A DNA stretch of 64,000 bases from a virus: the IMG/VR virus record IMGVR_UViG_3300013111_000325, positions 1 through 64,000 of that record. The stretch is one strand, 5' to 3'. Each line of letters starts with the position of its first letter. Positions within the stretch are counted from its first letter, which is position 1. This document shows, piece after piece, positions 1 through 64,000 of this stretch. The notes beneath the pieces are model-generated. The model worked only from the letters and a program-made list of their open reading frames with translations, did not search any database and was not told the origin of the DNA. The position numbers and the translations under genes are program-made.

Positions 1-318
1 CATTATCTTGAATATGAAATGCAATATCCTGATCAAGAAAATGCATTTGATGATGATTCTGACCCATACGAAACAGGCTTCAATGAAGTGCATAGTCTTG
101 ATGATATTTTACCTGCTATCAAAAGAAGTATAAAAGAAAACACATCTTTCAAATTTAGAACAAGAGATGACTACGAGGTTATTGTGAACCCAAGAATTTC
201 AAAAAATATTTACGAAACATATTTGAAATTGAATGATTACAATAAAGAAAAATTTGCAAATAATCTCGTAGAAAGTAAAACCAGTTTTTGGAAAGTCGCA
301 TCATTTGCAACAAAGTAA
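1..318 (+). CDS. Small acidic protein in the gp67 position (5' end probably outside window)
   Basis: Unrecognised small protein just upstream of the prohead genes. The frame is open to the left edge of the window. An ATG lies at 19, but no Shine-Dalgarno sequence precedes it, so the gene may begin earlier. The visible N-terminal part is acidic (DDDSDPYE); the rest is mixed and helical-looking, ending in SFWKVASFATK. T4 places the small prohead core proteins gp67 and gp68 between the portal gp20 and the protease gp21, so by position this could be a prohead core component. That role is inference from order; I cannot show homology. Confidence 0.55.
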   Translation, partial: HYLEYEMQYPDQENAFDDDSDPYETGFNEVHSLDDILPAIKRSIKENTSFKFRTRDDYEVIVNPRISKNIYETYLKLNDYNKEKFANNLVESKTSFWKVASFATK

Positions 319-327
319 GGATAAAAC

Positions 328-894
328 ATGAGTACCGCATTTAGACCTGTAAGTTATACTGCATTAGCAAACGTAGCATCTGTTTCTACGGGTTCAGCAT
401 CTACAGGAGCATTTGCACCAAAGAGTCATGCAAGCGTATTAAGGGTTGCAACTACTGTTGATGCATATGTTAATATTGTAAGTCAAGCCGCCGATGTTGT
501 GGCTGATGTAAATAATGTATTAGTTCTCAGCGGAGATCCTGCATACATTAAAGTAGATACAATCAGAGGTGAGATATCGAGCATCACAGATCCTGGTTCA
601 GGTTCAACAACGGTTGTATTAAATCAACCAGATAATGGAACTGCACATGCGTTTGTTGTTGGAGATCTTGTTATTTTTGAAAATACAACAAATTACAATT
701 CTTATACAGTTTCAGGTGGAACGTTACCTGTTGTTACTGCCGTTACAAATTCTAGTGCATTCACAGTGGCATCTTCTGGTAGTTCAATAGCAAACGAAAC
801 TTCTGGTACAGTGAGAAAAGCATATAAGATGGGTATCAAAGCCACCACGGGTACAGGTAAAGCATCAGTACACGAAGTAACTTTACAAGGTTAA
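328..894 (+). CDS. Hypothetical structural protein, Ala/Ser/Thr/Val-rich
   Basis: 188-residue protein with AAGGA a few bases before the ATG. It is rich in Ala, Ser, Thr, Val and Gly and poor in charged residues, and appears beta-rich (for example STTVVLNQPDNG and VVGDLVIFENTT), as in virion decoration or fibre proteins. There is no signal peptide, membrane segment or catalytic motif. It lies 9 nt after the previous gene and 1 nt before the next in the run leading to the capsid genes, so a virion role is likely. I do not recognise the family. Confidence 0.6.
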   Translation: MSTAFRPVSYTALANVASVSTGSASTGAFAPKSHASVLRVATTVDAYVNIVSQAADVVADVNNVLVLSGDPAYIKVDTIRGEISSITDPGSGSTTVVLNQPDNGTAHAFVVGDLVIFENTTNYNSYTVSGGTLPVVTAVTNSSAFTVASSGSSIANETSGTVRKAYKMGIKATTGTGKASVHEVTLQG

Positions 895-895
895 T

Positions 896-1297
896 ATGTT
901 AAAATTTACAGATTTTTTCGATGGAAAAATAGAAGAACCAGTAGAAGTAGATCCTCATTCGGGCGATCCTCTTGATGAAAGAGTTCTTGGCGTCCAAGAT
1001 CGAATGAAACTTTCTCGTAGAATGAAACGTTTTCAACATAGAATACAGAGAAAACGGAAAATCCAAATGAGAAGAAAAGCAGATTCAGGTAGACTACAAA
1101 AAAGAGCAAGAAAAGGTGCCAGAAATGATATGAAAAAGAGAGTTTCTGGAGGTAAATCTTATAGAAAAATGAGTTTTGGTATGAAAAAAATGATAGATCA
1201 AAAGTTAGAAAATAAAGCAAAACAAAGTGCTATCAAAAGATTTACAAAAAGAAAAGTAAAGGATAAACGTAAACTAGACATTGCGAGAAGAAAATGA
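896..1297 (+). CDS. Highly basic protein in the gp68 (prohead core) position
   Basis: 133 residues. The N-terminus is short and acidic, followed by a long Lys/Arg-rich region (residues about 35-133, with runs such as RRMKRFQHRIQRKRK and GKSYRKMSFGMKKM). It overlaps the protease gene by 4 nt (ATGA), implying coupled translation. T4 gp68 is a similarly sized prohead core protein directly upstream of gene 21, which supports the same role by synteny. The extreme positive charge would also fit a DNA- or scaffold-binding core protein. No sequence match to gp68 is claimed. Confidence 0.6.
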   Translation: MLKFTDFFDGKIEEPVEVDPHSGDPLDERVLGVQDRMKLSRRMKRFQHRIQRKRKIQMRRKADSGRLQKRARKGARNDMKKRVSGGKSYRKMSFGMKKMIDQKLENKAKQSAIKRFTKRKVKDKRKLDIARRK

Positions 1298-1938
1298 AAT
1301 TAATTACAGAAATTAATGAGGATCTTGAATACGTTATTGAAGGTACAGGAAATAATAAAAGTATGTACATCAATGGTGTATTCATGATGAGTGAGACAAA
1401 AAATCGCAATGGAAGAATTTATGGTAAAGATATTTTATTCAATGAAGTAAATAGATATCGTAAAGAATATGTAGATAAAAATAGAGCATTTGGCGAACTC
1501 GGACATCCAGAAGGACCTACAATAAACCTTGAGCGAGTTTCGCATATGATTAGAGAACTAAAAGAAGACGGAAATAATATTGTAGGTAAAGCGAAAATTA
1601 TGGACACACCTTATGGTAACATTGTCAAAAATTTGATTAATGAAGGTGCCAAGTTAGGTGTATCTTCAAGAGGTATGGGTTCTCTTGAAGAAAAAGGTGG
1701 TGCTAACTATGTCAAAGATGATTTTTATTTGGCGACCGCCGCAGACATTGTAGCAGACCCTTCTGCTCCCGATGCGTTTGTTGATGGTATTATGGAAGGT
1801 AAAGAGTGGATTTGGGATAATGGTGTGGTTAAAGAGGCCACTATCGCAAAGATTAAAGAAAGTATTAAGAGAAGTCCTGCTTCTAATCTTGATAATAACA
1901 AGTTGAAAGCATTTAATTCTTTTCTTTCTAAACTTTAG
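1294..1938 (+). CDS. 21: Prohead core protease, T4 gp21 family
   Basis: Serine-type maturation protease that digests the scaffold and trims head proteins at (I/L)-x-E sites inside the prohead. The 214 residues match T4 gp21 in length (212). Visible active-site blocks in order are GELGHPEGP (His), GVSSRGMGS (Ser) and DIVADPSAPDAFV (Asp). The extreme N-terminus contains an ITE (residues 4-6) that may be a self-processing site. Position between the core proteins and the scaffold is exactly as in T4. Confidence 0.93.
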   Translation: MKLITEINEDLEYVIEGTGNNKSMYINGVFMMSETKNRNGRIYGKDILFNEVNRYRKEYVDKNRAFGELGHPEGPTINLERVSHMIRELKEDGNNIVGKAKIMDTPYGNIVKNLINEGAKLGVSSRGMGSLEEKGGANYVKDDFYLATAADIVADPSAPDAFVDGIMEGKEWIWDNGVVKEATIAKIKESIKRSPASNLDNNKLKAFNSFLSKL

Positions 1939-1942
1939 GTAT

Positions 1943-1950
1943 TATAAATA
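1943..1950 (+). promoter_or_regulatory. T4-type late promoter (TATAAATA)
   Basis: An exact TATAAATA box sits in the 47-nt gap between genes 21 and 22, with no -35 element, as expected for a promoter read by host RNA polymerase carrying gp55. It would drive scaffold and major capsid protein. Confidence 0.75.
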
Positions 1951-1985
1951 TAAACAGAGATTTTCTCAAAATATTAGGAGTTTCT

Positions 1986-3281
1986 ATGTCAAAGAAAGAA
2001 ATTCTGGAGCAGGAGCAAGAAGTGCAAGAAGAAACTGAAGTTCAGGTTTCAGAAAATAGTCAGGTAGAAGAAGATTTATCGGCGCCTGGCCAGAGCAAAT
2101 CAACTACAGATAAAACAAATACACAAGCCACAGGTGTAAGGGCGGCTAAAAGATCGTTAGATAAGAAAAGCCCTCAAGATGCTCAGCCTAGTCTATCGGC
2201 AGATCAGAGTTCCGACGATGTTGGTGCTGATCCTACGAAGAGTGGTGCTGAAGATGGTGGCCAGTCAACATCAAAACCAAACTACACTCAAAGTGTAGGT
2301 AAAGCAAAGTCAGGAAAAATGTCAGAATCAGCAACTAGAATGGGCATGATTAAAGATATCTATGACCTATTACAAGAGATGGATAAAGATTCGATTGAAG
2401 AAGTACGTAAGGCACTTTCTGAAGAAGAATCAGGTGAAGAAACAGAAGAGGCTGAAAATACTCAGGTTCTTTCTGAGGACGAACTTGAAGAATTGAAGAA
2501 AGAGTATCAAATCGATATTAAATCTGATGTTGAGGCTTTGATTCAAGGTGAAGAGTTGTCCGAAGAATTCAAGGAAAAAGCGGCAACAATTTTTGAGGCC
2601 GCAGTATTTGCAAAGGTAAACGAAGAGGTTAACCAAAGAGTAGAAACTCTTGAAGAGCAATACAAAACTCAGTTAGAAGAAACCATTCTTGAGACAAGAG
2701 AAGAAATGGTCAAGAAAGTCGATGACTACTTGAACTATGTTGTTAAAGAGTGGATGCAAGAGAATGAATTGGCAATTGAAAAAGGAATTAGATCCGAGAT
2801 TGTTGAAGATTTCATGGTTGGTCTTAAAAATCTTTTTGTCGAACATTATATCGACATTCCAGAAGAAAAGGTTGATCTTGTTGACGATCTTTTTGCTAAG
2901 GTTGAAGACCTTGAAGAATCCTTGAACAAAGAGATGGAAAAGAATGTAGATATGCAAAGCGAACTTAAAGAATATAAGAAGTTTGAGGCTATCGCAAACA
3001 TTTCTGAAGATCTTACAGATGTTCAAGTAGAAAAAATGCAAAAACTCGCTGACAGTGTAGACTATGATTCTGAAGAAGAGTATGCAGAAAAATTGCAGGT
3101 AATTAAAGAAAATTATTTTCCTGCTAAAGGTTCAGTTGCTACAGAAGAAGCATCTACAAATGATGATTCACAACCTGAAGTATTAACTGAAGAGGAAGCC
3201 AAAGAAGTTGAAGAAACGGCAGAAATGTCTGACACTATGAAATGGTATAGTTCGGCTATCTCACGAACAATTAAAAAATAA
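1986..3281 (+). CDS. 22: Prohead scaffold protein, T4 gp22-like
   Basis: 431 residues, very Glu/Lys-rich, predicted mostly helix and coiled coil (about residues 110-390), with a low-complexity Ser/Thr/Gln/Asp N-terminal 100 residues. T4 gp22 is the main internal scaffold of the prohead and is degraded by gp21. This protein is longer than T4 gp22 (269). It is assigned by position directly between the protease and capsid genes and by composition. AGGAG lies 6 nt before the ATG, and a late promoter stands upstream. Confidence 0.85.
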   Translation: MSKKEILEQEQEVQEETEVQVSENSQVEEDLSAPGQSKSTTDKTNTQATGVRAAKRSLDKKSPQDAQPSLSADQSSDDVGADPTKSGAEDGGQSTSKPNYTQSVGKAKSGKMSESATRMGMIKDIYDLLQEMDKDSIEEVRKALSEEESGEETEEAENTQVLSEDELEELKKEYQIDIKSDVEALIQGEELSEEFKEKAATIFEAAVFAKVNEEVNQRVETLEEQYKTQLEETILETREEMVKKVDDYLNYVVKEWMQENELAIEKGIRSEIVEDFMVGLKNLFVEHYIDIPEEKVDLVDDLFAKVEDLEESLNKEMEKNVDMQSELKEYKKFEAIANISEDLTDVQVEKMQKLADSVDYDSEEEYAEKLQVIKENYFPAKGSVATEEASTNDDSQPEVLTEEEAKEVEETAEMSDTMKWYSSAISRTIKK

Positions 3282-3311
3282 TCCTAACGCACCCTATAGG
3301 AGAAAGTAAAT

Positions 3312-4700
3312 ATGTATTTGTCTGAACAACTACAAAAAAAATGGGGTCCAATTCTTGAGCACCCAGATTTGGGTAATATCAAGGACCCATACAAGAGAGC
3401 AGTAACAACTCTCTTGTTAGAAAACCAAGAAAAAGCACAGAGCATGGACAATGAAGTCTTGTCTTCACAAAACTTCTTGACAGAAGCGGGTTTTGGTGCT
3501 GGTACAATGCCAGATACACCTGCCGCTCACACGGCAGCCGGTGGTGGTCACGTTGCAAAATTTGACCCAATTCTCATTTCTCTCGTAAGAAGAGCAATGC
3601 CTAACTTGATTGCATATGACATTTGTGGTGTGCAACCAATGACAGGTCCTACTGGTCTTATTTTCGCAATGAGATCTAAGAAAGGTTCTGGTTCAGGTAG
3701 TGAAACATTCTACGATGAAGTAACACCAGCATATTCAGGTAATACCAATACAACTGATACAACTTCATTGAACCCAGGTCTTATGATTGTTGCTAATGCT
3801 TCTGCTACAGGTGGTGGTGCTGGTAACACATCTTATCTTGACACTGGTGGTCCTATGGAAACCGCTAGAGCAGAACATTTGACACCTGCTAATATGTCTT
3901 TCAGTATCGAGAAGTTGAGTGTAACTGCTAGATCAAGAGCATTGAAAGCAGATTACACAATGGAAGTCGCCCAGGATCTTAAAGCCGTTCACGGTCTTGA
4001 TGCTGAAACAGAACTTTCCAACATTCTCTCAGCAGAAATTCTTGCTGAAATTAACAGAGAAGTTGTACGTAAGATTTACGGTGAAGCAAAAATTGGCGCA
4101 CAACATAACACAACCGCCGCTGGTATTTTCGATCTTGACACCGACTCTAATGGTCGTTGGTCTGTTGAAAAATTCAAGGGTCTCATGTTCCAGATTGAGC
4201 GTGAAGCAAACGCTATCGCAAAAGACACACGTAGAGGTAAAGGTAATATCATCATTACTTCTTCTGATGTTGCTTCTGCATTGCAAATGGCTGGTGTTCT
4301 TGATTATACACCTGCTCTTGATAGCAATAACATTAGCCCAGATGACACAGGCAATACTTTTGTTGGTGTTCTTAATGGTCGCTACAGAGTGTATATCGAT
4401 CCATATGCAGTAGCCAGTTCCACAAACTGGTTCGTAGTAGGTTATAAAGGTTCTTCAGCATATGATGCTGGTATCTTCTACTGCCCATATGTCCCATTGC
4501 AAATGGTACGTGCGGTTGATACTAATACATTTCAACCAAAAATTGGATTTAAGACTCGCTATGGCATGGTCAGAAATCCATTTGCCCAAGGTTCAACAGC
4601 CAGAAGTTCAGTTGCCGGTTTTGATATCGGTGGTGATGATACTACATCTGTACAAAGCAACGTCTACTACAGACTTGTTCGTGTAAATAACTTGATGTAA
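3312..4700 (+). CDS. 23: Major capsid protein, T4 gp23 family
   Basis: 462 residues (T4: 521). It forms the hexameric shell after proteolytic removal of the N-terminal propeptide. The sequence NFLTEAGFG carries a good gp21-type site, cutting after Glu58 (L-T-E|A), close to the T4 cleavage at residue 65. The body contains capsid-typical stretches such as PNLIAYDICGVQPMTGPTGLIFAMRSK and a Gly-rich insertion near residue 170. AGGAG lies just before the start. A strong terminator follows the stop, isolating the head operon. Confidence 0.95.
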   Translation: MYLSEQLQKKWGPILEHPDLGNIKDPYKRAVTTLLLENQEKAQSMDNEVLSSQNFLTEAGFGAGTMPDTPAAHTAAGGGHVAKFDPILISLVRRAMPNLIAYDICGVQPMTGPTGLIFAMRSKKGSGSGSETFYDEVTPAYSGNTNTTDTTSLNPGLMIVANASATGGGAGNTSYLDTGGPMETARAEHLTPANMSFSIEKLSVTARSRALKADYTMEVAQDLKAVHGLDAETELSNILSAEILAEINREVVRKIYGEAKIGAQHNTTAAGIFDLDTDSNGRWSVEKFKGLMFQIEREANAIAKDTRRGKGNIIITSSDVASALQMAGVLDYTPALDSNNISPDDTGNTFVGVLNGRYRVYIDPYAVASSTNWFVVGYKGSSAYDAGIFYCPYVPLQMVRAVDTNTFQPKIGFKTRYGMVRNPFAQGSTARSSVAGFDIGGDDTTSVQSNVYYRLVRVNNLM

Positions 4701-4726
4701 TTTTTCTTGTACATTAAGTTATAGTT

Positions 4727-4763
4727 AAAAGGGGGATCCATCTCACGAGGGTCCCCTTTTTTT
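4727..4763 (+). terminator. Rho-independent terminator after gene 23
   Basis: The arm AAAAGGGG is followed by CCCCTTTT and a run of seven or more T. The central bases pair partly. It ends the capsid transcription unit. Confidence 0.85.
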
Positions 4764-4782
4764 GTATGAAAAACTTGGTGAT

Positions 4783-4848
4783 CCCAAACAAAAATACCCC
4801 CTCCAAAATCCGGATGGAAAAATCACCCAAAAAGTCGGCTTAAAAATG
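4783..4848 (+). repeat. 66-nt dispersed element, copy A (degenerate)
   Basis: Aligns without gaps to 20836-20901 with about 52 of 66 positions identical by hand count. Both copies begin CCCAAACAAAAAT and carry a CTCC...CCGG hairpin core, then an AAAAAGT(C/T)GGCT block. In this copy the hairpin is imperfect, and its last bases form the start codon of the following gene. Confidence 0.7.
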
Positions 4849-5565
4849 ATATTTGTAATTGGTAATGGTGCCTCACGAAAAAATGTAAATCTAAACATTT
4901 TAAAACAACATGGTAAAGTTATTGGATGCAATGCTCTTTACAGAGATTTTGCTCCTGATCATTTGTTCGCAAACGACTCAATCATATTACATGAAATTTT
5001 ATCGAGTGATTATCCCAAACATCATGAAGTTTTTTTACTAAAAGGAGAAATACAATTTTTATCAGAAGATTTATATTTCAATATTAAAATGGGTCTCTCT
5101 AATATTACAGAGAATGAAAAAAATAATTCGACAGAATTTATTGTTCACGGAATGAATGATAGTGAACCATATCTTACATGGCTACCTCGTGGTCATAAAC
5201 TAAAAGAAACGTCTTGGGTAGAAACTGATGATATTCTAATATACAATACAGGATTTAACGCATGTAGATTAGCATGTGAGTTATATCCTGATGAAGATAT
5301 TTACATGATAGGTTTTGATATCTTTGGTAAGAGGAACAATTTGTATGATGGTACATACGGATATCACGATCCAGAAAGAGAACATTATGAAGAGCAGGGA
5401 TGGGTAGTTATTTTTAATCAATTACCATCAATATATCCGAATATAAATATAAGAAGAGTTATAGATTATGGACCAGAACTTGAAAACATACAAAGTATTA
5501 CTTACGAAGAATTATGTCAACATTCTCAAATCAACCTGACAACTTTAATTACTTCAACCCAGTAG
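4846..5565 (+). CDS. Putative GT42/DUF115-like glycosyltransferase
   Basis: 239 residues. An in-frame ATG at 4762 exists, but it lies in the terminator tail and the repeat element. The ATG at 4846 gives the natural N-terminus MIFVIGNGASRKNVNL, a nucleotide-binding-like GNGxS loop seen at the start of Cst-II-type (GT42) and DUF115 proteins. The later segment YNTGFNACRLACELYP followed by IYMIGFDIFG resembles the second conserved block of those families. The role would be sugar transfer to a surface or virion glycan; this is a moderate-confidence fold guess. It overlaps the next gene by 52 nt and contains that gene's probable late promoter. Confidence 0.5.
   Translation: MIFVIGNGASRKNVNLNILKQHGKVIGCNALYRDFAPDHLFANDSIILHEILSSDYPKHHEVFLLKGEIQFLSEDLYFNIKMGLSNITENEKNNSTEFIVHGMNDSEPYLTWLPRGHKLKETSWVETDDILIYNTGFNACRLACELYPDEDIYMIGFDIFGKRNNLYDGTYGYHDPEREHYEEQGWVVIFNQLPSIYPNINIRRVIDYGPELENIQSITYEELCQHSQINLTTLITSTQ
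5442..5449 (+). promoter_or_regulatory. Candidate late promoter (TATAAATA) inside upstream gene
   Basis: Exact TATAAATA 65 nt before the start of the tail-tube-like gene. It lies inside coding sequence, so chance is possible, but its placement before a virion gene fits. Confidence 0.45.
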
Positions 5566-6053
5566 GGTTCAAATTTGAAGTAGATAAACTTCCAAATGTT
5601 AATTTTTTCTGTCAATCTGCTACACTACCTGGACTCACACTAGGAGAAGCAACTCTACCAAACCCATTTAGAGATATACCAACACCAGGTGATAAAATAT
5701 TATTTGAGGAATTAACAATTAGATTTATTGTTGATGAAGAACTACAAAATTGGCTTGAAATGAAAGAGTGGATATTTGGATTAGGATATCCAAACCGTCA
5801 AGAAGAATATGTTAAATTAGCAAAAGAAAATTCAGGTATAAAACCAAAAGGAAACAAATACTCAGAAGGTGTTCTTATGATTTTGACCAGTCATAAAAAT
5901 GCACAAATCAAAGTTACTTTTCAAGATCTATGGCCAGTGACTTTATCTGGTATACAAATGGATTCTTCTGTAACTGAAGTAGATTATATTACCGCAGATG
6001 CCACATTTGCGTACACAATATATAATGTAGAACGATTAATTGGAGAACATTAA
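5514..6053 (+). CDS. 19: Tail tube protein, T4 gp19 family
   Basis: 179 residues. The N-terminal block VGFKFEVDKLPNVNFFCQSA and TLPGLTLGEA, a central TIRFIVDEELQNW, and the C-terminal DLWPVTLSGIQMDS match the gp19 tube fold (T4 gp19 has GLWPTNVGELQLD at the same place). In T4, gene 19 sits with the tail genes, not next to gene 23, so this could be the main tube protein or a gp19-like paralogue such as a tail completion factor. Translation probably starts at the ATG overlapping the upstream gene. Confidence 0.75.
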   Translation: MSTFSNQPDNFNYFNPVGFKFEVDKLPNVNFFCQSATLPGLTLGEATLPNPFRDIPTPGDKILFEELTIRFIVDEELQNWLEMKEWIFGLGYPNRQEEYVKLAKENSGIKPKGNKYSEGVLMILTSHKNAQIKVTFQDLWPVTLSGIQMDSSVTEVDYITADATFAYTIYNVERLIGEH

Positions 6054-6065
6054 TTATGAGGTTTG

Positions 6066-6506
6066 ATGAAATTAGAAGAAATACAAGAATCATGGTCCAG
6101 TGACAGTCAAATTGATGATACAGAATTAGATAATGAATCTCTCAAAATTCCTGAATTACATCACAAATATTTTAGAATATTTTCAGATGAAAAACTCAAA
6201 CTTGTGCGAATGTATTCAAAGCAAAAAGAGTTACGCAGACTAAAATGGTTGTATTACACAGGAAAACTTGATCAAGAAACACTAGAAAATTTAGAATGGC
6301 ATGTGTTTGAACTTGACATAAAAAAGAACCGAAGTGATTTAGAAATGTTTATAGAATCCGACAAAGATATTCTAGAATTAGTAGAAAAAATATCATATCA
6401 AAAAGAAAAAATAGATTATTTAGAATCAATTATTAAAACATTAAATACACGAGGGTTTCAAATTAAGAACGCAATTGATTGGAAACGCTTTACTATGGGG
6501 ACTTGA
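6066..6506 (+). CDS. uvsY: Recombination mediator UvsY
   Basis: 146 residues (T4: 137). UvsY loads the UvsX recombinase on gp32-coated single strands. The N-terminus MKLEEIQESW parallels T4 MRLEDLQEE, and the C-terminus KTLNTRGFQIKNAIDW matches T4 KSRGFAIKHIQDM. The rest is charged and helical. The ATG at 6066 was chosen over the TTG codon before it because GAGG lies 4 nt upstream. In T4, uvsY and uvsW are also neighbours; here one glycosyltransferase gene separates them. Confidence 0.85.
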   Translation: MKLEEIQESWSSDSQIDDTELDNESLKIPELHHKYFRIFSDEKLKLVRMYSKQKELRRLKWLYYTGKLDQETLENLEWHVFELDIKKNRSDLEMFIESDKDILELVEKISYQKEKIDYLESIIKTLNTRGFQIKNAIDWKRFTMGT

Positions 6507-7550
6507 ATGTATGATATATTGATAATGACAGGATCATCATTAGATCCTGCTGATGGTGGTACAATGGGTGGTACTGAAAGACAAATTCTTTCCGTTGCCG
6601 AATCATTGGCACACGAAGGTTTAGATGTTGCAATAGTACATTCTATTACAGATGGTACTGATAAAGTTATTAATGGAGTAAAACATTTGAATACCTATAG
6701 ACATTATTATGATTATTCTAAAGTAAGATTGATGGCAAATCATTTTGGATATTCTGGTAATTTTCACAGAAACTATACTATGAGTAATGTTCATGTACCT
6801 CCAATGTCACCTATTGAAATGAATTGTGCAGAAAAAACATATTGTTGGTTTCACAACTGGTTTCATCTTTCTAATAATGATTATCCTAGAATTTTTAATT
6901 CTAAAGCGGTAGCAAAATATGTTTATGAACAAAATCCTTTTAGTCACATGGTAAAAAAATTACCTGATGATAAAGTAATTTACTATATGATTCCTAAAGG
7001 ACTAGTCGTACAGCCACAAGAAAAAAGACAGGATTATTTGTTCTGGATGAGTGCTTTCGGTAAAGGCATGAAAGAAGCAATTTTAATGTATATTTCTTTG
7101 TTTGAGAGAGGCTTGACTAAAAGACCTTTCCACATTGCAATACCACCGCAAAGAGACAGAAAAGATGTAGAAGTAGTAGAAAAAATGTTAATAGATGTGA
7201 ATAAGAATGGATATCCTATAAGATTTTTTGGTGAGATGAAGTATGCTGATGCATTGACTAAATTAAGTAAAGCCGCCTGTCTTTTTCGACCTGGATTACC
7301 TCAAGAGACATTTGGACTTGTTTACTTAGAAGCAAATCAATTAGGTGTTCCTGTTCTCACATATAAGGGTGATGCAGGAGAAGAAATTTTACAAGATAAA
7401 CACAATATGTTAATAGATAAACATCACAAACTACAAGACATATCGAACTGGTTAATAGATATAGACGAGCAAAAAACAACAGTAGACATGAGCAAATTTG
7501 ATCCAGATAGAATAAAGAAACAGTGGATTAAATTGATAGAAAATGCATAA
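6507..7550 (+). CDS. GT4-type glycosyltransferase
   Basis: 347 residues with a GT-B arrangement. The N-terminal GGTMGGTERQILSVAESL is the donor/acceptor loop and first helix typical of family GT4. The C-terminal half has FRPGLPQETFGLVYLEANQL with the conserved E-x7-E pattern, then GVPVLTYKGDAGEEIL. It begins directly after the uvsY stop and its stop overlaps the uvsW ATG (TAATG). It probably modifies a surface or virion glycan; the substrate is unknown. No other evidence of DNA glucosylation is seen here. Confidence 0.8.
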   Translation: MYDILIMTGSSLDPADGGTMGGTERQILSVAESLAHEGLDVAIVHSITDGTDKVINGVKHLNTYRHYYDYSKVRLMANHFGYSGNFHRNYTMSNVHVPPMSPIEMNCAEKTYCWFHNWFHLSNNDYPRIFNSKAVAKYVYEQNPFSHMVKKLPDDKVIYYMIPKGLVVQPQEKRQDYLFWMSAFGKGMKEAILMYISLFERGLTKRPFHIAIPPQRDRKDVEVVEKMLIDVNKNGYPIRFFGEMKYADALTKLSKAACLFRPGLPQETFGLVYLEANQLGVPVLTYKGDAGEEILQDKHNMLIDKHHKLQDISNWLIDIDEQKTTVDMSKFDPDRIKKQWIKLIENA

Positions 7551-9430
7551 TGCTATACGAACATGATACACTGCTCATAGACAAAAAGAATGAAGTGTTC
7601 ATGACGGTGCAAGCCGAACCTGGACTCGCAAGAGAATTGAGTGATTTTTTTACATTCTTTGTTCCAGGATATCGTTTCATGCCATCATATCGAAATAAGA
7701 TATGGGATGGTAAGATACGACTTTATAATCTACAAAACAAGTATCTTTATAGTGGTCTCATAGACTATGTTGAGAAGTTTGCTTCAGAACGTGAATATAA
7801 GATAGACTACAAAACAAATCCAAAAAACGTAAATGGTTATAATGAGAATGACTATGAAAGACTTGTGCGTTCTCTCAATCTTGAAATAGAACCACGAGAT
7901 TATCAGAGAGATGCATTTCTACATTCAATCAATAATGAACGTGCATTGCTACTCTCACCAACCGCATCTGGTAAATCTCTTATCATATATTTGTTGCTAC
8001 GGCACTATCAAATGAGATTGACAAATTTTAAGGCAATTGTTATAGTACCTACTACATCTCTCGTGGCACAGATGAATTCTGATTTTGCAGACTATGCAAA
8101 GAAAGATCGTTGGAAAGTTGCAGAAAATACACACATGATTTATTCAGGTCATGATAAAGTATCTGACAAACCTATATTCATATCAACTTGGCAATCACTT
8201 TATAAAATGCCTCTCAGTTATTTTTCAGATTTTGATGTAATTATAGGAGATGAATGTTTATCACCTGATACTGATATTATAATGAAAGACGGATCGTTTA
8301 AAAAAATAAAAGATATTTGTGTTGGTGATTATGTAAAAACATACAATGAAATATCAAAAGAAATAGAAAACAAACCTGTATTGAAAGTCCATAAAAATAT
8401 ATCAATAAAAGAAAAAATGTATGAAATAACATTGGATGGAATTAATAAAATTCAAATTACAGGTAATCATAAAGTCCTATTAACCAATGGAGTATGGAAA
8501 CGGGCTGATAGTCTTAAAATAGGAGATCGTATAAAAGGTTCAATAGTTACCTCAATAGTAGAATGTGCTCCTACTGATGAAGTCTATAATTTACACATTG
8601 AAGATAATCACAACTATTTCGCTAATGGTATTGTAGTATCAAATTGTCACCAATTTAAAGCGAAATCTCTGACTGCAATTATGGAGAAGGCGGTCAATAC
8701 CAAATATCGTTTTGGTACAACTGGAACACTTGACGGCACACAAATACACCGTCTTGCATTGGAAGGATTATTTGGACCTGTTTATAAAGTCACGACAACA
8801 AAGAAACTGATTGACAACAAGACACTATCACAGTTTGAGATCAAAGCATTGGTCCTGCAATATTCAGATGAGACATGTAAAGCACTCAAAGGAGCAAATT
8901 ATCAAGAAGAAATAGATTTTCTTGTATCAAATGAGAAACGAAACAACTTTATACGCAATTTAGCACTCAGTCTAAATACTAATACATTGATATTATTTCA
9001 ACTGGTTGAGAAACACGGTAGAATTCTATATAAGTTAATTAAGGATAAAACGAATGAACGACCAGTCTTTTTCGTCTATGGAGGAACCGACACAAACGAC
9101 CGAGAGCAAATTAGAGGAATCGTTGAACGAGAGTCCAATGCCATTATTGTTGCGAGTTACGGCACTTTTTCTACTGGCATCAATATTACTAATCTTCATA
9201 ATGTCATTTTTGCTTCCCCATCTAAATCTCGCATAAGAAATTTACAAAGTATAGGAAGAGGATTGAGAAAGAATGAACAAAAAAATATTGCGATATTATA
9301 TGATGTTGCCGATGATCTATCTTATAAGTCTCATAAAAACTACACTCTTAACCATTTCATTGAACGTATCAAAATATATAATGAAGAACAATTTGAATAC
9401 AAAATTCTTACAATACCAATCGGAGAATGA
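7550..9430 (+). CDS. uvsW: UvsW recombination helicase, interrupted by a mini-intein
   Basis: 626 codons: N-extein residues 1-235, intein 236-365, C-extein 366-626. The spliced 496-residue helicase is close to T4 UvsW. It is a 3'-5' superfamily 2 helicase that migrates branches and unwinds R-loops, helping move T4 from origin to recombination-dependent replication. Motifs: SPTASGKS (Walker A), the DECH box split by the intein, GTTGTLDG (motif III region) and QSIGRGLRKN (motif VI). Without splicing the DECH box is broken, so activity should depend on it. A downstream gene starts 1 nt after the stop. Confidence 0.93.
   Translation: MLYEHDTLLIDKKNEVFMTVQAEPGLARELSDFFTFFVPGYRFMPSYRNKIWDGKIRLYNLQNKYLYSGLIDYVEKFASEREYKIDYKTNPKNVNGYNENDYERLVRSLNLEIEPRDYQRDAFLHSINNERALLLSPTASGKSLIIYLLLRHYQMRLTNFKAIVIVPTTSLVAQMNSDFADYAKKDRWKVAENTHMIYSGHDKVSDKPIFISTWQSLYKMPLSYFSDFDVIIGDECLSPDTDIIMKDGSFKKIKDICVGDYVKTYNEISKEIENKPVLKVHKNISIKEKMYEITLDGINKIQITGNHKVLLTNGVWKRADSLKIGDRIKGSIVTSIVECAPTDEVYNLHIEDNHNYFANGIVVSNCHQFKAKSLTAIMEKAVNTKYRFGTTGTLDGTQIHRLALEGLFGPVYKVTTTKKLIDNKTLSQFEIKALVLQYSDETCKALKGANYQEEIDFLVSNEKRNNFIRNLALSLNTNTLILFQLVEKHGRILYKLIKDKTNERPVFFVYGGTDTNDREQIRGIVERESNAIIVASYGTFSTGINITNLHNVIFASPSKSRIRNLQSIGRGLRKNEQKNIAILYDVADDLSYKSHKNYTLNHFIERIKIYNEEQFEYKILTIPIGE
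8255..8644 (+). mobile_element. Mini-intein (130 residues) in the DECH box of UvsW
   Basis: Begins with Cys1 (CLSPDTDIIMKDGSFKKIKD, block A) and has a block B TGNH (T-x-x-H). The end YNLHIEDNHNYFANGIVVSN is blocks F/G, with Cys as the first C-extein residue. Removing it rebuilds GDE-CHQF, the DECH helicase box. There is no homing endonuclease domain, so it is a splicing-only Hint domain near the minimum known size. The penultimate residue is Ser instead of the usual His. Boundaries are exact if standard Cys/Asn-Cys chemistry applies. Confidence 0.92.
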
Positions 9431-9431
9431 T

Positions 9432-9764
9432 ATGTCTACGTATAAATACATTCATCTTACAAACGGTGATCACATCTTTACAGAATTACATTTTCCGAAA
9501 GAAAAAACGGGGTTCTTTAAATTAAAACGCCCATTAAAATTAACAATGCAAGAAGATGAAAATCACGTACACTTTGGCTTTATGCCGTGGATACCATTCT
9601 CTGATGATGAAGAAGTGCCATTACAAGCGAAATCAGTAATTACAATGGCAAATCTAAATGATGAGTATAAAGAAATGTATATAAGAGGACTAGAACATCA
9701 TACAAAAATGGAAGATGTAATAGATTTTGAAGACTCTGAAATACCTAATGTACTTTTAAATTAA
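9432..9764 (+). CDS. Conserved-looking small phage protein, possible LSm-like fold
   Basis: 110 residues starting MSTYKYIHLTNGDHIFTE; the same frame extends upstream into uvsW, but this ATG one base after the uvsW stop is the sensible start (GGAGAATGAT before it). The opening LTNGDHIFTEL, a basic KRPLKL stretch and then GFMPWIPFSDDEEVPL recall small beta-barrel (Sm-like) proteins in which a ligand loop follows strand 1. That comparison is weak, and the function is unknown. It closes the uvsY-uvsW unit before the promoter of gp55. Confidence 0.6.
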   Translation: MSTYKYIHLTNGDHIFTELHFPKEKTGFFKLKRPLKLTMQEDENHVHFGFMPWIPFSDDEEVPLQAKSVITMANLNDEYKEMYIRGLEHHTKMEDVIDFEDSEIPNVLLN

Positions 9765-9797
9765 TCATATCAAACGGGACACACCTATAATAACACA

Positions 9798-9824
9798 TTG
9801 TCAAGCATTTGTCAAGCCCTTGAC
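9798..9824 (+). promoter_or_regulatory. Candidate operator with three GTCAAG half-sites upstream of gene 55
   Basis: TTGTCAAGC occurs twice, 11 nt apart (9798 and 9809). The second copy's GTCAAG and a following CTTGAC form a 6-bp inverted repeat with a 2-nt gap (9811-9824). The right arm overlaps the -35 hexamer of the promoter. Confidence 0.5.
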
Positions 9825-9847
9825 TTTTTCATATAGTATGTTATACT
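9820..9847 (+). promoter_or_regulatory. sigma70-type promoter for gene 55
   Basis: TTGACT, 16 nt, TATACT. It lies 25 nt before the late sigma factor gene and its AAAGGAG ribosome site. Confidence 0.75.
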
Positions 9848-9871
9848 GTACAATAATGAAAGGAGTTACTA

Positions 9872-10426
9872 ATGGCTAAAACAAGACACTACGTAAACAA
9901 TGCAGATTTTTTAGAAGCCCTTATTAAATATAAAGCGGACATTGAAATTGCAGAAAAAAATGAAGAAGAGAAGCCTCTACTACCTGATTATATTGGAGAG
10001 TGTTTTCTATTAATAGCACAACGATTATCTTACAGACCAAACTTCATCAACTATGTATTTAAGGATGATATGATATCCGATGGCATAGAAAATTGTTTAC
10101 AGTATGTGCATAATTTTAATCCTGAAAAGTCACAAAATCCTTTTGCATATTTTACACAGATAATTTATTATGCCTTTATTCGTAGAATTCAAAAAGAGAA
10201 AAAACATTTGTATGTGAAGTATAAAGAGATGGAGCGAATGCACTATCTTGAAGATAATGTTGAACATGGACAATATGATACCTCAGGAGAACTCATGACA
10301 GAGGTTGCATCTAATGACATGAGAATAATGATAGGTGATTTTATTGCTGAATTTGAACAGAAAAAAGCGGCCAAAAGAAAACCTAGAAAAAATGTTGCAG
10401 AATATGCAGGAATATACTCTATATAG
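9872..10426 (+). CDS. 55: Late-transcription sigma factor, T4 gp55 family
   Basis: 184 residues (T4: 185). It directs host RNA polymerase to TATAAATA late promoters. Characteristic blocks are the N-terminal KTRHYVNNADFLEALIKYK, the central LLIAQRLSYRPNFINY, then sigma region 2-like DGIENCLQYVHNFNPEK and NPFAYFTQIIYYAFIRRI. It is preceded by its own sigma70-type promoter with operator-like repeats, so its timing may be under specific control. The presence of TATAAATA boxes elsewhere in the window agrees with its role. Confidence 0.92.
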   Translation: MAKTRHYVNNADFLEALIKYKADIEIAEKNEEEKPLLPDYIGECFLLIAQRLSYRPNFINYVFKDDMISDGIENCLQYVHNFNPEKSQNPFAYFTQIIYYAFIRRIQKEKKHLYVKYKEMERMHYLEDNVEHGQYDTSGELMTEVASNDMRIMIGDFIAEFEQKKAAKRKPRKNVAEYAGIYSI

Positions 10427-10454
10427 AACTTCTCTTGTGAGAGTATTAGGAGAA

Positions 10455-10901
10455 ATGAAAATAGCACACATTTATATAGGTGAAGGTCTTCCTAAAAAAG
10501 AAGTTCAATCTGCTACTTTAACAACTACGGGTTTTGTTGGAGATAAGCAACGATGGAAAAGACATGGGCCTCCTTTGCGAGATATTGTAATATGGAGTTT
10601 AACTCGTATTGAAGAATTAATGAATGAGGGACATCCTATTTTTCCTGGCGCATGTGGGGAAAATTTAGTTATTGAAGGAAAGGAATATTTTAAATTGAAA
10701 AAGGATGATATTTTAACCATAGGAGATTCTATATTAAAACTAACTTTTCCTGCCGATCCTTGTAATCAAATTAAAGAATTTTTTACTTCTAATATGAATC
10801 TGGTGCATGATAAAATACCTAGATGGTGTTGTGATGTACTTTATGCAGATGAAAAAGAGATGTGTGTAAATGATCAAATAACACTACTTCATAAAAAATG
10901 A
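10455..10901 (+). CDS. MOSC domain protein
   Basis: 148 residues. The frame is open further upstream within gene 55, but ATG 10455 with TAGGAG before it is the likely start. Conserved MOSC features are TTTGFVGDKQ, the signature FPGACGENLVIEG, and a conserved Cys in ADPCNQI, as in YiiM-type proteins. MOSC domains bind sulfur or molybdenum cofactor and transfer sulfur or detoxify N-hydroxylated bases. Which of these applies is unknown. It is inserted between gp55 and gp47. Confidence 0.8.
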   Translation: MKIAHIYIGEGLPKKEVQSATLTTTGFVGDKQRWKRHGPPLRDIVIWSLTRIEELMNEGHPIFPGACGENLVIEGKEYFKLKKDDILTIGDSILKLTFPADPCNQIKEFFTSNMNLVHDKIPRWCCDVLYADEKEMCVNDQITLLHKK

Positions 10902-10908
10902 AAATAAT

Positions 10909-11988
10909 ATGAAAATAGCATTAATTACGGATACCCACTGGGGTGCTAGGAATGACAATAAAATATTTGCTGATTATTTTTCTAGATTTTATGACAATAT
11001 ATTTTTTCCTTATATCGATGACCATAATATTAAAACATGCATACATTTAGGTGATGTCGTTGATAGAAGAAAATACATTAACTTTAAGACCGCAAATGAT
11101 TTGAGAGAAAATTTTGTAGAACGATTATGGGAGATGAATGTTGACACACATATGATTGTCGGCAATCATGATATCTACTACAAGAATACAAATCAGGTCA
11201 ATTCTCTTCATGAACTTTTTAGCACCGCAGATCATATTCTTGAACCTTGGATCTATGCAAGCCCACGAGAATTTGATTTTGATGGTACTAAAATTCTCAT
11301 GATGCCGTGGATTAATTCAGATAATTATACAGAATGCATGGAAGCAATCAATAATTCTTCTGCACAAATTATGATGGGACATCTTGAAATCAATGGTTTT
11401 GAGATGCATCAACATGGTCAAATATGTGATGCAGGTTTTAGTGCAGACATGTTTTCTAAATTTGATTTAGTTTACAGTGGGCATTTTCATCACAAATCTA
11501 CACAAGGTGGTATCACATATCTTGGTAATCCTTATGAAATAACTTGGTCTGATTTTGGAGATGCAAGAGGTTTTCATGTGTTTGATACGAATACACGAGA
11601 ACTGGAATTTATACAAAATCCGTATCACATGTTTTATAAGATTTATTACGATGATAACAAAGAAACATTTGAGACTATTAAAGAAAGAGATTACGGTATT
11701 TACACAGGAACAATTGTTAAGGTTATTGTTACTGAAAAGAACAATCCGTATTGGTTTGACACAATGCTTGATGAGTTATACAAAGCGGATGTCGCAGATG
11801 TTTCTGTGGTTGAGAATGTTGATCTTGAATTTGAAAATGATGAATCTGTAGTTGATGAAGCCGAAGATACTTTGACTATTTTGAGTAATTACATTGATGG
11901 TTTGAATATTCAAAAGAATAAAAAAGAACTTGACAATCTTATAAGAACACTTTACAATGAGGCATTGGACTATGAAATCACAGCCTGA
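10909..11988 (+). CDS. 47: Recombination endonuclease subunit gp47 (Mre11-like)
   Basis: 359 residues (T4: 339). Metallophosphoesterase motifs occur in the family order: TDTHWGARNDN (DxH), LGDVVDRR (GDxxDR), VGNHDIYY (GNHD), MGHLEING and YSGHFHHKS (GHxH). With gp46 it forms the nuclease that resects DNA ends for recombination-dependent replication and host DNA breakdown. Its 3' end overlaps a small ORF, and gp46 follows two small genes later. Confidence 0.95.
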   Translation: MKIALITDTHWGARNDNKIFADYFSRFYDNIFFPYIDDHNIKTCIHLGDVVDRRKYINFKTANDLRENFVERLWEMNVDTHMIVGNHDIYYKNTNQVNSLHELFSTADHILEPWIYASPREFDFDGTKILMMPWINSDNYTECMEAINNSSAQIMMGHLEINGFEMHQHGQICDAGFSADMFSKFDLVYSGHFHHKSTQGGITYLGNPYEITWSDFGDARGFHVFDTNTRELEFIQNPYHMFYKIYYDDNKETFETIKERDYGIYTGTIVKVIVTEKNNPYWFDTMLDELYKADVADVSVVENVDLEFENDESVVDEAEDTLTILSNYIDGLNIQKNKKELDNLIRTLYNEALDYEITA

Positions 11989-12178
11989 AGAAGAAATGGA
12001 AACTATTACTTTGGATATATCCGATGATGTATTTATGAAACTCGCCATGCAAGCACATGAGAGAGATGTGACACTCAATACGCATATTATTGATGTGTTA
12101 AAAGATAAATTGAAAGATTTGGATTATCAATTTGAGAATGGAACAAAACCTCAACTCCTTACTGAAAAACAAACTTGA
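11972..12178 (+). CDS. Small protein, possible ribbon-helix-helix
   Basis: 68 residues from the ATG at 11972, overlapping the end of gene 47 by 17 nt; GAGG lies 10 nt upstream. A later ATG at 11996 would give METITLDISDDVF. The pattern ITLDISDDVFMKLAMQAHER followed by TLNTHIIDVLKDKLKD looks like a strand-helix-helix protein of the Arc/MetJ type. It sits between genes 47 and 46, where T4 also has small ORFs. A regulatory role is only a guess. Confidence 0.55.
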   Translation: MKSQPEEEMETITLDISDDVFMKLAMQAHERDVTLNTHIIDVLKDKLKDLDYQFENGTKPQLLTEKQT

Positions 12179-12326
12179 TGAATTAGAGGTTCTTGAAAAA
12201 GAACTGCATGATTGCAAATCAGTAGTTAAAGGTAAAATGCATATGCGAGATATCGTAAGTGGATATGTATATTCTAAAAAATCAGAAATTATTGAGATAT
12301 TGAAATCTAATTATGATAAACTTTAA
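12138..12326 (+). CDS. Small coiled-coil hypothetical protein
   Basis: 62 residues from ATG 12138, overlapping the preceding ORF by 41 nt in another frame. It is Leu/Glu/Lys-rich and predicted helical (LLKNKLDELEVLEKELHD). It ends 6 nt before gene 46. I do not recognise it; the position corresponds to the small 46.1/46.2-type ORFs of T4, without claimed homology. Confidence 0.5.
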   Translation: MEQNLNSLLKNKLDELEVLEKELHDCKSVVKGKMHMRDIVSGYVYSKKSEIIEILKSNYDKL

Positions 12327-12332
12327 TAAGAT

Positions 12333-14045
12333 ATGATTTTATTTTCGCAGGTGAGATGGAAAAATCTGCTATCAACAGGTCAGGTTTTTACAGAGGTTGA
12401 TCTAAAAAGAAATCCAACAACTCTGATTGTTGGTGAAAATGGTTCTGGAAAATCTACGATACTTGATGCACTCACATTCAGTCTGTTCGGTAAAGCATTT
12501 CGTAACATAAAAAAACCACAACTCATCAATTCAATTAATGAACAGAATTGTATTACTGAAGTAGAATTTTCTATAGGTAAAAAACATTTTCTTGTTCGTA
12601 GAGGTATCAGGCCAAATATTTTTGAGATTGAAGTTGATGGTGTCATGATAAATCAAGATTCTAAAGCCAGAGACTATCAAGAGCATCTTGAAAAAAATAT
12701 TCTCAAACTCAATTACAAATCTTTTACACAAATCGTAATACTTGGTAGTTCATCTTTTGTTCCTTTTATGCAATTGAGGACAAATGACCGCCGAGTAATT
12801 ATTGAAGACTTACTTGATATTGAGGTGTTTTCTACAATGAATTTACTTCTCAAAAATAGAGTATCAGAACTGAAGCAAGATATAAATCTCAATGAACTTG
12901 AAAGATCTAAAACTGAAAATGCGATAGAGTTACAAGAAGATTATATCTCAAAGATGAAGCAGAACAACATACAATTAATTTCTGCTAATCAAGAAAAAAT
13001 AGATAAGTCAAATAAAGATATTGCAACATATAATTTACAGATTGCAGATATCGAAACACGGATAGAAGCATTGTATAAACTGGTCGAAGATTTCGACCAG
13101 CAACAAAATAAGCAGAGAACGTTAGAAAAATATGAAGATGATATAAACAAAAACCTCAAAAAGGTAGAAAAAGAAATAGAATTCTATCGTCAAAATACAG
13201 ATTGTCCAGTATGTAAACAGACAATTGATGAGGATCATAGAGAATGTGAAATAAAAGAAAAGCGAAAAAAGAAAACAGAACTTGATGATGCGGTTACAAA
13301 AATTGATGAAGAATTACAATTATCAATTAAGTTAATTCAGGAGATGACCGAAACACAAAAATCGATTACAGATTTTCAGAGTGAGATTACAAAACATAAT
13401 GCATCTATTTCCGCAATCAATCAGTACATACAAAAGGTCAATGAAGAGATACAGTCATTAAATGAGAAAGGTGCAGATGTCACAGATGCATCAAAGAAAC
13501 TCAAAAAATTAAAGACTGATCAAAAAAATCTCTTGTCATTGAAAGAGCAATATAGTAATATGTCTTCAATATATGACGTTGCGAGTGTGCTTCTCAAAGA
13601 CGGTGGCATCAAAACAACCATCATAAAAAAATACTTGCCGATTATGAATAAATTAATTAACAAGTATTTGGCATCTATGGATTTTTATGTATCGTTTAAT
13701 CTCGATGAGAACTTTAACGAGACAATTAAATCTAGATTTCGTGATGAATTCACCTATGCATCATTTAGTGAAGGTGAAAAAATGAGAATCGACTTGGCCT
13801 TGCTTTTCACTTGGAGAGCAATTGCCAAGTTGAAAAATAGTATGAGTACGAATCTACTCGTTCTTGATGAAGTGTTTGATAGTTCATTGGATGAAGATGG
13901 TACAAGTGACTTTCTCAAAATACTTCATTCGCTTGGTAATGAATCGAATGTTTTTATAATTAGTCACAAGGGTGAAGTCTTGTACGACAAATTTAAAAGC
14001 ATGATTAAATTTGAAAAACATAAAAACTTTAGCAGGATAGTATGA
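12333..14045 (+). CDS. 46: Recombination endonuclease subunit gp46 (Rad50-like)
   Basis: 570 residues (T4: 560). An SMC/Rad50-type ATPase. Walker A GENGSGKST lies near residue 33, then long coiled coils flank a CPVC zinc hook (near residue 291), then the ABC signature SEGEKMRIDLAL and Walker B LLVLDEVFDSSLD. It partners gp47 in end resection. It overlaps the deformylase gene by 4 nt (ATGA). Confidence 0.96.
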   Translation: MILFSQVRWKNLLSTGQVFTEVDLKRNPTTLIVGENGSGKSTILDALTFSLFGKAFRNIKKPQLINSINEQNCITEVEFSIGKKHFLVRRGIRPNIFEIEVDGVMINQDSKARDYQEHLEKNILKLNYKSFTQIVILGSSSFVPFMQLRTNDRRVIIEDLLDIEVFSTMNLLLKNRVSELKQDINLNELERSKTENAIELQEDYISKMKQNNIQLISANQEKIDKSNKDIATYNLQIADIETRIEALYKLVEDFDQQQNKQRTLEKYEDDINKNLKKVEKEIEFYRQNTDCPVCKQTIDEDHRECEIKEKRKKKTELDDAVTKIDEELQLSIKLIQEMTETQKSITDFQSEITKHNASISAINQYIQKVNEEIQSLNEKGADVTDASKKLKKLKTDQKNLLSLKEQYSNMSSIYDVASVLLKDGGIKTTIIKKYLPIMNKLINKYLASMDFYVSFNLDENFNETIKSRFRDEFTYASFSEGEKMRIDLALLFTWRAIAKLKNSMSTNLLVLDEVFDSSLDEDGTSDFLKILHSLGNESNVFIISHKGEVLYDKFKSMIKFEKHKNFSRIV

Positions 14046-14575
14046 CTGAAAATAAAGTAGAAGTTCATCCTCTTGTAACAGAAGATCACGAACTAATCAC
14101 AACTAAACTTGATGAGTTTAATTTTGATAGAGATGATGCAGAAAAACTTGAAGACACATTAATCAACTGCATGGATTTTTATCGTGGTCTTGGACTGTCA
14201 GCAAATCAATTAGGAATAAATGCAAGAGTATTTGCTATGGTGCATGAAGAACAACCAATGGTGATGTTTAATCCAAAAGTTGTGTCGGCAACAGAAGAAA
14301 AATATCTCATGAAAGAAGGATGTCTCACATGGTTCGGTCTTTTTCCAAAAGTATTAAGACCTCAAGGAGTAACAATAAACTGGAAAGATAAAGAAGGTCA
14401 AGAATTTTCAGGTAGTTTCATTGATTTATCCGCTAGAATTATACTTCATGAATATGATCACCTAAATGGTTATACTTTCTTTGATAGAGCAAAACCAATG
14501 CACATGTCACAGGCCAAAAAACGAAGAAAAATATATATCAGAAAGGCTAAACGACAAGCGAAAGAAATAGTATAA
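14042..14575 (+). CDS. def: Peptide deformylase
   Basis: 177 residues with the three metal-site motifs: GLGLSANQLG (motif 1, normally GxGLAAxQ), EGCLTW (motif 2, Cys ligand) and HEYDHLNG (motif 3, HExDH ligands). It removes the formyl group from nascent proteins. Phage deformylases are common in marine myophages and are thought to speed processing of specific host or phage proteins. It is translationally coupled to gene 46. The C-terminal tail is short and basic. Confidence 0.94.
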   Translation: MTENKVEVHPLVTEDHELITTKLDEFNFDRDDAEKLEDTLINCMDFYRGLGLSANQLGINARVFAMVHEEQPMVMFNPKVVSATEEKYLMKEGCLTWFGLFPKVLRPQGVTINWKDKEGQEFSGSFIDLSARIILHEYDHLNGYTFFDRAKPMHMSQAKKRRKIYIRKAKRQAKEIV

Positions 14576-14595
14576 TTATAATTAAGGGAGTCAAA

Positions 14596-14835
14596 ATGAA
14601 AAATAATAGACTTTGTTATGATATATCCGTGCAAGAATGTATTGAAAAATGTCCTCAAGAACTAGTCCATTGTAGTGTAAGATTATTACGTAAAACTGTA
14701 ATAGGTATGGGTAATGAACCTTTAGCAGATTTAATTGAATGTGCTTTAGATGAACATTGGAGAGAAGCATTTCAGACAGGACTTGATTATAATTCCAAAT
14801 CTTATGAGAACTTTTTAGATAAAAGGTTAGTATGA
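14596..14835 (+). CDS. Hypothetical protein
   Basis: 79 residues with AAGGGAG 8 nt before the start. Several Cys occur (CYDISVQECIEKCPQE), followed by a helical segment, but there is no clear zinc motif. It overlaps the next small gene by 4 nt. Not recognised. Confidence 0.5.
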   Translation: MKNNRLCYDISVQECIEKCPQELVHCSVRLLRKTVIGMGNEPLADLIECALDEHWREAFQTGLDYNSKSYENFLDKRLV

Positions 14836-15023
14836 AACATAAAGAAGATTATGTTTCTTTTGGTCCTAATTATGTCACTAGTCAAGTACGGCACATGAAA
14901 CAAAAGATGCTTAAAATTATGAATCGTGTTCTTGAATCACAAAGAAAATATCATGACAGTACAATTTGTAATAATTGTTTAAATCATATACGTTATGAAT
15001 GTGAAAGGCTGAGTAATTCATAA
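14832..15023 (+). CDS. Hypothetical protein
   Basis: 63 residues overlapping the previous gene (ATGA). Mixed basic and helical; a CNNCLNHIRYEC segment near the C-terminus could bind a metal, but one CxxC pair alone is not decisive. Its stop overlaps the next small ORF's ATG (TAATG), continuing the coupled run of small genes. Not recognised. Confidence 0.5.
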   Translation: MKHKEDYVSFGPNYVTSQVRHMKQKMLKIMNRVLESQRKYHDSTICNNCLNHIRYECERLSNS

Positions 15024-15172
15024 TGATGAATTGGACTAAGGTTCACCTAGAAACTATGAATGTTTTGCAATTGAAAGAATTGAAAAGATATGTTGATGAA
15101 ATCCTTAAACGAAAAATTGAACAATCCAAACGGCTCCCAGATGAAGACTTGGCAGAAAGGCATAGACCTTGA
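15023..15172 (+). CDS. Very small protein, helical
   Basis: 49 residues beginning MMNWTKVHLETMNVLQLKEL and ending SKRLPDEDLAERHRP. It is linked to the preceding gene by a TAATG overlap. The charged, amphipathic, protein-like composition contrasts with the overlapping frame. I consider it real and use it to place the start of the next gene later. Confidence 0.55.
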   Translation: MMNWTKVHLETMNVLQLKELKRYVDEILKRKIEQSKRLPDEDLAERHRP

Positions 15173-16280
15173 TACTCTTTTAGCACACACCAAAAGATTT
15201 GAGAACTACAATAAGTATAGTTGCTCACCTTTTTCAGAAATGAAAAAGAATGATATTGCCGAACATCTGAGCAATGGTACGGTAGTCAATCTTAAAGGTT
15301 CTACATTCACTATTCAGGAATGTAAAGTTCGTTCTCCTATTTACATGTATCAAAAAATACCGATAGGGTATCGTGAACCTGGTGACCTTAAAATTGACAG
15401 ATTTGCTTTTACAGATTATTCACATGAAAGTCAGCAAGAGTTTTACGATTATATTATACGCAATCATAGAACTGATGTTTGGATATGTTCCTGGGCCGAA
15501 GATACTGCAACAAATGATATTTTTGATACGCAATTAGGTTTGCAGAAAGTTGGCACAAAGGTTACTACATTTGGTGAGTTAATTGTGTATTGGTTTTTAC
15601 CATACTCAAAAGATATGTTTGGTGAAAGCAGAAAACATCCAAAAGTGCCTGACACAGAATACCATAATCTTGTAAAATTAAAATTGCCTACTGATATCTC
15701 ACATCTTATATCTGCAATACAAGAGAAAATTTCTAAACTTCCTGTATTTACTAACCATTATTCAAACTATAATAAACGCAAATCTTGGTCAGCAGTATCT
15801 TTAAGAGGGCACAGTCCGAAACCAGAGTTTATTACAGACCCAGCAGAAATGAGTAAGAAATGGAAAGAGGAAAATAAAGATGTGTTATTTGAAATGCAAG
15901 ATACATATCTATATGATGACTTTCCTGAAGTGAGAGAATTGGTGAAGATGCTCAAAGCAGAAGAGATACATCGTGTGCGATTTATGAAATTAAATGCTGG
16001 AGATGGTGAATTAGACCGACATACTGATTTGGTTGATCCGAAAGGTGGATTGGCAGATGGTAAGTTAATGCGAATACATTTTCCTATCATCACAAGTGAC
16101 AAAGTTTTGTTTGAGTCCTGGGACTTGACGGGGCATATACACTGTGCTAATATGAGGGTTAATGAAGCATGGATGTTGGACACTAGAAAACCTCATCGTG
16201 CAGTAAATGAAGGAACAGAAGATAGAATACATTTAGTAATTGACATTGTTTCAAATGAACGATCTAGAACATTATTATGA
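15141..16280 (+). CDS. Two-domain protein with aspartyl/asparaginyl hydroxylase-like C-terminus
   Basis: 379 residues from ATG 15141; an ATG at 15090 is possible but would overlap the real-looking small ORF by 83 nt. The N-terminal half is unassigned (WICSWAEDTATNDIF, TFGELIVYWFLPYSKD). The C-terminal 130 residues have RHTD (HxD iron ligands), RIHFPI, and W-x-LDTRKPHRAVNEG followed by DRIHLVID, the layout of the 2-oxoglutarate/Fe(II) aspartyl-asparaginyl beta-hydroxylase fold. It could hydroxylate a protein side chain. Substrate unknown. Overlaps the next gene by 4 nt. Confidence 0.6.
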   Translation: MKTWQKGIDLDTLLAHTKRFENYNKYSCSPFSEMKKNDIAEHLSNGTVVNLKGSTFTIQECKVRSPIYMYQKIPIGYREPGDLKIDRFAFTDYSHESQQEFYDYIIRNHRTDVWICSWAEDTATNDIFDTQLGLQKVGTKVTTFGELIVYWFLPYSKDMFGESRKHPKVPDTEYHNLVKLKLPTDISHLISAIQEKISKLPVFTNHYSNYNKRKSWSAVSLRGHSPKPEFITDPAEMSKKWKEENKDVLFEMQDTYLYDDFPEVRELVKMLKAEEIHRVRFMKLNAGDGELDRHTDLVDPKGGLADGKLMRIHFPIITSDKVLFESWDLTGHIHCANMRVNEAWMLDTRKPHRAVNEGTEDRIHLVIDIVSNERSRTLL

Positions 16281-16888
16281 ACATATTTTTTCTTGACAAA
16301 GATCCTGTATTTGCGGCACGTTATCATTGTGATAAACATGTGCCCAAGATGATTGTTGAGTATGCTCAACTTATGAGTACCGCTCACCGATTAATTGATG
16401 GTGAACCATATGAAGCAAAAAACAAGCGAGGTCACAAACTGACTAGATGGAGATTATCAGATGACCGAGAACATAAATTATATTTTGCCTCCCATTTTAA
16501 GCATCCTTCTAATATTTGGGTTCGGTCTAGCACTCAACATTATGATTGGTTGTATGAGTTATTTAATGCTTTGTGTGCTGAATTCACGTTGCGATATGGA
16601 AAGTTTCATAAGACAGACCTTGACTTACGTGAATATATTAAAAGAAGACCTGACAATCTTCAAGACAATGGATGGTCAGATCCACCACTCGCAATGCCAG
16701 AACAGTACAAATTAAACAAAGCAATTCCTTCTTATCGTAATTTCTATGCTACTGAAAAACGTAGATTTGCGACATGGAAAACGGAAAAACCTCACTGGTA
16801 TGATTGGTGGTGTATGATGAATGACACTTTTAATTCTAAATCAATAGAGGAACATGTACACGTTAAAGGTGAAGGATGGATTGATTAA
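16277..16888 (+). CDS. Conserved phage protein of unknown function
   Basis: 203 residues. The N-terminus MNIFFLDKDPVFAARYHCDK, then HVPKMIVEYAQLMSTAHRL, is a pattern I associate with uncharacterised proteins in marine T4-like phages. Further on are HPSNIWVRSSTQHYDWLYEL and HWYDWWCMMND. His, Trp and Asp residues are plentiful, suggesting an enzyme, but no catalytic motif is clear. It is coupled by overlaps to both neighbours (ATGA and TAATG). Confidence 0.65.
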   Translation: MNIFFLDKDPVFAARYHCDKHVPKMIVEYAQLMSTAHRLIDGEPYEAKNKRGHKLTRWRLSDDREHKLYFASHFKHPSNIWVRSSTQHYDWLYELFNALCAEFTLRYGKFHKTDLDLREYIKRRPDNLQDNGWSDPPLAMPEQYKLNKAIPSYRNFYATEKRRFATWKTEKPHWYDWWCMMNDTFNSKSIEEHVHVKGEGWID

Positions 16889-17916
16889 TGAAAAACCATT
16901 TTGTTATTGTCGCTGGCTATCTTGATACTGATGAAAAAACCAAGATGGCCGTTGACTTTATTGAGAAGTTACGAAAAGTAGAAAATATATCAATTTGTTA
17001 TTCTACTCACCACTCCAATATTCCTCAAAAATTAATAGAACTTACAGATTTTATTGTTTACAATAAGTATAACCCAATTCTTAACTGGGACATATGTTCT
17101 GAATATACCGAGAGATTTGGTTGTTCAATACAAGAGCATCCTGCTCTTGACAAAGAAGATATATTTTTTCCTCAACCATATCATGGCTACGCACATTTAA
17201 TTTCTCTATGTGACGCCGTAGCAATAGGAACAAATACAGGTTATAAAACTTTTTCTTTTATGAATTTTGATGTTGTAGATTATTGTATTGATCAATTACC
17301 ACTGCATATTAAAGAGATAAAAAAGAATAAGGTTGATGCTATTTTTTATCCGTATCTAATACAAAATATTAAAGCAACTGTAGGTAGCACAGAATTTTTT
17401 ACTTTTAGTCTAAAATTTGCTCAAGAAATTTATAAGTATAGAGATTTTAGGCATTATCAAACAATTCATGATCCAGTTCTAGAAAGATTTGTAAATCTTG
17501 TATGTAAATCAAAAGGATTAAAATGGATTCTTATTGAAAATAAATTCTCTGAAAATGGCACAATAGGAAAATTAAATTTTGGTAAAGGTGATATGTCAAA
17601 AGTTCCATTTTGGGTCCCATACGAAACTATTTGGGATGGTGATAAAAGATTTGAGATATGTATCATACCATTTAAGACAAAAAATAAATATCAACTTGTA
17701 TTTGGTATAAATTCTATGTTTTCGGAATATGATGAAGACATAAAAGAGATTAGAATATTTGCAGATGATAAACAATTAAAAAATGATTGGGAATTACACA
17801 CAATACAAAAACCTTGTAGATTAAAAATCTCTTATAAAAATAAAATTACAAGAGATTTTGTTCTCAATGACGAAAGACACTTTGGCAAAGTTAGAATGAA
17901 AGTGAGAAAACCATGA
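16888..17916 (+). CDS. Hypothetical protein, weakly glycosyltransferase-like
   Basis: 342 residues. The start MKNHFVIVAGYLDTDEKTKM with a following ISICYSTHHSNIP resembles the first strands of GT-A-like proteins, and SFMNFDVVDYCI lies where a nucleotide-sugar site might be, but no DxD motif is convincing. The C-terminal 120 residues appear beta-rich (a possible separate domain). It lies between the conserved unknown gene and a PLP-fold gene, overlapping the latter by 4 nt. Function not assigned. Confidence 0.45.
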   Translation: MKNHFVIVAGYLDTDEKTKMAVDFIEKLRKVENISICYSTHHSNIPQKLIELTDFIVYNKYNPILNWDICSEYTERFGCSIQEHPALDKEDIFFPQPYHGYAHLISLCDAVAIGTNTGYKTFSFMNFDVVDYCIDQLPLHIKEIKKNKVDAIFYPYLIQNIKATVGSTEFFTFSLKFAQEIYKYRDFRHYQTIHDPVLERFVNLVCKSKGLKWILIENKFSENGTIGKLNFGKGDMSKVPFWVPYETIWDGDKRFEICIIPFKTKNKYQLVFGINSMFSEYDEDIKEIRIFADDKQLKNDWELHTIQKPCRLKISYKNKITRDFVLNDERHFGKVRMKVRKP

Positions 17917-18701
17917 CTACATTATGGAAAGAAACAGAAGAAGAATACCTTGAACTTGTAAAAGATTGGACAGACCCATATCCTACTCCACAACTTATTG
18001 AGTATGATGGCGTTCTTGTAGTAAGAGATGATTTGCTCAATGCAGGTTCAAAAGTTCGTTTCGTAGATTATCTTATTGGTTCAAATAAAAACGTAAATGA
18101 ATGGGTATTTGGTTCATGTCCTGCTACAGGATATGCACAAATAAGTTTACCTATTGCATGTAAACGTCATAACAAAAAAGCAGTATTGTTTATGGCAAAA
18201 CGTAATAAAAAAAATTTTACTGAGTATCAAAAACGTGGCATAGAATTAGGTGTTGATTATCATTGGGTAGAAAATGGTATGTTGACAGTCACACAAAAAC
18301 GTGCAAAAGACTATGCCGCCAAATCATCTGATAGGATGGTTTTGCCTTTAGGACTTGAACATCCGACAGTTCTTGGGTCAATAATCAAAGTTGCTAGAAG
18401 CCTACCAGTTACACCAAATGAAGTATGGACTGTAGGTTCAAGCGGAACATTAAATAGAGGCTTGCAACTTGCTTGGCCTGATGCTACAATACATGTTGTA
18501 AGTGTGGGGCACACCATGAATAAACGAGAGATAGGTAGAGCAATTTATCATCGTAGTAAATACAGGTTTGATCAACCTGTAAAAGAGAATGAAATGCCAC
18601 CTTTTCCTTCCGCTCCTACATATGATGCAAAAGCATGGAAGTTTATTCAAGAACTTTCAGATAAAAAAGGTACAACATTACTTTGGAATGTCGGAGCATA
18701 A
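17913..18701 (+). CDS. PLP-dependent fold type II-like enzyme
   Basis: 262 residues. The arrangement VVRDDLLNAGSKVRFVDYLI (candidate Schiff-base Lys in GSKVR), then FGSCPATGYAQISLPIACKR, then WTVGSSGTLNRGLQLAWP, matches the D-cysteine desulfhydrase/ACC deaminase/tryptophan synthase beta superfamily: Lys, substrate loop, and Gly-rich phosphate loop. It is shorter than typical members (320-340). The actual reaction is unknown. It precedes a methyltransferase and a DNA methylase-like gene in a coupled string. Confidence 0.65.
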   Translation: MTTLWKETEEEYLELVKDWTDPYPTPQLIEYDGVLVVRDDLLNAGSKVRFVDYLIGSNKNVNEWVFGSCPATGYAQISLPIACKRHNKKAVLFMAKRNKKNFTEYQKRGIELGVDYHWVENGMLTVTQKRAKDYAAKSSDRMVLPLGLEHPTVLGSIIKVARSLPVTPNEVWTVGSSGTLNRGLQLAWPDATIHVVSVGHTMNKREIGRAIYHRSKYRFDQPVKENEMPPFPSAPTYDAKAWKFIQELSDKKGTTLLWNVGA

Positions 18702-19234
18702 TGGCACACACAGAACAATTAGAATATGTAAAATCTTTAAAATTAGTATTTCCTCATTATTTCAGATATAGAAAAGTTTTAGAAGTTGGTAGTTTAGATA
18801 TTAATGGTACCGTAAAAGTATTTTTTGATAATTGCGATTATACAGGTTTAGATCTAGGTGAAGGTAAAGGTGTCGATCTGATTGAAGAAGGTCAAAATTA
18901 TGATGCACCAGATGAAACTTATGATACAGTTCTTTCCACTGAATGCTTTGAACATAATCCTTACTGGAAAGAAACCTTTTTGAATATGATCAGGTTATGT
19001 AAAAAGAATGGTCTCGTATTTTTCACCTGTGCAACCGATGGTAATCCTGAGCATGGTACAGTAAATAGACTTCCAGGTGATGCCCCATTAGTTATTGAAA
19101 AGGGCTGGAATTATTATAAAAATTTGAATAAACACGATTTCAATATTTTCCCATTAGATGATTTATTCTTGACTTTTAGTTTTTCTAATAATATAATAGC
19201 ACATGATCTTTATTTCTTTGGTATAAAAAAATGA
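18701..19234 (+). CDS. Class I SAM-dependent methyltransferase
   Basis: 177 residues from the ATG in a TAATG overlap. Motif I is VLEVGSLDINGTVK, motif II DYTGLDLGEG, then DTVLSTECFEHNPYW and MIRLCKKNGLVFFTC, the methyltransf_11 layout. The target may be a small molecule, sugar or nucleobase. It stands between a PLP-fold enzyme and a DNA methylase-like protein, so a joint pathway is possible. Overlaps the next gene by 4 nt. Confidence 0.75.
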   Translation: MAHTEQLEYVKSLKLVFPHYFRYRKVLEVGSLDINGTVKVFFDNCDYTGLDLGEGKGVDLIEEGQNYDAPDETYDTVLSTECFEHNPYWKETFLNMIRLCKKNGLVFFTCATDGNPEHGTVNRLPGDAPLVIEKGWNYYKNLNKHDFNIFPLDDLFLTFSFSNNIIAHDLYFFGIKK

Positions 19235-20835
19235 AACATTTTTATGAACGTAACGATTATGTTTTAAATCATGAAGTCAACAAAACATTTGAAGAAATTC
19301 TTTGGATGTCAGATGATGAATTTCGTCAATGGTTGACTGATATGAGAAAGACAATTGCATATGCTTGGGATGAACTTGGATTGCCACCAAGAGTTGGTTG
19401 GAATGAAAAAGATATCATAGACCAATTCAATAAGATGTCATCGTTTCCTGTTCATGAGATGGACAAAGGTGATAACATAGTTCGTAATACATCTGTCATC
19501 GGTAATGCTTGTAATCAGTTTTTTCCGACAATGATGAAGACTAGAATTAATTATTCTAAAAATGATGATGGTCTTTCAATTTACGACCATTTTGTAGATG
19601 ATAAACTATCTGAAAAAGTTTACAAGTATTCACATCGTCACTTCAAGCGTGATAGTTTTTATGAATATTCACAAACTGTTCCGACAAATGCTGAGACTAA
19701 AGATTTTTTGATATCAGCAAAAACTGGTAAAGAATGGATTCAAAATTTTGAAAAAAGTTTTAGAAATAAAAAAGTAACAATAAGAAAAAAAGGTAAAGAG
19801 GGTGCAGAAAAAGGTGTTGTATTTCAAGAAGATGTTGAATATGATTATTGGATCGCACCTCATTCAGAAGATACAGAATATACTGGTCATAATAAAGATC
19901 TTGTAGGAGTAAAATGGTGTACACTTACAAAAAATGAAATTCACGAATTGAATATTCCTGAAAAATGTTTAGTCAATGCTAAACTTGATGAAAATGATTT
20001 ATTTCGTATTCGTTTGTTCAAGTTTGGTCAGAGAATATTTCCTGTAGGTTTTAAGGCATTTCGTATTTCATGGTGTCAGTATGCAGTAAACTTTCCACCT
20101 CTTACCGCTAAATATTTGTATGAGAGATACACTGAACACATTAAAGAGCAGGATGTTATCAACATTTATGATCCTTCTAGCGGTTGGGGCGGTCGTATTC
20201 TTGGGGCTATGGCTGTCCGTGATGACCGTAATATCCACTATATTGGGACCGACCCAAACACGGATCATACGATTGAAGAACTGGGTATTACGAAGTATGA
20301 GTACCTTGCAAACTTTTTTAACGAAAATAAATATGGATCTCTTTTCCCGCACAACAATACCTATGAAATTTATCAACTCGGTTCGGAAGAAATCAGAAAT
20401 AATAAGCAGTTTCAAACGTACAGAGGAAAACTTGATATCGTTTTCACAAGTCCTCCATATTTTGCAAAAGAAGCCTATTCAGAAGACGAAGAACAATCTT
20501 ACAAAAAGTTCCCACAATACCAGTCTTGGGTAGACGGTTTTTTGAGACCAACTCTTGAAACATGTATTGAGTACCTAAGACCAAACAGATATTTGCTTTG
20601 GAATATTGCTGATGCAAAGTTTGGTCCTGACATGTTACCTCTTGAAGAAGACAGTAACAAGATATTGCGTGAGCATGGTATGGAGTTTGTTGAAGTTGTG
20701 AAGATGACATTGGCTTGGATGCCAGGCGGTAATCGTATTGGTGAGGATGGTAAGCCAAGTTACAAGAATGCAGTACAAGTTGAAGGTAAGTGGTTTAAAT
20801 ACGAACCGATATTTGTCTGGAAAAAACCAGCGTAA
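19231..20835 (+). CDS. DNA methyltransferase-like protein (TSPPY motif)
   Basis: 534 residues. The C-terminal half has IYDPSSGWGGRILGA (SAM-binding motif I), IGTDPNTD (motif II) and FTSPPYFAKEAYS (motif IV SPPY, catalytic in amino-methylases acting on N4-cytosine or N6-adenine), then LLWNIADAKFG. The first 250 residues (EILWMSDDEFRQWL, IVRNTSVIGNACNQFFP, HRHFKRDSFYEY) are a large domain of unknown role, perhaps target recognition. No restriction partner is next to it. Its stop is immediately followed by copy B of the 66-nt element. Confidence 0.75.
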   Translation: MKHFYERNDYVLNHEVNKTFEEILWMSDDEFRQWLTDMRKTIAYAWDELGLPPRVGWNEKDIIDQFNKMSSFPVHEMDKGDNIVRNTSVIGNACNQFFPTMMKTRINYSKNDDGLSIYDHFVDDKLSEKVYKYSHRHFKRDSFYEYSQTVPTNAETKDFLISAKTGKEWIQNFEKSFRNKKVTIRKKGKEGAEKGVVFQEDVEYDYWIAPHSEDTEYTGHNKDLVGVKWCTLTKNEIHELNIPEKCLVNAKLDENDLFRIRLFKFGQRIFPVGFKAFRISWCQYAVNFPPLTAKYLYERYTEHIKEQDVINIYDPSSGWGGRILGAMAVRDDRNIHYIGTDPNTDHTIEELGITKYEYLANFFNENKYGSLFPHNNTYEIYQLGSEEIRNNKQFQTYRGKLDIVFTSPPYFAKEAYSEDEEQSYKKFPQYQSWVDGFLRPTLETCIEYLRPNRYLLWNIADAKFGPDMLPLEEDSNKILREHGMEFVEVVKMTLAWMPGGNRIGEDGKPSYKNAVQVEGKWFKYEPIFVWKKPA

Positions 20836-20901
20836 CCCAAACAAAAATGACCCTCCGAGAATCCGGAGGGAAAAAATGCCGAAAAAGTTGGCTCAAAAAT
20901 A
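20836..20901 (+). repeat. 66-nt dispersed element, copy B (intact hairpin)
   Basis: Begins directly after the upstream stop codon and ends 9 nt before the next start. It contains the perfect 7-bp stem CCCTCCG/CGGAGGG with a 6-nt loop, then a weaker GCC...GGC stem, and is about 79% identical to 4783-4848. There is no T-run after the stem, so it is not an ordinary terminator. Confidence 0.7.
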
Positions 20902-20910
20902 AATAGAACA

Positions 20911-21348
20911 ATGATTAAAAATCTTTATTCTGCAAAACATGATGATAAATGGATTAAAATTATTGATAATATTGACTTTGATGTAAAACAATATCAAAAT
21001 TTTTATAATTATGTAGGTTATCAATTTTTACCAAAATTATACGACTATTCTATTATAGAGGGTAACAAAGCAAAATTTGTTATGGCTTATTTAGATGGAA
21101 AACAAGTAAGCATGAAAAATATTAGGGCATTATTTGATTTTGTGTGTCATACAATATTTCCTAGTTTCATGCAATGGACAATTTTAAATCGAAATCATAT
21201 GATTCGTGATAAAAAGGAAAATTTTTTTTATTATCACAACGACCTCAAACCTGAAAATTTTTTAGTGATTAAAAATAAATTTATGTTAATAGATATTGAT
21301 GCCATGTGTCTTACTAACATAAATGATAAAATATTTAAAATATATTAA
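20911..21348 (+). CDS. Minimal protein kinase-like (APH/LPS-kinase) protein
   Basis: 145 residues. The core YYHNDLKPENFLVIKN (HxDxKPxN catalytic loop) and KFMLIDIDAM (metal-binding DxD in place of DFG) identify a kinase-like C-lobe. The N-lobe is very short, with no visible glycine-rich loop and no clear ATP-binding Lys, so it may be a reduced or inactive kinase. The FVMAYLDGKQV segment could be the hinge. It follows copy B of the 66-nt element; its base composition is more AT-rich than neighbours. Substrate unknown. Confidence 0.6.
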   Translation: MIKNLYSAKHDDKWIKIIDNIDFDVKQYQNFYNYVGYQFLPKLYDYSIIEGNKAKFVMAYLDGKQVSMKNIRALFDFVCHTIFPSFMQWTILNRNHMIRDKKENFFYYHNDLKPENFLVIKNKFMLIDIDAMCLTNINDKIFKIY

Positions 21349-21356
21349 TTTTTTAA

Positions 21357-21432
21357 GCGAGTATAGTTCAGTTGGTAGAACGTTTGCTTGCCAAGCAAAA
21401 GGTCACGAGTTCGAATCTCGTTACTCGCTCCA
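21357..21432 (+). tRNA. tRNA-Gly (GCC)
   Basis: A complete 76-nt cloverleaf. The acceptor arm GCGAGTA pairs with TACTCGC, the D stem is GTTC/GAAC, and the anticodon stem TTTGC/GCAAA encloses loop TTGCCAA (anticodon GCC). The T arm has TTCGAAT, and the 3' end TCCA includes encoded CCA. It would read GGC/GGT codons. The only tRNA I found here. Confidence 0.95.
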
Positions 21433-21443
21433 CAAAAAAACCC

Positions 21444-21471
21444 TTGACAATTGAGCCTAGTTTGCTATTAT
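21444..21471 (+). promoter_or_regulatory. sigma70-type promoter, copy 1 of twin pair
   Basis: TTGACA, 16 nt, TATTAT. The 20 nt TTTGCTATTATATAAATGTA covering the -10 are identical to those at 24031-24050. It starts the VWA/zincin gene 42 nt downstream. Confidence 0.8.
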
Positions 21472-21512
21472 ATAAATGTAGAGTGATAGAGAAACCTTAA
21501 CCAAGATATCTT

Positions 21513-23888
21513 ATGGATATTAGAGAATCAAAATCAATGTTGGCTAAACTGCTAGCCACAGAAAATATCAAAGTTGAACACGGTAATTATGAAACTGCCG
21601 CCTTTGATCCTAAAAAACGTGTGCTTTATCTTCCTATTTTCAAGTGGATGGACGGTGATGTCTATGACCTTCTTGTTCTTCATGAAGTGAGTCATGCACT
21701 TAATACCCCTGCTGATGGTTGGCATTCTTCTGCTAGTTCAAAAGGCAAAGGTTATAAGTCATTTCTTAATGTCACCGAAGATGCTCGTATTGAGAAGAAA
21801 ATCAAGCGAAGGTATCCTGGTGCTTCCAAATCGATGGTATTTGGGTATCGTGAATTGATGAAAAATGATTTCTTTGGTATCAGTCATGTAAATGTTGATA
21901 AACTGCCTCTCATTGACCGCATCAATCTTCACACAAAAGGTGGTGCTTCAATGGGCATTTCTTTTACCGAAGATGAAATGAAATGGGTTGATGAACTGAT
22001 GTCTCTTGAAACTTTTCCTGAGATTGTTGAGTTCACTGACCGACTTTATAATTATTGTGCAGAAAATGAAAGCATGACCGATGAACATGATTTCAACATG
22101 TTTTCAAGTGAAGGTTATGGTGAAGATGATGAAGAGTTTGAACCTGGTATGACTGGTGAGACACCATTTGAGTGGACTGAAGATTCTGATGAATCAATGT
22201 CTCAGTCAGGTATGCCTCAAAGTTCCGATGAAAATGAGGGTTCTGAAAGTGACAATTCTGATGGTCCTTCTGCTGAAACTGATGAATCATCAAAAGGTTC
22301 AGAAGAAACAAATTCTTCTTCTGGTAATTCACCTGCTGATAAATTTAAAGATGAATTTGAGAATGATGAGTCTGATGGTCAAGTCAATCCGTCAAACACT
22401 GTAGGTGCTGAAGGTGGTGTCAATACTGACATTAATCCGAATGCAGTTGCTGGTCCTCGTTCAATTACTGATGAATTTTTTCGCAGAAAAGAAACAGAAT
22501 TGAATGACAGTATTGATAGTGACAAAAAATATATTTATGCTAATCTTCCAAAACCAGTTCTTGAAAATATTGTTATTGATTACAAAAAATTGGCTCAGTT
22601 ACATGATAAGTATTATAATCAAGAACAACATTCAGGATATTGGGGCACAATGACACCATCAGAGTCATGGTCAACCGCTCCAAAACGATATAAGGAATTC
22701 CGTGAGCAAAATAAATCAATCGTTGATTATCTTGCCAAAGAGTTTGAGATGAAGAAACGTGCAGATGAGTACAAACGTACTGCATCGGCAAATACTGGTG
22801 TTCTTGAAACATCAAAACTGTATTCTTACAAGTATTCTGATAATCTTTTCAAGCGAGTGGCTACGGTTGCTAGTGGTAAAAATCATGGTCTTGTCATGTT
22901 TATTGACTGGTCTGGTTCAATGAGTGGAAACATGGCCGGTACAGTTGAACAAATGATGATACTTGTGATGTTCTGCAAGAAAGTAAATATTCCATTTGAT
23001 GTTTATGCTTTTACTGATAGAATATGGCGCACAAATAATGAACTTAATTCCTTTGATTCTGCCGATGAAAAGCCCAAATGGGATTATCAACCTGGTGATT
23101 TTTGTGAGCAAGAACATTTCAATCTCATGCAGTTGTTTTCAAGTAATATGTCAAATATTGAATTCAACAAAGCATGTTGGAATGCTATTAACATTCGTGA
23201 TTATTACAACGGTAAAGTCAATTGGCACTATAATGGTGGTAAGAGTCCTTCAATCCCTAGTCAATACTCTTTGGGTGGTACACCGTTGAATGCCGCCATT
23301 GTTGCAAGTCATGATCTGGTTCGCAAATTTAAGCGTGACCATAATGTTCAGATTGTCAATACTGTATTTCTTACAGATGGTGATTCAAATCAAGCAGGTT
23401 GTTATCTTGATTCAGAAGGCAAAGAACAACATATTGGTCGTAATGATCATTTAACAATCCGTGATACACTATCAAAATCAGAGATTGTACGATCCCAAAC
23501 AATGGGTTGGTCTGCTTCTCACCGAGCAACTACTGAATTGTTATTCAATTCTTTGCGTAAAGCAACTGGCGCAAATATCATCGGTTTCTTTCTTGTCAAT
23601 CGTCTTGATCGTCACAGAGCAGGTTATTACTCTACTGATAACAAATCATTTGAGAACATGATGGATTCATGGCGTAAAGAAAAATGCATTGTTGCTGAAA
23701 TTGACGGTTACGATAATCTCTATATAATTAAAGATGGTTCAGATTTGCAGATTGAAGAAAAATCAGAACTTGATAAGGTTGATGCTGGTTCTAAAAAATC
23801 TGCAATTCGTACCGCTTTCAAAAAAATGAACCGTAAAAAACTACGCAACCGTGTAGTTCTTAATAAATTCATTGAACAAGTAGCATAG
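21513..23888 (+). CDS. cobT: CobT-like protein: zincin-type HExxH plus VWA domain
   Basis: 791 residues. The N-terminal domain has LHEVSHALN (HEVSH at 57-61), a zinc-peptidase-like motif. A long acidic, Ser-rich linker (about residues 210-310) follows. The C-terminal VWA domain has the MIDAS sequence DWSGSMS near 465 and FLTDGDSN later. VWA proteins of this type work with MoxR/CobS AAA ATPases, and the partner gene lies 200 nt downstream with a matching promoter. The family name comes from cobaltochelatase CobT, but a chaperone or protease role is equally possible. Its AT-rich linker is low complexity. Confidence 0.8.
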   Translation: MDIRESKSMLAKLLATENIKVEHGNYETAAFDPKKRVLYLPIFKWMDGDVYDLLVLHEVSHALNTPADGWHSSASSKGKGYKSFLNVTEDARIEKKIKRRYPGASKSMVFGYRELMKNDFFGISHVNVDKLPLIDRINLHTKGGASMGISFTEDEMKWVDELMSLETFPEIVEFTDRLYNYCAENESMTDEHDFNMFSSEGYGEDDEEFEPGMTGETPFEWTEDSDESMSQSGMPQSSDENEGSESDNSDGPSAETDESSKGSEETNSSSGNSPADKFKDEFENDESDGQVNPSNTVGAEGGVNTDINPNAVAGPRSITDEFFRRKETELNDSIDSDKKYIYANLPKPVLENIVIDYKKLAQLHDKYYNQEQHSGYWGTMTPSESWSTAPKRYKEFREQNKSIVDYLAKEFEMKKRADEYKRTASANTGVLETSKLYSYKYSDNLFKRVATVASGKNHGLVMFIDWSGSMSGNMAGTVEQMMILVMFCKKVNIPFDVYAFTDRIWRTNNELNSFDSADEKPKWDYQPGDFCEQEHFNLMQLFSSNMSNIEFNKACWNAINIRDYYNGKVNWHYNGGKSPSIPSQYSLGGTPLNAAIVASHDLVRKFKRDHNVQIVNTVFLTDGDSNQAGCYLDSEGKEQHIGRNDHLTIRDTLSKSEIVRSQTMGWSASHRATTELLFNSLRKATGANIIGFFLVNRLDRHRAGYYSTDNKSFENMMDSWRKEKCIVAEIDGYDNLYIIKDGSDLQIEEKSELDKVDAGSKKSAIRTAFKKMNRKKLRNRVVLNKFIEQVA

Positions 23889-23898
23889 AGGTGTCAAA

Positions 23899-24030
23899 AT
23901 GTCAGAAGAAAAAGATGAAAAGGAAAAAGATGAACAGTATTATTCAGAAGAAGAATGGGGCGATATTCTTTTTGCAAAAGAAATGGCAATTAGAGATATT
24001 GCAGAAAAAACTCTTGACAAACCTGAATAA
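23899..24030 (+). CDS. Very small acidic protein between cobT and cobS
   Basis: 43 residues, starting MSEEKDEKEKDEQYYSEEEW, with GAGGTG 5-10 nt before the ATG. The second half is a plausible helix (DILFAKEMAIRDIAEKTLD). Its 3' end overlaps the -35 of the next promoter. It may be a small partner of the CobS/CobT pair, but nothing shows this. Confidence 0.45.
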   Translation: MSEEKDEKEKDEQYYSEEEWGDILFAKEMAIRDIAEKTLDKPE

Positions 24031-24041
24031 TTTGCTATTAT
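24014..24041 (+). promoter_or_regulatory. sigma70-type promoter, copy 2 of twin pair
   Basis: TTGACA, 16 nt, TATTAT. The same 20-nt -10 region as at 21461-21480. It drives the AAA ATPase gene. Confidence 0.8.
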
Positions 24042-24084
24042 ATAAATGTAAGTGAGATTTTTAATTCTTTCGTAATGAGGTAAT

Positions 24085-25302
24085 ATGATATTGACTAGTA
24101 AACAACAAAAGTTTCTTGACCTTTTAAAATCTGAAGGTTTTGAAGATTCCTTGACAATGAGTGATATTAAGGAATTGAGAAAAAAACATGGAACTATAAC
24201 TTGCCAATGGCTGATGAAAGACCCCGTTTTTCGTATGTCTCGTGGTGTTTATCGCATTCCTAAAATTGCCGCTAATGGTGCAGTAGTTATGGGTGAAAGC
24301 ACTACTGCTCCTTTAACCGCAGAACCTGCTATGATCGCAACAAAGGTTGATGAGAAGGTCACACGTATTGAACCTTCACTTCCTACATCTATCACTAATA
24401 CTGAAGATGTCAGTTTTGTACCTGAGATTGACCGGACATTTATTCCGTTTGGTCAGTTCAAAGATATTCATAACATCATCAAATCAAATCTGTTTTATAC
24501 AGGTTTCATTACTGGTCTGTCTGGTAATGGAAAAACTTTTCTTGTTGAGCAGGCTTGTGCTAAAGCCAAACGTGAATTGTTTCGTGTCAATATCACCGTT
24601 GAGACTGATGAAGATGATCTTCTTGGTCACTACGTATTGATTGACGGCCAAACTGTATGGCAAGATGGTCCTGTCATTCAAGCCATGGATCGTGGTGCGG
24701 TCCTGCTTCTTGATGAAGTTGATCTTGCTTCTAACAAGATCATGTGTTTGCAACCAGTTCTTGAAGGTAAAGGTGTTTATGTCAAAAAAATTAATCGTTT
24801 TGTCAAACCCAAGACTGGTTTCAATGTGATTGCTACTGCAAACACTAAAGGTAAAGGTTCTGATGATGGTCGTTTCATTGGCACTAACATCCTCAATGAG
24901 GCTTTCCTTGAGCGTTTTGCAATTACTATTGAGCAAGAGTATCCTACTCCTGCTACCGAGAAGAAAATCCTCGTTGGTATTATGCAATCACTTGGGTGTT
25001 TTGATGAAGAGTTTGCACAGAAACTTGTAGATTGGGCAGACATTATCCGCAAGACATTCTATGATGGTGGTATTGATGAAATCATATCCACCAGGCGACT
25101 TGTTCACATCGTAAATGCATTCAAGATTTTCGGTGACCGAATGAAGTCAATCCAACTTTGTGTCAATCGTTTTGATGATGAAACAAAACAGGCATTTCTT
25201 GACCTGTACACCAAAGTTGATGGTGAAGTTAATAAACCTTCAGAAGAAACTTCAGAAGGAGGTGAATCCCAAGTTGATTCTGATGACAGAACACCTTTTT
25301 GA
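24085..25302 (+). CDS. cobS: CobS-like MoxR-family AAA ATPase
   Basis: 405 residues. Walker A GLSGNGKTFL and Walker B VLLLDEVDLAS are followed by FNVIATANTKGKG (sensor 1) and EAFLERFAITIE (arginine finger region). The N-terminal 100 residues carry a short helical module (LTSKQQKFLDLLKSEGF) that may bind the partner. CobS-like genes are well known in cyanophages. With the VWA protein it should form a MoxR-VWA remodelling pair; a cobaltochelatase role is one option. A clear terminator ends the unit. Confidence 0.88.
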   Translation: MILTSKQQKFLDLLKSEGFEDSLTMSDIKELRKKHGTITCQWLMKDPVFRMSRGVYRIPKIAANGAVVMGESTTAPLTAEPAMIATKVDEKVTRIEPSLPTSITNTEDVSFVPEIDRTFIPFGQFKDIHNIIKSNLFYTGFITGLSGNGKTFLVEQACAKAKRELFRVNITVETDEDDLLGHYVLIDGQTVWQDGPVIQAMDRGAVLLLDEVDLASNKIMCLQPVLEGKGVYVKKINRFVKPKTGFNVIATANTKGKGSDDGRFIGTNILNEAFLERFAITIEQEYPTPATEKKILVGIMQSLGCFDEEFAQKLVDWADIIRKTFYDGGIDEIISTRRLVHIVNAFKIFGDRMKSIQLCVNRFDDETKQAFLDLYTKVDGEVNKPSEETSEGGESQVDSDDRTPF

Positions 25303-25315
25303 TTGACATATATAT

Positions 25316-25350
25316 AATAGGTGAGTTCAGCAGGGCTCACCTATTTTTTT
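25316..25350 (+). terminator. Rho-independent terminator after cobS
   Basis: Perfect 10-bp stem AATAGGTGAG/CTCACCTATT with a 10-nt loop, followed by T5. Confidence 0.93.
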
Positions 25351-25369
25351 ATTTACTCGTGAGAAAATC

Positions 25370-25630
25370 ATGGAAATTAATATTAATGGAAACGTGATTG
25401 TGAGACACCAATCAGTTCCCGAATGTCAATGGTGTGATAAAGCAAAAGAATTGTTTGAGGAAAATCAAGAAAAATATACAGTTATATATTCGGATAAACG
25501 ATTTTTTGGAGATTTGATGAAAATCACCAAATCTACTATGGTTCCTCAAATTTTCATCAAAGGAGAGTTTGTAGGTGACTATAATGGTATGGTAGAACAT
25601 TTAGAAAAGGAGAATAATGAAAGTACCTAA
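25370..25630 (+). CDS. grx: Glutaredoxin
   Basis: 86 residues. The active site CQWC (C19, C22) follows VRHQSVPE. The cis-Pro motif is TMVPQIFIKGEFVGDY, then a GM helix. It would supply electrons to ribonucleotide reductase or other thiol enzymes; the window's NrdJ is a class II enzyme that also needs a dithiol donor. It begins a new unit just after the cobS terminator, and an AAGGAG inside its 3' end serves the overlapping downstream ORF. Confidence 0.9.
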   Translation: MEININGNVIVRHQSVPECQWCDKAKELFEENQEKYTVIYSDKRFFGDLMKITKSTMVPQIFIKGEFVGDYNGMVEHLEKENNEST

Positions 25631-25749
25631 TACTAATTGGAAGATTAGAAGTAGAAAAAATGTGGATTGAAGAAGGTAAAAATCAAATTGGTACTGATTC
25701 AGACCCATATGAAATTACTAAACCAGAAAATATTTTAAATAACTTATGA
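25617..25749 (+). pseudogene. Possible small gene broken by two frameshifts
   Basis: A strong AAGGAG 4 nt before ATG 25617 opens MKVPNTNWKIRSRKNVD and then a stop. A second frame reads MWIEEGK, then the first frame again reads NQIGTDSDPYEITKPENIL. The three pieces form one sensible protein of about 43 residues if one-base shifts occurred at the A runs near 25656 and 25680. It could be decay or sequencing error. Confidence 0.35.
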
Positions 25750-25759
25750 TTAGGAGATT

Positions 25760-26773
25760 ATGCATTTAGAAGTGAAAGCAAGTGAATTGCAAAAAATTAA
25801 ATTATTTGTAGCAACACCTATGTATGGTGGACAATGTGCTGGTATGTATTCCAAAGCCGCCATTGACCTTGCTACAATGTGTGCTAACTATGGAGTTGAA
25901 TGTAGATTTTTCTTTATATTCAATGAATCACTCATTACAAGAGCAAGAAATTATCTTGTAGATGAGTTTTTGAGGGCCGAAGAATTTACGCATTTAATGT
26001 TTATAGATGCTGATATTAATTTTAATCCCAAAGATGTGTTGTCTCTCGCAGTGCTTTCACAACAAGAAGATAAACCTATCATTGGTGGTCCGTATGGTAA
26101 AAAATGTATTGCGTGGGAACGTATTCGTACCGCAGTTGACGTAGGCATTGCCGATGAAGATCCTAATGAACTATCAAAGTTTACAGGTGATTTTGTATTT
26201 AACCCTGTTCAAGGAACGAAAGAACTTCAAATTCATGAACCAGTAGAAGTATTAGAAATTGGTACAGGTTTTATGATGTGTAGACGAGAAGTATTTTCGC
26301 AATGGAAAGAGGCTTATCCTCAATTTGAGTACAAACCTGATCATAATCGTTCCGAACATTTCAAGGGTGATCGATACATTCATGCATATTTTGATACTGT
26401 TATCGATAATGAAAAATATATGCCTATGGGATCATCTAATAATTCAGATCGATATTTATCAGAAGATTATTCTTTTTGTCAATTGGCAAGACATATTGGT
26501 ATTAAGATTTGGTTATGTCCATGGATGAAACTCGGACATATCGGTACATATGTTTTTGATGGTACTATGGCAGATCTTGGCAGAGTTGATACATCTAATG
26601 CTTGGGCTCATAAAAATATGCAACAAGCACAACAAATGAGAAATGATAGAAAAACAGAAATTGAAAACGCAAGAGCGGTTCAAGAGATTGAGAACATAGA
26701 AAAACAAAGCGAAACAAGAAAGGAACGAAGATCAAAGGTAAAAAAGAAAAAAATAATTGACAAACGAATTTAA
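25760..26773 (+). CDS. GT-A-type glycosyltransferase-like protein
   Basis: 337 residues. The opening KLFVATPMYGGQCAGMY and the DxD-containing segment HLMFIDADINFNPKDVLSLA are typical of GT-A nucleotide-sugar transferases. A later LEIGTGFMMCRREVF and LSEDYSFCQLARHIG continue the family's acceptor-site pattern. The C-terminal 50 residues are a highly charged coil. Its 3' end contains the -35 of the clamp promoter. The acceptor is unknown. Confidence 0.78.
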   Translation: MHLEVKASELQKIKLFVATPMYGGQCAGMYSKAAIDLATMCANYGVECRFFFIFNESLITRARNYLVDEFLRAEEFTHLMFIDADINFNPKDVLSLAVLSQQEDKPIIGGPYGKKCIAWERIRTAVDVGIADEDPNELSKFTGDFVFNPVQGTKELQIHEPVEVLEIGTGFMMCRREVFSQWKEAYPQFEYKPDHNRSEHFKGDRYIHAYFDTVIDNEKYMPMGSSNNSDRYLSEDYSFCQLARHIGIKIWLCPWMKLGHIGTYVFDGTMADLGRVDTSNAWAHKNMQQAQQMRNDRKTEIENARAVQEIENIEKQSETRKERRSKVKKKKIIDKRI

Positions 26774-26784
26774 TATGTTATAAT
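26757..26784 (+). promoter_or_regulatory. sigma70-type promoter for gene 45
   Basis: TTGACA, 16 nt, TATAAT, 31 nt before the clamp gene. Fully consensus hexamers. Confidence 0.88.
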
Positions 26785-26815
26785 ATACACATTACTAATT
26801 CAATATGGAGTTATT

Positions 26816-27484
26816 ATGAAATTAAGTGAAGAAACCCTTGCGGTTCTTAAAAACTTTTCTGCCATTAATAATGGTATCTTTTTTGAGCAAGGTAAAACAA
26901 TCAAAACAGTATCGCCACAAAAGTCGATACTAGTAGATGCAACGGTAGAAGAAGAATTTCCTTCTGATTTCGGTATCTACGACCTCAACAAATTTCTAGG
27001 TGCTCATTCTTTATTTGAGAGTCCTGAAATTTCATTTGAGGACAAATATCTAACTCTCACAAGTGACAAAACACAAGTAAATTATTCTTATTGTGATATA
27101 AGTTCAGTTGTGAGACCACCTAACAAAGAGGTAGCATTGCCTTCTGTAGATGTGACATTCAAGATGTCAAACACCGTGTATGATTCGGTAGTCAAGGCGG
27201 CACTTGTTCTGGGCGTGCCAGAGATTGCAATTGTTGGTGACAGTTCTCGTATCAAACTTGTTGCAAGTGAAAGCAAAAACACTATGAGTAACAAGTTCAG
27301 TTATGATATCGATGAAACTGATAAAACATTTTCTATGATTTTCAAGGTAGAAAATTTCAGTAAATTGATGAGTAGAAATTATATTGTATCTGTTTCTGCT
27401 CGTGGTCTTTCCAAATTTGAATCTGATGACGGTAAATTAACATATTATGTAGCAATTGAACCAAACTCAAATTTTGAGGGTTAA
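26816..27484 (+). CDS. 45: Sliding clamp, T4 gp45
   Basis: 222 residues (T4: 228). Trimeric processivity ring for the polymerase and co-activator of late transcription with gp55. Recognised by LSEETLAVLKNFSAINNGIF, FGIYDLNKFLGAHSLF, and SKNTMSNKFSYDIDETDKT, as in other gp45 proteins. GGAG lies just before the start. It leads the coupled clamp/clamp-loader/RegA/dUTPase unit. Confidence 0.93.
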   Translation: MKLSEETLAVLKNFSAINNGIFFEQGKTIKTVSPQKSILVDATVEEEFPSDFGIYDLNKFLGAHSLFESPEISFEDKYLTLTSDKTQVNYSYCDISSVVRPPNKEVALPSVDVTFKMSNTVYDSVVKAALVLGVPEIAIVGDSSRIKLVASESKNTMSNKFSYDIDETDKTFSMIFKVENFSKLMSRNYIVSVSARGLSKFESDDGKLTYYVAIEPNSNFEG

Positions 27485-28428
27485 TGCAAAATCGTGAATC
27501 ATTTCTTTGGGTTGAAAAATATCGGCCTAAAGAAATTTCGGAATGTATCCTACCAGACCATATTAAGCAAACATTTGAGGGTATCAAATCTCAAGGTCGT
27601 ATTCCTAATCTCATTCTCAATGGCGGTCCAGGTACTGGTAAAACTACTATTGCCAAAGCACTTTGTAATGAGGTTGGGTGTGATTATTTGTTTATTAATG
27701 GATCTGAAGAATCAGGTATTGATGTTCTGCGAACTAAAATTCGTGGTTATGCTTCTACTATGAGTTTTGATGGTGGTAGTAAAGTCGTAATACTTGATGA
27801 AGCAGATTATCTCAATCCACAATCTACACAACCTGCTTTGAGAGCCTTTATTGAAGAGTTTGAGAAGCATTGTACTTTTATTTTTACGTGTAATTATTCA
27901 AATCGTATTATATCACCATTGCATTCAAGATGTCAGGTCATTGACTTCAAGGTTGTTGCTGATGACAAGCAACGAATGGCTGGTGCATTTATGAAACGTG
28001 TTGGATATATATTAGACGAAGAGAAGATAGAGTACGATAAAAAGGTAGTTGCTGAAGTTATTATGAAACATTTTCCTGATAACAGGAGAGTGCTAAATGA
28101 ACTTCAGAAATACTCATCATCTGGTAAAATTGATGCTGGTATTCTCTCTCAGGTTGCCGAAGTCAATCTTAAAGAATTGATGTGGGCACTCAAAGAGAAA
28201 AAGTTTAATGATGTTCGTAAATGGGTTGCAGATAATGTTGATAATGATCCACAGAAAATCTTTCGCAAGATCTATGATGTTGCTTCCGAGTATGTCCAAC
28301 AATCTTCAATTCCGCAATTAATATTAATACTGGCAGACTATCAATATAAATCTGCATTTGCGGCCGATCAAGAATTAAATCTAGTGGCTTGTCTTACAGA
28401 AGTTATGGTAGAATGTCAGTTCAATTAA
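27484..28428 (+). CDS. 44: Clamp loader large subunit, T4 gp44
   Basis: 314 residues (T4: 319). Contains WVEKYRPKEISECILP, Walker A GGPGTGKTT, Walker B VVILDEADYL and the SRC motif LHSRCQVIDF. It loads gp45 with gp62. The ATG overlaps the gp45 stop (TAATG). Unlike in T4, gene 62 does not follow directly; two accessory genes intervene. Confidence 0.95.
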   Translation: MQNRESFLWVEKYRPKEISECILPDHIKQTFEGIKSQGRIPNLILNGGPGTGKTTIAKALCNEVGCDYLFINGSEESGIDVLRTKIRGYASTMSFDGGSKVVILDEADYLNPQSTQPALRAFIEEFEKHCTFIFTCNYSNRIISPLHSRCQVIDFKVVADDKQRMAGAFMKRVGYILDEEKIEYDKKVVAEVIMKHFPDNRRVLNELQKYSSSGKIDAGILSQVAEVNLKELMWALKEKKFNDVRKWVADNVDNDPQKIFRKIYDVASEYVQQSSIPQLILILADYQYKSAFAADQELNLVACLTEVMVECQFN

Positions 28429-28436
28429 GGAACTAA

Positions 28437-28859
28437 ATGTTTAAGCAATCAATACTTGCTATGGCTTTGGTGATAGGTATTGGTTATGGATGCACTCAAA
28501 AACCTGAAGAAATCAAACCTGCAGATAATGCTACGGTTTCTTTACCTCAAAAACAATTTGGTTGGCCGGAAGAACGAAAGCAATACTGGGTATCAGTATA
28601 TTTTTCAAAGATGTCTTGGGATCCAAACATTAGAGCAAGAATGTTACCGGAGACCCTTTTTAAGGTTGTTGTATGTATCGTAGAAACTATGGAGCAAAGA
28701 TATGATATTGAAACTTGGGAAAAATCTATAACCCTAGAAAATGCCGCCCAACACTATAAACAAGAGTTGTGGCAAGTATCTTATAATTGTTCAGTACAAG
28801 GTTTTCAAGAACAACAAAAAAGATTAATGGAACAACCAACTCTACAAAATATGATGTAA
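28437..28859 (+). CDS. Putative exported lipoprotein
   Basis: 140 residues. The N-terminus has a positive residue, a hydrophobic stretch (ILAMALVIGIG) and Cys at 19 in GYGC, which resembles but does not fully fit a lipobox. The mature part has four Cys and is helical (NIRARMLPETLFKVVVCIVE). It may be a periplasmic or outer-membrane protein changing host properties, such as exclusion. It is inserted between gp44 and gp62, so it probably arrived later. Function unknown. Confidence 0.55.
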   Translation: MFKQSILAMALVIGIGYGCTQKPEEIKPADNATVSLPQKQFGWPEERKQYWVSVYFSKMSWDPNIRARMLPETLFKVVVCIVETMEQRYDIETWEKSITLENAAQHYKQELWQVSYNCSVQGFQEQQKRLMEQPTLQNMM

Positions 28860-28860
28860 A

Positions 28861-29613
28861 ATGAATTTTCATGAATTGATTGATGAGGCAGAGAAATCTT
28901 ATCAAACGAATAAAGATTTCTCTGCCTTTAGAGATGATGATTTTTATTGGTTCATAAGAGAAGGTGGTGATTTAGATTTTGTGAATCTTAAATATGCTTT
29001 TGATCATGATTCTAGATTTTTTTCTCAATTAATATCTGTAAAAAAATCTTTATTTGGATACTCAAACAAACAAGATTATCGTCTTATTGATAGAGATGAT
29101 AGTAGAGATATATTAAATTCAACATTCATTTTTTCAGATAATAAATCACATAAAAATATAGTAGAGATAGGTTCTGCATGGGGAAATGTTTATTGATTGG
29201 TGCATGATCTTGTAGAACATGAGAAATGGATTTCAATTGATTTACCTTGTGTTTTAGATTTACAAAAATGGTATTTAAGTAATGAAATTTCTGATATAGA
29301 TAAACTTGACTTTCAATCTGCACATAATTATAATGTGCCTGACAATATAGATTTAGTGATTGCAACCCATAGTTTAAGTCAGGTAACAGATGAGAGTTTT
29401 GATTTATATTATAATAAAATATTATCAAAAGCAAAATACATTTTCTATGCTACAAATCCTTGGTACATGGGTACTATGCCTCATACATTTTTAGCAGAAG
29501 CAATTTTGACAGACAGAGAGAAACAAATTGAAAAACAATTTGATGTAATCAAAAATTATGATATCGAAAGAATAACGACAAAAATGTATAGGAATAAAAA
29601 TGACGCCATTTGA
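28861..29613 (+). pseudogene. Sugar O-methyltransferase-like gene with an in-frame TGA
   Basis: One continuous frame of 251 codons broken only by TGA at 29194-29196. Before it, the sequence ends with the SAM-binding block IVEIGSAWGNVY; after it comes LVHDLVEHEKWISIDLPC, then DLVIATHSLSQV and YIFYATNPWY. Together these form one class I methyltransferase like phage-borne sugar O-methyltransferases. TGG or CGA to TGA by one transition would explain it. Alternatives are read-through or a sequencing error. Other genes here use TGA as a normal stop. Confidence 0.75.
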
Positions 29614-29995
29614 TTTTCTGAATGAAATAAATCAAGGTAAAAAAGACCTGATGGTTGATGATATTGATCAGCAGGTTGAAAAACAATATAATCCTTTCAT
29701 TATTAATCGTGGTCTATCGTATTTTCTTGACACTATTATGGATGCAAATGAGATGAATATTCGGCATCACCTTGACAAGAAACTACAAAACGCCTACTTA
29801 CTAAATATCATAAGGAAGAAGAAACGATTCTCTAAATGGTACAAAGCAGAAAAATCTGAATTATTAGAAATCGTTATGGAATTTTATGGTTATAGTATTA
29901 AACGAGCAAAAGAAGTTTTACCCTTATTGACAACCGAAGATATAGAACAGATGAAGATAGTTTTAGATAAGGGCGGAATGAAAGGAGTGAAATGA
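29600..29995 (+). CDS. 62: Clamp loader small subunit, T4 gp62
   Basis: 131 residues (T4: 187; marine relatives are shorter). NPFIINRGLSYFLDTIMDAN, then MNIRHHLDKKLQNAYLL and RKKKRFSKWYKAEK, are characteristic of the marine gp62 form. With gp44 it loads the clamp. It overlaps the broken methyltransferase by 14 nt and regA by 4 nt, keeping coupled translation. Confidence 0.88.
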   Translation: MTPFDFLNEINQGKKDLMVDDIDQQVEKQYNPFIINRGLSYFLDTIMDANEMNIRHHLDKKLQNAYLLNIIRKKKRFSKWYKAEKSELLEIVMEFYGYSIKRAKEVLPLLTTEDIEQMKIVLDKGGMKGVK

Positions 29996-30390
29996 CTTAT
30001 GGTGTTGACCAAATGATAGAGGTCACTATAAAGGAATCGGATGACTTCCTTAAAATCAAAGAAACACTAACACGTATTGGTGTCGCATCACGCAAAGACA
30101 AGACATTATATCAGTCTTGTCATATTCTACACAAACAACAGAAATATTATATTGTGCATTTCAAGGAATTGTTTGCACTAGATGGTAAGCCTACAAATTT
30201 TTCAGAGAATGATATTGCAAGAAGAAATACAATCACAAATCTTTTAGCAGAATGGGAATTGCTTACAATAGTTGAACCAGAAAAAACAAAAGATCCTGTT
30301 GTATCTCTCAATCAATTAAAAATACTTTCATTTTCAGAGAAAGAAGAGTGGATACTTACTCCCAAATATAACATTGGTAAAAAAACATAA
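29992..30390 (+). CDS. regA: RegA translational repressor
   Basis: 132 residues. From Met8, MIEVTIKESDDFLKIKETL and TLYQSCHILHKQQKYYIVHFKEL closely match T4 RegA (MIEITLKKPEDFLKVKETL and YQSCHIL). RegA binds the start regions of phage early mRNAs and blocks ribosomes. AAGGAG 4 nt before ATG 29992 selects this start, adding seven residues over T4. It sits after 62 as in T4. Confidence 0.92.
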   Translation: MTYGVDQMIEVTIKESDDFLKIKETLTRIGVASRKDKTLYQSCHILHKQQKYYIVHFKELFALDGKPTNFSENDIARRNTITNLLAEWELLTIVEPEKTKDPVVSLNQLKILSFSEKEEWILTPKYNIGKKT

Positions 30391-30911
30391 TGAGCATTGT
30401 AAAAATTCAACAGAAACTAGGAGTATTCTGTTTACATGATGATATTGAGATCCCATCATTGGCAACAGAAAAATCTGCATGTTTTGACCTTAAAGCATAT
30501 CTTAAAAAAGATGCAAAACTTTTAGCATTCAATCAATATAATCACAAAAAAGAAGTTACACTCAAAGGTGATCATCTTGAAATGATACCTAAATGGAGAT
30601 ATTTAATATCTACAGGATTGATATTTGATATTCCTCCAGGATATTATATAAAAGTACATCCACGATCTGGTAATGCCTTAAAAAAGGGATTGGTCACTGC
30701 AAATAATACAGGTATTATAGATGAAGATTATGTAGAAGAATGTAATTGTATAATGATTAATTTATCAGATGATCCTTATATAATAGAACATGGTGATAGA
30801 ATAGCACAAGCAGAACTTAGACAAACCGAATCATATGTGATAGGTCGTATTAATAATAGACCTTTACAAAAGACTGAAAGAGATGGTGGATTTGGATCCA
30901 CAGGAACTTGA
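30390..30911 (+). CDS. dut: dUTPase (dUTP diphosphatase)
   Basis: 173 residues. The motifs are SACFDLKAYL (I), HPRSGNALKKG (II), ANNTGIIDEDYVEE (III), DRIAQAEL (IV) and ERDGGFGSTGT (V, the flexible C-terminal arm). It hydrolyses dUTP to dUMP for ThyX and keeps uracil out of DNA. An insertion near residues 45-70 makes it longer than simple trimeric dUTPases. It is coupled to regA (TAATG). The next unit's promoter overlaps its last codons. Confidence 0.9.
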   Translation: MSIVKIQQKLGVFCLHDDIEIPSLATEKSACFDLKAYLKKDAKLLAFNQYNHKKEVTLKGDHLEMIPKWRYLISTGLIFDIPPGYYIKVHPRSGNALKKGLVTANNTGIIDEDYVEECNCIMINLSDDPYIIEHGDRIAQAELRQTESYVIGRINNRPLQKTERDGGFGSTGT

Positions 30912-30935
30912 CAAATCCGAAATTTGTGTTATAAT
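30908..30935 (+). promoter_or_regulatory. sigma70-type promoter for hsp20
   Basis: TTGACA, 16 nt, TATAAT: both hexamers are consensus. The -35 overlaps the dUTPase stop codon. Confidence 0.88.
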
Positions 30936-30939
30936 TTAT

Positions 30940-30947
30940 TATAAATA
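30940..30947 (+). promoter_or_regulatory. Late promoter (TATAAATA) in tandem, hsp20
   Basis: An exact TATAAATA 5 nt after the sigma70 -10, so hsp20 should be read both early and late. Both start sites would keep the whole hairpin leader. Confidence 0.7.
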
Positions 30948-30963
30948 GAATTATAGTTGTTAT

Positions 30964-31060
30964 GAGATGTGCCAATATTGGACATCTCTTATCGTGGCAT
31001 ATTGCCACACGGAGTTAGCCTATGCGTAACTCCAAAATTAATCTCGCTAATATAGGAGAT
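30964..31060 (+). promoter_or_regulatory. Four-hairpin 5' leader of hsp20, candidate RNA thermometer
   Basis: Stem 1 is GAGATGT/ACATCTC (30964-30988, with inner CCA/TGG). Stem 2 is GTGGCA/TGCCAC (30994-31008). Stem 3 is GGAGTTA/TAACTCC (31011-31033). The last stem, ATCTC (31041-31045) with GAGAT (31056-31060), covers the AGGAG ribosome site and is weak (5 bp, AU-containing). This is the architecture of ROSE-type heat sensors, although their sequence motifs are not present. Confidence 0.55.
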
Positions 31061-31064
31061 AATT

Positions 31065-31547
31065 ATGTTGAATCGAGAAATGGCTATAACATTCCCCAAT
31101 AACATCCGAGATTTTGAAAGAGCATTCCAGACAAGTGTTGGATTAGACTCTTTATTCTCCCGTCTATTTGATGTTGATCCTGGTACTACAAGTTCAGGAT
31201 ACCCTCCATATAACATCAAAAAAACTGGTGAGTATGCATATCAAATTGAGATGGCACTCGCTGGATTCTCTAAAGACGAATTACAGGTAGAAGTGGCGGA
31301 CGGCACACTTTCAATTAAGACCGTTCCCTCTGAAAAAGAGGAAGGAAATGACTTCCTTCATCGTGGAATTGCCAAGAGGCAATTTTCTCGCAGATTTACC
31401 CTATCCGACGATGTGGTCGTGAAGGGTGCAGACCTGTATAACGGGCTTCTTACTATTGACTTGGAAAGAGTAATTCCTGAGGAAAAGAAACCTCGTGAAA
31501 TTCCAATCAATGATGGAGTGAAAGTTGTAGATCATAAAGTAGTATAA
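31065..31547 (+). CDS. hsp20: Small heat shock protein Hsp20
   Basis: 160 residues. The alpha-crystallin domain covers about 45-140 (EYAYQIEMALAGFSKDELQV, DFLHRGIAKRQFSRRFTL, YNGLLTIDLER). The C-terminal I-x-I anchor is REIPIND. It is an ATP-independent holdase that prevents aggregation, perhaps of phage structural proteins late in infection. Hsp20 genes are common in marine T4-like phages. It has tandem early and late promoters, a structured leader and its own terminator. Confidence 0.95.
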   Translation: MLNREMAITFPNNIRDFERAFQTSVGLDSLFSRLFDVDPGTTSSGYPPYNIKKTGEYAYQIEMALAGFSKDELQVEVADGTLSIKTVPSEKEEGNDFLHRGIAKRQFSRRFTLSDDVVVKGADLYNGLLTIDLERVIPEEKKPREIPINDGVKVVDHKVV

Positions 31548-31554
31548 CTTTTGG

Positions 31555-31578
31555 GGCGGTCTTCGGACCGCCTTTTTT
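31555..31578 (+). terminator. Rho-independent terminator after hsp20
   Basis: GGCGGTC-TTCG-GACCGCC perfect stem with UUCG tetraloop, then TTTTTT. Confidence 0.96.
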
Positions 31579-31632
31579 AGGAGTATATTTGAAAAATTTT
31601 AACACACACAAACACACACATAAGGAGAAATT

Positions 31633-31863
31633 ATGTCTAGTAATCCATTTGAACTACGTTTTAAACTCTTAGAAATGGCGCAAAATTATCTCAATGATAA
31701 TTATGCTAGATCCGAAAATATGATGTATCAACTATGGGATGAAGCAAAGGCTCATGGTGATGCAAACATGAAATTATGGAAAGAACTTCAACCCGAATCA
31801 TATACCATTGATGATATTAAGAAGAAAGCATCTGAATTGTATGAATTCGTAGAGAAGAAATAA
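31633..31863 (+). CDS. Small conserved-looking protein
   Basis: 76 residues with AAGGAG before the ATG and a terminator right after the stop, so it is a separate monocistronic unit. Helical: FELRFKLLEMAQNYLNDNYA then LWDEAKAHGDANMKLW and IKKKASELYEFVEKK. No motif. Its own terminator suggests strong independent expression. No clear promoter is seen in the AC-repeat-containing gap (ACACACA near 31603). Confidence 0.6.
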   Translation: MSSNPFELRFKLLEMAQNYLNDNYARSENMMYQLWDEAKAHGDANMKLWKELQPESYTIDDIKKKASELYEFVEKK

Positions 31864-31877
31864 TTTTTCAAAAATTG

Positions 31878-31910
31878 GGAAGGAAATACTTATACATTTC
31901 CTTCCTTTTT
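31878..31910 (+). terminator. Rho-independent terminator
   Basis: GGAAGGAAAT/ATTTCCTTCC 10-bp stem, 8-nt loop, then TTTTT. Confidence 0.95.
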
Positions 31911-31933
31911 GTTAACAAAAAAAAGTAGAAAAT

Positions 31934-32500
31934 ATGTTATCGTTTAATACATACATTACAGAGTCTAGTCTTTCCAGAATTATGACCCATGTAGAGAAAA
32001 CAGAAAATTTTGGTGTAATGTCACCTTTTAGAAAAGAATTTTCTAATAAAGAAAATCTTGAGCGTTATAAAGAACTCAAAAAAATAGTCAGAGATAATGG
32101 TTATGGTTTTATTGAAATGAAAGGCGGTTATCAAGAAGAAGATGGATTTGTTAATGAAAAATCTTTATTTATTCCTAATATTAGACAAAAAGAAATGATA
32201 GAGTTGGGTAAGAAATATGACCAACATTCAGTAATTATAAAGGATAGACAAACCTTTGCAATGATAGGTACAAATAAAAGTGCAGGAATTGGTAAAGTAT
32301 TAGATAAATTTGATGTGAAAGGAAGAAATATTACCATAGATGATGTTGGGAATAAATTTAAAGATTTCTTTTCTCGTCTACTGAAGGGTTCTCATAGAGG
32401 AAAAAAATTCTTATTTAAAATGCAAGAAAAAAATGAAACAAGTATGTATTATTATAAAAAACATGGGCCCCAATGGGTTACCATTTTAGAAGAGGATTAA
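31934..32500 (+). CDS. DUF3293-like protein with a capsid-targeting-like N-terminus
   Basis: 188 residues. The start MLSFNTYITESSL resembles the T4 internal-protein signal (M-x-x-[YF]-x-x-F/Y-I-x-E), with a candidate gp21 site I-T-E|S after Glu10. The segment KGGYQEEDGFVNEKSLFIPN, then KKYDQHSVIIKDRQT, is similar to DUF3293 proteins. If cleaved, the protein would be packaged and injected. The function is unknown. It overlaps no neighbour and is followed directly by the peptidase. Confidence 0.6.
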   Translation: MLSFNTYITESSLSRIMTHVEKTENFGVMSPFRKEFSNKENLERYKELKKIVRDNGYGFIEMKGGYQEEDGFVNEKSLFIPNIRQKEMIELGKKYDQHSVIIKDRQTFAMIGTNKSAGIGKVLDKFDVKGRNITIDDVGNKFKDFFSRLLKGSHRGKKFLFKMQEKNETSMYYYKKHGPQWVTILEED

Positions 32501-32965
32501 ATGAAACTGACAAAGAATTTTTCGTTAAAAGAAATGACATTTTCAGATACCGCTATTCGTAGAAACATACCTAATGAACCTACGATGGAAGAAGTTGTCA
32601 ATTTAACAAATCTTTGTTGCTATATTCTTCAACCTGTCAGAGAGCATTTCGGTAAAGCAGTCCGTATTAACTCTGGTTTCAGGTCAGTTAAATTATGTGA
32701 AGCAGTGGGAAGTTCAAGTAAATCACAACATGCAAAAGGCCAAGCCGCCGATTTTGAGATCAATGGACTATCAAATAAAGAATTAGCGACATGGATTTAT
32801 AAAAACTGTGATTTTGACCAGATTATACTAGAATTTCACGATCCAGAGGGCGATCCAAATAGTGGATGGGTCCATTGTTCGTACAGAAATGATGGGTCTA
32901 ATCGCCATAATGGATTAATTATAAACGCAAAAACTAAAGGCAAGTATTTGCCATGGAAACCGTAA
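32501..32965 (+). CDS. M15 peptidase, endolysin candidate
   Basis: 154 residues. The zinc site is SQHAKGQAADFEI (His and Asp) with WVHCSYRN (second His), and the preceding INSGFRSVKL is typical of peptidase M15_3. It cleaves peptidoglycan peptide cross-links. The compact length without signal peptide or wall-binding domain fits a phage endolysin for Gram-negative hosts. An overlapping small membrane ORF follows directly. Confidence 0.88.
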   Translation: MKLTKNFSLKEMTFSDTAIRRNIPNEPTMEEVVNLTNLCCYILQPVREHFGKAVRINSGFRSVKLCEAVGSSSKSQHAKGQAADFEINGLSNKELATWIYKNCDFDQIILEFHDPEGDPNSGWVHCSYRNDGSNRHNGLIINAKTKGKYLPWKP

Positions 32966-33123
32966 AAGCATTATTTTGGAAAATATATTTACAGGTTTTA
33001 TTTTTAATAGGTGCATTTCAATCTAAGAAAACTTGGATTGACAAGCACATTCTTTTGTGCTATGATAAACTTGATCAAATTGGGAGTCCCTATCAATATA
33101 GATATACCAGATTTAATGCATGA
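32953..33123 (+). CDS. Small membrane protein ORF after the endolysin (holin candidate)
   Basis: 56 residues. It starts inside the end of the peptidase gene and its TGA overlaps the polymerase ATG (ATGA). One hydrophobic segment (LFWKIYLQVLFLIGAF, about residues 7-22), then a basic tail. The ribosome site is weak. It fills the gap exactly, which supports coding, and membrane character next to an endolysin suggests a lysis role. The polymerase promoter lies inside it. Confidence 0.45.
   Translation: METVKALFWKIYLQVLFLIGAFQSKKTWIDKHILLCYDKLDQIGSPYQYRYTRFNA
33038..33066 (+). promoter_or_regulatory. sigma70-type promoter of gene 43 with an operator-like palindrome
   Basis: TTGACA, 17 nt, TATGAT. 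The spacer is filled by AGCACA-6 nt-TGTGCT (33044-33061), a perfect inverted repeat that touches both hexamers. Confidence 0.75.
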
Positions 33124-35639
33124 GTTTTTATACTAACGTCCAAAATGTAAAAGGTCAAATCTTCTATCGTGGAATAGATGATAAAGGCCGACACTTCAAG
33201 CAAAAAGTAGACTACAACCCTTCCCTATACATCCCTTCAGCAAAAGAATCTAAATGGAAAACCCTTGAGGGTGAGAACGTATCCGAAGTTCCATGCGGTT
33301 CTATAAACGATGCAAAAGATTTTATTCGTAAATATGAAGGTGTAGATAACTTCAAGATTTATGGTAATACAAACTTTCATTATTGTTTTATTGCTGATAA
33401 CTTTCCTGATACAATATATTATGATATCAATCAAATCAGTATTGCAAACATTGACATAGAGACTGGTTCAGAGAATGGTTTTCCTGATCCACAGATAGCA
33501 TCAGAAGAAGTCATATCAATTACTGTAAAAGTCAAAGGTAAATTTTATTCATTTGGTTGTGGTGAATATACACCAAGTGATGAGAATGTGACATATGTAC
33601 GATGTTCTAATGAAATTCACATGTTGCAAGAGTTTCTTTCGTTCTGGGAAAAACTTGATGTTGATATTGTGACTGGATGGAACGTAAAGTTTTTTGATAT
33701 ACCGTTTCTTGTCAATCGTATGAATAGGTTGTTTGATAAGCCTGAATATCAAAGATTGTCACCTTGGAAGTTTGTGAGTGAGAGAACAGTTAATCAAATG
33801 GGTTTCGGTGGTACACGAGAGCAACAAGCATTTGAATTGGTCGGTGCCGCCACGCTTGATTATCTTGATCTATATCGTAAATTTACATACACACAACAAG
33901 AAAATTACAGACTTGATCATATCGCACACGTAGAACTTGGTGAGCGTAAATTAGATTATTCAGAGTTTGACAATCTGCATCAGTTATATAAACAAGACTT
34001 TCAGAAATTCATGGACTACAACGTGAAAGACGTTGACCTTGTAGATAAACTTGAAGACAAATTGAAATTGATTGAGACCGCAGTTGTTCTTGCATATGAT
34101 GCAAAAGTAAATTACACAGATGTCTTCACACAAGTAAGAATGTGGGACACTTTGATATATAATGAATTGCGTGGCAAAGGTATCGTACTTCCACCAAAGA
34201 AAAATACTTTCAAGGAAAATCCATACGAAGGTGCCTATGTGAAAGAACCAGAACCTGGTGCATACAACTGGGTTGTATCGTTTGACTTGAACAGTTTATA
34301 CCCTCATTTGATTATGCAGTATAATGTATCACCTGAAACTATGGTTCTTGATTATCCGCCTCAGGCGGTAACAGTTGATAAATTGCTTGATGGTGAAATA
34401 GATACTTCTTATTGTCAGAGACAGAATTTGAGCATGGCCGCAAATGGTTATCATTTTCGCAGAGACATACAAGGATTTCTACCTGCTATGATGGAGCGTA
34501 TGTACAATGAGAGATCCAAGTTTAAGAAGCAAATGCTTGAAACACAACAACTATACGAAAATGAAAAAAATCCATCCGAGCGAGTGAAACTATCAAAAGA
34601 AGTTGCAAGACTTGACAACATGCAGATGGCAAGAAAAATTCAACTGAATTCTGCTTATGGTGCTTTGGGTAATCAGTATTTTCGTTTCTTTGATGTGAGA
34701 TGTGCAGAAGCAATTACGACTGGTGGTCAGTTATCCACCAAATGGGTTGAGCGAGATGTAAATGAATATCTAAACAAAATACTCAAAACAGAAGATAAGG
34801 ATTATGTCATTGCATCCGATACAGACTCCATCTATGTTAATCTTGAAGACCTTGTGAAAAGTGTATTTGATGATACGAGTGACAAGACAAAGGTGATTGA
34901 TTTTCTTGACAAGGTGTGTGATGGCAAAGTACAAGAATGTATTGACAGATCGTTCAATGGGTTACGTGAATACATGAATGCATATCAGCAGAAGATGTTC
35001 ATGAAACGTGAGGTTCTTGCTGACAGAGCAATCTGGACTGGTAAGAAACATTATATCATTAATGTACATGACAGTGAAGGTGTGCGATTTGAGAAACCTA
35101 AAATCAAAGTCAAGGGACTTGAATCGGTTAAATCTTCAACACCTGCTATTGTGAGACAAAAACTTGCTGATGCATACAAAATTTTGATGAATGATACGGA
35201 AGATGATATGATTGCATTCGTTGAAAGTTTTAGAAATCAATTTGAGTCACTACCACCTGAAGATGTTGCGTTTCCTCGTTCTGTTAAAGGTATTGCAAAA
35301 TATAGTGATGCAACAATGTTGTACAAAAAAGGAACACCAATACATGTAAAAGGCACGATTATACATAATAAATTATTAAAAGAACATAAACTTACGAGAA
35401 AATATCAGATTATCCAAGAGGGTGAAAAGATAAAATTTTCGTATCTTAAAACACCAAATCCAGTAGGTGATACAGTTGTGAGTATGGGTAACACATTGCC
35501 TGCAGAATTTGGATTACATGAATTTATTGACTACGATACGCAATTTGAGAAAACATTTCTTGATCCGTTGAAAGATATATTGAATTGTGTAGGTTGGGAA
35601 TATGAAAAGAGATATACAATTGATAATTTTTTTGTTTAA
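33120..35639 (+). CDS. 43: DNA polymerase, T4 gp43 (family B)
   Basis: 839 residues (T4: 898). The exonuclease motifs are NIDIETGSENG (I), GWNVKFFDIPFL (II) and YNVKDVDLV (III). Polymerase motifs are FDLNSLYPHLIMQ (A), KIQLNSAYGALGN (B) and ASDTDSIYVN (C), all intact. The C-terminal tail ends with a hydrophobic clamp-binding-like YTIDNFFV. It has its own promoter. It is the replicative polymerase. Confidence 0.97.
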   Translation: MSFYTNVQNVKGQIFYRGIDDKGRHFKQKVDYNPSLYIPSAKESKWKTLEGENVSEVPCGSINDAKDFIRKYEGVDNFKIYGNTNFHYCFIADNFPDTIYYDINQISIANIDIETGSENGFPDPQIASEEVISITVKVKGKFYSFGCGEYTPSDENVTYVRCSNEIHMLQEFLSFWEKLDVDIVTGWNVKFFDIPFLVNRMNRLFDKPEYQRLSPWKFVSERTVNQMGFGGTREQQAFELVGAATLDYLDLYRKFTYTQQENYRLDHIAHVELGERKLDYSEFDNLHQLYKQDFQKFMDYNVKDVDLVDKLEDKLKLIETAVVLAYDAKVNYTDVFTQVRMWDTLIYNELRGKGIVLPPKKNTFKENPYEGAYVKEPEPGAYNWVVSFDLNSLYPHLIMQYNVSPETMVLDYPPQAVTVDKLLDGEIDTSYCQRQNLSMAANGYHFRRDIQGFLPAMMERMYNERSKFKKQMLETQQLYENEKNPSERVKLSKEVARLDNMQMARKIQLNSAYGALGNQYFRFFDVRCAEAITTGGQLSTKWVERDVNEYLNKILKTEDKDYVIASDTDSIYVNLEDLVKSVFDDTSDKTKVIDFLDKVCDGKVQECIDRSFNGLREYMNAYQQKMFMKREVLADRAIWTGKKHYIINVHDSEGVRFEKPKIKVKGLESVKSSTPAIVRQKLADAYKILMNDTEDDMIAFVESFRNQFESLPPEDVAFPRSVKGIAKYSDATMLYKKGTPIHVKGTIIHNKLLKEHKLTRKYQIIQEGEKIKFSYLKTPNPVGDTVVSMGNTLPAEFGLHEFIDYDTQFEKTFLDPLKDILNCVGWEYEKRYTIDNFFV

Positions 35640-35648
35640 GGAGTTGTA

Positions 35649-36692
35649 ATGAGTTTTTTGACAGACATGATTAAGGAGACAGGAAATGAATATGCTGGAT
35701 TGGTTTCTGATGGTGTTGAAGCAGGTGATGTTGAATCCTTTATTGATTCCGGTAGTTATGCTCTCAATGCTTTACTATCGGGAAGTATCTATGGTGGGCT
35801 TGCTGGGAACAAGATTACCGCCTTTGCTGGAGAATCGGCTACAGGAAAAACATTTTTTGTACTCGGTATTGTCAAACAATTTTTGTCAGATAATCCTGAC
35901 GGTGGTGTTCTTTACTTTGAGTCTGAATCTGCAATAACGAAAGATATGATTGAGAGGAGAGGTATAGATTCTTCTCGCATGGTTATGTTGCCAGTTGCAT
36001 CAATACAGGAGTTTGCACACCAATCAACAAAGATATTAGATAAATATCTTGCTGATCAAGAACGTAAGCCTATGATGATTTGTCTTGATAGTCTTGGTAT
36101 GCTATCTACATCAAAAGAATTGACTGACATTGCTGATGGTAAAGAGACAAAAGACATGACACGAGCCGCCCTTGTAAAAGGTGCATTTAGAGTATTAACA
36201 CTCAAAGCAGGTAAAGCAAAAGTTCCTATGCTTGTGACAAATCATACATATTCACAAGTAGGTGTAATGTTTCCTCAACAAGTGATGGGTGGTGGTACAG
36301 GGTTGTATTATGCCTCAAGCAATATTGTGTTTCTCTCAAAGAGAAAAGAAAAAGAAGGAACAGAAGTTATTGGTAATGTGATACATTGTAAGAATCACAA
36401 GTCTAGATTGACAGTGGAAAATAAAATGATAGATGCTCTTGTCACATATGACAAAGGTTTAGATAGATGGTATGGTATGCTTGAACTTGCAGAAGAAGCA
36501 GGTATTTTTACTAAAGTCTCTACTCGTTTTGAGTTACCAGACGGATCAAAAATGTTTGGTAAACAAATTATGCAACAACCTGAAAAATATTTTACAGAAG
36601 ATGTCATGAAAAAAATTGATGAATTTTGTAAAGAAAAATTTTTATATGGAACGACAAGTGAAACAGTAGAAGAGAATGATGAAACCGTTTGA
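35649..36692 (+). CDS. uvsX: RecA-like recombinase UvsX
   Basis: 347 residues (T4: 391). Walker [11 protein letters not shown], Walker [12 protein letters not shown], and [28 protein letters not shown] (the DNA-binding L2 region, spanning residues about 197-224). It catalyses strand invasion for recombination-dependent replication with UvsY and UvsW. AAGGAG precedes the ATG. Its end overlaps the following accessory gene by 17 nt. Confidence 0.95.
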
Positions 36693-37320
36693 AATAAATT
36701 ATGAAAAAATTAATTCTCATTATCACATTCAAAAAACAAAAGTTGAAGTATTTCGAGAAAATATTTTTGAAACTTATTATGGTAATACTGAATGGAAATT
36801 AGATTGTTTGATAGATAGAGCATTACAGGTCAAAACTGACAATATTGATGGTGATGTAGCAGAGGTTGGTGTTGCAAGAGGTGGCAGTGCTAAATTATTA
36901 GCAAGTATTTTTCAAGATAAAAAAATACATTTATATGATACATTTCAAGGTTTACCTCATGAAGATATTTTTAGTGGTAAAGTAATTGGTGATTTTTCCG
37001 AGCCTGAGTCAATTGCAAGAGAAACTTTATCTAAATTTGATAACGTTGAAATAAATGTAGGTGTTTTTCCAGATACAATAAATTTAGAAAATACAAATTA
37101 TTATTCGTTTGTTCATTTGGATGCTGATACATATAAAAGCACAATGGATGGATTAATTTATTTTTATCCTAGAATGAATAAAGGCGGAATAATTTTAATA
37201 GATGATTATATGTTTGAAGAATTACCTGGTGTTACTCTAGCAGTTTTAGAATTTACTAGGGTACATAATATAAAATATTTAATACCTGAAAGATGGATGT
37301 GTCTGATTCAAAAAATTTAA
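36676..37320 (+). CDS. TylF-type O-methyltransferase
   Basis: 214 residues; a second ATG follows at once (36679). Motif I is [18 protein letters not shown]; then [26 protein letters not shown] (metal-binding Asp residues) and [16 protein letters not shown]. This is the macrocin O-methyltransferase family that modifies sugars. It is inserted between uvsX and the helicase region, overlapping both sides. Likely modifies a glycan. Confidence 0.85.
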
Positions 37321-37664
37321 AAGAATGGTACGAAATAGTGCCGAATCCACAGAATGATAATGATGAGCAACAAGCCTTCCGTATAACGAAAGGTAAGTTT
37401 CAAGATGTAATATACAAGTATAATAGATTTGGTGTTAACGAAGAACCAAACGATGATGGTACGTTGACATATAAATTTGAATATGATATACTTGAGATAC
37501 CAGAAGAAATTGTCAATAAAAACTATGCTGATGAAGAAGGTATAGAATTTGAGCAACTTATTGGCGATATTCTTATTGAAGTCATACAAGAAAACATCGA
37601 AGTAAACGAAAGCGAGGATGGAAAGACTAGAAGATACGATTTTAAGGAACCTCTTATACAATGA
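37293..37664 (+). CDS. Hypothetical acidic protein
   Basis: 123 residues, acidic (pI low by composition), beginning [20 protein letters not shown]. It overlaps the previous gene by 28 nt and the helicase gene by 47 nt in different frames. EFEQLIGDILIEVIQENIEV near the end is amphipathic. It lies where T4 has gene 40, but no membrane segment is present and no homology is claimed. Probably a replication-unit accessory protein. Confidence 0.6.
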   Translation: MDVSDSKNLKEWYEIVPNPQNDNDEQQAFRITKGKFQDVIYKYNRFGVNEEPNDDGTLTYKFEYDILEIPEEIVNKNYADEEGIEFEQLIGDILIEVIQENIEVNESEDGKTRRYDFKEPLIQ

Positions 37665-39072
37665 TGATTTTGTCAGAAAATCATTACCATATCTGAAGAA
37701 TGATTATTTTCTTGAACACACAGATAAGATCTTGTTTGAGGAAATTGATAAATTTATTCAGAAATATAATATATCTCCAACAAAAGAATCTCTTGTAATA
37801 GAACTCAATGAGAATTCTAAATTACAAGAAGATCAGTTTAAGGGTCTTATAGAAAGGCTTAATAATTATGAGACAAATAAGAACGAGCAATCAGAAATAG
37901 AATGGCTTATTAACACTACAGAACAATTTTGTCAAGACAAAGCAATCTATAATGCAGTTCTAGAATCTATTTCAATTATTGATGGTCAAAAGAAAACAGA
38001 GAAAGATAAAGGCGCTATTCCAGCGATTTTATCTGATGCACTTGCAGTATGTTTTGATCCCAATATTGGACATGATTATATTGAAGATGCTGAAGCAAGA
38101 TATGAATCCTATCATCAAATAGAACAAAGAATACCATTCGATTTAGAATATTTCAATAAAATTACAAATGGTGGTCTGCCAAACAAGACACTCAATGTTG
38201 CAATAGCAGGTACTGGTGTCGGTAAATCATTGTTCATGTGTCATATGGCGTCAAGTTGCCTATCTCAAGGAAACAATGTTTTGTATATCACACTTGAGAT
38301 GGCGGAAGAAAAGATTGCAGAAAGAATTGATGCAAATTTAATGAACATTACACTTGATGATTTAAAGCAATTACCTAAAGATTTGTACGAAAGAAAAGTT
38401 GCAAGTATAAGTAAAGTGACAGACGGTAAATTAATTGTCAAAGAGTATCCGACTGCCGCCGCTAATACAAATCATTTTCGTAATTTATTGAGTGAATTGA
38501 AACTCAAAAGACAATTTGTTCCGCAGATTATTTTTGTTGATTATCTCAACATTTGTTCATCTGCAAGATTAAAGCAAGGAGCGAATGTGAATTCTTATAC
38601 ATTCATAAAATCCATTGCTGAAGAACTGCGTGGTATGGCAGTAGAATATGATGTGCCAATTGTATCGGCTACGCAGACCACTCGTTCAGGGTTTACGAGT
38701 ACAGATGTCGGTCTTGAAGATACATCTGAATCGTTTGGTCTTCCTGCAACTGCTGACTTGATGTTTGCTTTGATATCTACTGAAGAACTTGAGAACCTTG
38801 GTCAAATGTTGGTGAAACAACTCAAGAATAGATATAATGATCCAACATCATCAAAAAGATTTGTGATAGGTATTGATCGTGCTAAAATGAAATTATATGA
38901 TCTTGAAGAATCTGCACAAGATGATTTGATAGACAGAATGAATGATAAAAAGAACAAGAAGGGTAAATTTAATGCTCCATGGAAAGAAGATGACGATGAG
39001 CCATCATTCGATAAAGCGACTGGAGGAAAAATGAAATTTAAAAAAGAATTCGAGGAGTTTAATTTCTCATGA
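37618..39072 (+). CDS. 41: Replicative helicase, T4 gp41 (DnaB family)
   Basis: 484 residues (T4: 475). The N-terminal helical domain (LEDTILRNLLYNDDFVRKSL) is followed by the RecA-like core: GTGVGKSLF (Walker A), NNVLYITLEMAEEKIAERI, IIFVDYLNIC (Walker B) and SATQTTRSGFT. The C-terminal LKNRYNDPTSSKRFVIG is the arginine-finger region. It unwinds DNA 5'-3' at the fork with primase gp61. Coupled by 4 nt to the next ORF. Confidence 0.95.
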   Translation: MERLEDTILRNLLYNDDFVRKSLPYLKNDYFLEHTDKILFEEIDKFIQKYNISPTKESLVIELNENSKLQEDQFKGLIERLNNYETNKNEQSEIEWLINTTEQFCQDKAIYNAVLESISIIDGQKKTEKDKGAIPAILSDALAVCFDPNIGHDYIEDAEARYESYHQIEQRIPFDLEYFNKITNGGLPNKTLNVAIAGTGVGKSLFMCHMASSCLSQGNNVLYITLEMAEEKIAERIDANLMNITLDDLKQLPKDLYERKVASISKVTDGKLIVKEYPTAAANTNHFRNLLSELKLKRQFVPQIIFVDYLNICSSARLKQGANVNSYTFIKSIAEELRGMAVEYDVPIVSATQTTRSGFTSTDVGLEDTSESFGLPATADLMFALISTEELENLGQMLVKQLKNRYNDPTSSKRFVIGIDRAKMKLYDLEESAQDDLIDRMNDKKNKKGKFNAPWKEDDDEPSFDKATGGKMKFKKEFEEFNFS

Positions 39073-39284
39073 TAAAAGTATCATCCGTAGATAATGAACC
39101 ATTTTCTATGACTATAGAATATAAAAATCACAGTGTTATTTTGGTCGGATTACAGACCGGAGATGGGTATGATGGAGATTTAAAGGTATTTAAAGGTGAT
39201 CTAGATGTATCTGAAAAAATAGGTGAATATGACATTTCAGGAGAAGGATTGAAAAAAATACTTGACACTATCGACACTTTTTGA
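39069..39284 (+). CDS. Small hypothetical protein
   Basis: 71 residues, overlapping gp41 by 4 nt. It appears beta-rich (MTIEYKNHSVILVGLQTGDG, LKVFKGDLDVSE) like a small OB or SH3 barrel. No recognisable motif. Its last codons overlap the following promoter. Confidence 0.55.
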   Translation: MIKVSSVDNEPFSMTIEYKNHSVILVGLQTGDGYDGDLKVFKGDLDVSEKIGEYDISGEGLKKILDTIDTF

Positions 39285-39290
39285 TAAAAT
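39262..39290 (+). promoter_or_regulatory. sigma70-type promoter
   Basis: TTGACA, 17 nt, TAAAAT, overlapping the upstream gene's stop. It would begin transcription just before the hairpin at 39299. Confidence 0.65.
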
Positions 39291-39298
39291 AGTTACTG

Positions 39299-39322
39299 AG
39301 AGTGAGAGTTTCACTCTTTTTT
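39299..39322 (+). terminator. Terminator-like hairpin at the promoter start site
   Basis: AGAGTGA/TCACTCT stem, 5-nt loop, then TTTTT; enclosed by a second pair AGTTAC (39291) with GTAACT (39323). It may terminate upstream reading or form a 5' stabilising hairpin of the new transcript. Confidence 0.7.
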
Positions 39323-39346
39323 GTAACTCTAATTAAAAAAGGTCTT

Positions 39347-39997
39347 ATGCTCAAATATATTTTCATAATCCTTACTGCATTGTACTTTGGTATTCCATTT
39401 GCATATGAAAAAGCAATTGGTGCTGAAACTAAAGTTATTACTATGAATGGTAAACAATGGCTTGTTATAGTCGAACAAGGCAAAGAACCGATGCTAAAAC
39501 CTCTTGAAAAACCGAGAGCAAAAAAACCGACTATAGTATCAACTGTAAAGAAGGAGCCGGAATGGCAACGTAAAACAGTTAAGGAATCAAAATTAGTACA
39601 AGTATGTGATGATCCTTTAGGGTGTGTCATGACACCTGAGGGTGATTGTCCTGATTGTAAAACTGAACTTGTCAAAGAAGAAACGGTAGAAGTTGTACAA
39701 AAATCAGATTTTACTGCTTTTAAAGAAAACGTCAAAGCACAAAATTCTTTGAATGAAAAAGTTAAAAATACTAAAACAAAATGGTATTTACAAACATATG
39801 ACTGGATGAGAGATGTTGGTCATCCATCATATATCTGTTGGAAAGTCATGCTTACGTGTCAGCATAATGATCCAATTTCCATTCAAGACCTATATCTTGC
39901 CAAATTAAATGCATCAACATGTTCTGATTTTCAACATACATTTAATTTCACCAACCCAATATCATCCTGCCAAAAATCTACAATACTTAATCTTTAA
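39347..39997 (+). CDS. Exported Cys-rich protein of unknown function
   Basis: 216 residues from ATG 39347 (an upstream GTG at 39302 lies in the hairpin). The N-terminus MLKYIFIILTALYFGIPFAY is a signal peptide or anchor. The mature part has a Lys/Pro-rich stretch, then paired Cys (CDDPLGC, CPDC, CWKVMLTC, CSDF), suggesting disulfides in the periplasm. It has its own promoter, so it is probably made early. It may alter the cell envelope, for example superinfection exclusion; this is a guess. Confidence 0.6.
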   Translation: MLKYIFIILTALYFGIPFAYEKAIGAETKVITMNGKQWLVIVEQGKEPMLKPLEKPRAKKPTIVSTVKKEPEWQRKTVKESKLVQVCDDPLGCVMTPEGDCPDCKTELVKEETVEVVQKSDFTAFKENVKAQNSLNEKVKNTKTKWYLQTYDWMRDVGHPSYICWKVMLTCQHNDPISIQDLYLAKLNASTCSDFQHTFNFTNPISSCQKSTILNL

Positions 39998-40001
39998 TAA
40001 A

Positions 40002-40009
40002 CATAAATA
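40002..40009 (+). promoter_or_regulatory. Late-promoter-like CATAAATA
   Basis: One mismatch from TATAAATA, 26 nt before the start of the ligase-like gene. Placement suits a late virion gene. Confidence 0.45.
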
Positions 40010-40034
40010 GTTTGAAACGAGTTATGCAAAAATT

Positions 40035-41273
40035 ATGCAGAGTTTCAAACAATTTATAAATGAAGAAAAGAACTTACATCTAGAACACATAGAAGATGAA
40101 GTTCTCAACAATGGAGTAGATGGCACACGGCAAGCAATAAACTTTCTCAGAGGTTTGAGAGATATGCTTGCTGGTTCATCAAAAAGCGGAAAGCAGGTTC
40201 GCATCACCGTAAAATGGGATGGTGCGCCTGCTATTTTTGCAGGAATTAATCCTGAAAATAATAAGTTTTTTGTTGGTACAAAAGGAGTTTTTGCAAAAAC
40301 TGCAAAACTTAATTATACTCCGGAAGATATCGATAAAAATCATCCTGCTGAAGGGTTAAATAGAAAACTCAAATTAGCACTTGAGTATTTGCCTGAATTG
40401 GGTATACAAGATGTCGTACAAGGAGACATGATGTATAGTCAGGAAGATCTACAGGATGAAACGATTGATGGTGAAGAATATTTGATATTTAAACCAAATA
40501 CTATTGTTTACGCAATACCTAAAAATAGTGATTTGGCTAAACAAATATCAATATCAAAAATGGGTATTGTATTTCATACTAGATATTCAGGTGATAGTTT
40601 ACCCGAAATGGATGCCAATTTTGATATTGATGTTTCTCAAATGACACAAACACCGAATGTTTGGTTTAGGGATGCAGAATATGAAGATGTAAGTGGTACG
40701 GCATCTATGACTGAGAAAGAAACGGCACAAATAACAGGAATTCTATCGGGCGCTGGAAGATTATTTAGACAATTAAATCCGAATATACTTAAATATATTC
40801 AAAATCATAAGGACGTGAATATACAAATTAAAGCATACACAAATACGAAAATACGAGAAGGGCGTCCGATAGAAAACCCTGATGCACATGCAAGAGGATT
40901 GATAGTTTATCTGAAACAAAAATTTGAAAAGGAACTCAATAAATTAAAAACCGAAAAAGCAAGAATAAGAAAGCAACAGGCACAAAGAGAATTTTTGAAG
41001 TTTTTTCAAACAAACATAAGACAATTATCACAAATATTTGAAATGCAAAATATGTTAATTGCATGTAAAATATTGATATTGAGAAAATTAGAGCAGGTTA
41101 AAACATTGACAAAAACTTTTATTCAAGATGACGATGGTTTTAGAGTGACAAATCCAGAGGGGTTTGTTGCAGTAGATAAGTTAAAATCTGACCAGTATGT
41201 GAAACTGGTAGATCGTCTTGAATTTTCAAGACAAAATTTTAATGCCGCCAAAAACTGGTCAAAGGGAGCATAA
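40035..41273 (+). CDS. KxDG ligase-like protein with capsid-targeting-like N-terminus
   Basis: 412 residues. The core VRITVKWDGAPAIFAG (Lys60 in KWDG) is motif I of ATP-dependent DNA/RNA ligases and capping enzymes. FVGTKGVFAKT, VVQGDMMYSQ and ARGLIVYLKQK are reasonable later motifs of the adenylation fold. The start MQSFKQFINEEKN mirrors the T4 internal-protein signal, with a gp21-type site I-N-E|E after Glu10. Together they suggest an adenylating enzyme packed in the head. The C-terminal third is helical. Substrate and activity unproven. Confidence 0.65.
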   Translation: MQSFKQFINEEKNLHLEHIEDEVLNNGVDGTRQAINFLRGLRDMLAGSSKSGKQVRITVKWDGAPAIFAGINPENNKFFVGTKGVFAKTAKLNYTPEDIDKNHPAEGLNRKLKLALEYLPELGIQDVVQGDMMYSQEDLQDETIDGEEYLIFKPNTIVYAIPKNSDLAKQISISKMGIVFHTRYSGDSLPEMDANFDIDVSQMTQTPNVWFRDAEYEDVSGTASMTEKETAQITGILSGAGRLFRQLNPNILKYIQNHKDVNIQIKAYTNTKIREGRPIENPDAHARGLIVYLKQKFEKELNKLKTEKARIRKQQAQREFLKFFQTNIRQLSQIFEMQNMLIACKILILRKLEQVKTLTKTFIQDDDGFRVTNPEGFVAVDKLKSDQYVKLVDRLEFSRQNFNAAKNWSKGA

Positions 41274-41666
41274 ATGTTAAAACAAGAAGAGCAATTGCTT
41301 GAAACACTTAATGGTAAAATGATCGATATCACTTTATCCGAAGGTGTAGATACACGATTAAGAAGATTAGCCACTCAAGGTCTTATTGCAAAAGATGAAC
41401 TTGCGTTATTCACAAAACTCATAAAAGATCTTGATGATGGTAAATCACCTACGTTGCCACAACGTATGATGGTAATGAGAGTTTTTGACAAACTTCTGAA
41501 ACTCATAATGGATAATAAAGAAGTGTATCAGAGAGTTTTGCAGACTGTTAAAAAGGATAAAAAAGTGAAAAAAGAAGCATTCGAAGCCACACATACTATC
41601 GTTGAACACAACGGAAAAAGATTTGTCATTGACGAAAATGAGCAATTAGTTCCTTATAATGGATAA
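41274..41666 (+). CDS. Hypothetical protein
   Basis: 130 residues, starting right after the previous stop. Helical, with a repeated-hydrophobic region (LRRLATQGLIAKDELALFTKLI and PQRMMVMRVFDKLLKLIMDN). The last 25 residues include EHNGKRFVIDENEQLVPY. No catalytic motif. It sits between two enzymes that may be virion cargo and could be a partner of either. Not recognised. Confidence 0.6.
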   Translation: MLKQEEQLLETLNGKMIDITLSEGVDTRLRRLATQGLIAKDELALFTKLIKDLDDGKSPTLPQRMMVMRVFDKLLKLIMDNKEVYQRVLQTVKKDKKVKKEAFEATHTIVEHNGKRFVIDENEQLVPYNG

Positions 41667-41677
41667 TAAATATTCAT

Positions 41678-43978
41678 ATGCGACTTAAAGATTTACACGA
41701 AAAACTAGATGGAAGAACCGCAGTTTTCACATTTGGTAGAATGAATCCTCCTACTATTGGACACGAAAAACTTCTTAATAAGTTGAAAAATGTCGCTAGT
41801 AAAAGTTCTGCTGATTGGTTCGTATATTTAAGTTCAAGTCAAGATGCCAAAAAGAATCCACTACCTTTTGAGCGTAAAATTCACTATGCCAGAAAGATGT
41901 TTGGTAGAGATGTGAATGCAAGAACCTTTCCTAAAGAGCCCACCGTACTCCATGCCGCTTCATCTCTTTACGGTAAAGGTTATAAAAAATTAATTATGGT
42001 TGTAGGGTCAGATAGAATAAATGATTTCAGCAAACTCCTCAAGCAATATAACAATCAAGATAAACCTCATGGATTTTATAATTTCGATTCGATTGATGTT
42101 GTGTCAGCAGGTGAGAGAGATCCTGATGCCGAAGGTGTATCAGGTATGTCAGCATCAAAGTTGAGAGGATTTGCAGTTCAAGGTAAATATGATGAGTTTG
42201 CGAAAGGGTTGCCAGGGTTGAATGATAAAGATGCAAAATCATTATTTAATGAAATACGAAAAGGATTAAAATTACAAGCAATATCTGAAAAAATCAAAGT
42301 GCAAAAAGAAATTATACCAGAAAAGGTTACTATGAAATTATCTACATTCAGAAATATTTTTAAGAGAGAAAAAATAGATGAAGATATTATGGATGTATTA
42401 AAGAAAAAGGCAGAGGTTTCCGGTATTTCTTTACAAATATTAAAATCAATTTATGAAAAAGCAGTAAAGCAATATAAACTTGGACATGAAATAGGACAGG
42501 TGAAAGAGCAATATGCTATGCAAAAAGTGAATGTACATCTTCTTAAAAATAAAAATATAGACAATACAAATGAGCAATTTAAGGAATGGATGAAGATGAC
42601 TGATTTTGCAGTTGTAGATGAGGCAACTGATGTTGTTGTGAGTACACCAACAGGAAGATATCAAACAAAAACAGATAGTGTGACAAAAACGAAGCAAAAA
42701 GAAAAAACGAGATTTAGATCATCTGCTGATAGAAATAGTGTAACAGTAAAACGAGCAACTTCAAGAGACAAACGATATACTGATCAAGAACCTGTACAAC
42801 CTGTACAAGAAATGATGTCTAGACCTCATGTATTTGTAGGTATTAAAGATACGGATCCTCGGTCTAATCTACGCCCTAGTGTTAGTTATAAACCAGGTAA
42901 GTCGGACGATTTAGTATTAATCAAACCTGTGGAAACAGATTTTTTTAACGAGAACTTAAAAGAACTTATTAATTCACCTTATGATTTTTTAGAAGAACTT
43001 AAATTGCATACTAATTTTCCAATATTGATAAAAGATAAAGGTGCTGAAAAGAAAATGGTAGATGCCATCGTAAAGAAAAAATCATTTACGACTTCAGGTT
43101 ATTATGGCGACAAAGTTTATGCAGTTGGCACAAATGAAAATAGTTTGAGAAAAGCATTAGAAAATTCTAAAATGTACGAAAGTCTTGATGAAGCAACTGG
43201 TAATGAAATTAAAAAGTACATGAAATCAAAATGGAATACTGATGTAAGAGCATCTAAAGTTGGTACTGGTAAGTCTATGAGGGTGGTAGGTAAGATTCCT
43301 AATGATTTTAGAGCATTTGTTATTAAGAAGTTTGAGCCCAATGCAAAAATTATGGATAAGAACAATATTGATTATGGAAACATAAGAGGTAATTATGTTT
43401 CACTTAGAGTTGGTGAATGGGATGAGTTATTGAAAGAGGATATTCAAGAAAAAGCAGTATCAAAACAACAACAAAAATTCTTTGGTCTTGTCAGAGCAAT
43501 TCAAAAAGGTAAAGCAAGTGGATCTCCTGAAGCAGAGAAGACCGCACGAGATATGAGTAAGAAAGATGTGAAAGATTTTGCCAGCACAAAGCATAAAGGT
43601 TTACCGAAAAAGGTTCAACAAGAAGGAAAATTACTCAAAAGAATTAAAGAGTTGAAAAATAATACTGTTTCTGAAGAATGGGAATTTGATGCAAATACAC
43701 TTCTTCAACAATTGGGTGGTAATAAATTTATGGTTATGACTGGTGCTAAAAATCTCATGGTTGACAAAGAAGAAAAATCTTTACATATGAGAATAGGTAA
43801 AAACTCAAAAGGTATCAATCATCTTAAAATAACATATATGCCAGATGACACTTATACTATGGATTTTGGACGAATTAGAAAACTCGACTATAAAGTGGTT
43901 CGTTCAGTTAAAAGCGTGTATGCAGAGGCATTACAGGATGTTTTCACAGAAGTAACTGGAATGTATACCAGTTTATAG
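41678..43978 (+). CDS. NMNAT-like nucleotidyltransferase fused to a DUF3008-type region
   Basis: 766 residues. The N-terminal domain (1-190) has TFGRMNPPTIGHEKLL, the T/HxGH signature of adenylyl/cytidylyltransferases, KLIMVVGSDR, and GMSASKLRGFA (ISSTxxR-like). This resembles NMN adenylyltransferase. A long basic middle region follows. Near 605-650 the segment SKQQQKFFGLVRAIQKGKAS, then KKDVKDFASTKHKGLPKK, matches DUF3008. The last 100 residues are another domain. Such a fusion suggests a virion enzyme acting soon after injection; that is inference. Confidence 0.75.
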   Translation: MRLKDLHEKLDGRTAVFTFGRMNPPTIGHEKLLNKLKNVASKSSADWFVYLSSSQDAKKNPLPFERKIHYARKMFGRDVNARTFPKEPTVLHAASSLYGKGYKKLIMVVGSDRINDFSKLLKQYNNQDKPHGFYNFDSIDVVSAGERDPDAEGVSGMSASKLRGFAVQGKYDEFAKGLPGLNDKDAKSLFNEIRKGLKLQAISEKIKVQKEIIPEKVTMKLSTFRNIFKREKIDEDIMDVLKKKAEVSGISLQILKSIYEKAVKQYKLGHEIGQVKEQYAMQKVNVHLLKNKNIDNTNEQFKEWMKMTDFAVVDEATDVVVSTPTGRYQTKTDSVTKTKQKEKTRFRSSADRNSVTVKRATSRDKRYTDQEPVQPVQEMMSRPHVFVGIKDTDPRSNLRPSVSYKPGKSDDLVLIKPVETDFFNENLKELINSPYDFLEELKLHTNFPILIKDKGAEKKMVDAIVKKKSFTTSGYYGDKVYAVGTNENSLRKALENSKMYESLDEATGNEIKKYMKSKWNTDVRASKVGTGKSMRVVGKIPNDFRAFVIKKFEPNAKIMDKNNIDYGNIRGNYVSLRVGEWDELLKEDIQEKAVSKQQQKFFGLVRAIQKGKASGSPEAEKTARDMSKKDVKDFASTKHKGLPKKVQQEGKLLKRIKELKNNTVSEEWEFDANTLLQQLGGNKFMVMTGAKNLMVDKEEKSLHMRIGKNSKGINHLKITYMPDDTYTMDFGRIRKLDYKVVRSVKSVYAEALQDVFTEVTGMYTSL

Positions 43979-43986
43979 GAGAAACA

Positions 43987-46900
43987 ATGTTAAATACACT
44001 TCATGACGGACCATTTACTCAGATGAAAGAACAGGGAGATATCCATGTTCATCATTATCAAAAGGGAGAAAATCCTGACGATAAAAAGAAAAAAGAGAAA
44101 GAATCCAAAGCCAATGGTAACGGAAACGGCAATGGTGCTCCTGCAAACGGAAACGGCAATGGTGCTCCTGTAGAAGCAGAGGCGGCTCCTCCCCCTCCTG
44201 AGGATAAGGGTAATCCATTGGCTAAATTTTCAAAAGACGAAGTGAAGCGTATTAGAGATATTCTTAAAAAAGATAAAGAGGAAAAAGAACCAGAGAAAAA
44301 ATTATCAAATAAAAAAGATAAGGTCAATACTAAACCTAAAATGAAAGATACCGAAGTAAAAGAAATGTCCGCTGACCTAGCATACAGAGCAATGGATAAA
44401 GCGGATAAGAAAAGTAGAGGGGAAATGTCAGTGATGGATCCCAAAAGAGCAAGAAAAAAAGCAAGACAATCACGAAAATTTGCTGATTATTCTATCAAGA
44501 AAACTCTTAAAGGTGAAGAGTTTGAATATGCACATAATCAAGCACTTGAAGAAAATGCTAAAAGAGATATAATGGCTTTTGGTGCAAAACTTAAAGGGTA
44601 TTCCGATAGAAGTGGCGGTATTGATAAAGACTATTTTAACAAAATTGCAAATACTGCATTAAGTGGTCGTATGCCTGATAAAAGAGATATTGATGGTGAT
44701 ACAGATCCAAGAGATTTTGTATTAGATATGATGAATCGTACATTTCCAAAAGCAACAATGCAAAACTATGCAGGAATTTCTCCATCACTTGATCAATATT
44801 TACGATCAACAACAGGTGTAAAAACACACGTTAGTCAAAATCTTAAAAGAAGTGTAACAGTTCCTGAAGAAGTTGAATTAGACGAAGTAGAATCAGACTA
44901 TGCAAAAGAAATAGAAGCATTTAAAGCACAAGGAGGAAAGATTAAAAAATTACCTCCAGGAAAAAAATTTAAAAGTAAATTTAGTAAAGTAAAAGGTCCG
45001 AAAAAACTTCCAATACAAGCAGAAGATGCTGAAATTGAAGAAAATGTAGCATACCTGAAAAATAAAGAAGGACACGTTTTTCATATTTCAAAAAGAGATA
45101 AAAAAGGTGATGCTTATTCAATGCATGTAGCCGATTCAAGTGGAAAGAAAGTTAAGGATTGGGGTTCACATCCTTCTCTAAGTGGAGCAAAGAAATTTGC
45201 AAGTAAACGAGGATTTACAGAAGAGGTTGATTTTGAGGAAGCCTATACAATGCATAAAGGAATGAAAATAAAAAATGTTCCACGTTCAGCAGGTAAAGAT
45301 GCAGTAGAATATAATAAAAAAAGAAGAGAAGCACAAAGAAAAAGAGCAGGTCTTGATGAAGCAAAAAAACCAAACCTGACAGCCGGAATGGAATGTCAGG
45401 AATGTGGTAAGAAATTTCGTGCTAAACTTTCTACATTACAATATGGAAAGACAAAATGTCCAAAATGTAAAAGCACCGATTTGGATTTTGCATTTGGTGC
45501 AAAAAATGAGAGTAGTGTAAATGGTATTGTTGAGGGATATCAAAAAGCAGTATTGCTCAGTTTGGATGATGCAGGAATTGACGGACATTTTGATAGGGAT
45601 AAAGTGGTTGTTGCAAAGAGAGATGTAGAAAGAGCCAAAGAAGTTTTGGATAATGACCCAGATATAAGGAGAACTCCAAAGATTGTTGGGGAAGAAGTTG
45701 AAACTGTTTATGAAGCAAGAAAATCTGATTATCAAATCTATCATAAAGATTTCTCTTCTGCTATGCAACATGCATATGCAGTTGCAAAGAAAAGGGGATA
45801 TACAGTCGATCCACAAGAGATTGACAACAAAGTTGCAACAGGTCCAAGAAAACCTTCTAGCGGTAAAACAAATCGTTATATCCTAGGTACGGACAAGAAG
45901 CAAAACTTACATGTCCAGGTTGCAAACCTAGATAACAAACGATACGAACTCAATATGTATATTGAGGAAGTAATTCCAGAGGAGACTAAAATGATTCCAA
46001 CAAATGAGAAAAAATTGGATCCTGTCGGTCAAGAAGATGGTGATGTTGATAATGATGGTGACAAGGATTCATCTGATGATTATCTTATGAAACGCAGAAA
46101 TGCAGTTAAAAAAGCAATGGGTAAGCGTAAGACAGGTATGAAAGAAGAGCATCAACTCAATACGATGACTGATGGTGCTTTCACAACTGCCGATATGCTT
46201 GCACAAACATATCTTTCTATGTCTCGTGATGAGCAAATTCAAGTGACGGAAGTTACTAATGAAGATCTTAAAAAAGAAAATATTGACGAAGTTGAATCCG
46301 CATATGCGAAACAAATTGCTGACTATAAAGCCAAAGGTGGAACAGTTAAGAAATATACTGGTCCTAACATGAAAAATGTCAAGAGAGCAACTTCAGGTTT
46401 TAAGAAAAAACTTGCAAAGACTAATAAAATCGTTGCTCAGGAACTTGAAAAAGTGAAAGCGGAAAAAGAGGCTAATAAGCAACAGGATGAGGCTTGGAAA
46501 AAAGGGACTTATCATGTAAAAGATGCAGATGGTAAAATACATGGCACATATAAATCCGGAAAACATGCTTCTAAAGCAATGCATAAACTCATGGATAAAG
46601 GTGGTCATAAAGAATTAGAAGTATCAAGGGCTAATGAAGAAGTCTCAAAGAATGTCGGCAAATTAAATAAAGTTCTGGAGAATAGAAAACTTGAGCGTAA
46701 TAAAGTTGTTGTGGATGGTCAAGGTGGTGCAGGTGAAGTAGGTACTGACGAACTTACAAAAAAATATCAGGAAGTTACGCCAGGACAACCAAAAGAGTTG
46801 ATCAGAGAAAGTTCAGTTGTTATTAATAGTCAAGATATGTTTAAGAGATTTGAGGACATGGTGAGTTATATGATGGGTATTTCTGTAACACATCCTGAAA

Positions 46901-47229
46901 GTTTTCAGATGTTTCCGATTGGTGAATCTGGTAAAATGAGATTAGAATATGAACATGGACCTCTTGCTACAATTTGTGAAACAGATGTTATCAATTTCTT
47001 TGGACCAAACGTTGACATGGAACAATTTGTAGAAATGGTTAAAGAATTTGGTGTAAATGTCACAACGGCAGATAATTCTTTTGTTGTAGGAGACACACCA
47101 GGTACTGAAGGTATAGTCAAAGAAATTACACCTGGACAATATGCCGAAGAGTATGCAAAAAAGTATACCACAGGAGGCATGATGGATCAAATGAGAGCAA
47201 ATATTGAAGAACTTGCTAAGAGAATTTGA
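43987..47229 (+). CDS. Very large multi-module protein, probable virion protein
   Basis: 1080 residues, charged and modular. It has a GN-repeat/Pro linker (residues about 40-75), two copies of a DEVES-x-YAK-x-I-x3-KA-x-GG module (near 300 and 770), and a zinc ribbon CQECGKKF...CPKCKSTD (near 480). It also has an EF-hand-like DVDNDGDKDSSDDYL (near 690) and LNTMTDGAFTTADML, echoing the N-terminal MLNTLHDGPFTQM. Marine phages carry similar repetitive virion proteins. The high Lys content would suit a DNA-bound internal protein. No enzyme motif is seen. Confidence 0.65.
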   Translation: MLNTLHDGPFTQMKEQGDIHVHHYQKGENPDDKKKKEKESKANGNGNGNGAPANGNGNGAPVEAEAAPPPPEDKGNPLAKFSKDEVKRIRDILKKDKEEKEPEKKLSNKKDKVNTKPKMKDTEVKEMSADLAYRAMDKADKKSRGEMSVMDPKRARKKARQSRKFADYSIKKTLKGEEFEYAHNQALEENAKRDIMAFGAKLKGYSDRSGGIDKDYFNKIANTALSGRMPDKRDIDGDTDPRDFVLDMMNRTFPKATMQNYAGISPSLDQYLRSTTGVKTHVSQNLKRSVTVPEEVELDEVESDYAKEIEAFKAQGGKIKKLPPGKKFKSKFSKVKGPKKLPIQAEDAEIEENVAYLKNKEGHVFHISKRDKKGDAYSMHVADSSGKKVKDWGSHPSLSGAKKFASKRGFTEEVDFEEAYTMHKGMKIKNVPRSAGKDAVEYNKKRREAQRKRAGLDEAKKPNLTAGMECQECGKKFRAKLSTLQYGKTKCPKCKSTDLDFAFGAKNESSVNGIVEGYQKAVLLSLDDAGIDGHFDRDKVVVAKRDVERAKEVLDNDPDIRRTPKIVGEEVETVYEARKSDYQIYHKDFSSAMQHAYAVAKKRGYTVDPQEIDNKVATGPRKPSSGKTNRYILGTDKKQNLHVQVANLDNKRYELNMYIEEVIPEETKMIPTNEKKLDPVGQEDGDVDNDGDKDSSDDYLMKRRNAVKKAMGKRKTGMKEEHQLNTMTDGAFTTADMLAQTYLSMSRDEQIQVTEVTNEDLKKENIDEVESAYAKQIADYKAKGGTVKKYTGPNMKNVKRATSGFKKKLAKTNKIVAQELEKVKAEKEANKQQDEAWKKGTYHVKDADGKIHGTYKSGKHASKAMHKLMDKGGHKELEVSRANEEVSKNVGKLNKVLENRKLERNKVVVDGQGGAGEVGTDELTKKYQEVTPGQPKELIRESSVVINSQDMFKRFEDMVSYMMGISVTHPESFQMFPIGESGKMRLEYEHGPLATICETDVINFFGPNVDMEQFVEMVKEFGVNVTTADNSFVVGDTPGTEGIVKEITPGQYAEEYAKKYTTGGMMDQMRANIEELAKRI
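44119..44170 (+). repeat. Tandem 25-nt repeat inside coding sequence
   Basis: AACGGAAACGGCAATGGTGC plus TCCTG occurs twice with a 2-nt gap, encoding the NGNGNGAP linker. It can expand or contract in multiples of 27 without frameshift. Confidence 0.9.
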
Positions 47230-47722
47230 TCAACCACAAATTTATTGCGATATGGACATGGTGTTAGTCGATTTCTTAGGAGGAGCGGCCAATGCTCTTG
47301 GTGTTGATTTTCGTGAAGCTAATAGAAAAACACGTTGGTCTATTTTAGATAATCAACCTGATTTCTTTTTCAATCTTCCACCAATGCCAGATTATAAAGT
47401 CTTGTGGAATTTTATACGAAAATTTGATCCATACATATTGACAGCCGCCCCAAATTCTAGTTTTGAGAAGGCGTCAATAGATAAAAAGAAATGGTGTAAA
47501 AAATATCTTAAAATAGATGAGTCAAGAGTATATACAGTGCAGAGACAGGATAAAAAACACTTTGCAATTGACGGAAGAGATGGTCGAGCAAATATATTGA
47601 TTGATGACCATCCAAAAAATGTTAAAGAATGGAGAGATAATGGTGGTATAGGTGTCTTACATACACCTTTTAATGCAAAAAATTCTGTTAAACAATTAAT
47701 TAATATTGGATTTGGGAGATGA
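47204..47722 (+). CDS. HAD-superfamily 5'-nucleotidase-like phosphatase
   Basis: 172 residues. The nucleophile block IYCDMDMVLVDFLGG (D16, D18 from the TTG start), YILTAAP (motif II Thr) and ILIDDHPKNVKEW (Mg-binding Asp) match the small 5'(3')-deoxyribonucleotidase group. It may dephosphorylate deoxynucleotides or salvage intermediates. No ATG lies before the catalytic block, so a TTG (47204 or 47213) is the likely start, inside the end of the preceding gene. Confidence 0.75.
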   Translation: MKNLLREFDQPQIYCDMDMVLVDFLGGAANALGVDFREANRKTRWSILDNQPDFFFNLPPMPDYKVLWNFIRKFDPYILTAAPNSSFEKASIDKKKWCKKYLKIDESRVYTVQRQDKKHFAIDGRDGRANILIDDHPKNVKEWRDNGGIGVLHTPFNAKNSVKQLINIGFGR

Positions 47723-47723
47723 T

Positions 47724-47900
47724 ATGGCAAAAGCCAAAAAAACAGAAGTAAAGTCCGCAACTATTGAGGATGTAGCTCCAGCACCTAAGCCTGCTCCAGC
47801 ACCTAAGCCTGCTTCAAAAGTTGTGACTAATACAGAATGGTCAGAAAAAGGTTTCAAATCACCAGAAGCCTATGAAAAATATAAGAGTAAATTTAACTAA
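47724..47900 (+). CDS. Small Ala/Pro/Lys protein with tandem repeat
   Basis: 58 residues beginning MAKAKKTEVKSATIED, with GGGAGAT before the ATG. A PAPAPKPAPAPKPA linker is followed by WSEKGFKSPEAYEKYKSKFN. It is probably a structural or packaged small protein with a flexible linker. Not recognised. Confidence 0.55.
   Translation: MAKAKKTEVKSATIEDVAPAPKPAPAPKPASKVVTNTEWSEKGFKSPEAYEKYKSKFN
47775..47810 (+). repeat. Tandem 18-nt repeat
   Basis: GCTCCAGCACCTAAGCCT twice with no gap, encoding APAPKP twice within the small protein. Confidence 0.92.
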
Positions 47901-47911
47901 GAGGAGAAACT

Positions 47912-48205
47912 ATGTCTTGGGGAGTTATAGACAATAATGCAAGTAAACCTGCGTATCTAAGTTCAGATACTAATGCACCACAAGGAGATCAAAAAGATAA
48001 CTGCTTTGGTGTAAATGCAACCGAAGTTGCCGTTGCAACAGAAGACGGTAAAGGTTGTATTTCACAAGGTTTTGTTGCAAAAAGAACAAAAACACGATAT
48101 GCTGAAGGTACTTCAACGGCAACGACACACTCATACTTTGAACCATTAGTATGTGTTAATATTACAAGTGGAGACTTGGAAGACGATGTATTTCTTGATT
48201 CTTAA
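47912..48205 (+). CDS. Hypothetical virion-type protein
   Basis: 97 residues with GAGGAG before the ATG. Polar and beta-rich (MSWGVIDNNASKPAYLSSDT, CFGVNATEVAVATEDGKG), a composition common in small head or tail structural proteins. It lies between cargo-type genes and the fibre genes. No recognised family. Confidence 0.55.
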   Translation: MSWGVIDNNASKPAYLSSDTNAPQGDQKDNCFGVNATEVAVATEDGKGCISQGFVAKRTKTRYAEGTSTATTHSYFEPLVCVNITSGDLEDDVFLDS

Positions 48206-48227
48206 TTTTTAACTTTATTATGGAGAC

Positions 48228-48506
48228 ATGATGAATGACAATATTTCGTTATTAAAAACGATTGAAAAAACCTATACAAATAATGAATTGATTGAAATTT
48301 TAGTTTATAAGAAGAACGAAGTTGATGCCTTATTTCAAGAACAGTCTTTGGAATTAGATCGCATTGGCCGTGAGAAAGATGAACTAAATAAATTAGAAGA
48401 AAATGTTCGTTATGAACTTAGTGGATTACATGGTGCTAGAACGGTTCTAGACCAACTTATAAACGACAATAGTGTGAAGACAAAACAAGAAAACGAGGAA
48501 CAGTAA
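48228..48506 (+). CDS. Coiled-coil hypothetical protein
   Basis: 92 residues; two adjacent ATG codons at the start. Predicted almost entirely helical with a Glu/Lys/Leu heptad-like stretch (QEQSLELDRIGREKDELNKL). Its stop codon is inside the following terminator stem. It may be a chaperone or scaffold for the fibre proteins next to it; unproven. Confidence 0.6.
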   Translation: MMNDNISLLKTIEKTYTNNELIEILVYKKNEVDALFQEQSLELDRIGREKDELNKLEENVRYELSGLHGARTVLDQLINDNSVKTKQENEEQ

Positions 48507-48530
48507 AACATCCCTTTTACTGTTCTTTTA
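48498..48530 (+). terminator. Rho-independent terminator before the fibre genes
   Basis: Perfect 11-bp stem GAACAGTAAAA/TTTTACTGTTC, 6-nt loop, then TTTTA. The T-run is short. Confidence 0.85.
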
Positions 48531-48576
48531 TAGTATGAACAGTCTTGGTTGAGTCCCAACACTCTTAGGAGTAACA

Positions 48577-49359
48577 ATGGCTGATAAGAAAATGACGGCC
48601 CTTACGGATCTGTCCACAGGTATCGCTTCCGCTGATATCTTACATGTGGTTGATGATCCTAGTGGCAGTCCAGTAAATAAAAGAGTTTCGGTTTTCAATT
48701 TGTTTGGAAACTTAAATCACGTAACCGACTCTGGTGATAGTTCTGGTAGAACTTTTGTTGCCGCAACTCAAAACGTAGGAAATGATGCCACATCTGGTGA
48801 TACAATTCCTTTAAGTTCGCATACAAATTTTATCAAAACATCGTCTAGTGCAAGAACAGTTCAATTTCTATATGGATCAAAATTCTCTGCAAACGTTCAG
48901 GGCGCTTATGCTAATGTAACCGGAGTTGTAGCAGGATCAATTATTCATGTAGACATTACTAATGGTGCGGCACCTAGTTCTATTAATACTGCATGGTCTT
49001 CAGGTACTGCAAGAGCATATGGTATGAAAATTCAATTTAGTGATTCTAATAGTACGACACGATCTATGAAACCTGATGCGTTTATCTGTTTAGATGATGA
49101 GCATGGCTCAACTGCAAATCGTTCACCTGGTGCTTATCCAGTTCAGTATTTGTTTGAGTTAGGTTCTAATGCATCTGGTTATGTATCTATGACTAATGCA
49201 GGAAATACCGAAGTGAATGCTCATCAGACAGGAAACAATAATATTATGGTTTCCGCTAATTGTGCTGATACAGCCGCCGATACCAGAGTAAGATGTAAAA
49301 TTAATGGTACCGATTATTGGTTACTAGCAACATCGAATACCACTATAGATAACGTATAA
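48577..49359 (+). CDS. Structural protein sharing its N-terminus with the long fibre
   Basis: 260 residues with AGGAG before the ATG. Residues 1-45 ([20 protein letters not shown] then [20 protein letters not shown]) are clearly related to the start of the next gene. The rest is a Ser/Thr/Asn/Gly-rich beta domain. The shared part is probably a virion attachment module, and the body may be a collar, whisker or short fibre domain. Confidence 0.7.
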
Positions 49360-49385
49360 AGGTATTCGTATCATAAAGTAGGACT

Positions 49386-52300
49386 ATGGCAGATAAACGC
49401 ATATCAGGTCTTACTGCAATGACCACTATCAGCAAGGATGATATCCTGCTGGTAGTGGATGATCCTGCAGGAACACCTACAAATAAAAAAGTCTCAATTG
49501 AAAAATTCTTTGCTAATGTAGAACCTCAAATAGTTTTTGCTAATGTTACGGCGGCTTCAAATTCAACTGCTAGTAGTGTGACATTTAGAGGTGGAATAGG
49601 CGTTTCTAAAAATATAATAGTTGATGGTAACGTAACAGTAAATGGTGTTTTTACATTAGCTGGAAATGGAGCAATTACAAATCTTAGTTCAGATATAACT
49701 CCAGATACGACAATTACATATGACTTAGGTAATTCTATTGCATCATGGAAAGATGTGTATGTTCAAAAAATTGTTGGACATTCTGGTGCAATTGAGGTGG
49801 ATGCTAATGCGACATTTTCGGCAAATTTGACAACGACAGGAGCAAATGTATATGTCAATGGAACAGATTTAACAGTTGATGCAAATACAACATTTAAAGC
49901 AAATTTAATAGTACATTCTGATACAACAAATACTGTAATAAATTCTGGCAATACGCATATAACAAGTAATACTTTACTTGCAGGAACAAATACAGTCATA
50001 TCATCGAATCTCTCATCGTCTGCCAATTTAACACAAACTGGTATTTTGAGTTTGTTTAATGGGGCAAATTTAACTTCAAATGCTAATGCGACATTTTTTG
50101 GAAATGTGTCTCTTGGTGTCACATCTGGTGGAGGTAATCCAAAAGGCACAGATACGGTATTATTAAAAATTGATGCTGGAAATACATTTTCATCTTCTAA
50201 TACTACTTTAGAGGGTACTAATACTGTCATATCTTCAAACGTCACGATGAGTGGTGCAAATGTTAATATCACAGGTTCAAATAATTATATTACTGCTAAT
50301 ACCACATTAACCGCAAATCTTAATATAACAGGTGCGAATGTTTATATATCTCCTACTGGAGTTGCAAATGTTTATATAAAAGGTAATATAACAACAACGG
50401 GTAATACTGCACTTGGAGACGATTTATCAGTTGCTGGTAATGTAAATGTTACAGATACTACAGATTCAGAAACTAATACAACAGGATCAATTGTTACTGC
50501 AGGTGGTGTTGGAATTGCAAAAAGTTTATGGGTTGGAGAAAATGTAAATATTCATGGAAACCTTCATGCTAATGGTAATATAACTGCTGATGGTGGAACT
50601 ATTACTTTAGGAAGTGATGACACAGATACCGTTTCTTTTGGTGCAGATGTGGGTTCTCATATTATTCCTGACACAGATTCGACATATGATTTAGGTACTA
50701 CCGCAAAACGATTTAGAAACATTTGGCTTGATGATGCGGTTGCCACAGGAAATGTAAATGCAAGTGGTGATATAACTGCTACTGGAAATGTATCTGGATT
50801 ATTTGGTAATTTTACTGATAATGTAAAAATATCTACAGACAAATCTTTACAATTAAGAGATGATACAGAATATATTCATTCAAATGCTGATGGTGAAATT
50901 TCAGTTATATCTGGATCTAAAGTCACAATTACAACAACATCATTGAACACATCTGCAAATACGACACTTGCAGGTGAAACTGCAAACGTTACTGCAAATC
51001 TTTTTATTTCTGGAGCGAACACTAAAATTAGTTCCGCCAATACTACATTAGATGGTACAAAAACTACAATTGAAGGAGACGATTTAGTAGTCACTGCAAA
51101 TACAGCATTGCCAGCGTTTACATCAAATACTATATTAGTAACGACATCTGCGAATACAAATCTTGATGGTTCAGTAAATATCTCAGGTAATGTTGAAATG
51201 TTACATACTGTAAATGTAGCGGCTAATACATTTATTGGTGGACATGCAAATGTAAGAGGCACAAGTGAAGTTGCCGGTAATGTTGTCATGGGATCCACGA
51301 GTGCAGGTTCAAAAGTTACTATTCACGCTAATAATAATTTAATTATTAATTCGAATAATGAAAATGAATTTATTAAACTTGACACAAAGAGAACTGAATT
51401 ATATTCGAATGTAAACTTAGATATTGCTAAACATATACTCGCTGGAAATGGTGTATATGTTCAGGATGGCACTTCTGTTGTTTTTGGTGGTCAATTGTCA
51501 ATAAATGACACAATATCAACTGAAGGCTTGTTGTTATTAGAAGATGGTACTGCATATGATAGTGGAACTGATGATGGCGCCTTTATATTAGAAGATGGTG
51601 GTACTGATAGAATAGGAAGTAATTCTACAGGAATGATTATTGGCGGAGATATGATACTTGACAATTCAGAAATATCTTCTGCTAATGGTGTTATAAGTCT
51701 TGGAACTTATAATGGTCTTGCAAATGGTGTTATTAGAGTAAGTGATGCATATAATTTACCAAATACTGCAGGTGCTAATGGTCAATTTTTAAGATTGTTA
51801 CATGGTAATATTGTGTTCTCATCTGGCTCAGGTACAAATATGACTGATCTACATCAAGATTTAACACCACAATTAGGCGGTAAGTTAGATACTGATGACT
51901 ATATCATTACAAATGATGCACAAGCAAATGTAGTTATTCATGGAAATACAAGTGTATCATCAAGTGCAGGGGTTAAATTAGGAAGTCATCCTACTCTTTA
52001 TACTTTTGTAAAAGACACTAATGGTAGATTAGGTGTTAATACCATAGATCCAGGCCATTCTCTTGAAGTTATTGGTACTTTTAGAGCCTCCAATGATGGA
52101 GAGTTCAGTGAAGATTTAGATATAACATCACATAATGGAATAGATATAGGTTTAAAATTGGCTGGTACTCTTATTACATCTACCGCAGCCGAAATTAATA
52201 CACTAGATGGTTTTACAGGTGATGTAGCAGATCTTAATAAATTATCAGGAACTTCTGATACACTAGCCCCTGCTGACCTTAATGCAGTAGAAAATTTTGA

Positions 52301-53177
52301 AGAAACTGTTAGTGCAAGTTATGATACTGAAACGAGTATTGGTACATTAACTGTTAACGATGGTAATATTAGTCTTGATGTTGCTAGTCACGATCATGCT
52401 ACTTATGGTTTAAAATTAGGAGGCTCACTTGTAACATCATCTGCTGATGAGTTGAATATACTCGATGGATGTTTAGCAGATGTAACCGAATTAAATAGAT
52501 TACAAATTGTTAGCTTAGGACAAACCCAGGTTTCGAGATTTTTACACACAGATGATGAAAATAGAGTTGATTTTACTGCACTTGACGAAACAAAACCTGG
52601 ACAGATTACGGTAGCAAATGTAGTTGTAACTGGTACCACGACATCCTCTTCAAATACAACAGGAGCTTTAAAAGTAACTGGTGGTGCAGGAATTGCAAAG
52701 AGTGTAAACATTGGTCAAAAATTAACAGTTTATGGTAATACAACTTTCAATTCAAATGTCACAATTGCCGCAAGTGTTACTGATAACAGAATATTTTATG
52801 ATAATACGACTGATGATTTAAACTTAAAATTAAGAGTTGTCAGTTTTGGAACAACAAGTACGACTACAACTGATATTGGTGAGGATGCAAATAATGTTCT
52901 TGTTTTTGGAAATGGAGTTGCACCTTCAACAGTTCCTGAAGGACAAGCATATCTATATGCCAGAAATGTATCCGGAGGTGCGGATGATGGACTAACTCAC
53001 TTATTCACAAAAGATGAAGGTGGCAATGAAACTCAATTAGGACCGCATAATAAAGATAACGAATGGGAGTTTTATTCACGCAATACTAAAACTGGTAAAG
53101 TTACAAGAATAAATATGGAACGAATGATACGTAAATTAGAAGAATTTACAGGAGAAACTTTTATTGAAAATGAATAA
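49386..53177 (+). CDS. Long tail fibre-like repeat protein
   Basis: 1263 residues. The N-terminal module MADKRISGLTAMTTISKDDI then LLVVDDPAGTPTNKKVSIEK resembles the previous gene. Residues about 60-800 are degenerate repeats built on patterns such as NTVISSNVTMSGANVNI, consistent with a beta-helix or triple-stranded fibre. It ends with WEFYSRNTKTGKVTRINMER and LEEFTGETFIENE, a tail I have seen at the C-terminus of marine phage fibres. Very rich in Asn, Thr, Gly and Ala. Likely a host-recognition or whisker fibre. Confidence 0.8.
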   Translation: MADKRISGLTAMTTISKDDILLVVDDPAGTPTNKKVSIEKFFANVEPQIVFANVTAASNSTASSVTFRGGIGVSKNIIVDGNVTVNGVFTLAGNGAITNLSSDITPDTTITYDLGNSIASWKDVYVQKIVGHSGAIEVDANATFSANLTTTGANVYVNGTDLTVDANTTFKANLIVHSDTTNTVINSGNTHITSNTLLAGTNTVISSNLSSSANLTQTGILSLFNGANLTSNANATFFGNVSLGVTSGGGNPKGTDTVLLKIDAGNTFSSSNTTLEGTNTVISSNVTMSGANVNITGSNNYITANTTLTANLNITGANVYISPTGVANVYIKGNITTTGNTALGDDLSVAGNVNVTDTTDSETNTTGSIVTAGGVGIAKSLWVGENVNIHGNLHANGNITADGGTITLGSDDTDTVSFGADVGSHIIPDTDSTYDLGTTAKRFRNIWLDDAVATGNVNASGDITATGNVSGLFGNFTDNVKISTDKSLQLRDDTEYIHSNADGEISVISGSKVTITTTSLNTSANTTLAGETANVTANLFISGANTKISSANTTLDGTKTTIEGDDLVVTANTALPAFTSNTILVTTSANTNLDGSVNISGNVEMLHTVNVAANTFIGGHANVRGTSEVAGNVVMGSTSAGSKVTIHANNNLIINSNNENEFIKLDTKRTELYSNVNLDIAKHILAGNGVYVQDGTSVVFGGQLSINDTISTEGLLLLEDGTAYDSGTDDGAFILEDGGTDRIGSNSTGMIIGGDMILDNSEISSANGVISLGTYNGLANGVIRVSDAYNLPNTAGANGQFLRLLHGNIVFSSGSGTNMTDLHQDLTPQLGGKLDTDDYIITNDAQANVVIHGNTSVSSSAGVKLGSHPTLYTFVKDTNGRLGVNTIDPGHSLEVIGTFRASNDGEFSEDLDITSHNGIDIGLKLAGTLITSTAAEINTLDGFTGDVADLNKLSGTSDTLAPADLNAVENFEETVSASYDTETSIGTLTVNDGNISLDVASHDHATYGLKLGGSLVTSSADELNILDGCLADVTELNRLQIVSLGQTQVSRFLHTDDENRVDFTALDETKPGQITVANVVVTGTTTSSSNTTGALKVTGGAGIAKSVNIGQKLTVYGNTTFNSNVTIAASVTDNRIFYDNTTDDLNLKLRVVSFGTTSTTTTDIGEDANNVLVFGNGVAPSTVPEGQAYLYARNVSGGADDGLTHLFTKDEGGNETQLGPHNKDNEWEFYSRNTKTGKVTRINMERMIRKLEEFTGETFIENE

Positions 53178-53188
53178 TATGGAGCATT

Positions 53189-53386
53189 ATGGATAAAGAG
53201 CATGTTGAAAATGAAGTTGAAAGATTGACAAAAGATAAAATTCAAATTGAAACATCGATTGTCACATATGAGAAAGAATTGGCGAAGTTAAAGGCACAGA
53301 ATGATATGTTAACAGGTGCCTTACAAACTTGTAATTATTTTTTATCTCAATATGAAGAAGTAAAAGAAGAAACTGATAGTGTTTGA
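53189..53386 (+). CDS. Small coiled-coil protein
   Basis: 65 residues, almost all predicted coiled coil (VERLTKDKIQIETSIVTYEK). It follows the fibre gene by 11 nt and overlaps the next by 8 nt. It may aid fibre assembly. Not recognised. Confidence 0.55.
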   Translation: MDKEHVENEVERLTKDKIQIETSIVTYEKELAKLKAQNDMLTGALQTCNYFLSQYEEVKEETDSV

Positions 53387-53768
53387 AAATTTAAATGAAG
53401 ATAATTTTATATTATATGCGATGAAATATTATGAAAATACACAATGTTTAAGCGAGGTGGAATTTCATAATGATTTAAAAATTATAAAATATATTAAAAG
53501 ATTATTGAATAGATATTCGAAGACAGGTAAGATAAAGGAAAGATTAATGCTTAATCATTTAATTATGCTATCAAATGTTTTTCCTATTCCAGTGTTGGTA
53601 AGAATATTATTTTTGAAGATACCTGAAGATTATTGGAAAGAATTGAAAACGTTTTTGATTTTTTTGAAATATATGCCAGAAGTGATTTCAAGTATTAATC
53701 AAAGAACTATTATTAGTTCAGATATAGGTGTTGATTTGTACATAGCAGAGAAACTAAGGAAAATTTAA
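53379..53768 (+). CDS. Conserved marine myophage protein of unknown function
   Basis: 129 residues from a GTG start. MFENLNEDNFILYAMKYYEN, then LKIIKYIKRLLNRYSKTGKI and KERLMLNHLIMLSNVFPIP, form a pattern I associate with a small helical protein widespread in marine T4-like phages. Ends LYIAEKLRKI. Overlaps the next ATG by 1 nt (TAATG). Role unknown, probably structural or assembly. Confidence 0.7.
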   Translation: MFENLNEDNFILYAMKYYENTQCLSEVEFHNDLKIIKYIKRLLNRYSKTGKIKERLMLNHLIMLSNVFPIPVLVRILFLKIPEDYWKELKTFLIFLKYMPEVISSINQRTIISSDIGVDLYIAEKLRKI

Positions 53769-54514
53769 TGTCTCTATTAAAGTCAGCAGGAAACATATAT
53801 TTTGCTTATCAATTTTTAACGAAATTGACAACTCCATTTGAAAAGACCGAGGCATATAAATTAGGTATAATAGATGAAAAAGGCAAAGTTTTAAAGAAAC
53901 GAAGCAAACTCAAAAGTCAAGAAGAGAGAGATGCATACACGATAACAGATACTATGATCTTTAATCTTAAAAAACTATTAGGTAAAGTGCCTGGTGGTAA
54001 AACAAGGTTTGCAACATTTGCCGCCGCATTATTTTTACTTAAAGAAGATTTAACTTATAGACATTATCAAGATCAGAGTTTTTTACAAGAAGAATTTTTC
54101 AAGTTTATGAAAACAGATGAAAAAAATGTACAAATGGTGAGAGAACAGATTACATTAAGAGAAAAATATCTTGAAGAGTTAGATGCAGGCAGTGGTAATA
54201 TAGCAAGTATTGGTGTAGGACCAGATGGTGAACCTCCAGGTATTACGGCGGCACAAAAAAAGAAAAAAAGAGAAAAATTTGCAGGGGCAGAGGTTTTCAC
54301 AGTTGACCCAAATGTATTCATGAAAGCAAGATTTGGTAAAAAGAAATATGCAAAATATGAGAATTATGTAGGTAATGATGAAGTAGGTGAAGAGATAAGA
54401 CAATACGGTAGAGCAAATCCAAGTAAACCTATCATAATTAAAGATAGTTTAACTGGGGCCATGCTTTATCTTAAATACGGAAAAGATAATGCAAGGATTC
54501 AAAACTTTTATTAA
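53768..54514 (+). CDS. Conserved structural-type protein
   Basis: 248 residues. The N-terminal 60 residues (LLKSAGNIYFAYQFLTKLTT) are helical, followed by a charged middle and a Gly-rich patch (GSGNIASIGVGPDGEPPGIT). The C-terminal FTVDPNVFMKARFGKKKYAK then IIIKDSLTGAMLYLKYG is ordered-looking. It lies in a structural neighbourhood and overlaps the next gene by 26 nt. Not assigned to a T4 gene. Confidence 0.6.
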   Translation: MSLLKSAGNIYFAYQFLTKLTTPFEKTEAYKLGIIDEKGKVLKKRSKLKSQEERDAYTITDTMIFNLKKLLGKVPGGKTRFATFAAALFLLKEDLTYRHYQDQSFLQEEFFKFMKTDEKNVQMVREQITLREKYLEELDAGSGNIASIGVGPDGEPPGITAAQKKKKREKFAGAEVFTVDPNVFMKARFGKKKYAKYENYVGNDEVGEEIRQYGRANPSKPIIIKDSLTGAMLYLKYGKDNARIQNFY

Positions 54515-54716
54515 AAACAGTAAAAAAAGAACAGTTGGCAATTCAACTTTGGAATACTCTACTGGTGCTTTACCGCCAATAGACGGAAAATGTCCAGACG
54601 GATTTACTATGCACAATGAATTAGGAGGTTGTGTGCCAGCAGGACCAGAATTGCATGATATGAGTATGCCTGAAGTAGGTGACTCATATCCTGCTGGGAC
54701 CCCGAAAAATGTTTAG
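54489..54716 (+). CDS. Small protein with internal-protein-like start
   Basis: 75 residues. MQGFKTFIKNSKKRT resembles the start of capsid-targeted proteins but lacks the Glu of a gp21 site. The C-terminal part is Pro/Gly-rich with two Cys (DGKCPDGFTM and GGCVPAGP). Possible virion minor protein. Confidence 0.5.
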   Translation: MQGFKTFIKNSKKRTVGNSTLEYSTGALPPIDGKCPDGFTMHNELGGCVPAGPELHDMSMPEVGDSYPAGTPKNV

Positions 54717-54723
54717 GAGTTAA

Positions 54724-55659
54724 ATGGCAGTTATAAGACAAAATTTAGAATTATTATCACCTGACGAAGGTGATGCTGATGGTTCTAGACAAAATAAAAT
54801 TACGTTCTATGGTTTTAAAAGTGGTGATGCCGATTTCAATGATGTCACAAGTGGTATTGGGCCTACAACTCAAGCAACAGGAACTGGATTAAACGATGCA
54901 ACATTTGGAGGATCTTATACGGGCAGTTCGACAAAAACTTATCAAGTAAAAATTACAGCCGTTGGAACTCCAGATTCTTTTCAATATAGTGATGACGGAG
55001 GATCTACTTTTAATGGGGTAAACATAGAGATAAGAAGTGATGGTGTTCAAGCATTAGCCGAGGGTGTTACAATTATTTTTGGAGCAACAACAGGACATAC
55101 GTTAAATGATGTATGGGAATCAACAGTTATTGTTCCTCTCACAACTTTAACTGCTCCACACAAAATGGCTGAAATTGAAGTAAATCATCCAGGAACAAGT
55201 GCCGATGTAAAAGGTAGATTGATTTTACGGTCAAATGATGGCGGACAGATAGGAAGTGTGTCAATTCATGCCGCCGTTGGATCTCCAGCAACTGGAGATA
55301 TTACAACAAGTGGCGATTATACAGGAGGTCCATCACCTGTCACTTATTATATCAAAACAACAGATATAACATCCACACCTCACAAGTGGGCATGGAGCAC
55401 AAATAATTTAAATTATAGTGATGATATTGACATGGCAACAAGTGCTACGGCTGTAGAAAAAGGTATATCTATTGCATGGACAGGAACAACTGCAGGTGAT
55501 GCTGTTGGTGATATTTATAAGTTTTCAGTTGGGCAAGATAACGTGCAATTACATGCAAATGGAGACATGGTCGTTTCTGATAAAGTAGTTTCAGAAGGTG
55601 GTCATTATGTGCCTAAAATTTTCGATGTGAGTGGAACTCTACTTAATACATATTCGTAA
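54724..55659 (+). CDS. Structural protein with two tandem beta domains
   Basis: 311 residues. Two related domains occur near 60-140 and 195-270. Both begin G-x-YTG and continue with TY-x-(V/I)K(I/T) and a W/F-x-(Y/W)S pattern, then GVTI or GISI with a GHTLNDVW/GDAVGDIY end. Such domains recur in virion and fibre proteins. The C-terminus ends GGHYVPKIFDVSGTLLNTYS. The N-terminal segment ITFYGFKSGDADF is polar. Function: virion decoration or tail protein, by composition only. Confidence 0.65.
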   Translation: MAVIRQNLELLSPDEGDADGSRQNKITFYGFKSGDADFNDVTSGIGPTTQATGTGLNDATFGGSYTGSSTKTYQVKITAVGTPDSFQYSDDGGSTFNGVNIEIRSDGVQALAEGVTIIFGATTGHTLNDVWESTVIVPLTTLTAPHKMAEIEVNHPGTSADVKGRLILRSNDGGQIGSVSIHAAVGSPATGDITTSGDYTGGPSPVTYYIKTTDITSTPHKWAWSTNNLNYSDDIDMATSATAVEKGISIAWTGTTAGDAVGDIYKFSVGQDNVQLHANGDMVVSDKVVSEGGHYVPKIFDVSGTLLNTYS

Positions 55660-55689
55660 TGACTGATTTTAAACAGAATGGAGAAATAA

Positions 55690-56043
55690 ATGTCTGAAAG
55701 AGGTATTAAAGAAACAAAAGAAGTTTTGGCTTTTGTTTTCAGTCTTGGTAATGCGATAAAAGTTAGTTTGTCTGATGGAGATTTTGATTTTTGGGATGCC
55801 AAAAATTTTGTAGAGCCTTTAAAAAAAATTGCTCCTGCAGTAGAAAATATTGATGAAGTTCTTCCAGAATTAGAAGATTTGTCCTTGGATGAGGTTATGG
55901 AATTAACTAAATATTCTATGACAGAGTTGGGTTTAGGGGGAAATATCGATATAGATGCTGAGGTCGAAGCCGCCGCAGAAACAGTACAAAATGCTATTAC
56001 CATGGGTAAAAGTTTATTAAAAATAGTCAATGGCATCGGATAA
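55690..56043 (+). CDS. Hypothetical helical protein
   Basis: 117 residues, acidic, helical, with GGAG shortly before the ATG. FWDAKNFVEPLKKIAPAVEN then IDEVLPELEDLSLDEVMELT suggests a compact helical bundle. Three nt separate it from the next gene, a membrane/coil protein, so the two may act together. Not recognised. Confidence 0.6.
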   Translation: MSERGIKETKEVLAFVFSLGNAIKVSLSDGDFDFWDAKNFVEPLKKIAPAVENIDEVLPELEDLSLDEVMELTKYSMTELGLGGNIDIDAEVEAAAETVQNAITMGKSLLKIVNGIG

Positions 56044-56046
56044 TTA

Positions 56047-56256
56047 ATGGAACACGAGAATTTGGTACAAATGATTATAACGCCTATGATAGTGGCTATC
56101 ATTGCTATGATAGGTTGGAGTCTTGCTTCTGTTATAGAATTAAAAGAAGAAGTGGCTCAGGTTAAATCAGAAGTAAAATATATTTCAAAGCAAGTTGATT
56201 TGTTGCGAGATCAGCTTGCTTTGGTATATGATGTGGAAATGTATGCAAAACAATGA
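56047..56256 (+). CDS. Small membrane-anchored coiled-coil protein
   Basis: 69 residues: a hydrophobic segment at about 10-30 (IITPMIVAIIAMIGWSLASV) and then a coiled coil (EEVAQVKSEVKYISKQVDLL). This layout is seen in hemolysin XhlA-type and some holin or spanin-like proteins. A role in the host membrane is inferred. Overlaps the next ORF by 14 nt. Confidence 0.6.
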   Translation: MEHENLVQMIITPMIVAIIAMIGWSLASVIELKEEVAQVKSEVKYISKQVDLLRDQLALVYDVEMYAKQ

Positions 56257-56389
56257 TCTTGTGAAATTAGCACTATCTCTTAAAAAAAAGACAAAGACAA
56301 GAGATCTGGTTCCTCTTTATGAATTTGCTAAAAAAAATAATATAAAAGAAGAAGAACTTATAACTGTAATCAAACAGGTTGGGATATAA
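56243..56389 (+). CDS. Small basic hypothetical protein
   Basis: 48 residues from ATG 56243, beginning MQNNDLVKLALSLKKKTKTR and ending EEELITVIKQVGI, helical and basic. Earlier in-frame ATGs are less likely, as they lie deep in the previous gene. It ends 1 nt before the primase promoter. Not recognised. Confidence 0.5.
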   Translation: MQNNDLVKLALSLKKKTKTRDLVPLYEFAKKNNIKEEELITVIKQVGI

Positions 56390-56390
56390 T

Positions 56391-56419
56391 TTGACATTTT
56401 GAACTTTTTGTTATATAAT
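56391..56419 (+). promoter_or_regulatory. sigma70-type promoter for gene 61 and the nucleotide genes
   Basis: TTGACA, 17 nt, TATAAT: ideal hexamers and spacing, 32 nt before the primase ATG. Confidence 0.92.
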
Positions 56420-56450
56420 ATAGTTATTTTCAACCCTTTCATTTTATATT

Positions 56451-57464
56451 ATGAGTATCTACATTGATCAAAAATTCATCAATTTACTCTCAGGACAATT
56501 AGAACGATTTACACGCAAAAGAGATGATCTGTATAATTTCAGATGTCCTATCTGTGGTGATTCACAAAAGAAAAAACATAAAGCGAGAGGCTATGTCTAT
56601 CGTAAAGAAAATCTTTTGTTTTATCGATGTCATAATTGTTCTGCGAGTATGAGTCTTGCCAATCTTATCAAGCAAATAAATCCTACCTTACATAAACAAT
56701 ATGTTCTTGAAAGTTATACAAATAATGCTTCTACGTTTTCTCCAGTAGAAAAACCTGAATTCAAGTTTGAGCCACCTAAATTTTCTGATAGTCTTTCACC
56801 TTTACAAAAATTGAAGTCAATCAATTTACTTAATGACGAGCATTATTGTAAAGAGTATGTGAATAAGAGAGGCATACCGAAAGAGCATCATAGAAATTTA
56901 TTCTATACAGAAAATTTTAAGACTTTTGTTCAAGGTCTTGAAATCTCCGATGTTGATATATATAAGCATCTTTATGAAGAGCCGAGGTTAGTGATTCCTT
57001 TCTTTGATAAATCACGGAAGATGTTTGCCGTTCAAGGACGAGCCCTAGGTCAATCGGACCTGAGATATATTACTGTAAGAATTGATGAACAATACCCTAA
57101 AATATATGGTCTTGATAGAGTTGATATAAGTAAGCCAATTTATGTAGTCGAAGGTCCGATTGACTCCTTGTTCATAGATAATTGTATTGCGGTTGCAGGT
57201 GGTGATTTAGTTTCAGCAATAAAACATTTCATTAATCAAGAACTGATATTTGTTTACGATAATGAAAGAAGAAATCGTGAGACAATCAAAAAGATGGAAG
57301 CAACAATTGAGAGACACCATAAAATAGTAATTTGGCCTCGGTACATAGAGCATAAAGATATTAATGATATGATTTTGAGTGGAATAGATGTTATAAATGA
57401 GTTAAAAAATAATGTCTATTCTGGTCTAATTGCGAAAACAAAAATGTTGGAATTTAAAATATGA
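56451..57464 (+). CDS. 61: DNA primase, T4 gp61
   Basis: 337 residues (T4: 342). The N-terminal zinc ribbon FRCPICGDSQ...YRCHNCSASM is followed by the TOPRIM catalytic block IYVVEGPIDSLFID, AVAGGDLVSA and LIFVYDNERRN (metal-binding acids). It makes pentaribonucleotide primers on the lagging strand with gp41. It overlaps thyX by 4 nt (ATGA). Confidence 0.95.
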   Translation: MSIYIDQKFINLLSGQLERFTRKRDDLYNFRCPICGDSQKKKHKARGYVYRKENLLFYRCHNCSASMSLANLIKQINPTLHKQYVLESYTNNASTFSPVEKPEFKFEPPKFSDSLSPLQKLKSINLLNDEHYCKEYVNKRGIPKEHHRNLFYTENFKTFVQGLEISDVDIYKHLYEEPRLVIPFFDKSRKMFAVQGRALGQSDLRYITVRIDEQYPKIYGLDRVDISKPIYVVEGPIDSLFIDNCIAVAGGDLVSAIKHFINQELIFVYDNERRNRETIKKMEATIERHHKIVIWPRYIEHKDINDMILSGIDVINELKNNVYSGLIAKTKMLEFKI

Positions 57465-58276
57465 AAATACATAAGCATGGTTTTGTGAAGTTATTAGAAG
57501 TGATGGGTAATGATGAGGAAGTTGAAAATGCCGCCCGAATTAGTTACGGTGAAGGTACACGGAAGGTTAACCAAACAAGAAACCTAATTCGTTATTTGAT
57601 GAGACACAAACATACATCACCATTTGAGATGTGCGAAGTGAAGTTTCATATTAAACTACCAATATTCGTGATGAGACAACTTGTTAGACATAGGACTGCT
57701 AACATAAACGAATACTCTGGTCGGTACTCATTAATGAGTGATGAATTTTATTTGCCTGCTGAAGCCGATGTACAAGAACAATCAGAAACAAACAATCAAG
57801 GTCGTGGTCAAGATTTGGATCAAGAAAATAAAATTCTTGTTTTAAGTCGCATGGTTGCAACTACCGATCAGGCAAAAGAGTGTTATAGACAAATTGCTAA
57901 CCCTACTCTTCTAGATGGATTTTATGAAGGGTTTAAGGGTATTGCAAGAGAAATTGCAAGAACAGTTTTACCAGTTTCAAATTACACCGAGTGTATTTGG
58001 AAAATAGATTTACATAACTTTTTTCATTTTGCAAAATTACGTATGGATGCTCACGCACAAAAAGAGATACAAGATTACGCAAGTGCAATGTATGAATTGG
58101 TAAAACCACATTTTCCTATTTGTTGTGAAGCCTTTGAAGACTATATTTTAAACTCAAAGACATTTTCCGCCAAAGAGATGAGGATTATCAAAGAGAATCT
58201 AAATGGAAGTTGGGTAATGGCAAAATATGGTCTATCAGAACGAGAATCAAAAGAATTTTTAGAAAAATTAAAATAA
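57461..58276 (+). CDS. thyX: Flavin-dependent thymidylate synthase ThyX
   Basis: 271 residues. The ThyX motif appears as RHRTANINEYSGRYS (RHR-x7-S), preceded by RHKHTSPFEMCEVKFHIKLP. The C-terminal region has ARTVLPVSNYTECIWKIDLH and NFFHFAKLRMDAHAQKEIQD. It converts dUMP to dTMP using FAD and methylene-THF. Marine phages and SAR11 commonly use ThyX, not ThyA. Works with the dUTPase and NrdJ. Nine bases separate it from nrdJ. Confidence 0.96.
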   Translation: MKIHKHGFVKLLEVMGNDEEVENAARISYGEGTRKVNQTRNLIRYLMRHKHTSPFEMCEVKFHIKLPIFVMRQLVRHRTANINEYSGRYSLMSDEFYLPAEADVQEQSETNNQGRGQDLDQENKILVLSRMVATTDQAKECYRQIANPTLLDGFYEGFKGIAREIARTVLPVSNYTECIWKIDLHNFFHFAKLRMDAHAQKEIQDYASAMYELVKPHFPICCEAFEDYILNSKTFSAKEMRIIKENLNGSWVMAKYGLSERESKEFLEKLK

Positions 58277-58285
58277 GGAGCAAAA

Positions 58286-60217
58286 ATGCCTCTACCTACC
58301 GAGTACCAATCATTTATTCACTTATCAAGATATGCAAGATGGAATTATACATTAAAACGTAGAGAATCATGGGAAGAAACAGTTGACAGATTGGTTACTT
58401 TTTTTAAAGAACATTTAGATACAAAACATAGTTTTAAATTAGATAATGGGTTAGAGGCAGATCTGAGAGAGGCTATCACTAATCTAGATGTTATGCCTAG
58501 CATGAGATGCTTGATGACCGCAGGTGAAGCCCTTAAGAAAGAAAACATTGCAGGATATAATTGTTCATATGTTAAGGTAGATGTTCCAAGATCCTTTGAT
58601 GAAGTGTTGTATATTCTCATGAATGGTACTGGTGTGGGATTTTCAGTAGAAGAAGAGTATGTGGCTCAATTACCAATAGTTGCCGAAGAGTTTCATGAGA
58701 CTGACACAACAATAGTTGTAGCAGATAGTAAATTAGGATGGGCTAAAGCATATAAAGAATTACTCTCACTTATTTGGCAAGGTCAAATACCAAAGTGGGA
58801 TCTTTCAAATGTGAGACCTGCAGGAGCACCACTCAAAACATTTGGAGGTAGAGCATCAGGTCCTGAGCCATTAGATGAACTGTTTAAGTTTACAATAAAT
58901 ACATTTCAGAATAGTGCAGGGCGTAAACTTAAACCGGTAGAAGCACATGATATTATATGTAAAATTGCAGAAATTGTTGTTGTTGGTGGGGTCCGCCGTT
59001 CTGCTCTTATCAGCCTGTCAAACTTACAAGACGAAACAATGCGACATGCTAAGTCAGGACAGTGGTGGGAGAATAATAAACAACGAGCCCTCGCCAATAA
59101 TTCGGTTAACTATAAAGAAAAGCCAGACATTGGGACTTTCATGCGAGAGTGGCTATCCCTCTACGATTCTAAATCGGGAGAGCGTGGAATCTATAACAGT
59201 ATGTCGGCCAAAAAACAAGTAGAAAGTTTAAACAATGAAGAAGAAATCAGAAGAGAACCAAGAGAAGACTTTGGAACTAACCCCTGCAGTGAGATCATAC
59301 TTAGAAGCAGAGAGTTTTGCAACCTTTCAGAAGTCGTTGTCCGTGGACGGGACACTGCCGAATCTTTACGGAAGAAAGTTCGCATGGCGACTATCCTTGG
59401 CACATTTCAATCAACCCTCACAAATTTCAAATACCTCTCCAGAGAGTGGAAACGAAACTGCGATGAAGAACGACTTCTTGGAGTCTCTCTCACAGGAATA
59501 ATGGACAATGCTCTTACAAATGGTAAGAAAAAAGGGCTAGAAGATTTATTAGAGAATCTTAAACAAGAAGCGGTTGCAACAAACAAAGAATTTGCAGAGA
59601 AACTTGACATTCCTCAATCTGCCGCTATTACATGCGTTAAGCCAAGCGGAACGGTTAGTCAGTTAGTCGATTCTGCATCAGGTATCCATGCCAGACATAA
59701 TCCATATTACATTAGAACTGTACGTGCAGACAACAAAGATCCTTTGTGTGCGTTCATGAAAGATGCAGGGTTTCCAAACGAAGCAGATGTAATGAAACCA
59801 CAACATACAACTGTATTTTCATTTCCAATGCAGAGTCCAAAAAATGCAGTATTTAGACAAGATATGACCGCAAAAGAGCAACTTGAACTCTGGCAGAAAT
59901 ATCAAACTCATTGGTGTGAGCATAAACCATCAGTGACAATTTCAGTCAAAGAACATGAATGGATGGAAGTAGGTAACTGGGTTTGGGACAACTTTGACAA
60001 TATCAGTGGTATCTCATTTCTTCCTTTTAATGAACATACTTATCGTCAAGCACCATATCAAGATTGTACAAAAGAAGAATATGAAGAAGCATTGAAAACA
60101 ATGCCAAAAAATGTTGATTGGTTACAGTTGGCTAAATACGAAGAGCAAGACTTTACTGCTGGAGCACAAGAATTGGCTTGTGCCTCCGATGGTGGTTGTG
60201 AAGTGGTGGACATCTAA
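58286..60217 (+). CDS. nrdJ: Class II (B12-dependent) ribonucleotide reductase
   Basis: 643 residues, monomeric RTPR-like type. Key blocks are MPSMRCLMTAG, GYNCSYVKVD (active-site Cys), LYILMNGTGVGFSVE, NPCSEIILRSREFCNLSEVV (thiyl Cys and Glu), and KPSGTVSQLVDSASGIHARH. The C-terminal CASDGGC is the redox pair for reactivation. It needs adenosylcobalamin instead of a NrdB subunit or a glycyl radical. T4 itself uses class I; class II suits a B12-dependent host. Its TAATG end couples to a small gene. Confidence 0.95.
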   Translation: MPLPTEYQSFIHLSRYARWNYTLKRRESWEETVDRLVTFFKEHLDTKHSFKLDNGLEADLREAITNLDVMPSMRCLMTAGEALKKENIAGYNCSYVKVDVPRSFDEVLYILMNGTGVGFSVEEEYVAQLPIVAEEFHETDTTIVVADSKLGWAKAYKELLSLIWQGQIPKWDLSNVRPAGAPLKTFGGRASGPEPLDELFKFTINTFQNSAGRKLKPVEAHDIICKIAEIVVVGGVRRSALISLSNLQDETMRHAKSGQWWENNKQRALANNSVNYKEKPDIGTFMREWLSLYDSKSGERGIYNSMSAKKQVESLNNEEEIRREPREDFGTNPCSEIILRSREFCNLSEVVVRGRDTAESLRKKVRMATILGTFQSTLTNFKYLSREWKRNCDEERLLGVSLTGIMDNALTNGKKKGLEDLLENLKQEAVATNKEFAEKLDIPQSAAITCVKPSGTVSQLVDSASGIHARHNPYYIRTVRADNKDPLCAFMKDAGFPNEADVMKPQHTTVFSFPMQSPKNAVFRQDMTAKEQLELWQKYQTHWCEHKPSVTISVKEHEWMEVGNWVWDNFDNISGISFLPFNEHTYRQAPYQDCTKEEYEEALKTMPKNVDWLQLAKYEEQDFTAGAQELACASDGGCEVVDI

Positions 60218-60420
60218 TGCAAGTATTATCAGATGCGTTGTCCGAGAAAGATGAATTATATCAGACTATACGACACTATGAGGACTTATTAAGCGAACAA
60301 TTGATCGTTCCATCACACCTATATAATGCAGTAAAGATAAAAGAATTGCGAGAAAAACTATATTATTATAAGGCTGAATACGATGGATATGTCAATGGTC
60401 CCAGAACACTATGCGGATAA
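60217..60420 (+). CDS. Small hypothetical protein
   Basis: 67 residues, overlapping the nrdJ stop (TAATG). Helical and charged (ALSEKDELYQTIRHYEDLLS, KIKELREKLYYYKAEYDGYV). It overlaps the next ORF by 38 nt. Not recognised. Confidence 0.55.
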   Translation: MQVLSDALSEKDELYQTIRHYEDLLSEQLIVPSHLYNAVKIKELREKLYYYKAEYDGYVNGPRTLCG

Positions 60421-60628
60421 TCTCCTAGCGGAGATCATGGACGAGATTGAAAATGAAATGACTAGGGTTTCTAACTTACGAGAAAAAATAAGAAGAAACC
60501 CTAAACCAGACCTTAATCATTTGGTCATGCCAGAACGACTTAAATGTTATTCTGACGGACTTAAACATTGTTATCATTTATTAAAAAAATATAAGGATTC
60601 GGAGAGGCCTGCAAATGAACGAGATTGA
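60383..60628 (+). CDS. Small hypothetical protein
   Basis: 81 residues; helical and charged (NLLAEIMDEIENEMTRVSNL), then a basic NLREKIRRNPKPDLNHLV. It overlaps both neighbours in other frames, as is usual for tiny genes in this unit. Not recognised. Confidence 0.55.
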   Translation: MDMSMVPEHYADNLLAEIMDEIENEMTRVSNLREKIRRNPKPDLNHLVMPERLKCYSDGLKHCYHLLKKYKDSERPANERD

Positions 60629-60761
60629 AAAGGATTTTGATTGCGTTGAGTGTAGCGAATCATATATAGTTACATGGACTAGTCATAGGGCACCATCCCA
60701 CTGTCCTTTTTGCGGTGCCTATGTAGAAACACCAGAAGAAGATGAAGATAATTGGGATTGA
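60615..60761 (+). CDS. Zinc-ribbon microprotein
   Basis: 48 residues. CVECSESY and CPFCGAYV form two CxxC pairs about 22 residues apart, a complete zinc ribbon; the tail is acidic (ETPEEDEDNWD). Clear cysteine spacing supports a real gene. It overlaps the RuvC-like gene by 20 nt. It may bind nucleic acid or a polymerase; unproven. Confidence 0.65.
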   Translation: MNEIEKDFDCVECSESYIVTWTSHRAPSHCPFCGAYVETPEEDEDNWD

Positions 60762-61314
60762 TTATTCATTAACCAGTCCTGCAATAACACTGTACAATGG
60801 AAACGATAAGTGGAATTATAATTCTGGCACTTGTACTCATTTTTGTTTGGCGAATAATGAACGACAACGATCAAAATGGGCCGAGATTCGGAGCATAAAA
60901 ACAGACATATATCCTGCTTGGGAAACTGATTTGCAGAGGTATCATGGGCTTGCAAACTGGGTGATTAATTGTTGTATTACTGCAACAAGCCCAGAAAGAC
61001 CGAAAGCATATATAGAAGACTACGCATATGCCGCCACTGGTAGAGTATTTCACATAGCAGAGAATATGGCAATACTCAAAGACACACTCACAAAATGGGG
61101 AATCAAATACGAGATGGTTGCTCCTACCGTTATTAAAAAATACGCTACAACTAAAGGTAATGCTAACAAAGAAAAAATGTATGATGCATTCACCGATGAG
61201 ACTAATAGAAACCTATTAGACGAGTTTAACATTAAACTAAATAATCCTATCACAGATATAGTTGATAGTTATTACATAGCAAAGTACGGACACGCCTATG
61301 GCAACAATACCTGA
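60742..61314 (+). CDS. RuvC-like Holliday junction resolvase
   Basis: 190 residues. RNase H-fold acidic residues occur in MKIIGIDYSLTSPAITLYNG (D7), KAYIEDYAYAATGRV (Glu/Asp) and PITDIVDSYYIAKYG (last Asp), in the RuvC order. It probably resolves branched DNA before packaging, replacing T4 endonuclease VII (gp49). It sits in the replication/nucleotide unit. Confidence 0.8.
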   Translation: MKIIGIDYSLTSPAITLYNGNDKWNYNSGTCTHFCLANNERQRSKWAEIRSIKTDIYPAWETDLQRYHGLANWVINCCITATSPERPKAYIEDYAYAATGRVFHIAENMAILKDTLTKWGIKYEMVAPTVIKKYATTKGNANKEKMYDAFTDETNRNLLDEFNIKLNNPITDIVDSYYIAKYGHAYGNNT

Positions 61315-61666
61315 AGAATACGCAGATTTTGATTTTGGTTTTTCTGCGGTAGATGATGAAGAATACAAAGCGAAAACGACTGAGGTCGAAAAGAAAATTG
61401 TAGAAGTCGAAGCAAAATCAGAATCCCTCACAAATCTAGAAAAAAAGATAGATTCCGCTATCAACGAAATCAATTACAAAAAAGAGTATCTTGAAGAAAA
61501 GTATGTGGAAGACATGCTTAAAGTTGAGAAACTTATTTTACCTCTATTGTATAATTTGATGAAAAATCCAGATAAAGATTATATTTACTGGCCAAAACGT
61601 GACGAAATCATTACAAAACAAATCGAAAAAATAAAAGATATAACGAGAGATATACAAGTCGATTAA
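61298..61666 (+). CDS. Conserved-looking helical protein
   Basis: 122 residues. An acidic N-terminus (PEEYADFDFGFSAVDDEEYK), a coiled coil (VEKKIVEVEAKSESLTNLEK), then MKNPDKDYIYWPKRDEIITK. The YIYWP(K/N)R pattern recurs in uncharacterised phage proteins in my recollection. It overlaps the resolvase gene by 17 nt. Function unknown. Confidence 0.6.
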   Translation: MATIPEEYADFDFGFSAVDDEEYKAKTTEVEKKIVEVEAKSESLTNLEKKIDSAINEINYKKEYLEEKYVEDMLKVEKLILPLLYNLMKNPDKDYIYWPKRDEIITKQIEKIKDITRDIQVD

Positions 61667-61674
61667 GGATTATC

Positions 61675-62145
61675 ATGAATAAATTATGGTATAGTTGGGA
61701 AGAAATGAGAAGAGATGTAAATGTGCTTGCAAGAGATATTGTTCTTGACAAATTCGACCCAAATGTGATTGTTGGATTATCCAGAGGTGGTCTCACTCCT
61801 GGTGTTATGTTATCTCATTGGTTCAAGAAACCGTTTAAGCCTGTTAAATCGTCATTGAGAGATTTTCCTGAATGGGAAGATTATTTGCCGAAACCCACCG
61901 ATGAAAGGGTTTTAATCGTTGATGATATATGTGATTCGGGAGAAACATTTGAAAAAATGGCTCAACATATCAAAGGTCCACGAAAAGGACCAGAACAGAA
62001 TATAGTTGATGTTAAATATGCAACCTTATGGTGGAACAATGAATGTAACTTTGAACCAACATATTATGTCAACGAGATTGCGAAGGATTCCACTAAAACA
62101 TGGATACATTTTCCGTGGGAGCAATGGTGGAATGCTCCAGTCTAA
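61675..62145 (+). CDS. Phosphoribosyltransferase (Gpt-like)
   Basis: 156 residues. The PRPP-binding motif is ERVLIVDDICDSGETFEKM, and VIVGLSRGGLTPGVMLSHWF is the early loop. It resembles xanthine-guanine/hypoxanthine phosphoribosyltransferases that salvage bases into nucleotides with PRPP. A PRPP synthetase begins at the right edge of the window, which would supply the cosubstrate. Confidence 0.85.
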   Translation: MNKLWYSWEEMRRDVNVLARDIVLDKFDPNVIVGLSRGGLTPGVMLSHWFKKPFKPVKSSLRDFPEWEDYLPKPTDERVLIVDDICDSGETFEKMAQHIKGPRKGPEQNIVDVKYATLWWNNECNFEPTYYVNEIAKDSTKTWIHFPWEQWWNAPV

Positions 62146-62160
62146 TAAAAAAGGAGAAAA

Positions 62161-62388
62161 ATGATAGATAAAATTCTCGGATGGATTAGATCCATCACAG
62201 AAATAGGTTTATCACTTATAGCACTTGGAGTAGTGCTTCAGATCCTCTTTGGAGCCGCCGTACCGTTTATCGGTTTAGATGTGATCGGTTCTGTAGTAGG
62301 ATTAGTAAAGCAACTTGGAAGCGAAGGACTCGTCGGATTAGTTGCAATTTGGGTATTGTGGGGCATTTATTCTAAACCTAGTGCCTAA
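62161..62388 (+). CDS. Small membrane protein
   Basis: 75 residues with AAGGAG before the ATG. Two hydrophobic segments, about 15-38 (EIGLSLIALGVVLQILFGAA) and 52-70 (SEGLVGLVAIWVLWGIY). It lies 60 nt before the ammonium transporter and is followed by a hairpin, so it may be an accessory membrane partner; nothing proves this. Could also be a holin. Not recognised. Confidence 0.6.
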   Translation: MIDKILGWIRSITEIGLSLIALGVVLQILFGAAVPFIGLDVIGSVVGLVKQLGSEGLVGLVAIWVLWGIYSKPSA

Positions 62389-62400
62389 TTATTAATTATT

Positions 62401-62429
62401 AGCGGTAAGGTGGAAGACTTACCGCTTTG
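62401..62429 (+). terminator. Hairpin, possible attenuator before amt
   Basis: Perfect 9-bp stem AGCGGTAAG/CTTACCGCT with an 8-nt loop, but a poor T-run (TTGTTT). It ends 18 nt before the amt ATG and may be a leaky terminator. Confidence 0.6.
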
Positions 62430-62447
62430 TTTCTCGGAAGGAGAAAG

Positions 62448-63686
62448 ATGGACGATATTCAGTATATTCTGAATACTTTTTTGTTATTATTTTCTGGTGT
62501 GCTTGTTTTTTGGATGGCCGCTGGATTTGCAATGTTAGAATCAGGATTGGTGAGGACGAAAAATACGACCGCAATCCTAACTAAGAATGTTTGTTTATAT
62601 GCTCTTAGTTGTCTAGCATTCCTCGCATGTGGTTATTATCTCATGTATGGAGCCATGTCGGATGGAGACCATGCAGGGACCTCTGACTTCTTTTTTCAAG
62701 TAGTCTTTGTCGCAACAACCGCATCTATTATTTCAGGAGCAATAGCAGAACGAATGAGGTTTTGGTCATTTATGGTTTTTGTTCTTGTACTTTCCGCAAT
62801 CATATATCCTATGCAAGGAGCCTGGACATGGGGTGGGGGATTTCTATCTGAGATGGGGTTCTCTGACTTTGCAGGATCTACAATTGTTCATTCAGTTGGA
62901 GGTTGGGCCGCACTTGCTGGTGTTCTATTATTAGGTGCCAGATCAGGTAAGTATACTGATGACGGAAAAATTAACTTGATTCCCCCTTCAAATCTTCCAT
63001 TAGCAACTTTAGGAACAATGATTCTTTGGTTGGGGTGGTTTGGTTTTAATGGTGGTAGTCAATTGGCAATGGCTACTAAAGCAGATGTAAATGCTATTGC
63101 AAGTGTGTTTGTAAATACAAATATTGCCGCCTGTGCTGGCGCTATTACTGCTATGATTTTGACTCAACTGTTATATAAAAGAGTTGATTTGACGATGGTA
63201 TTGAATGGTGCATTAGCAGGACTAGTTTCTATTACTGCAGGTCCTGATTATCCTACTATGTGGTTAGCAACTGTTATAGGAATAATTGGAGCAGGATTAT
63301 GTGTACTAGCAATCCCTATGTGGGATAAACTAAAAATTGATGATCCGGTAGGAGCATTGTCTGTTCATTTAGTTGCTGGTATATGGGGAACATTAGCAGT
63401 AGGAGTGTTTAATCATGAAGTAAGTTTGATGTCGCAAATACAGGGCATTTTAATTATTGGAGCATTTGTTTTTGGCTCTAGTTTTGCAGTTTGGTATGTT
63501 ATTAAACTAGCAATGGGACTCCGGATTTCTTTGGAAGAAGAAACTCAGGGTATTGACATTGCTGAATTTGGTCATTCTGCTTATACGATAGGTCATGGTG
63601 AATTTGTTACTCATGACGAAATTAAATTAGGTAGAGGAACATTTGTTCCTGAAAGTGAACAATCTCTTAATTTGGTATCAAATTGA
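62448..63686 (+). CDS. amt: Ammonium transporter AmtB
   Basis: 412 residues with about 11 membrane segments. A GGAAGGAG site selects ATG 62448 over an upstream TTG. The Amt signature DFAGSTIVHSVGGWAALAG contains the first pore His, and VHLVAGIWGTLAVG the second, so the twin-His pore is intact. The cytosolic tail GLRISLEEETQGIDIAEFGH keeps the conserved GlnK-contact pattern. It moves ammonium across the host inner membrane. This is an auxiliary metabolic gene that would raise nitrogen supply in infected cells. TGA overlaps the next start. Confidence 0.96.
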   Translation: MDDIQYILNTFLLLFSGVLVFWMAAGFAMLESGLVRTKNTTAILTKNVCLYALSCLAFLACGYYLMYGAMSDGDHAGTSDFFFQVVFVATTASIISGAIAERMRFWSFMVFVLVLSAIIYPMQGAWTWGGGFLSEMGFSDFAGSTIVHSVGGWAALAGVLLLGARSGKYTDDGKINLIPPSNLPLATLGTMILWLGWFGFNGGSQLAMATKADVNAIASVFVNTNIAACAGAITAMILTQLLYKRVDLTMVLNGALAGLVSITAGPDYPTMWLATVIGIIGAGLCVLAIPMWDKLKIDDPVGALSVHLVAGIWGTLAVGVFNHEVSLMSQIQGILIIGAFVFGSSFAVWYVIKLAMGLRISLEEETQGIDIAEFGHSAYTIGHGEFVTHDEIKLGRGTFVPESEQSLNLVSN

Positions 63687-63895
63687 GTAAAATAAAACAG
63701 CCCAACCCAATTTCTGAGGGTTGGGGAGTTTACCGTGAATTAGTTGATGAGGTAGTAGCAAATACACATATGATGAAAGGTGTGCCATTTATAAAATGTC
63801 TAACTCACGATGATTGTCATTTAGATGCATTTTATCCAGGTAAACATTGGAGGTCTCTTAAACAAGATGAGACTGGAAGGTGGATAAAAAAATGA
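63683..63895 (+). CDS. Small hypothetical protein
   Basis: 70 residues from a TTG start overlapping the amt stop by 4 nt. GWGVYRELVDEVVANTHMMK then CLTHDDCHLDAFYPGKHWRS: two Cys and several His could bind a metal. No ATG earlier than residue 30, hence the TTG. Overlaps the next ATG by 4 nt. Not recognised. Confidence 0.5.
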   Translation: MSKIKQPNPISEGWGVYRELVDEVVANTHMMKGVPFIKCLTHDDCHLDAFYPGKHWRSLKQDETGRWIKK

Positions 63896-64000
63896 TTTTA
63901 TTATCTGGTAATTCTAATAAACTGCTTGCAAGTCACATATCAAATCATGCAGGCATTGCATTAGGTGAAATGAAATTGACACGATTTGCTGATGGTGAAA
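63892..64000 (+). CDS. prs: Ribose-phosphate pyrophosphokinase (PRPP synthetase), 5' part
   Basis: Runs off the right edge after 36 codons. MILLSGNSNKLLASHISNHA then LTRFADGE match the N-terminal start of PRPP synthetases (SGxxxxxLAxxIA...RFxDGE). It makes PRPP for the phosphoribosyltransferase and for nucleotide or NAD synthesis; marine phages often carry prs with nadV. Only the N-terminus is visible. Confidence 0.85.
   Translation, partial: MILLSGNSNKLLASHISNHAGIALGEMKLTRFADGE

What the first reader, a model, noticed from the sequence alone, without database searches (positions are those of the whole stretch)
8255..8644. 130-residue mini-intein splitting the DECH box of UvsW
The insertion sits exactly between DE and CH of helicase motif II, where the protein cannot work unless spliced. 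There is no endonuclease, the size is near the minimum known, and the penultimate residue is Ser (VVSN|C), not His. The helicase acts in the switch to recombination-dependent replication, so splicing conditions could gate it.
Basis: partly seen in the sequence, partly recalled or inferred. Interest (0 to 1): 0.62.

Follow-up and report, generated by a model that had tools for sequence, protein, structure and literature searches.

The report
Re-fused split intein in phage helicase
A marine phage DNA-repair helicase carries a 130-residue self-splicing insert exactly in its active-site motif, and related phages show that this compact insert most likely arose when a two-gene split version lost its homing-endonuclease gene and the two halves joined again, a step rarely if ever documented.

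Summary
Window 8255-8644 encodes a 130-aa class 1 mini-intein, in frame in UvsW (7550-9430), between DE and CH of helicase motif II. Pfam, NCBIfam and a confident AlphaFold model (pLDDT 95; Z 20 to solved inteins) agree. Small size and penultimate Ser are ordinary for this family.

Two things were missed. (1) The host site was DEAH, not DECH. A near-identical strain (L005) lacks the intein. All its differences from the window in 9.5 kb, bar one SNP private to the window, lie within 55 nt left and 255 nt right of the insertion, a conversion-tract footprint, and its motif is DEAH, as in 71 of 72 intein-free relatives. The insertion brought its own Cys+1. (2) At this site nearly all relatives are naturally SPLIT, with one family of putative homing-endonuclease (HE) genes between the halves. 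A decay series exists: HE intact, HE relic, HE gone, in-frame stops, contiguous. The window intein nests among split ones; its sister keeps an HE relic. Four contiguous forms arose separately (AU p=0.0004 against one clade), and two keep the fossil start Met of the C-half.

Best reading: a re-fused split intein, spreading by recombination. Gating of UvsW is untested and unsupported.

The parts
7550..8254 (+). UvsW N-extein (235 aa), ending ..VIIGDE (first half of helicase motif II)
   Evidence: PF21241 UvsW_N, ResIII; continuous with the C-extein in intein-free homologues
8255..8644 (+). Contiguous class 1 mini-intein, 130 aa, Cys1 to Asn130, penultimate Ser129
   Evidence: PF14890 1e-14; TIGR01445; TIGR01443; AF2 model pLDDT 95, Z 20.1 to 4o1r
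8255..8533 (+). Part matching the IntN half of split relatives (residues 1-93; Cys1 8255-8257; block B TGNH, residues 69-72, 8459-8470)
   Evidence: 57-63% identical to IntN of L088, L090, L092, L093
8534..8539 (+). Fusion junction region: K94-G95 aligns with the 'KG' of the IntC leader MVEKG.. / MAEKG..; the IntN tail (INSIE) and the start of IntC are missing
   Evidence: Alignment A5; junction comparison
8540..8644 (+). Part matching the IntC half of split relatives (block F H119 8609-8611; VVSN end)
8645..9430 (+). UvsW C-extein (261 aa plus stop), beginning Cys+1 (TGT 8645-8647) His; Ala (GCA) stands at this place in intein-free relatives
8200..8254 (+). Left part of the conversion tract: 6 differences from L005, none in the 4,650 nt further left
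8645..8899 (+). Right part of the conversion tract: 24 differences from L005 within +255; further right L005 differs only at +393 (private to the window) out to 4.78 kb

Best explanation
It is a cis-splicing class 1 mini-intein in motif II of UvsW. It most likely descends from a naturally split ('fractured') UvsW intein that had a homing-endonuclease gene between its halves. The HE gene decayed and was lost, and a deletion that removed the IntN tail, stop, HE remnant and IntC start put the halves back in one frame. Cys1 and Cys+1 act as nucleophiles and Asn130 cyclises, so the 626-aa precursor should yield a 496-aa UvsW with a DECH motif II. The insertion came with its own Cys+1 codon and flanking DNA and now passes between strains by homologous recombination. 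Shown by sequence: intein identity, site, empty alleles, conversion tract, DEAH/DECH difference, split relatives, HE decay series, tree position. Inferred: splicing activity, direction split to contiguous, need of splicing for activity.
For: Intein; catalytic C1, T69-H72, H119, N130 and C+1 conserved. Split relatives at the same DE|CH site, HE ORF between halves; the ORFs form one homologous family in 27 of 28 loci, the exception lying at another site. HE and intein tree distances correlate (Mantel r 0.81, 0 of 2000 permutations), so split+HE is old. HE relics between the halves in L090 (the window's sister), L097, L101, L124, L134, L146 and L236. The window is sister to L090 with 99/90 and 100/88, inside a starred clade. 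Four contiguous forms need 4 fusions, against 12-21 parallel splits if contiguous were ancestral; AU rejects the four as one clade, p=0.0004. L235 and L245 carry the IntC start Met in frame inside a contiguous intein. L236 is in frame but has three stops at the junction. Tract and DEAH. Window UvsW sits in a starred 32-row clade whose other rows are all empty.
Against: AU tests on ~133 columns do not reject trees in which the window intein lies outside its four split relatives (p=0.42) or groups with contiguous L235 (p=0.42), so the window's own re-fusion rests on bootstrap support and parsimony. The window lacks the fossil Met that L235 and L245 have. A Met already present in a contiguous ancestor could have become the start codon on splitting. 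Splicing was not observed. Three intein-bearing records carry identical inteins, so selection on it cannot be measured.
Confidence: 0.77

Rival explanations
1. The window mini-intein is the ancestral contiguous form; the HE inserted into such inteins many times and split them in parallel.
For: Naturally split inteins are generally held to derive from contiguous ones (PMC12707363). AU tests for the window taken alone are not decisive.
Against: Needs 12-21 independent splits at the same position by one HE family, against 4 fusions. HE and intein trees agree. The window's sister holds an HE relic.
Confidence: 0.18
2. The intein is a regulatory switch that withholds UvsW until splicing conditions occur, timing recombination-dependent replication.
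For: The insertion is in the catalytic motif. Conditional splicing is known for a helicase intein (PMC6195587). The window intein has Cys22 and Cys104, absent from its closest relatives, which could allow redox effects.
Against: The strain L005, nearly identical around the gene, and all other members of the 32-row clade do without it. The family bears the marks of a mobile element. No test of conditionality was possible.
Confidence: 0.06
3. The L005/window pair reflects intein LOSS in L005 by recombination with an empty allele rather than gain in the window lineage.
For: The tract alone does not give direction: L005's tract is no closer to other empty strains than expected, nor is the window's.
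Against: All other members of the 32-row UvsW clade are empty DEAH, so presence is the derived state in the clade. The same intein plus at least 135 nt and 372 nt of flank occurs in strain L004, which differs by 35 sites in the rest of the N-extein.
Confidence: 0.25
4. Assembly chimera: the intein was joined in from another strain by the assembler.
For: Contigs L015 and L044 end exactly at the tract edges, as at an assembly bubble.
Against: The same 390 nt with intact junctions occurs in the window record, L003 and L004 from different metagenomes and in two strain backgrounds. The bubble is itself what two real alleles would cause.
Confidence: 0.02

Closest known systems
Fractured genes with split inteins and a free-standing HE between the halves (Dassa et al. 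2009, NAR 37:2560; known here only from citations and memory, text not held)
   Same: The relatives at the same UvsW site have this arrangement: IntN gene, HE gene, IntC gene. The window intein belongs to the same sequence family (47-63% in the N half).
   Different: In the window the halves are one frame and the HE is gone; it is the reverse outcome.
gp41-1 split intein (cyanophage-like, PDB 6qaz)
   Same: Class 1 Hint fold of similar minimal size; Z 17.9, rmsd 1.8.
   Different: gp41-1 is naturally split, in another helicase; 27% identity over the structural alignment.
DnaB mini-inteins (Npu 4o1r, Ssp 1mi8)
   Same: Closest solved folds (Z 20.1) and contiguous cis-splicing inteins in a helicase.
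   Different: 29-31% identity; replicative helicase DnaB, another site; penultimate His rather than Ser in 4o1r (alignment).
Split UvsW of Salmonella phage S16 and Proteus phage PM2 (PHROG 16259 / 9690)
   Same: Same gene and same DE|CH site; N half 47% identical.
   Different: Two genes with a 291-aa HE-like ORF between, penultimate His, native DECH host site.
Mycobacteriophage terminase inteins in Walker B (Kelley et al. 2016, PMC5050341)
   Same: Phage inteins in an ATPase motif, penultimate His often replaced by Gly, Lys or Ser.
   Different: Other protein family; many carry endonucleases; no split ancestry reported there.

Membership tests
Class 1 intein | N-terminal Cys/Ser nucleophile at position 1 | tested here: met
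   Cys1 at 8255-8257
Class 1 intein | Block B TxxH | tested here: met
   T69-G-N-H72, invariant in the clade
Class 1 intein | C-terminal Asn followed by Cys/Ser/Thr+1 | tested here: met
   Asn130|Cys+1
Class 1 intein | Penultimate His (common, not universal) | tested here: not met
   Ser129; not a strict defining feature (PMC7664689, PMC5050341); block F H119 is present
Class 1 intein | Hint fold and curated profile cut-offs | tested here: met
   PF14890, TIGR01445 and TIGR01443 above cut-off; Z 20.1 to 4o1r
Class 1 intein | Excision and ligation of exteins | not testable with these tools
   Needs expression and mass spectrometry
Mini-intein | Contiguous, no endonuclease domain | tested here: met
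   One open frame of 626 aa; IntN directly joined to IntC
Fractured (split intein + HE) UvsW locus | IntN and IntC on separate genes | tested here: not met
   Contiguous in the window; split in most relatives
Fractured (split intein + HE) UvsW locus | HE gene between the halves | tested here: not met
   Absent in the window; no homologue of the HE found in the 116.9-kb record
Fractured (split intein + HE) UvsW locus | Descent from a split ancestor | tested here: inconclusive
   Bootstrap and parsimony favour it; AU for the window alone does not exclude the alternative
EDxHD / Vsr-like homing endonucleases (for the HE of relatives) | Sequence similarity to a solved member | tested here: inconclusive
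   Profile A6 matches no PDB chain at E<=1; only sub-threshold Pfam hits to TnsA-like N and DUF559

The most novel reading that the evidence does not exclude
Split-to-contiguous re-fusion is a recurrent natural route to mini-inteins: in phage UvsW the loss of the HE from fractured loci has let the halves rejoin at least four times, leaving fossil start codons, and the re-fused, HE-less intein still moves between strains by ordinary phage recombination, converting DEAH helicases to DECH.
Probability: 0.68. Interest if true: 0.66.

Novelty: new variant of a known kind. Interest (0 to 1): 0.56.

Why it matters
Split inteins are thought to come from contiguous ones; the reverse was found in none of the papers searched. 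This locus and its relatives show each stage: split with HE, HE relic, HE gone, in-frame but with stops, contiguous with a fossil start codon, contiguous clean. That makes the direction of intein splitting testable with natural sequences, and gives matched cis/trans pairs for protein engineering. The L005/window pair shows at single-base resolution how an HE-less intein allele sits in a viral population, and how an intein that needs Cys+1 can enter a DEAH site by bringing the codon with it.

Tried and rejected
Literature search for a UvsW split intein: 0 papers holding both terms; seven papers hold 'UvsW' and 'intein', and in the four read the inteins are in other genes. Dassa 2009 is not held. 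L112 and L117 first looked contiguous; reading frames showed they are split with overlapping ORFs. Endonuclease in trans in the same record: not found (the weak PF01844 hit at 65296, E 0.008, is below cut-off). HE family assignment through PDB: no match. Whole-precursor AlphaFold model gave the intein part low confidence (gaps in the alignment) and was not used. Direction of change in the L005/window pair from tract similarity: undecided. The genome-contig scan found one more contiguous DE|CH case, L287. Penultimate Ser as an oddity: rejected.

Full report
What is there. Window 7550-9430 (+) is one open frame of 626 aa. It is UvsW: PF21241 UvsW_N, ResIII and Helicase_C match above cut-off, and it lies next to UvsY (6063-6506), the late sigma factor (9872-10426) and the gp47/gp46-like SbcD/SbcC genes (10909-14045) of a T4-like marine myovirus. 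DNA relatives in the phage collection are Methylophilales, Pelagibacter and cyanobacterial T4-like phages. The record (G000) is an IMG/VR contig of 116,897 bases. Residues 236-365 (8255-8644) are an intein by Pfam and NCBIfam. It is the only one found in the record with PF14890. The model of the 130 aa has pLDDT 95 and pTM 0.86; its nearest solved folds are the Npu and Ssp DnaB inteins, Z 20.1, and gp41-1 gives Z 17.9. Cys1, TGNH (69-72), His119, Asn130 and Cys+1 are in place. Base composition differs from the exteins: G+C 27% and third-position G+C 15%, against 34% and 26-28%.

The site and the empty allele. Intein-free UvsW relatives in viral contigs are continuous across the junction. In 71 of 72 of them motif II is DEAH, not DECH. 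In the T4 clade (Straboviridae) the intein-free genes are DECH (27 loci, L168-L194 and L234). The best comparison is L005: window and L005 agree at every base for 4,650 nt left of -55. Right of +255 they differ only at +393 out to 4.78 kb, and there L003, which bears the intein, agrees with L005, so that change is private to the window. The other 30 differences (6 left, 24 right) lie within 55 nt left and 255 nt right of the insertion. The innermost 19 nt each side are 34% different, the rest of the tract about 6% (Fisher p 5e-6). The codon after the insertion is GCA (Ala) in L005 and TGT (Cys) in the window: all three bases differ. This is a recombination tract, such as homing or any homologous recombination of an insertion leaves. 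L004 carries the identical intein (0 of 390 differences) and identical flanks for at least 135 nt left and 372 nt right, but differs at 35 positions in the rest of its N-extein; so the allele has moved between strain backgrounds. Two further contigs end exactly at the tract edges (L015 at -56, L044 from +256), as expected if both alleles coexist in those samples. Tract similarity does not say whether L005 lost or the window gained it, but in the UvsW tree the window sits in a starred clade of 32 rows whose other 31 are empty, so the intein is a newcomer to that clade.

The relatives are split. Two scans of viral contigs with intein alignments gave many inteins at the same DE|CH position in UvsW and other SF2-like helicases, and at the same VDE|CH motif in a further family of proteins (e.g. 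L097, L103, L104, L106). After removal of duplicates, 75 rows were used for a tree: 57 split with a full ORF between the halves, 14 split without a full ORF, 4 contiguous. Cultured phages show it too: Salmonella phage S16 and Proteus phage PM2 have UvsW N-half + IntN, a 291-aa ORF, and IntC + C-half as overlapping genes. PHROGs 16259 and 9690 are these halves, simply named 'DNA helicase'. The ORFs between the halves are one homologous family in 27 of 28 loci; the exception, L098, is at another site and of HNH type. They match Pfam only weakly (TnsA-like N, E 3e-4 to 5e-4, below cut-off) and no solved structure by sequence, so 'homing endonuclease' is an inference from position and from the NUMOD3-like hit. 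Distances between HE trees and intein trees agree (Mantel r 0.81, 0 of 2000 permutations, n 26): HE and split intein have travelled together for long.

A decay series. L090, the window's sister, keeps a broken HE relic (62.5% over 48 aa to the L093 HE; then a frame change). L134 is the L132 HE with its middle deleted. L097, L101, L124, L146 and L236 keep short HE pieces. L092, L112, L117, L240, L283 and L284 are split with no HE detected. L112 and L117 have overlapping halves. L236 has both halves in one frame but with three stop codons at the junction. Contiguous forms are the window (and L003, L004), L091, L235, L245/L247 and, from a MAG, L287. L235 reads ..EGDIIHK-MAQKGIKISEI.., where split L092 has ..EGDIINSIE* and MAEKGVKIISI... 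L245 reads ..DEILSLEDYF-MKIKSIKKIDY.., where split L264, L266 and L272 have IntC starting MKIKSI.... These look like start methionines of IntC caught inside a re-fused frame. The window lacks the Met; its K94-G95 aligns with the KG of MVEKG/MAEKG and the IntN tail is gone.

Direction. On the 75-row tree the contiguous rows stand apart. With a split root 4 fusions suffice; with a contiguous root at least 12-21 independent splits (over bootstrap trees) are needed, each with the same HE family at the same place. AU rejects the four contiguous rows as one clade (p 0.0004). For the window alone the data are weaker: it is sister to split L090 with 99/90 and 100/88, but AU does not reject excluding it from its four split relatives (p 0.42) or pairing it with L235 (p 0.42). 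I therefore put re-fusion of the window intein at about 0.77.

Mechanism. Established class 1 chemistry (N-S shift at Cys1, transesterification to Cys+1, Asn130 cyclisation) would release a 130-aa intein and a 496-aa UvsW with motif II DECH. That splicing happens is inferred, not shown. DECH is native in T4-clade UvsW, so the changed residue is tolerable. Ser before the final Asn is the rule in this family and reported for other phage inteins (PMC5050341); block F His119 can take the part of the penultimate His, as that paper discusses. Size is at the low end of typical (PMC12707363).

Regulation. Nothing here supports gating. A strain nearly identical around the gene lives without the intein. 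The precedent in mycobacterial DnaB (PMC6195587) shows that gating is possible in principle; Cys22 and Cys104 are private to the window intein among its four closest relatives, which is a lead only.

Novelty. Inteins in phage ATPase motifs, split inteins in fractured phage genes, and HE loss are all known kinds. The re-fusion of a fractured intein, repeated and with intermediates, I found described in none of the papers searched, but the key 2009 paper and most subscription papers are not held, so priority is not established.

Noticed in passing
L083 2314-5040 (Salmonella phage S16) and L084 2314-5046 (Proteus phage PM2): UvsW of cultured T4-like phages is encoded as two genes with split intein halves and a 291-aa HE-like ORF overlapping both; the records annotate plain helicases and a hypothetical protein.
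   Followed up: yes
L097, L103, L104, L106, L241-L244, L246, L248, L271: The same split intein and HE family sits at a VDE|CH motif of proteins without detectable UvsW similarity, so the family has moved between non-homologous ATPase genes with the same Walker B motif.
   Followed up: partly
L098 3001-4268: A related split intein lies in UvsW at another site (TGTLDGSE|CNEM) with an HNH-type ORF instead of the usual HE.
   Followed up: no
L160-L162: A contiguous frame of 365 aa between LDE|C and SN|CH with a possible HE-related middle (weak hits, E 5e-4 to 2e-4): perhaps the HE translated inside an intein of the same family.
   Followed up: no
L077 3150-4598: The only intein-free UvsW with DECH in an otherwise DEAH clade; could be a footprint of past intein occupancy and loss, or a chance substitution.
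   Followed up: partly
L085 (Campylobacter phage CP21) 3001-3399: A contiguous 133-aa intein at VDE|C of the terminase gene; the record annotates the pieces as separate terminase and hypothetical genes and leaves the intein without annotation.
   Followed up: no
G000 65296-65349: Sub-threshold HNH match (E 0.008) in a 74-aa open frame outside the window.
   Followed up: no
window 6507-7547 and 10335-10898: Glycosyltransferase-like and MOSC-like proteins by eye; no PHROG match at 1e-5, in the recombination gene cluster between UvsY and UvsW and next to the late sigma factor.
   Followed up: no

Follow-up and report, generated by a model that had tools for sequence, protein, structure and literature searches.

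Does a marine T4-like phage load a ligase-like enzyme into its head, and deliver it into the host together with its DNA? The question is posed by a gene encoding a protein of 412 amino acids in a 64,000-nt stretch of viral DNA (the window), which is a portion of a 116.9-kb virus contig. The contig carries T4-type genes, with a prohead protease-scaffold-capsid block at its start, UvsX, a gp41-type helicase and a DNA polymerase, and the gene in question lies directly after uvsX and the gp41-like helicase. Its boundaries are exactly those given in the original prediction, and the coordinates of the features are collected in Table 1. Elsewhere in the window a UvsW-like helicase reading frame (7550-9430) has an intein-like interruption (DECLSPDTDIIMKDG ... 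HNYFANGIVVSNCHQ), and the phage carries an ammonium transporter (AmtB-like) gene at 62448-63686. A phosphoenolpyruvate carboxykinase-like P-loop reading frame (MLPMHCSAFEY...GLSGTGKTTLSADP; contig about 87125-88354) is unusual for a phage.

The 412-amino acid protein is a full-length member of the Pfam family DUF6267 (PF19782), with E = 2.2e-112 over residues 13-406 and 376.6 bits against a curated cut-off of 27, spanning positions 1-376 of the profile. It also belongs to PHROG 455. By tblastn DUF6267 was found in 464 phage records, mostly those of cyanophages, with relatives outside that group in Methylophilales phage Melnitz (49%), Pelagibacter phage HTVC008M (42%) and Stenotrophomonas phage DLP6 (42%). 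The name DUF6267 is absent from the literature that we searched. The cyanophage protein corresponds to T4-GC71, which adjoins the cytidylyltransferase T4-GC190. Family and gene order are the same in the present phage, but the T4-GC71 copies examined lack the leader that is found here. Adjacency of DUF6267 to a cytidylyltransferase/NMNAT-like gene is near-constant, and in S-PM2-type phages DUF6267 is fused to a cytidylyltransferase-like protein, for which any final model must account. Several phage records and three viral scans supplied the 141 non-redundant DUF6267 proteins compared below, of which 138 were aligned.

Table 1. Positions of the DUF6267 gene, its predicted elements and related features in the window. 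A slash marks a cleavage site, here and in the text.
Feature	Position	Strand	Basis
DUF6267 protein, probable ligase-type covalent nucleotidyltransferase behind capsid-targeting-like leader	40035..41273	+	Pfam, PHROG
Leader MQSFKQFINE (residues 1-10); gp21 predicted to cut after E10	40035..40064	+	Outside Pfam domain 13-406; T4-like
Motif I K60-W-D-G, predicted nucleotidyl-lysine	40212..40223	+	Invariant, 138 sequences
K83 in F-F-V-x-x-K, candidate motif Ia	40281..40283	+	Invariant; side by side with T4 Rnl1 KSKG
Q129-G-D131, candidate motif III, Asp replacing usual Glu	40419..40427	+	Invariant; strand 127-135
P-N-T-I-V-Y (154-159), candidate motif IIIa region	40494..40511	+	Y159 invariant, P-N-T-I nearly so
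Helical domain, residues about 227-353, between candidate motifs IIIa and IV	40713..41093	+	AlphaFold2 secondary structure; shortened in S-SM1 homolog
Motif IV E375-G-F-V	41157..41168	+	Invariant E, G and V; in register with T4 Rnl1 EGYV
K390-L-V-D-R394, candidate motif V	41202..41216	+	K390 and R394 invariant
Small protein between DUF6267 and nucleotidyltransferase genes	41274..41666	+	Pfam/PHROG: no match below E 0.05
NMNAT/cytidylyltransferase-like partner, 766 aa	41678..43978	+	PF01467 4.4e-5; PHROG 3041 2.1e-65
Large protein rich in Lys and Glu, same cluster; perhaps an internal head protein	43987..47229	+	Position and composition only
HAD phosphatase, NT5C type, start codon uncertain	47228..47722	+	PF06941 4.3e-6
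SAM lyase-like protein (PF23780/DUF3293), leader MLSFNTYITE/SS	31934..32497	+	PF23780 1.3e-8; leader
Probable prohead protease (gp21-like), enzyme expected to cut the leader	1294..1938	+	Precedes scaffold and gp23 genes; sequence
FLTE/AG maturation site of gp23-like capsid protein, internal yardstick	3474..3485	+	Same place as T4 gp23 FLTE/A

The original prediction saw a KxDG adenylation motif in VKWDGAPAIFAG. The motif is indeed encoded there, and K60-W61-D62-G63 is invariant in the 138 aligned relatives, which extend down to 31% identity. The other invariant positions are N13, H15, H18, E20, G27, G30, P65, G70 and P73 in the N-terminal part, F78-F79-V80, K83, Q129-G130-D131, Y159, H181, Y184, N270 and K345 in the middle, and E375-G376, V378, K390, R394, F397 and N401-F402 in the C-terminal part. 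Motif I, an Ia-like motif, and motifs III, IV and V of the ligases and capping enzymes can thereby be recognized as invariant and in order. The hallmarks of the covalent nucleotidyltransferase superfamily (DNA/RNA ligases and capping enzymes) that are present are KxDG with its conserved lysine, an acidic residue in motif III (Asp rather than Glu) and EG.V in motif IV. K390 would provide the first lysine of the KxK of motif V; the second lysine is absent, and there is an invariant R394.

T4 RNA ligase 1 (Rnl1, or RnlA; PF09511) shares this order, in which K-x-D-G is followed by a lysine-containing motif Ia (ILFKSKG in Rnl1, FFVGTKG in DUF6267) and by EGYV (EGFV in DUF6267) and then a lysine. 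The stretch of the present protein compared with Rnl1 over motifs IV to V is EGFVAVDKLKSDQYVKLVDRLEFS. Yet the two have no significant sequence or profile similarity, and DUF6267 differs in its Asp for Glu in motif III, the lack of KxK, the helical domain preceding motif IV and the N-terminal leader. RNA repair, performed in T4 by Rnl1 and the polynucleotide kinase PseT, is the likely common job.

An AlphaFold2 model built with the 138-sequence alignment (pLDDT 89.2, pTM 0.86) has a beta-rich core, an all-helical insert (residues about 227-353) and then the strands of motifs IV and V, and the ligase motifs lie on or beside core strands. The homolog in S-SM1 (locus L326, 42296-43270) has only 324 amino acids, yet its match to the Pfam model covers the full length; part of DUF6267, probably the helical insert, is therefore dispensable. 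When the PDB was searched with Foldseek, DNA or RNA ligases or capping enzymes made up 24 of the first 50 matches, which are not independent of one another. These were NAD+-dependent or ATP-dependent DNA ligases, T4 Rnl2, Naegleria Rnl, Pnkp/Rnl and a capping enzyme. The best E-value for a ligase was 0.65, and no PDB fold was matched by the full model at E <= 0.001. In BFVD there were, beyond DUF6267 itself, weak matches to capping enzymes, NAD+ DNA ligases and a T4-type RNA ligase. Residues 12-226 modeled alone gave no significant fold match; RNA editing ligase 1 ranked 14th, and ATP-citrate lyases, which are ATP-grasp relatives, were also returned. Ligases are almost gone from the match list once the C-terminal strands are removed.

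No significant similarity emerged when profiles were compared with T4 Rnl1 (33 relatives), Rnl2 (30 relatives) and E. coli LigA, and phmmer and profile searches of PDB sequences returned chance matches only. The C-terminal piece ranked T4 Rnl1 first among 77 T4 ORFs with motifs IV to V in register, at low probability. On scanning 86 DUF6267 members against Pfam, NCBIfam and PHROG no ligase family was encountered except PF09511, once, at E = 0.017. The four DNA/RNA ligase families PF09511, PF09414, PF01068 and PF01653 (RNA_lig_T4_1, RNA_ligase, DNA_ligase_A_M and DNA_ligase_aden) have no profile match in the contig or in four complete genomes (Melnitz, HTVC008M, S-SZBM1 and S-PM2), T4 serving as positive control for the PF09511 search. 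DLP6 has a DNA ligase besides DUF6267. The proposal of a ligase-like enzyme is partly supported, the motifs being invariant and in order, while the comparison with structures of ligases and capping enzymes yielded an enrichment and no significant match to fold or profile. It is on motif invariance and fold enrichment, and not on a significant match, that the reading is based. Because the PDB matches are enriched in ligases with none significant, we regard the case as strong but not proven, and consider that DUF6267 is probably a ligase-type covalent nucleotidyltransferase.

The other element of the original prediction was a capsid-targeting-like peptide at the N-terminus. The protein does begin MQSFKQFINE, with the (I/L)xE site of T4-type internal proteins, and its identification as a capsid-targeting sequence is well supported. 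T4 ipII and ipIII (MKTYQEFIAE/A) and Alt (MELITELFDE/D) also have ten-residue leaders, that of DUF6267 being very close to ipII and ipIII. The gp23-like protein of the phage itself has the site QNFLTE/AG, compared with FGSFLTE/AE in T4 gp23, and four virion-detected cytidylyltransferases discussed below bear the same leader. The capsid-targeting sequence is the sole common feature of the T4 internal proteins, which form a varied tagged set (PMC3012670). The cargo in IPI, IPII, IPIII and Alt comprises small inhibitors or an ADP-ribosyltransferase, whereas DUF6267 is ligase-like, with packaging and cleavage predicted. No ligase-like cargo is described among T4-type internal proteins in the literature searched.

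Residues 1-10 are disordered in the AlphaFold2 model (pLDDT < 50). A stringent leader pattern, M-x(0-4)-[FYL]-x2-[FYLM]-[IL]-x-E, is present in 71 of the 141 DUF6267 members (e.g. MKFTEYLTE/S, MFAFSEFLTE/Q and MYSFKQYLNE/A) and in 50 of 848 other ORFs of the same loci, for which the Fisher p of about 3e-36 is overstated because the sequences are related. Many of those 50 neighbors are cytidylyltransferases, kinases or HAD proteins. The pattern also fits UvsX of this phage and an overlapping spurious ORF, so that it is not proof on its own. F..[FY][LI]xE is kept over much sequence change, and neither the leader nor the K60-W-D-G motif is a product of chance. About 26 of the 141, known cyanophages included, have a leaderless form (MAKNTHLE or MSKNTHLE), and a third form of MFSFKGFITKEKN type keeps the aromatic pattern and lacks the Glu. 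A form MFSFKGFxTxx without the cleavage Glu, seen at three loci and others, could be an uncut or decayed leader. One phage with a Glu-less DUF6267 leader keeps the Glu site in gp23 (YLAE/A), and the leader there is therefore probably uncut. On a quick tree of the 141 sequences the three N-terminal states need 9 changes. DUF6267 proteins with no leader, or with one that lacks Glu, are common, so the core job of the family does not depend on packaging.

Published virion proteomes bear on the function of the leader. Cytidylyltransferases have been detected in purified virions of S-SM1 (PMC3037559), S-SZBM1 (PMC9146016), S-CREM2 (PMC10665884) and S-SCSM1 (PMC9602691), and the T4-GC190 cytidylyltransferase is a virion protein (PMC3037559). 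All four of the virion-detected proteins have the leader, i.e. MKKFSAFLNE/A, MRFRQFIIE/A, MKNFSSFLTE/A and MKSFLQFLKE/A respectively. The S-PM2 cytidylyltransferase was not detected in virions (PMC3037559), and is fused behind a leaderless DUF6267. The leaderless DUF6267 of S-SZBM1 (MAKNTHLE) is absent from the virion list of that phage, in which the downstream gp140, gp139 and gp136 are present; virion proteins 139 and 136 have no leader. The authors of two of the virion papers caution about possible contamination by such enzymes. In the literature we found no detection of DUF6267 from any phage in virions, and no proteome of a leader-bearing phage. S-SCSM1 ORF90, a 'virion protein' encoded just upstream of NMNAT, was rejected as a virion DUF6267, having no family match, and no DUF6267 copy is apparent beside the cytidylyltransferase gene of S-CREM2. 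Given the leader on the virion-detected cytidylyltransferases, and the leaderless proteins of S-PM2 and S-SZBM1 that went undetected, the leader acts like a tag for packaging in these phages. It is likely to work for packaging in the clade of the present phage.

Further proteins of this phage bear the leader. Beside the SAM lyase-like protein of Table 1 there is, beyond the window, a CCA-adding tRNA nucleotidyltransferase (contig 76386-78020; L302:12386-14020) that begins MIKFSSFLTE/TA. It matches PF01743 (2.9e-17) and PF12627 (5.6e-17), and its best solved relatives are CCA-adding enzymes (4e-19). Over its final 145 residues it matches the phosphodiesterase domain of fungal tRNA ligase (PF08302) at 1.8e-4, just below the curated cut-off, and this phosphodiesterase-like C-terminus has two HxTx motifs. 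Seven viral-contig relatives of the protein have the leader and at least five lack it; among the DUF6267 genomes searched, few have the CCA-adding enzyme. In relatives, leader-bearing P-loop kinases lie near the CCA-adding gene or beside DUF6267 at five loci, and leader-bearing HAD phosphatases near DUF6267 at three. No PNK-type kinase was seen in this contig. Ligase, kinase and cyclic phosphodiesterase are united in one chain in yeast Trl1, and the tagged phage proteins suggest the same activities, but on separate proteins; the likeness is one of function only.

Directly before the CCA-adding gene a 487-amino acid leader-bearing protein (contig 74926-76386; L302:10926-12386) is encoded, with no match in Pfam or NCBIfam. 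Another locus (L322, 910-5840) has at least six short ORFs starting MKSFKQYITE or similar beside a leader-bearing CCA-adding enzyme, a run that resembles the T4 internal-protein cluster. We discarded a nuclease encoded at contig position 71.2 kb as a leader-bearing protein, its VKSFKSFFTEE stretch being internal. In the DUF6267 cluster itself, the 766-amino acid NMNAT-like protein starts MRLKDLHE/K, a short possible leader. The Lys/Glu-rich product of 1080 amino acids has repeated VELDEVESDYAKEIE-like segments, and it is possibly a polyprotein from which the prohead protease would release internal head proteins. A SAM hydrolase is reported in S-CREM2 virions, and anti-restriction via injected SAM-destroying enzymes may be common to S-CREM2 and this phage.

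We propose that K60 would take up a nucleotidyl group, most likely AMP, and pass it to a polynucleotide end, most likely in sealing an RNA break. In this clade the first ten residues would draw the protein into the prohead, the phage prohead protease would trim it after E10, and it would stay in the head with the DNA and then be injected. Its injected partners would be the CCA-adding/phosphodiesterase protein and the NMNAT-like nucleotidyltransferase, joined in relatives by P-loop kinases and HAD phosphatases. Before phage gene expression, such a set could repair RNA, tRNA first of all, that defense nucleases of the host have broken. T4 repairs host-cut tRNA later in infection, using PseT and RnlA. 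RNA is somewhat the better candidate for the substrate, compared with DNA or something else. For the whole reading, a virion-delivered ligase-type enzyme, probably an RNA ligase, within an RNA-repair and counter-defense set, we estimate a probability of roughly 0.4-0.45. A wider scheme is more doubtful: a marine and freshwater T4-like branch might carry in its virions, under one cleavable leader, an RNA-repair set (ligase-type DUF6267, CCA-adding/cyclic-phosphodiesterase enzyme, kinases and HAD phosphatase) plus SAM lyase, countering anticodon nucleases and restriction before the first phage transcript.

The same enzyme might instead act only in the infected cell, in DNA replication or late RNA repair, with a leader that is neutral. 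The location of the gene just after uvsX and the gp41-like helicase is consistent with this, as are the leaderless forms that are the rule in the cyanophages examined, the lack of Glu in some relatives and the missing S-SZBM1 protein. Yet the leader lies outside the domain in a disordered segment whose pattern is kept despite sequence change, and virion-detected neighbor proteins bear the same leader; we consider the explanation unlikely, if a serious one. If the enzyme is delivered in the virion, its target might not be broken RNA, but rather ends or nicks in the DNA of the incoming genome, some protein, or a small molecule linked to NAD, with the NMNAT-like partner taking part. RNA is indicated by the CCA-adding/phosphodiesterase protein of this genome, and the C-terminal motif match, though weak, is to T4 RNA ligase 1. 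A non-RNA target is favored by the many NAD-dependent DNA ligases among the fold matches and by the association with the cytidylyltransferase, both fused and adjacent, but seems to us rather improbable.

It is very improbable that the protein is an internal head protein, structural or catalytically dead, with no more than a resemblance to ligases. All 138 aligned sequences, with identities as low as 31%, keep K60, D62, G63, K83, D131, E375, G376 and K390, and without catalysis such conservation would be difficult to account for, even if the deviations in motifs III and V, the lack of significance in the fold search and the structural-type proteins of the cluster would be in keeping with such a role.

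The DUF6267 family, virion-delivered internal proteins and phage RNA ligases are each already known separately; a virion-delivered ligase or RNA-repair set was not found in the freely accessible literature searched. DUF6267 is present in hundreds of marine phages without an assigned role. Should it prove to be a ligase, the complete genomes among those checked that seem to be ligase-free would possess one after all, belonging to a new family. Should the leader work, the proteins injected by a large group of phages abundant in the ocean could be predicted by simple rules on sequence, and RNA repair would stand beside anti-restriction among the counter-defenses that a phage brings ready-made.
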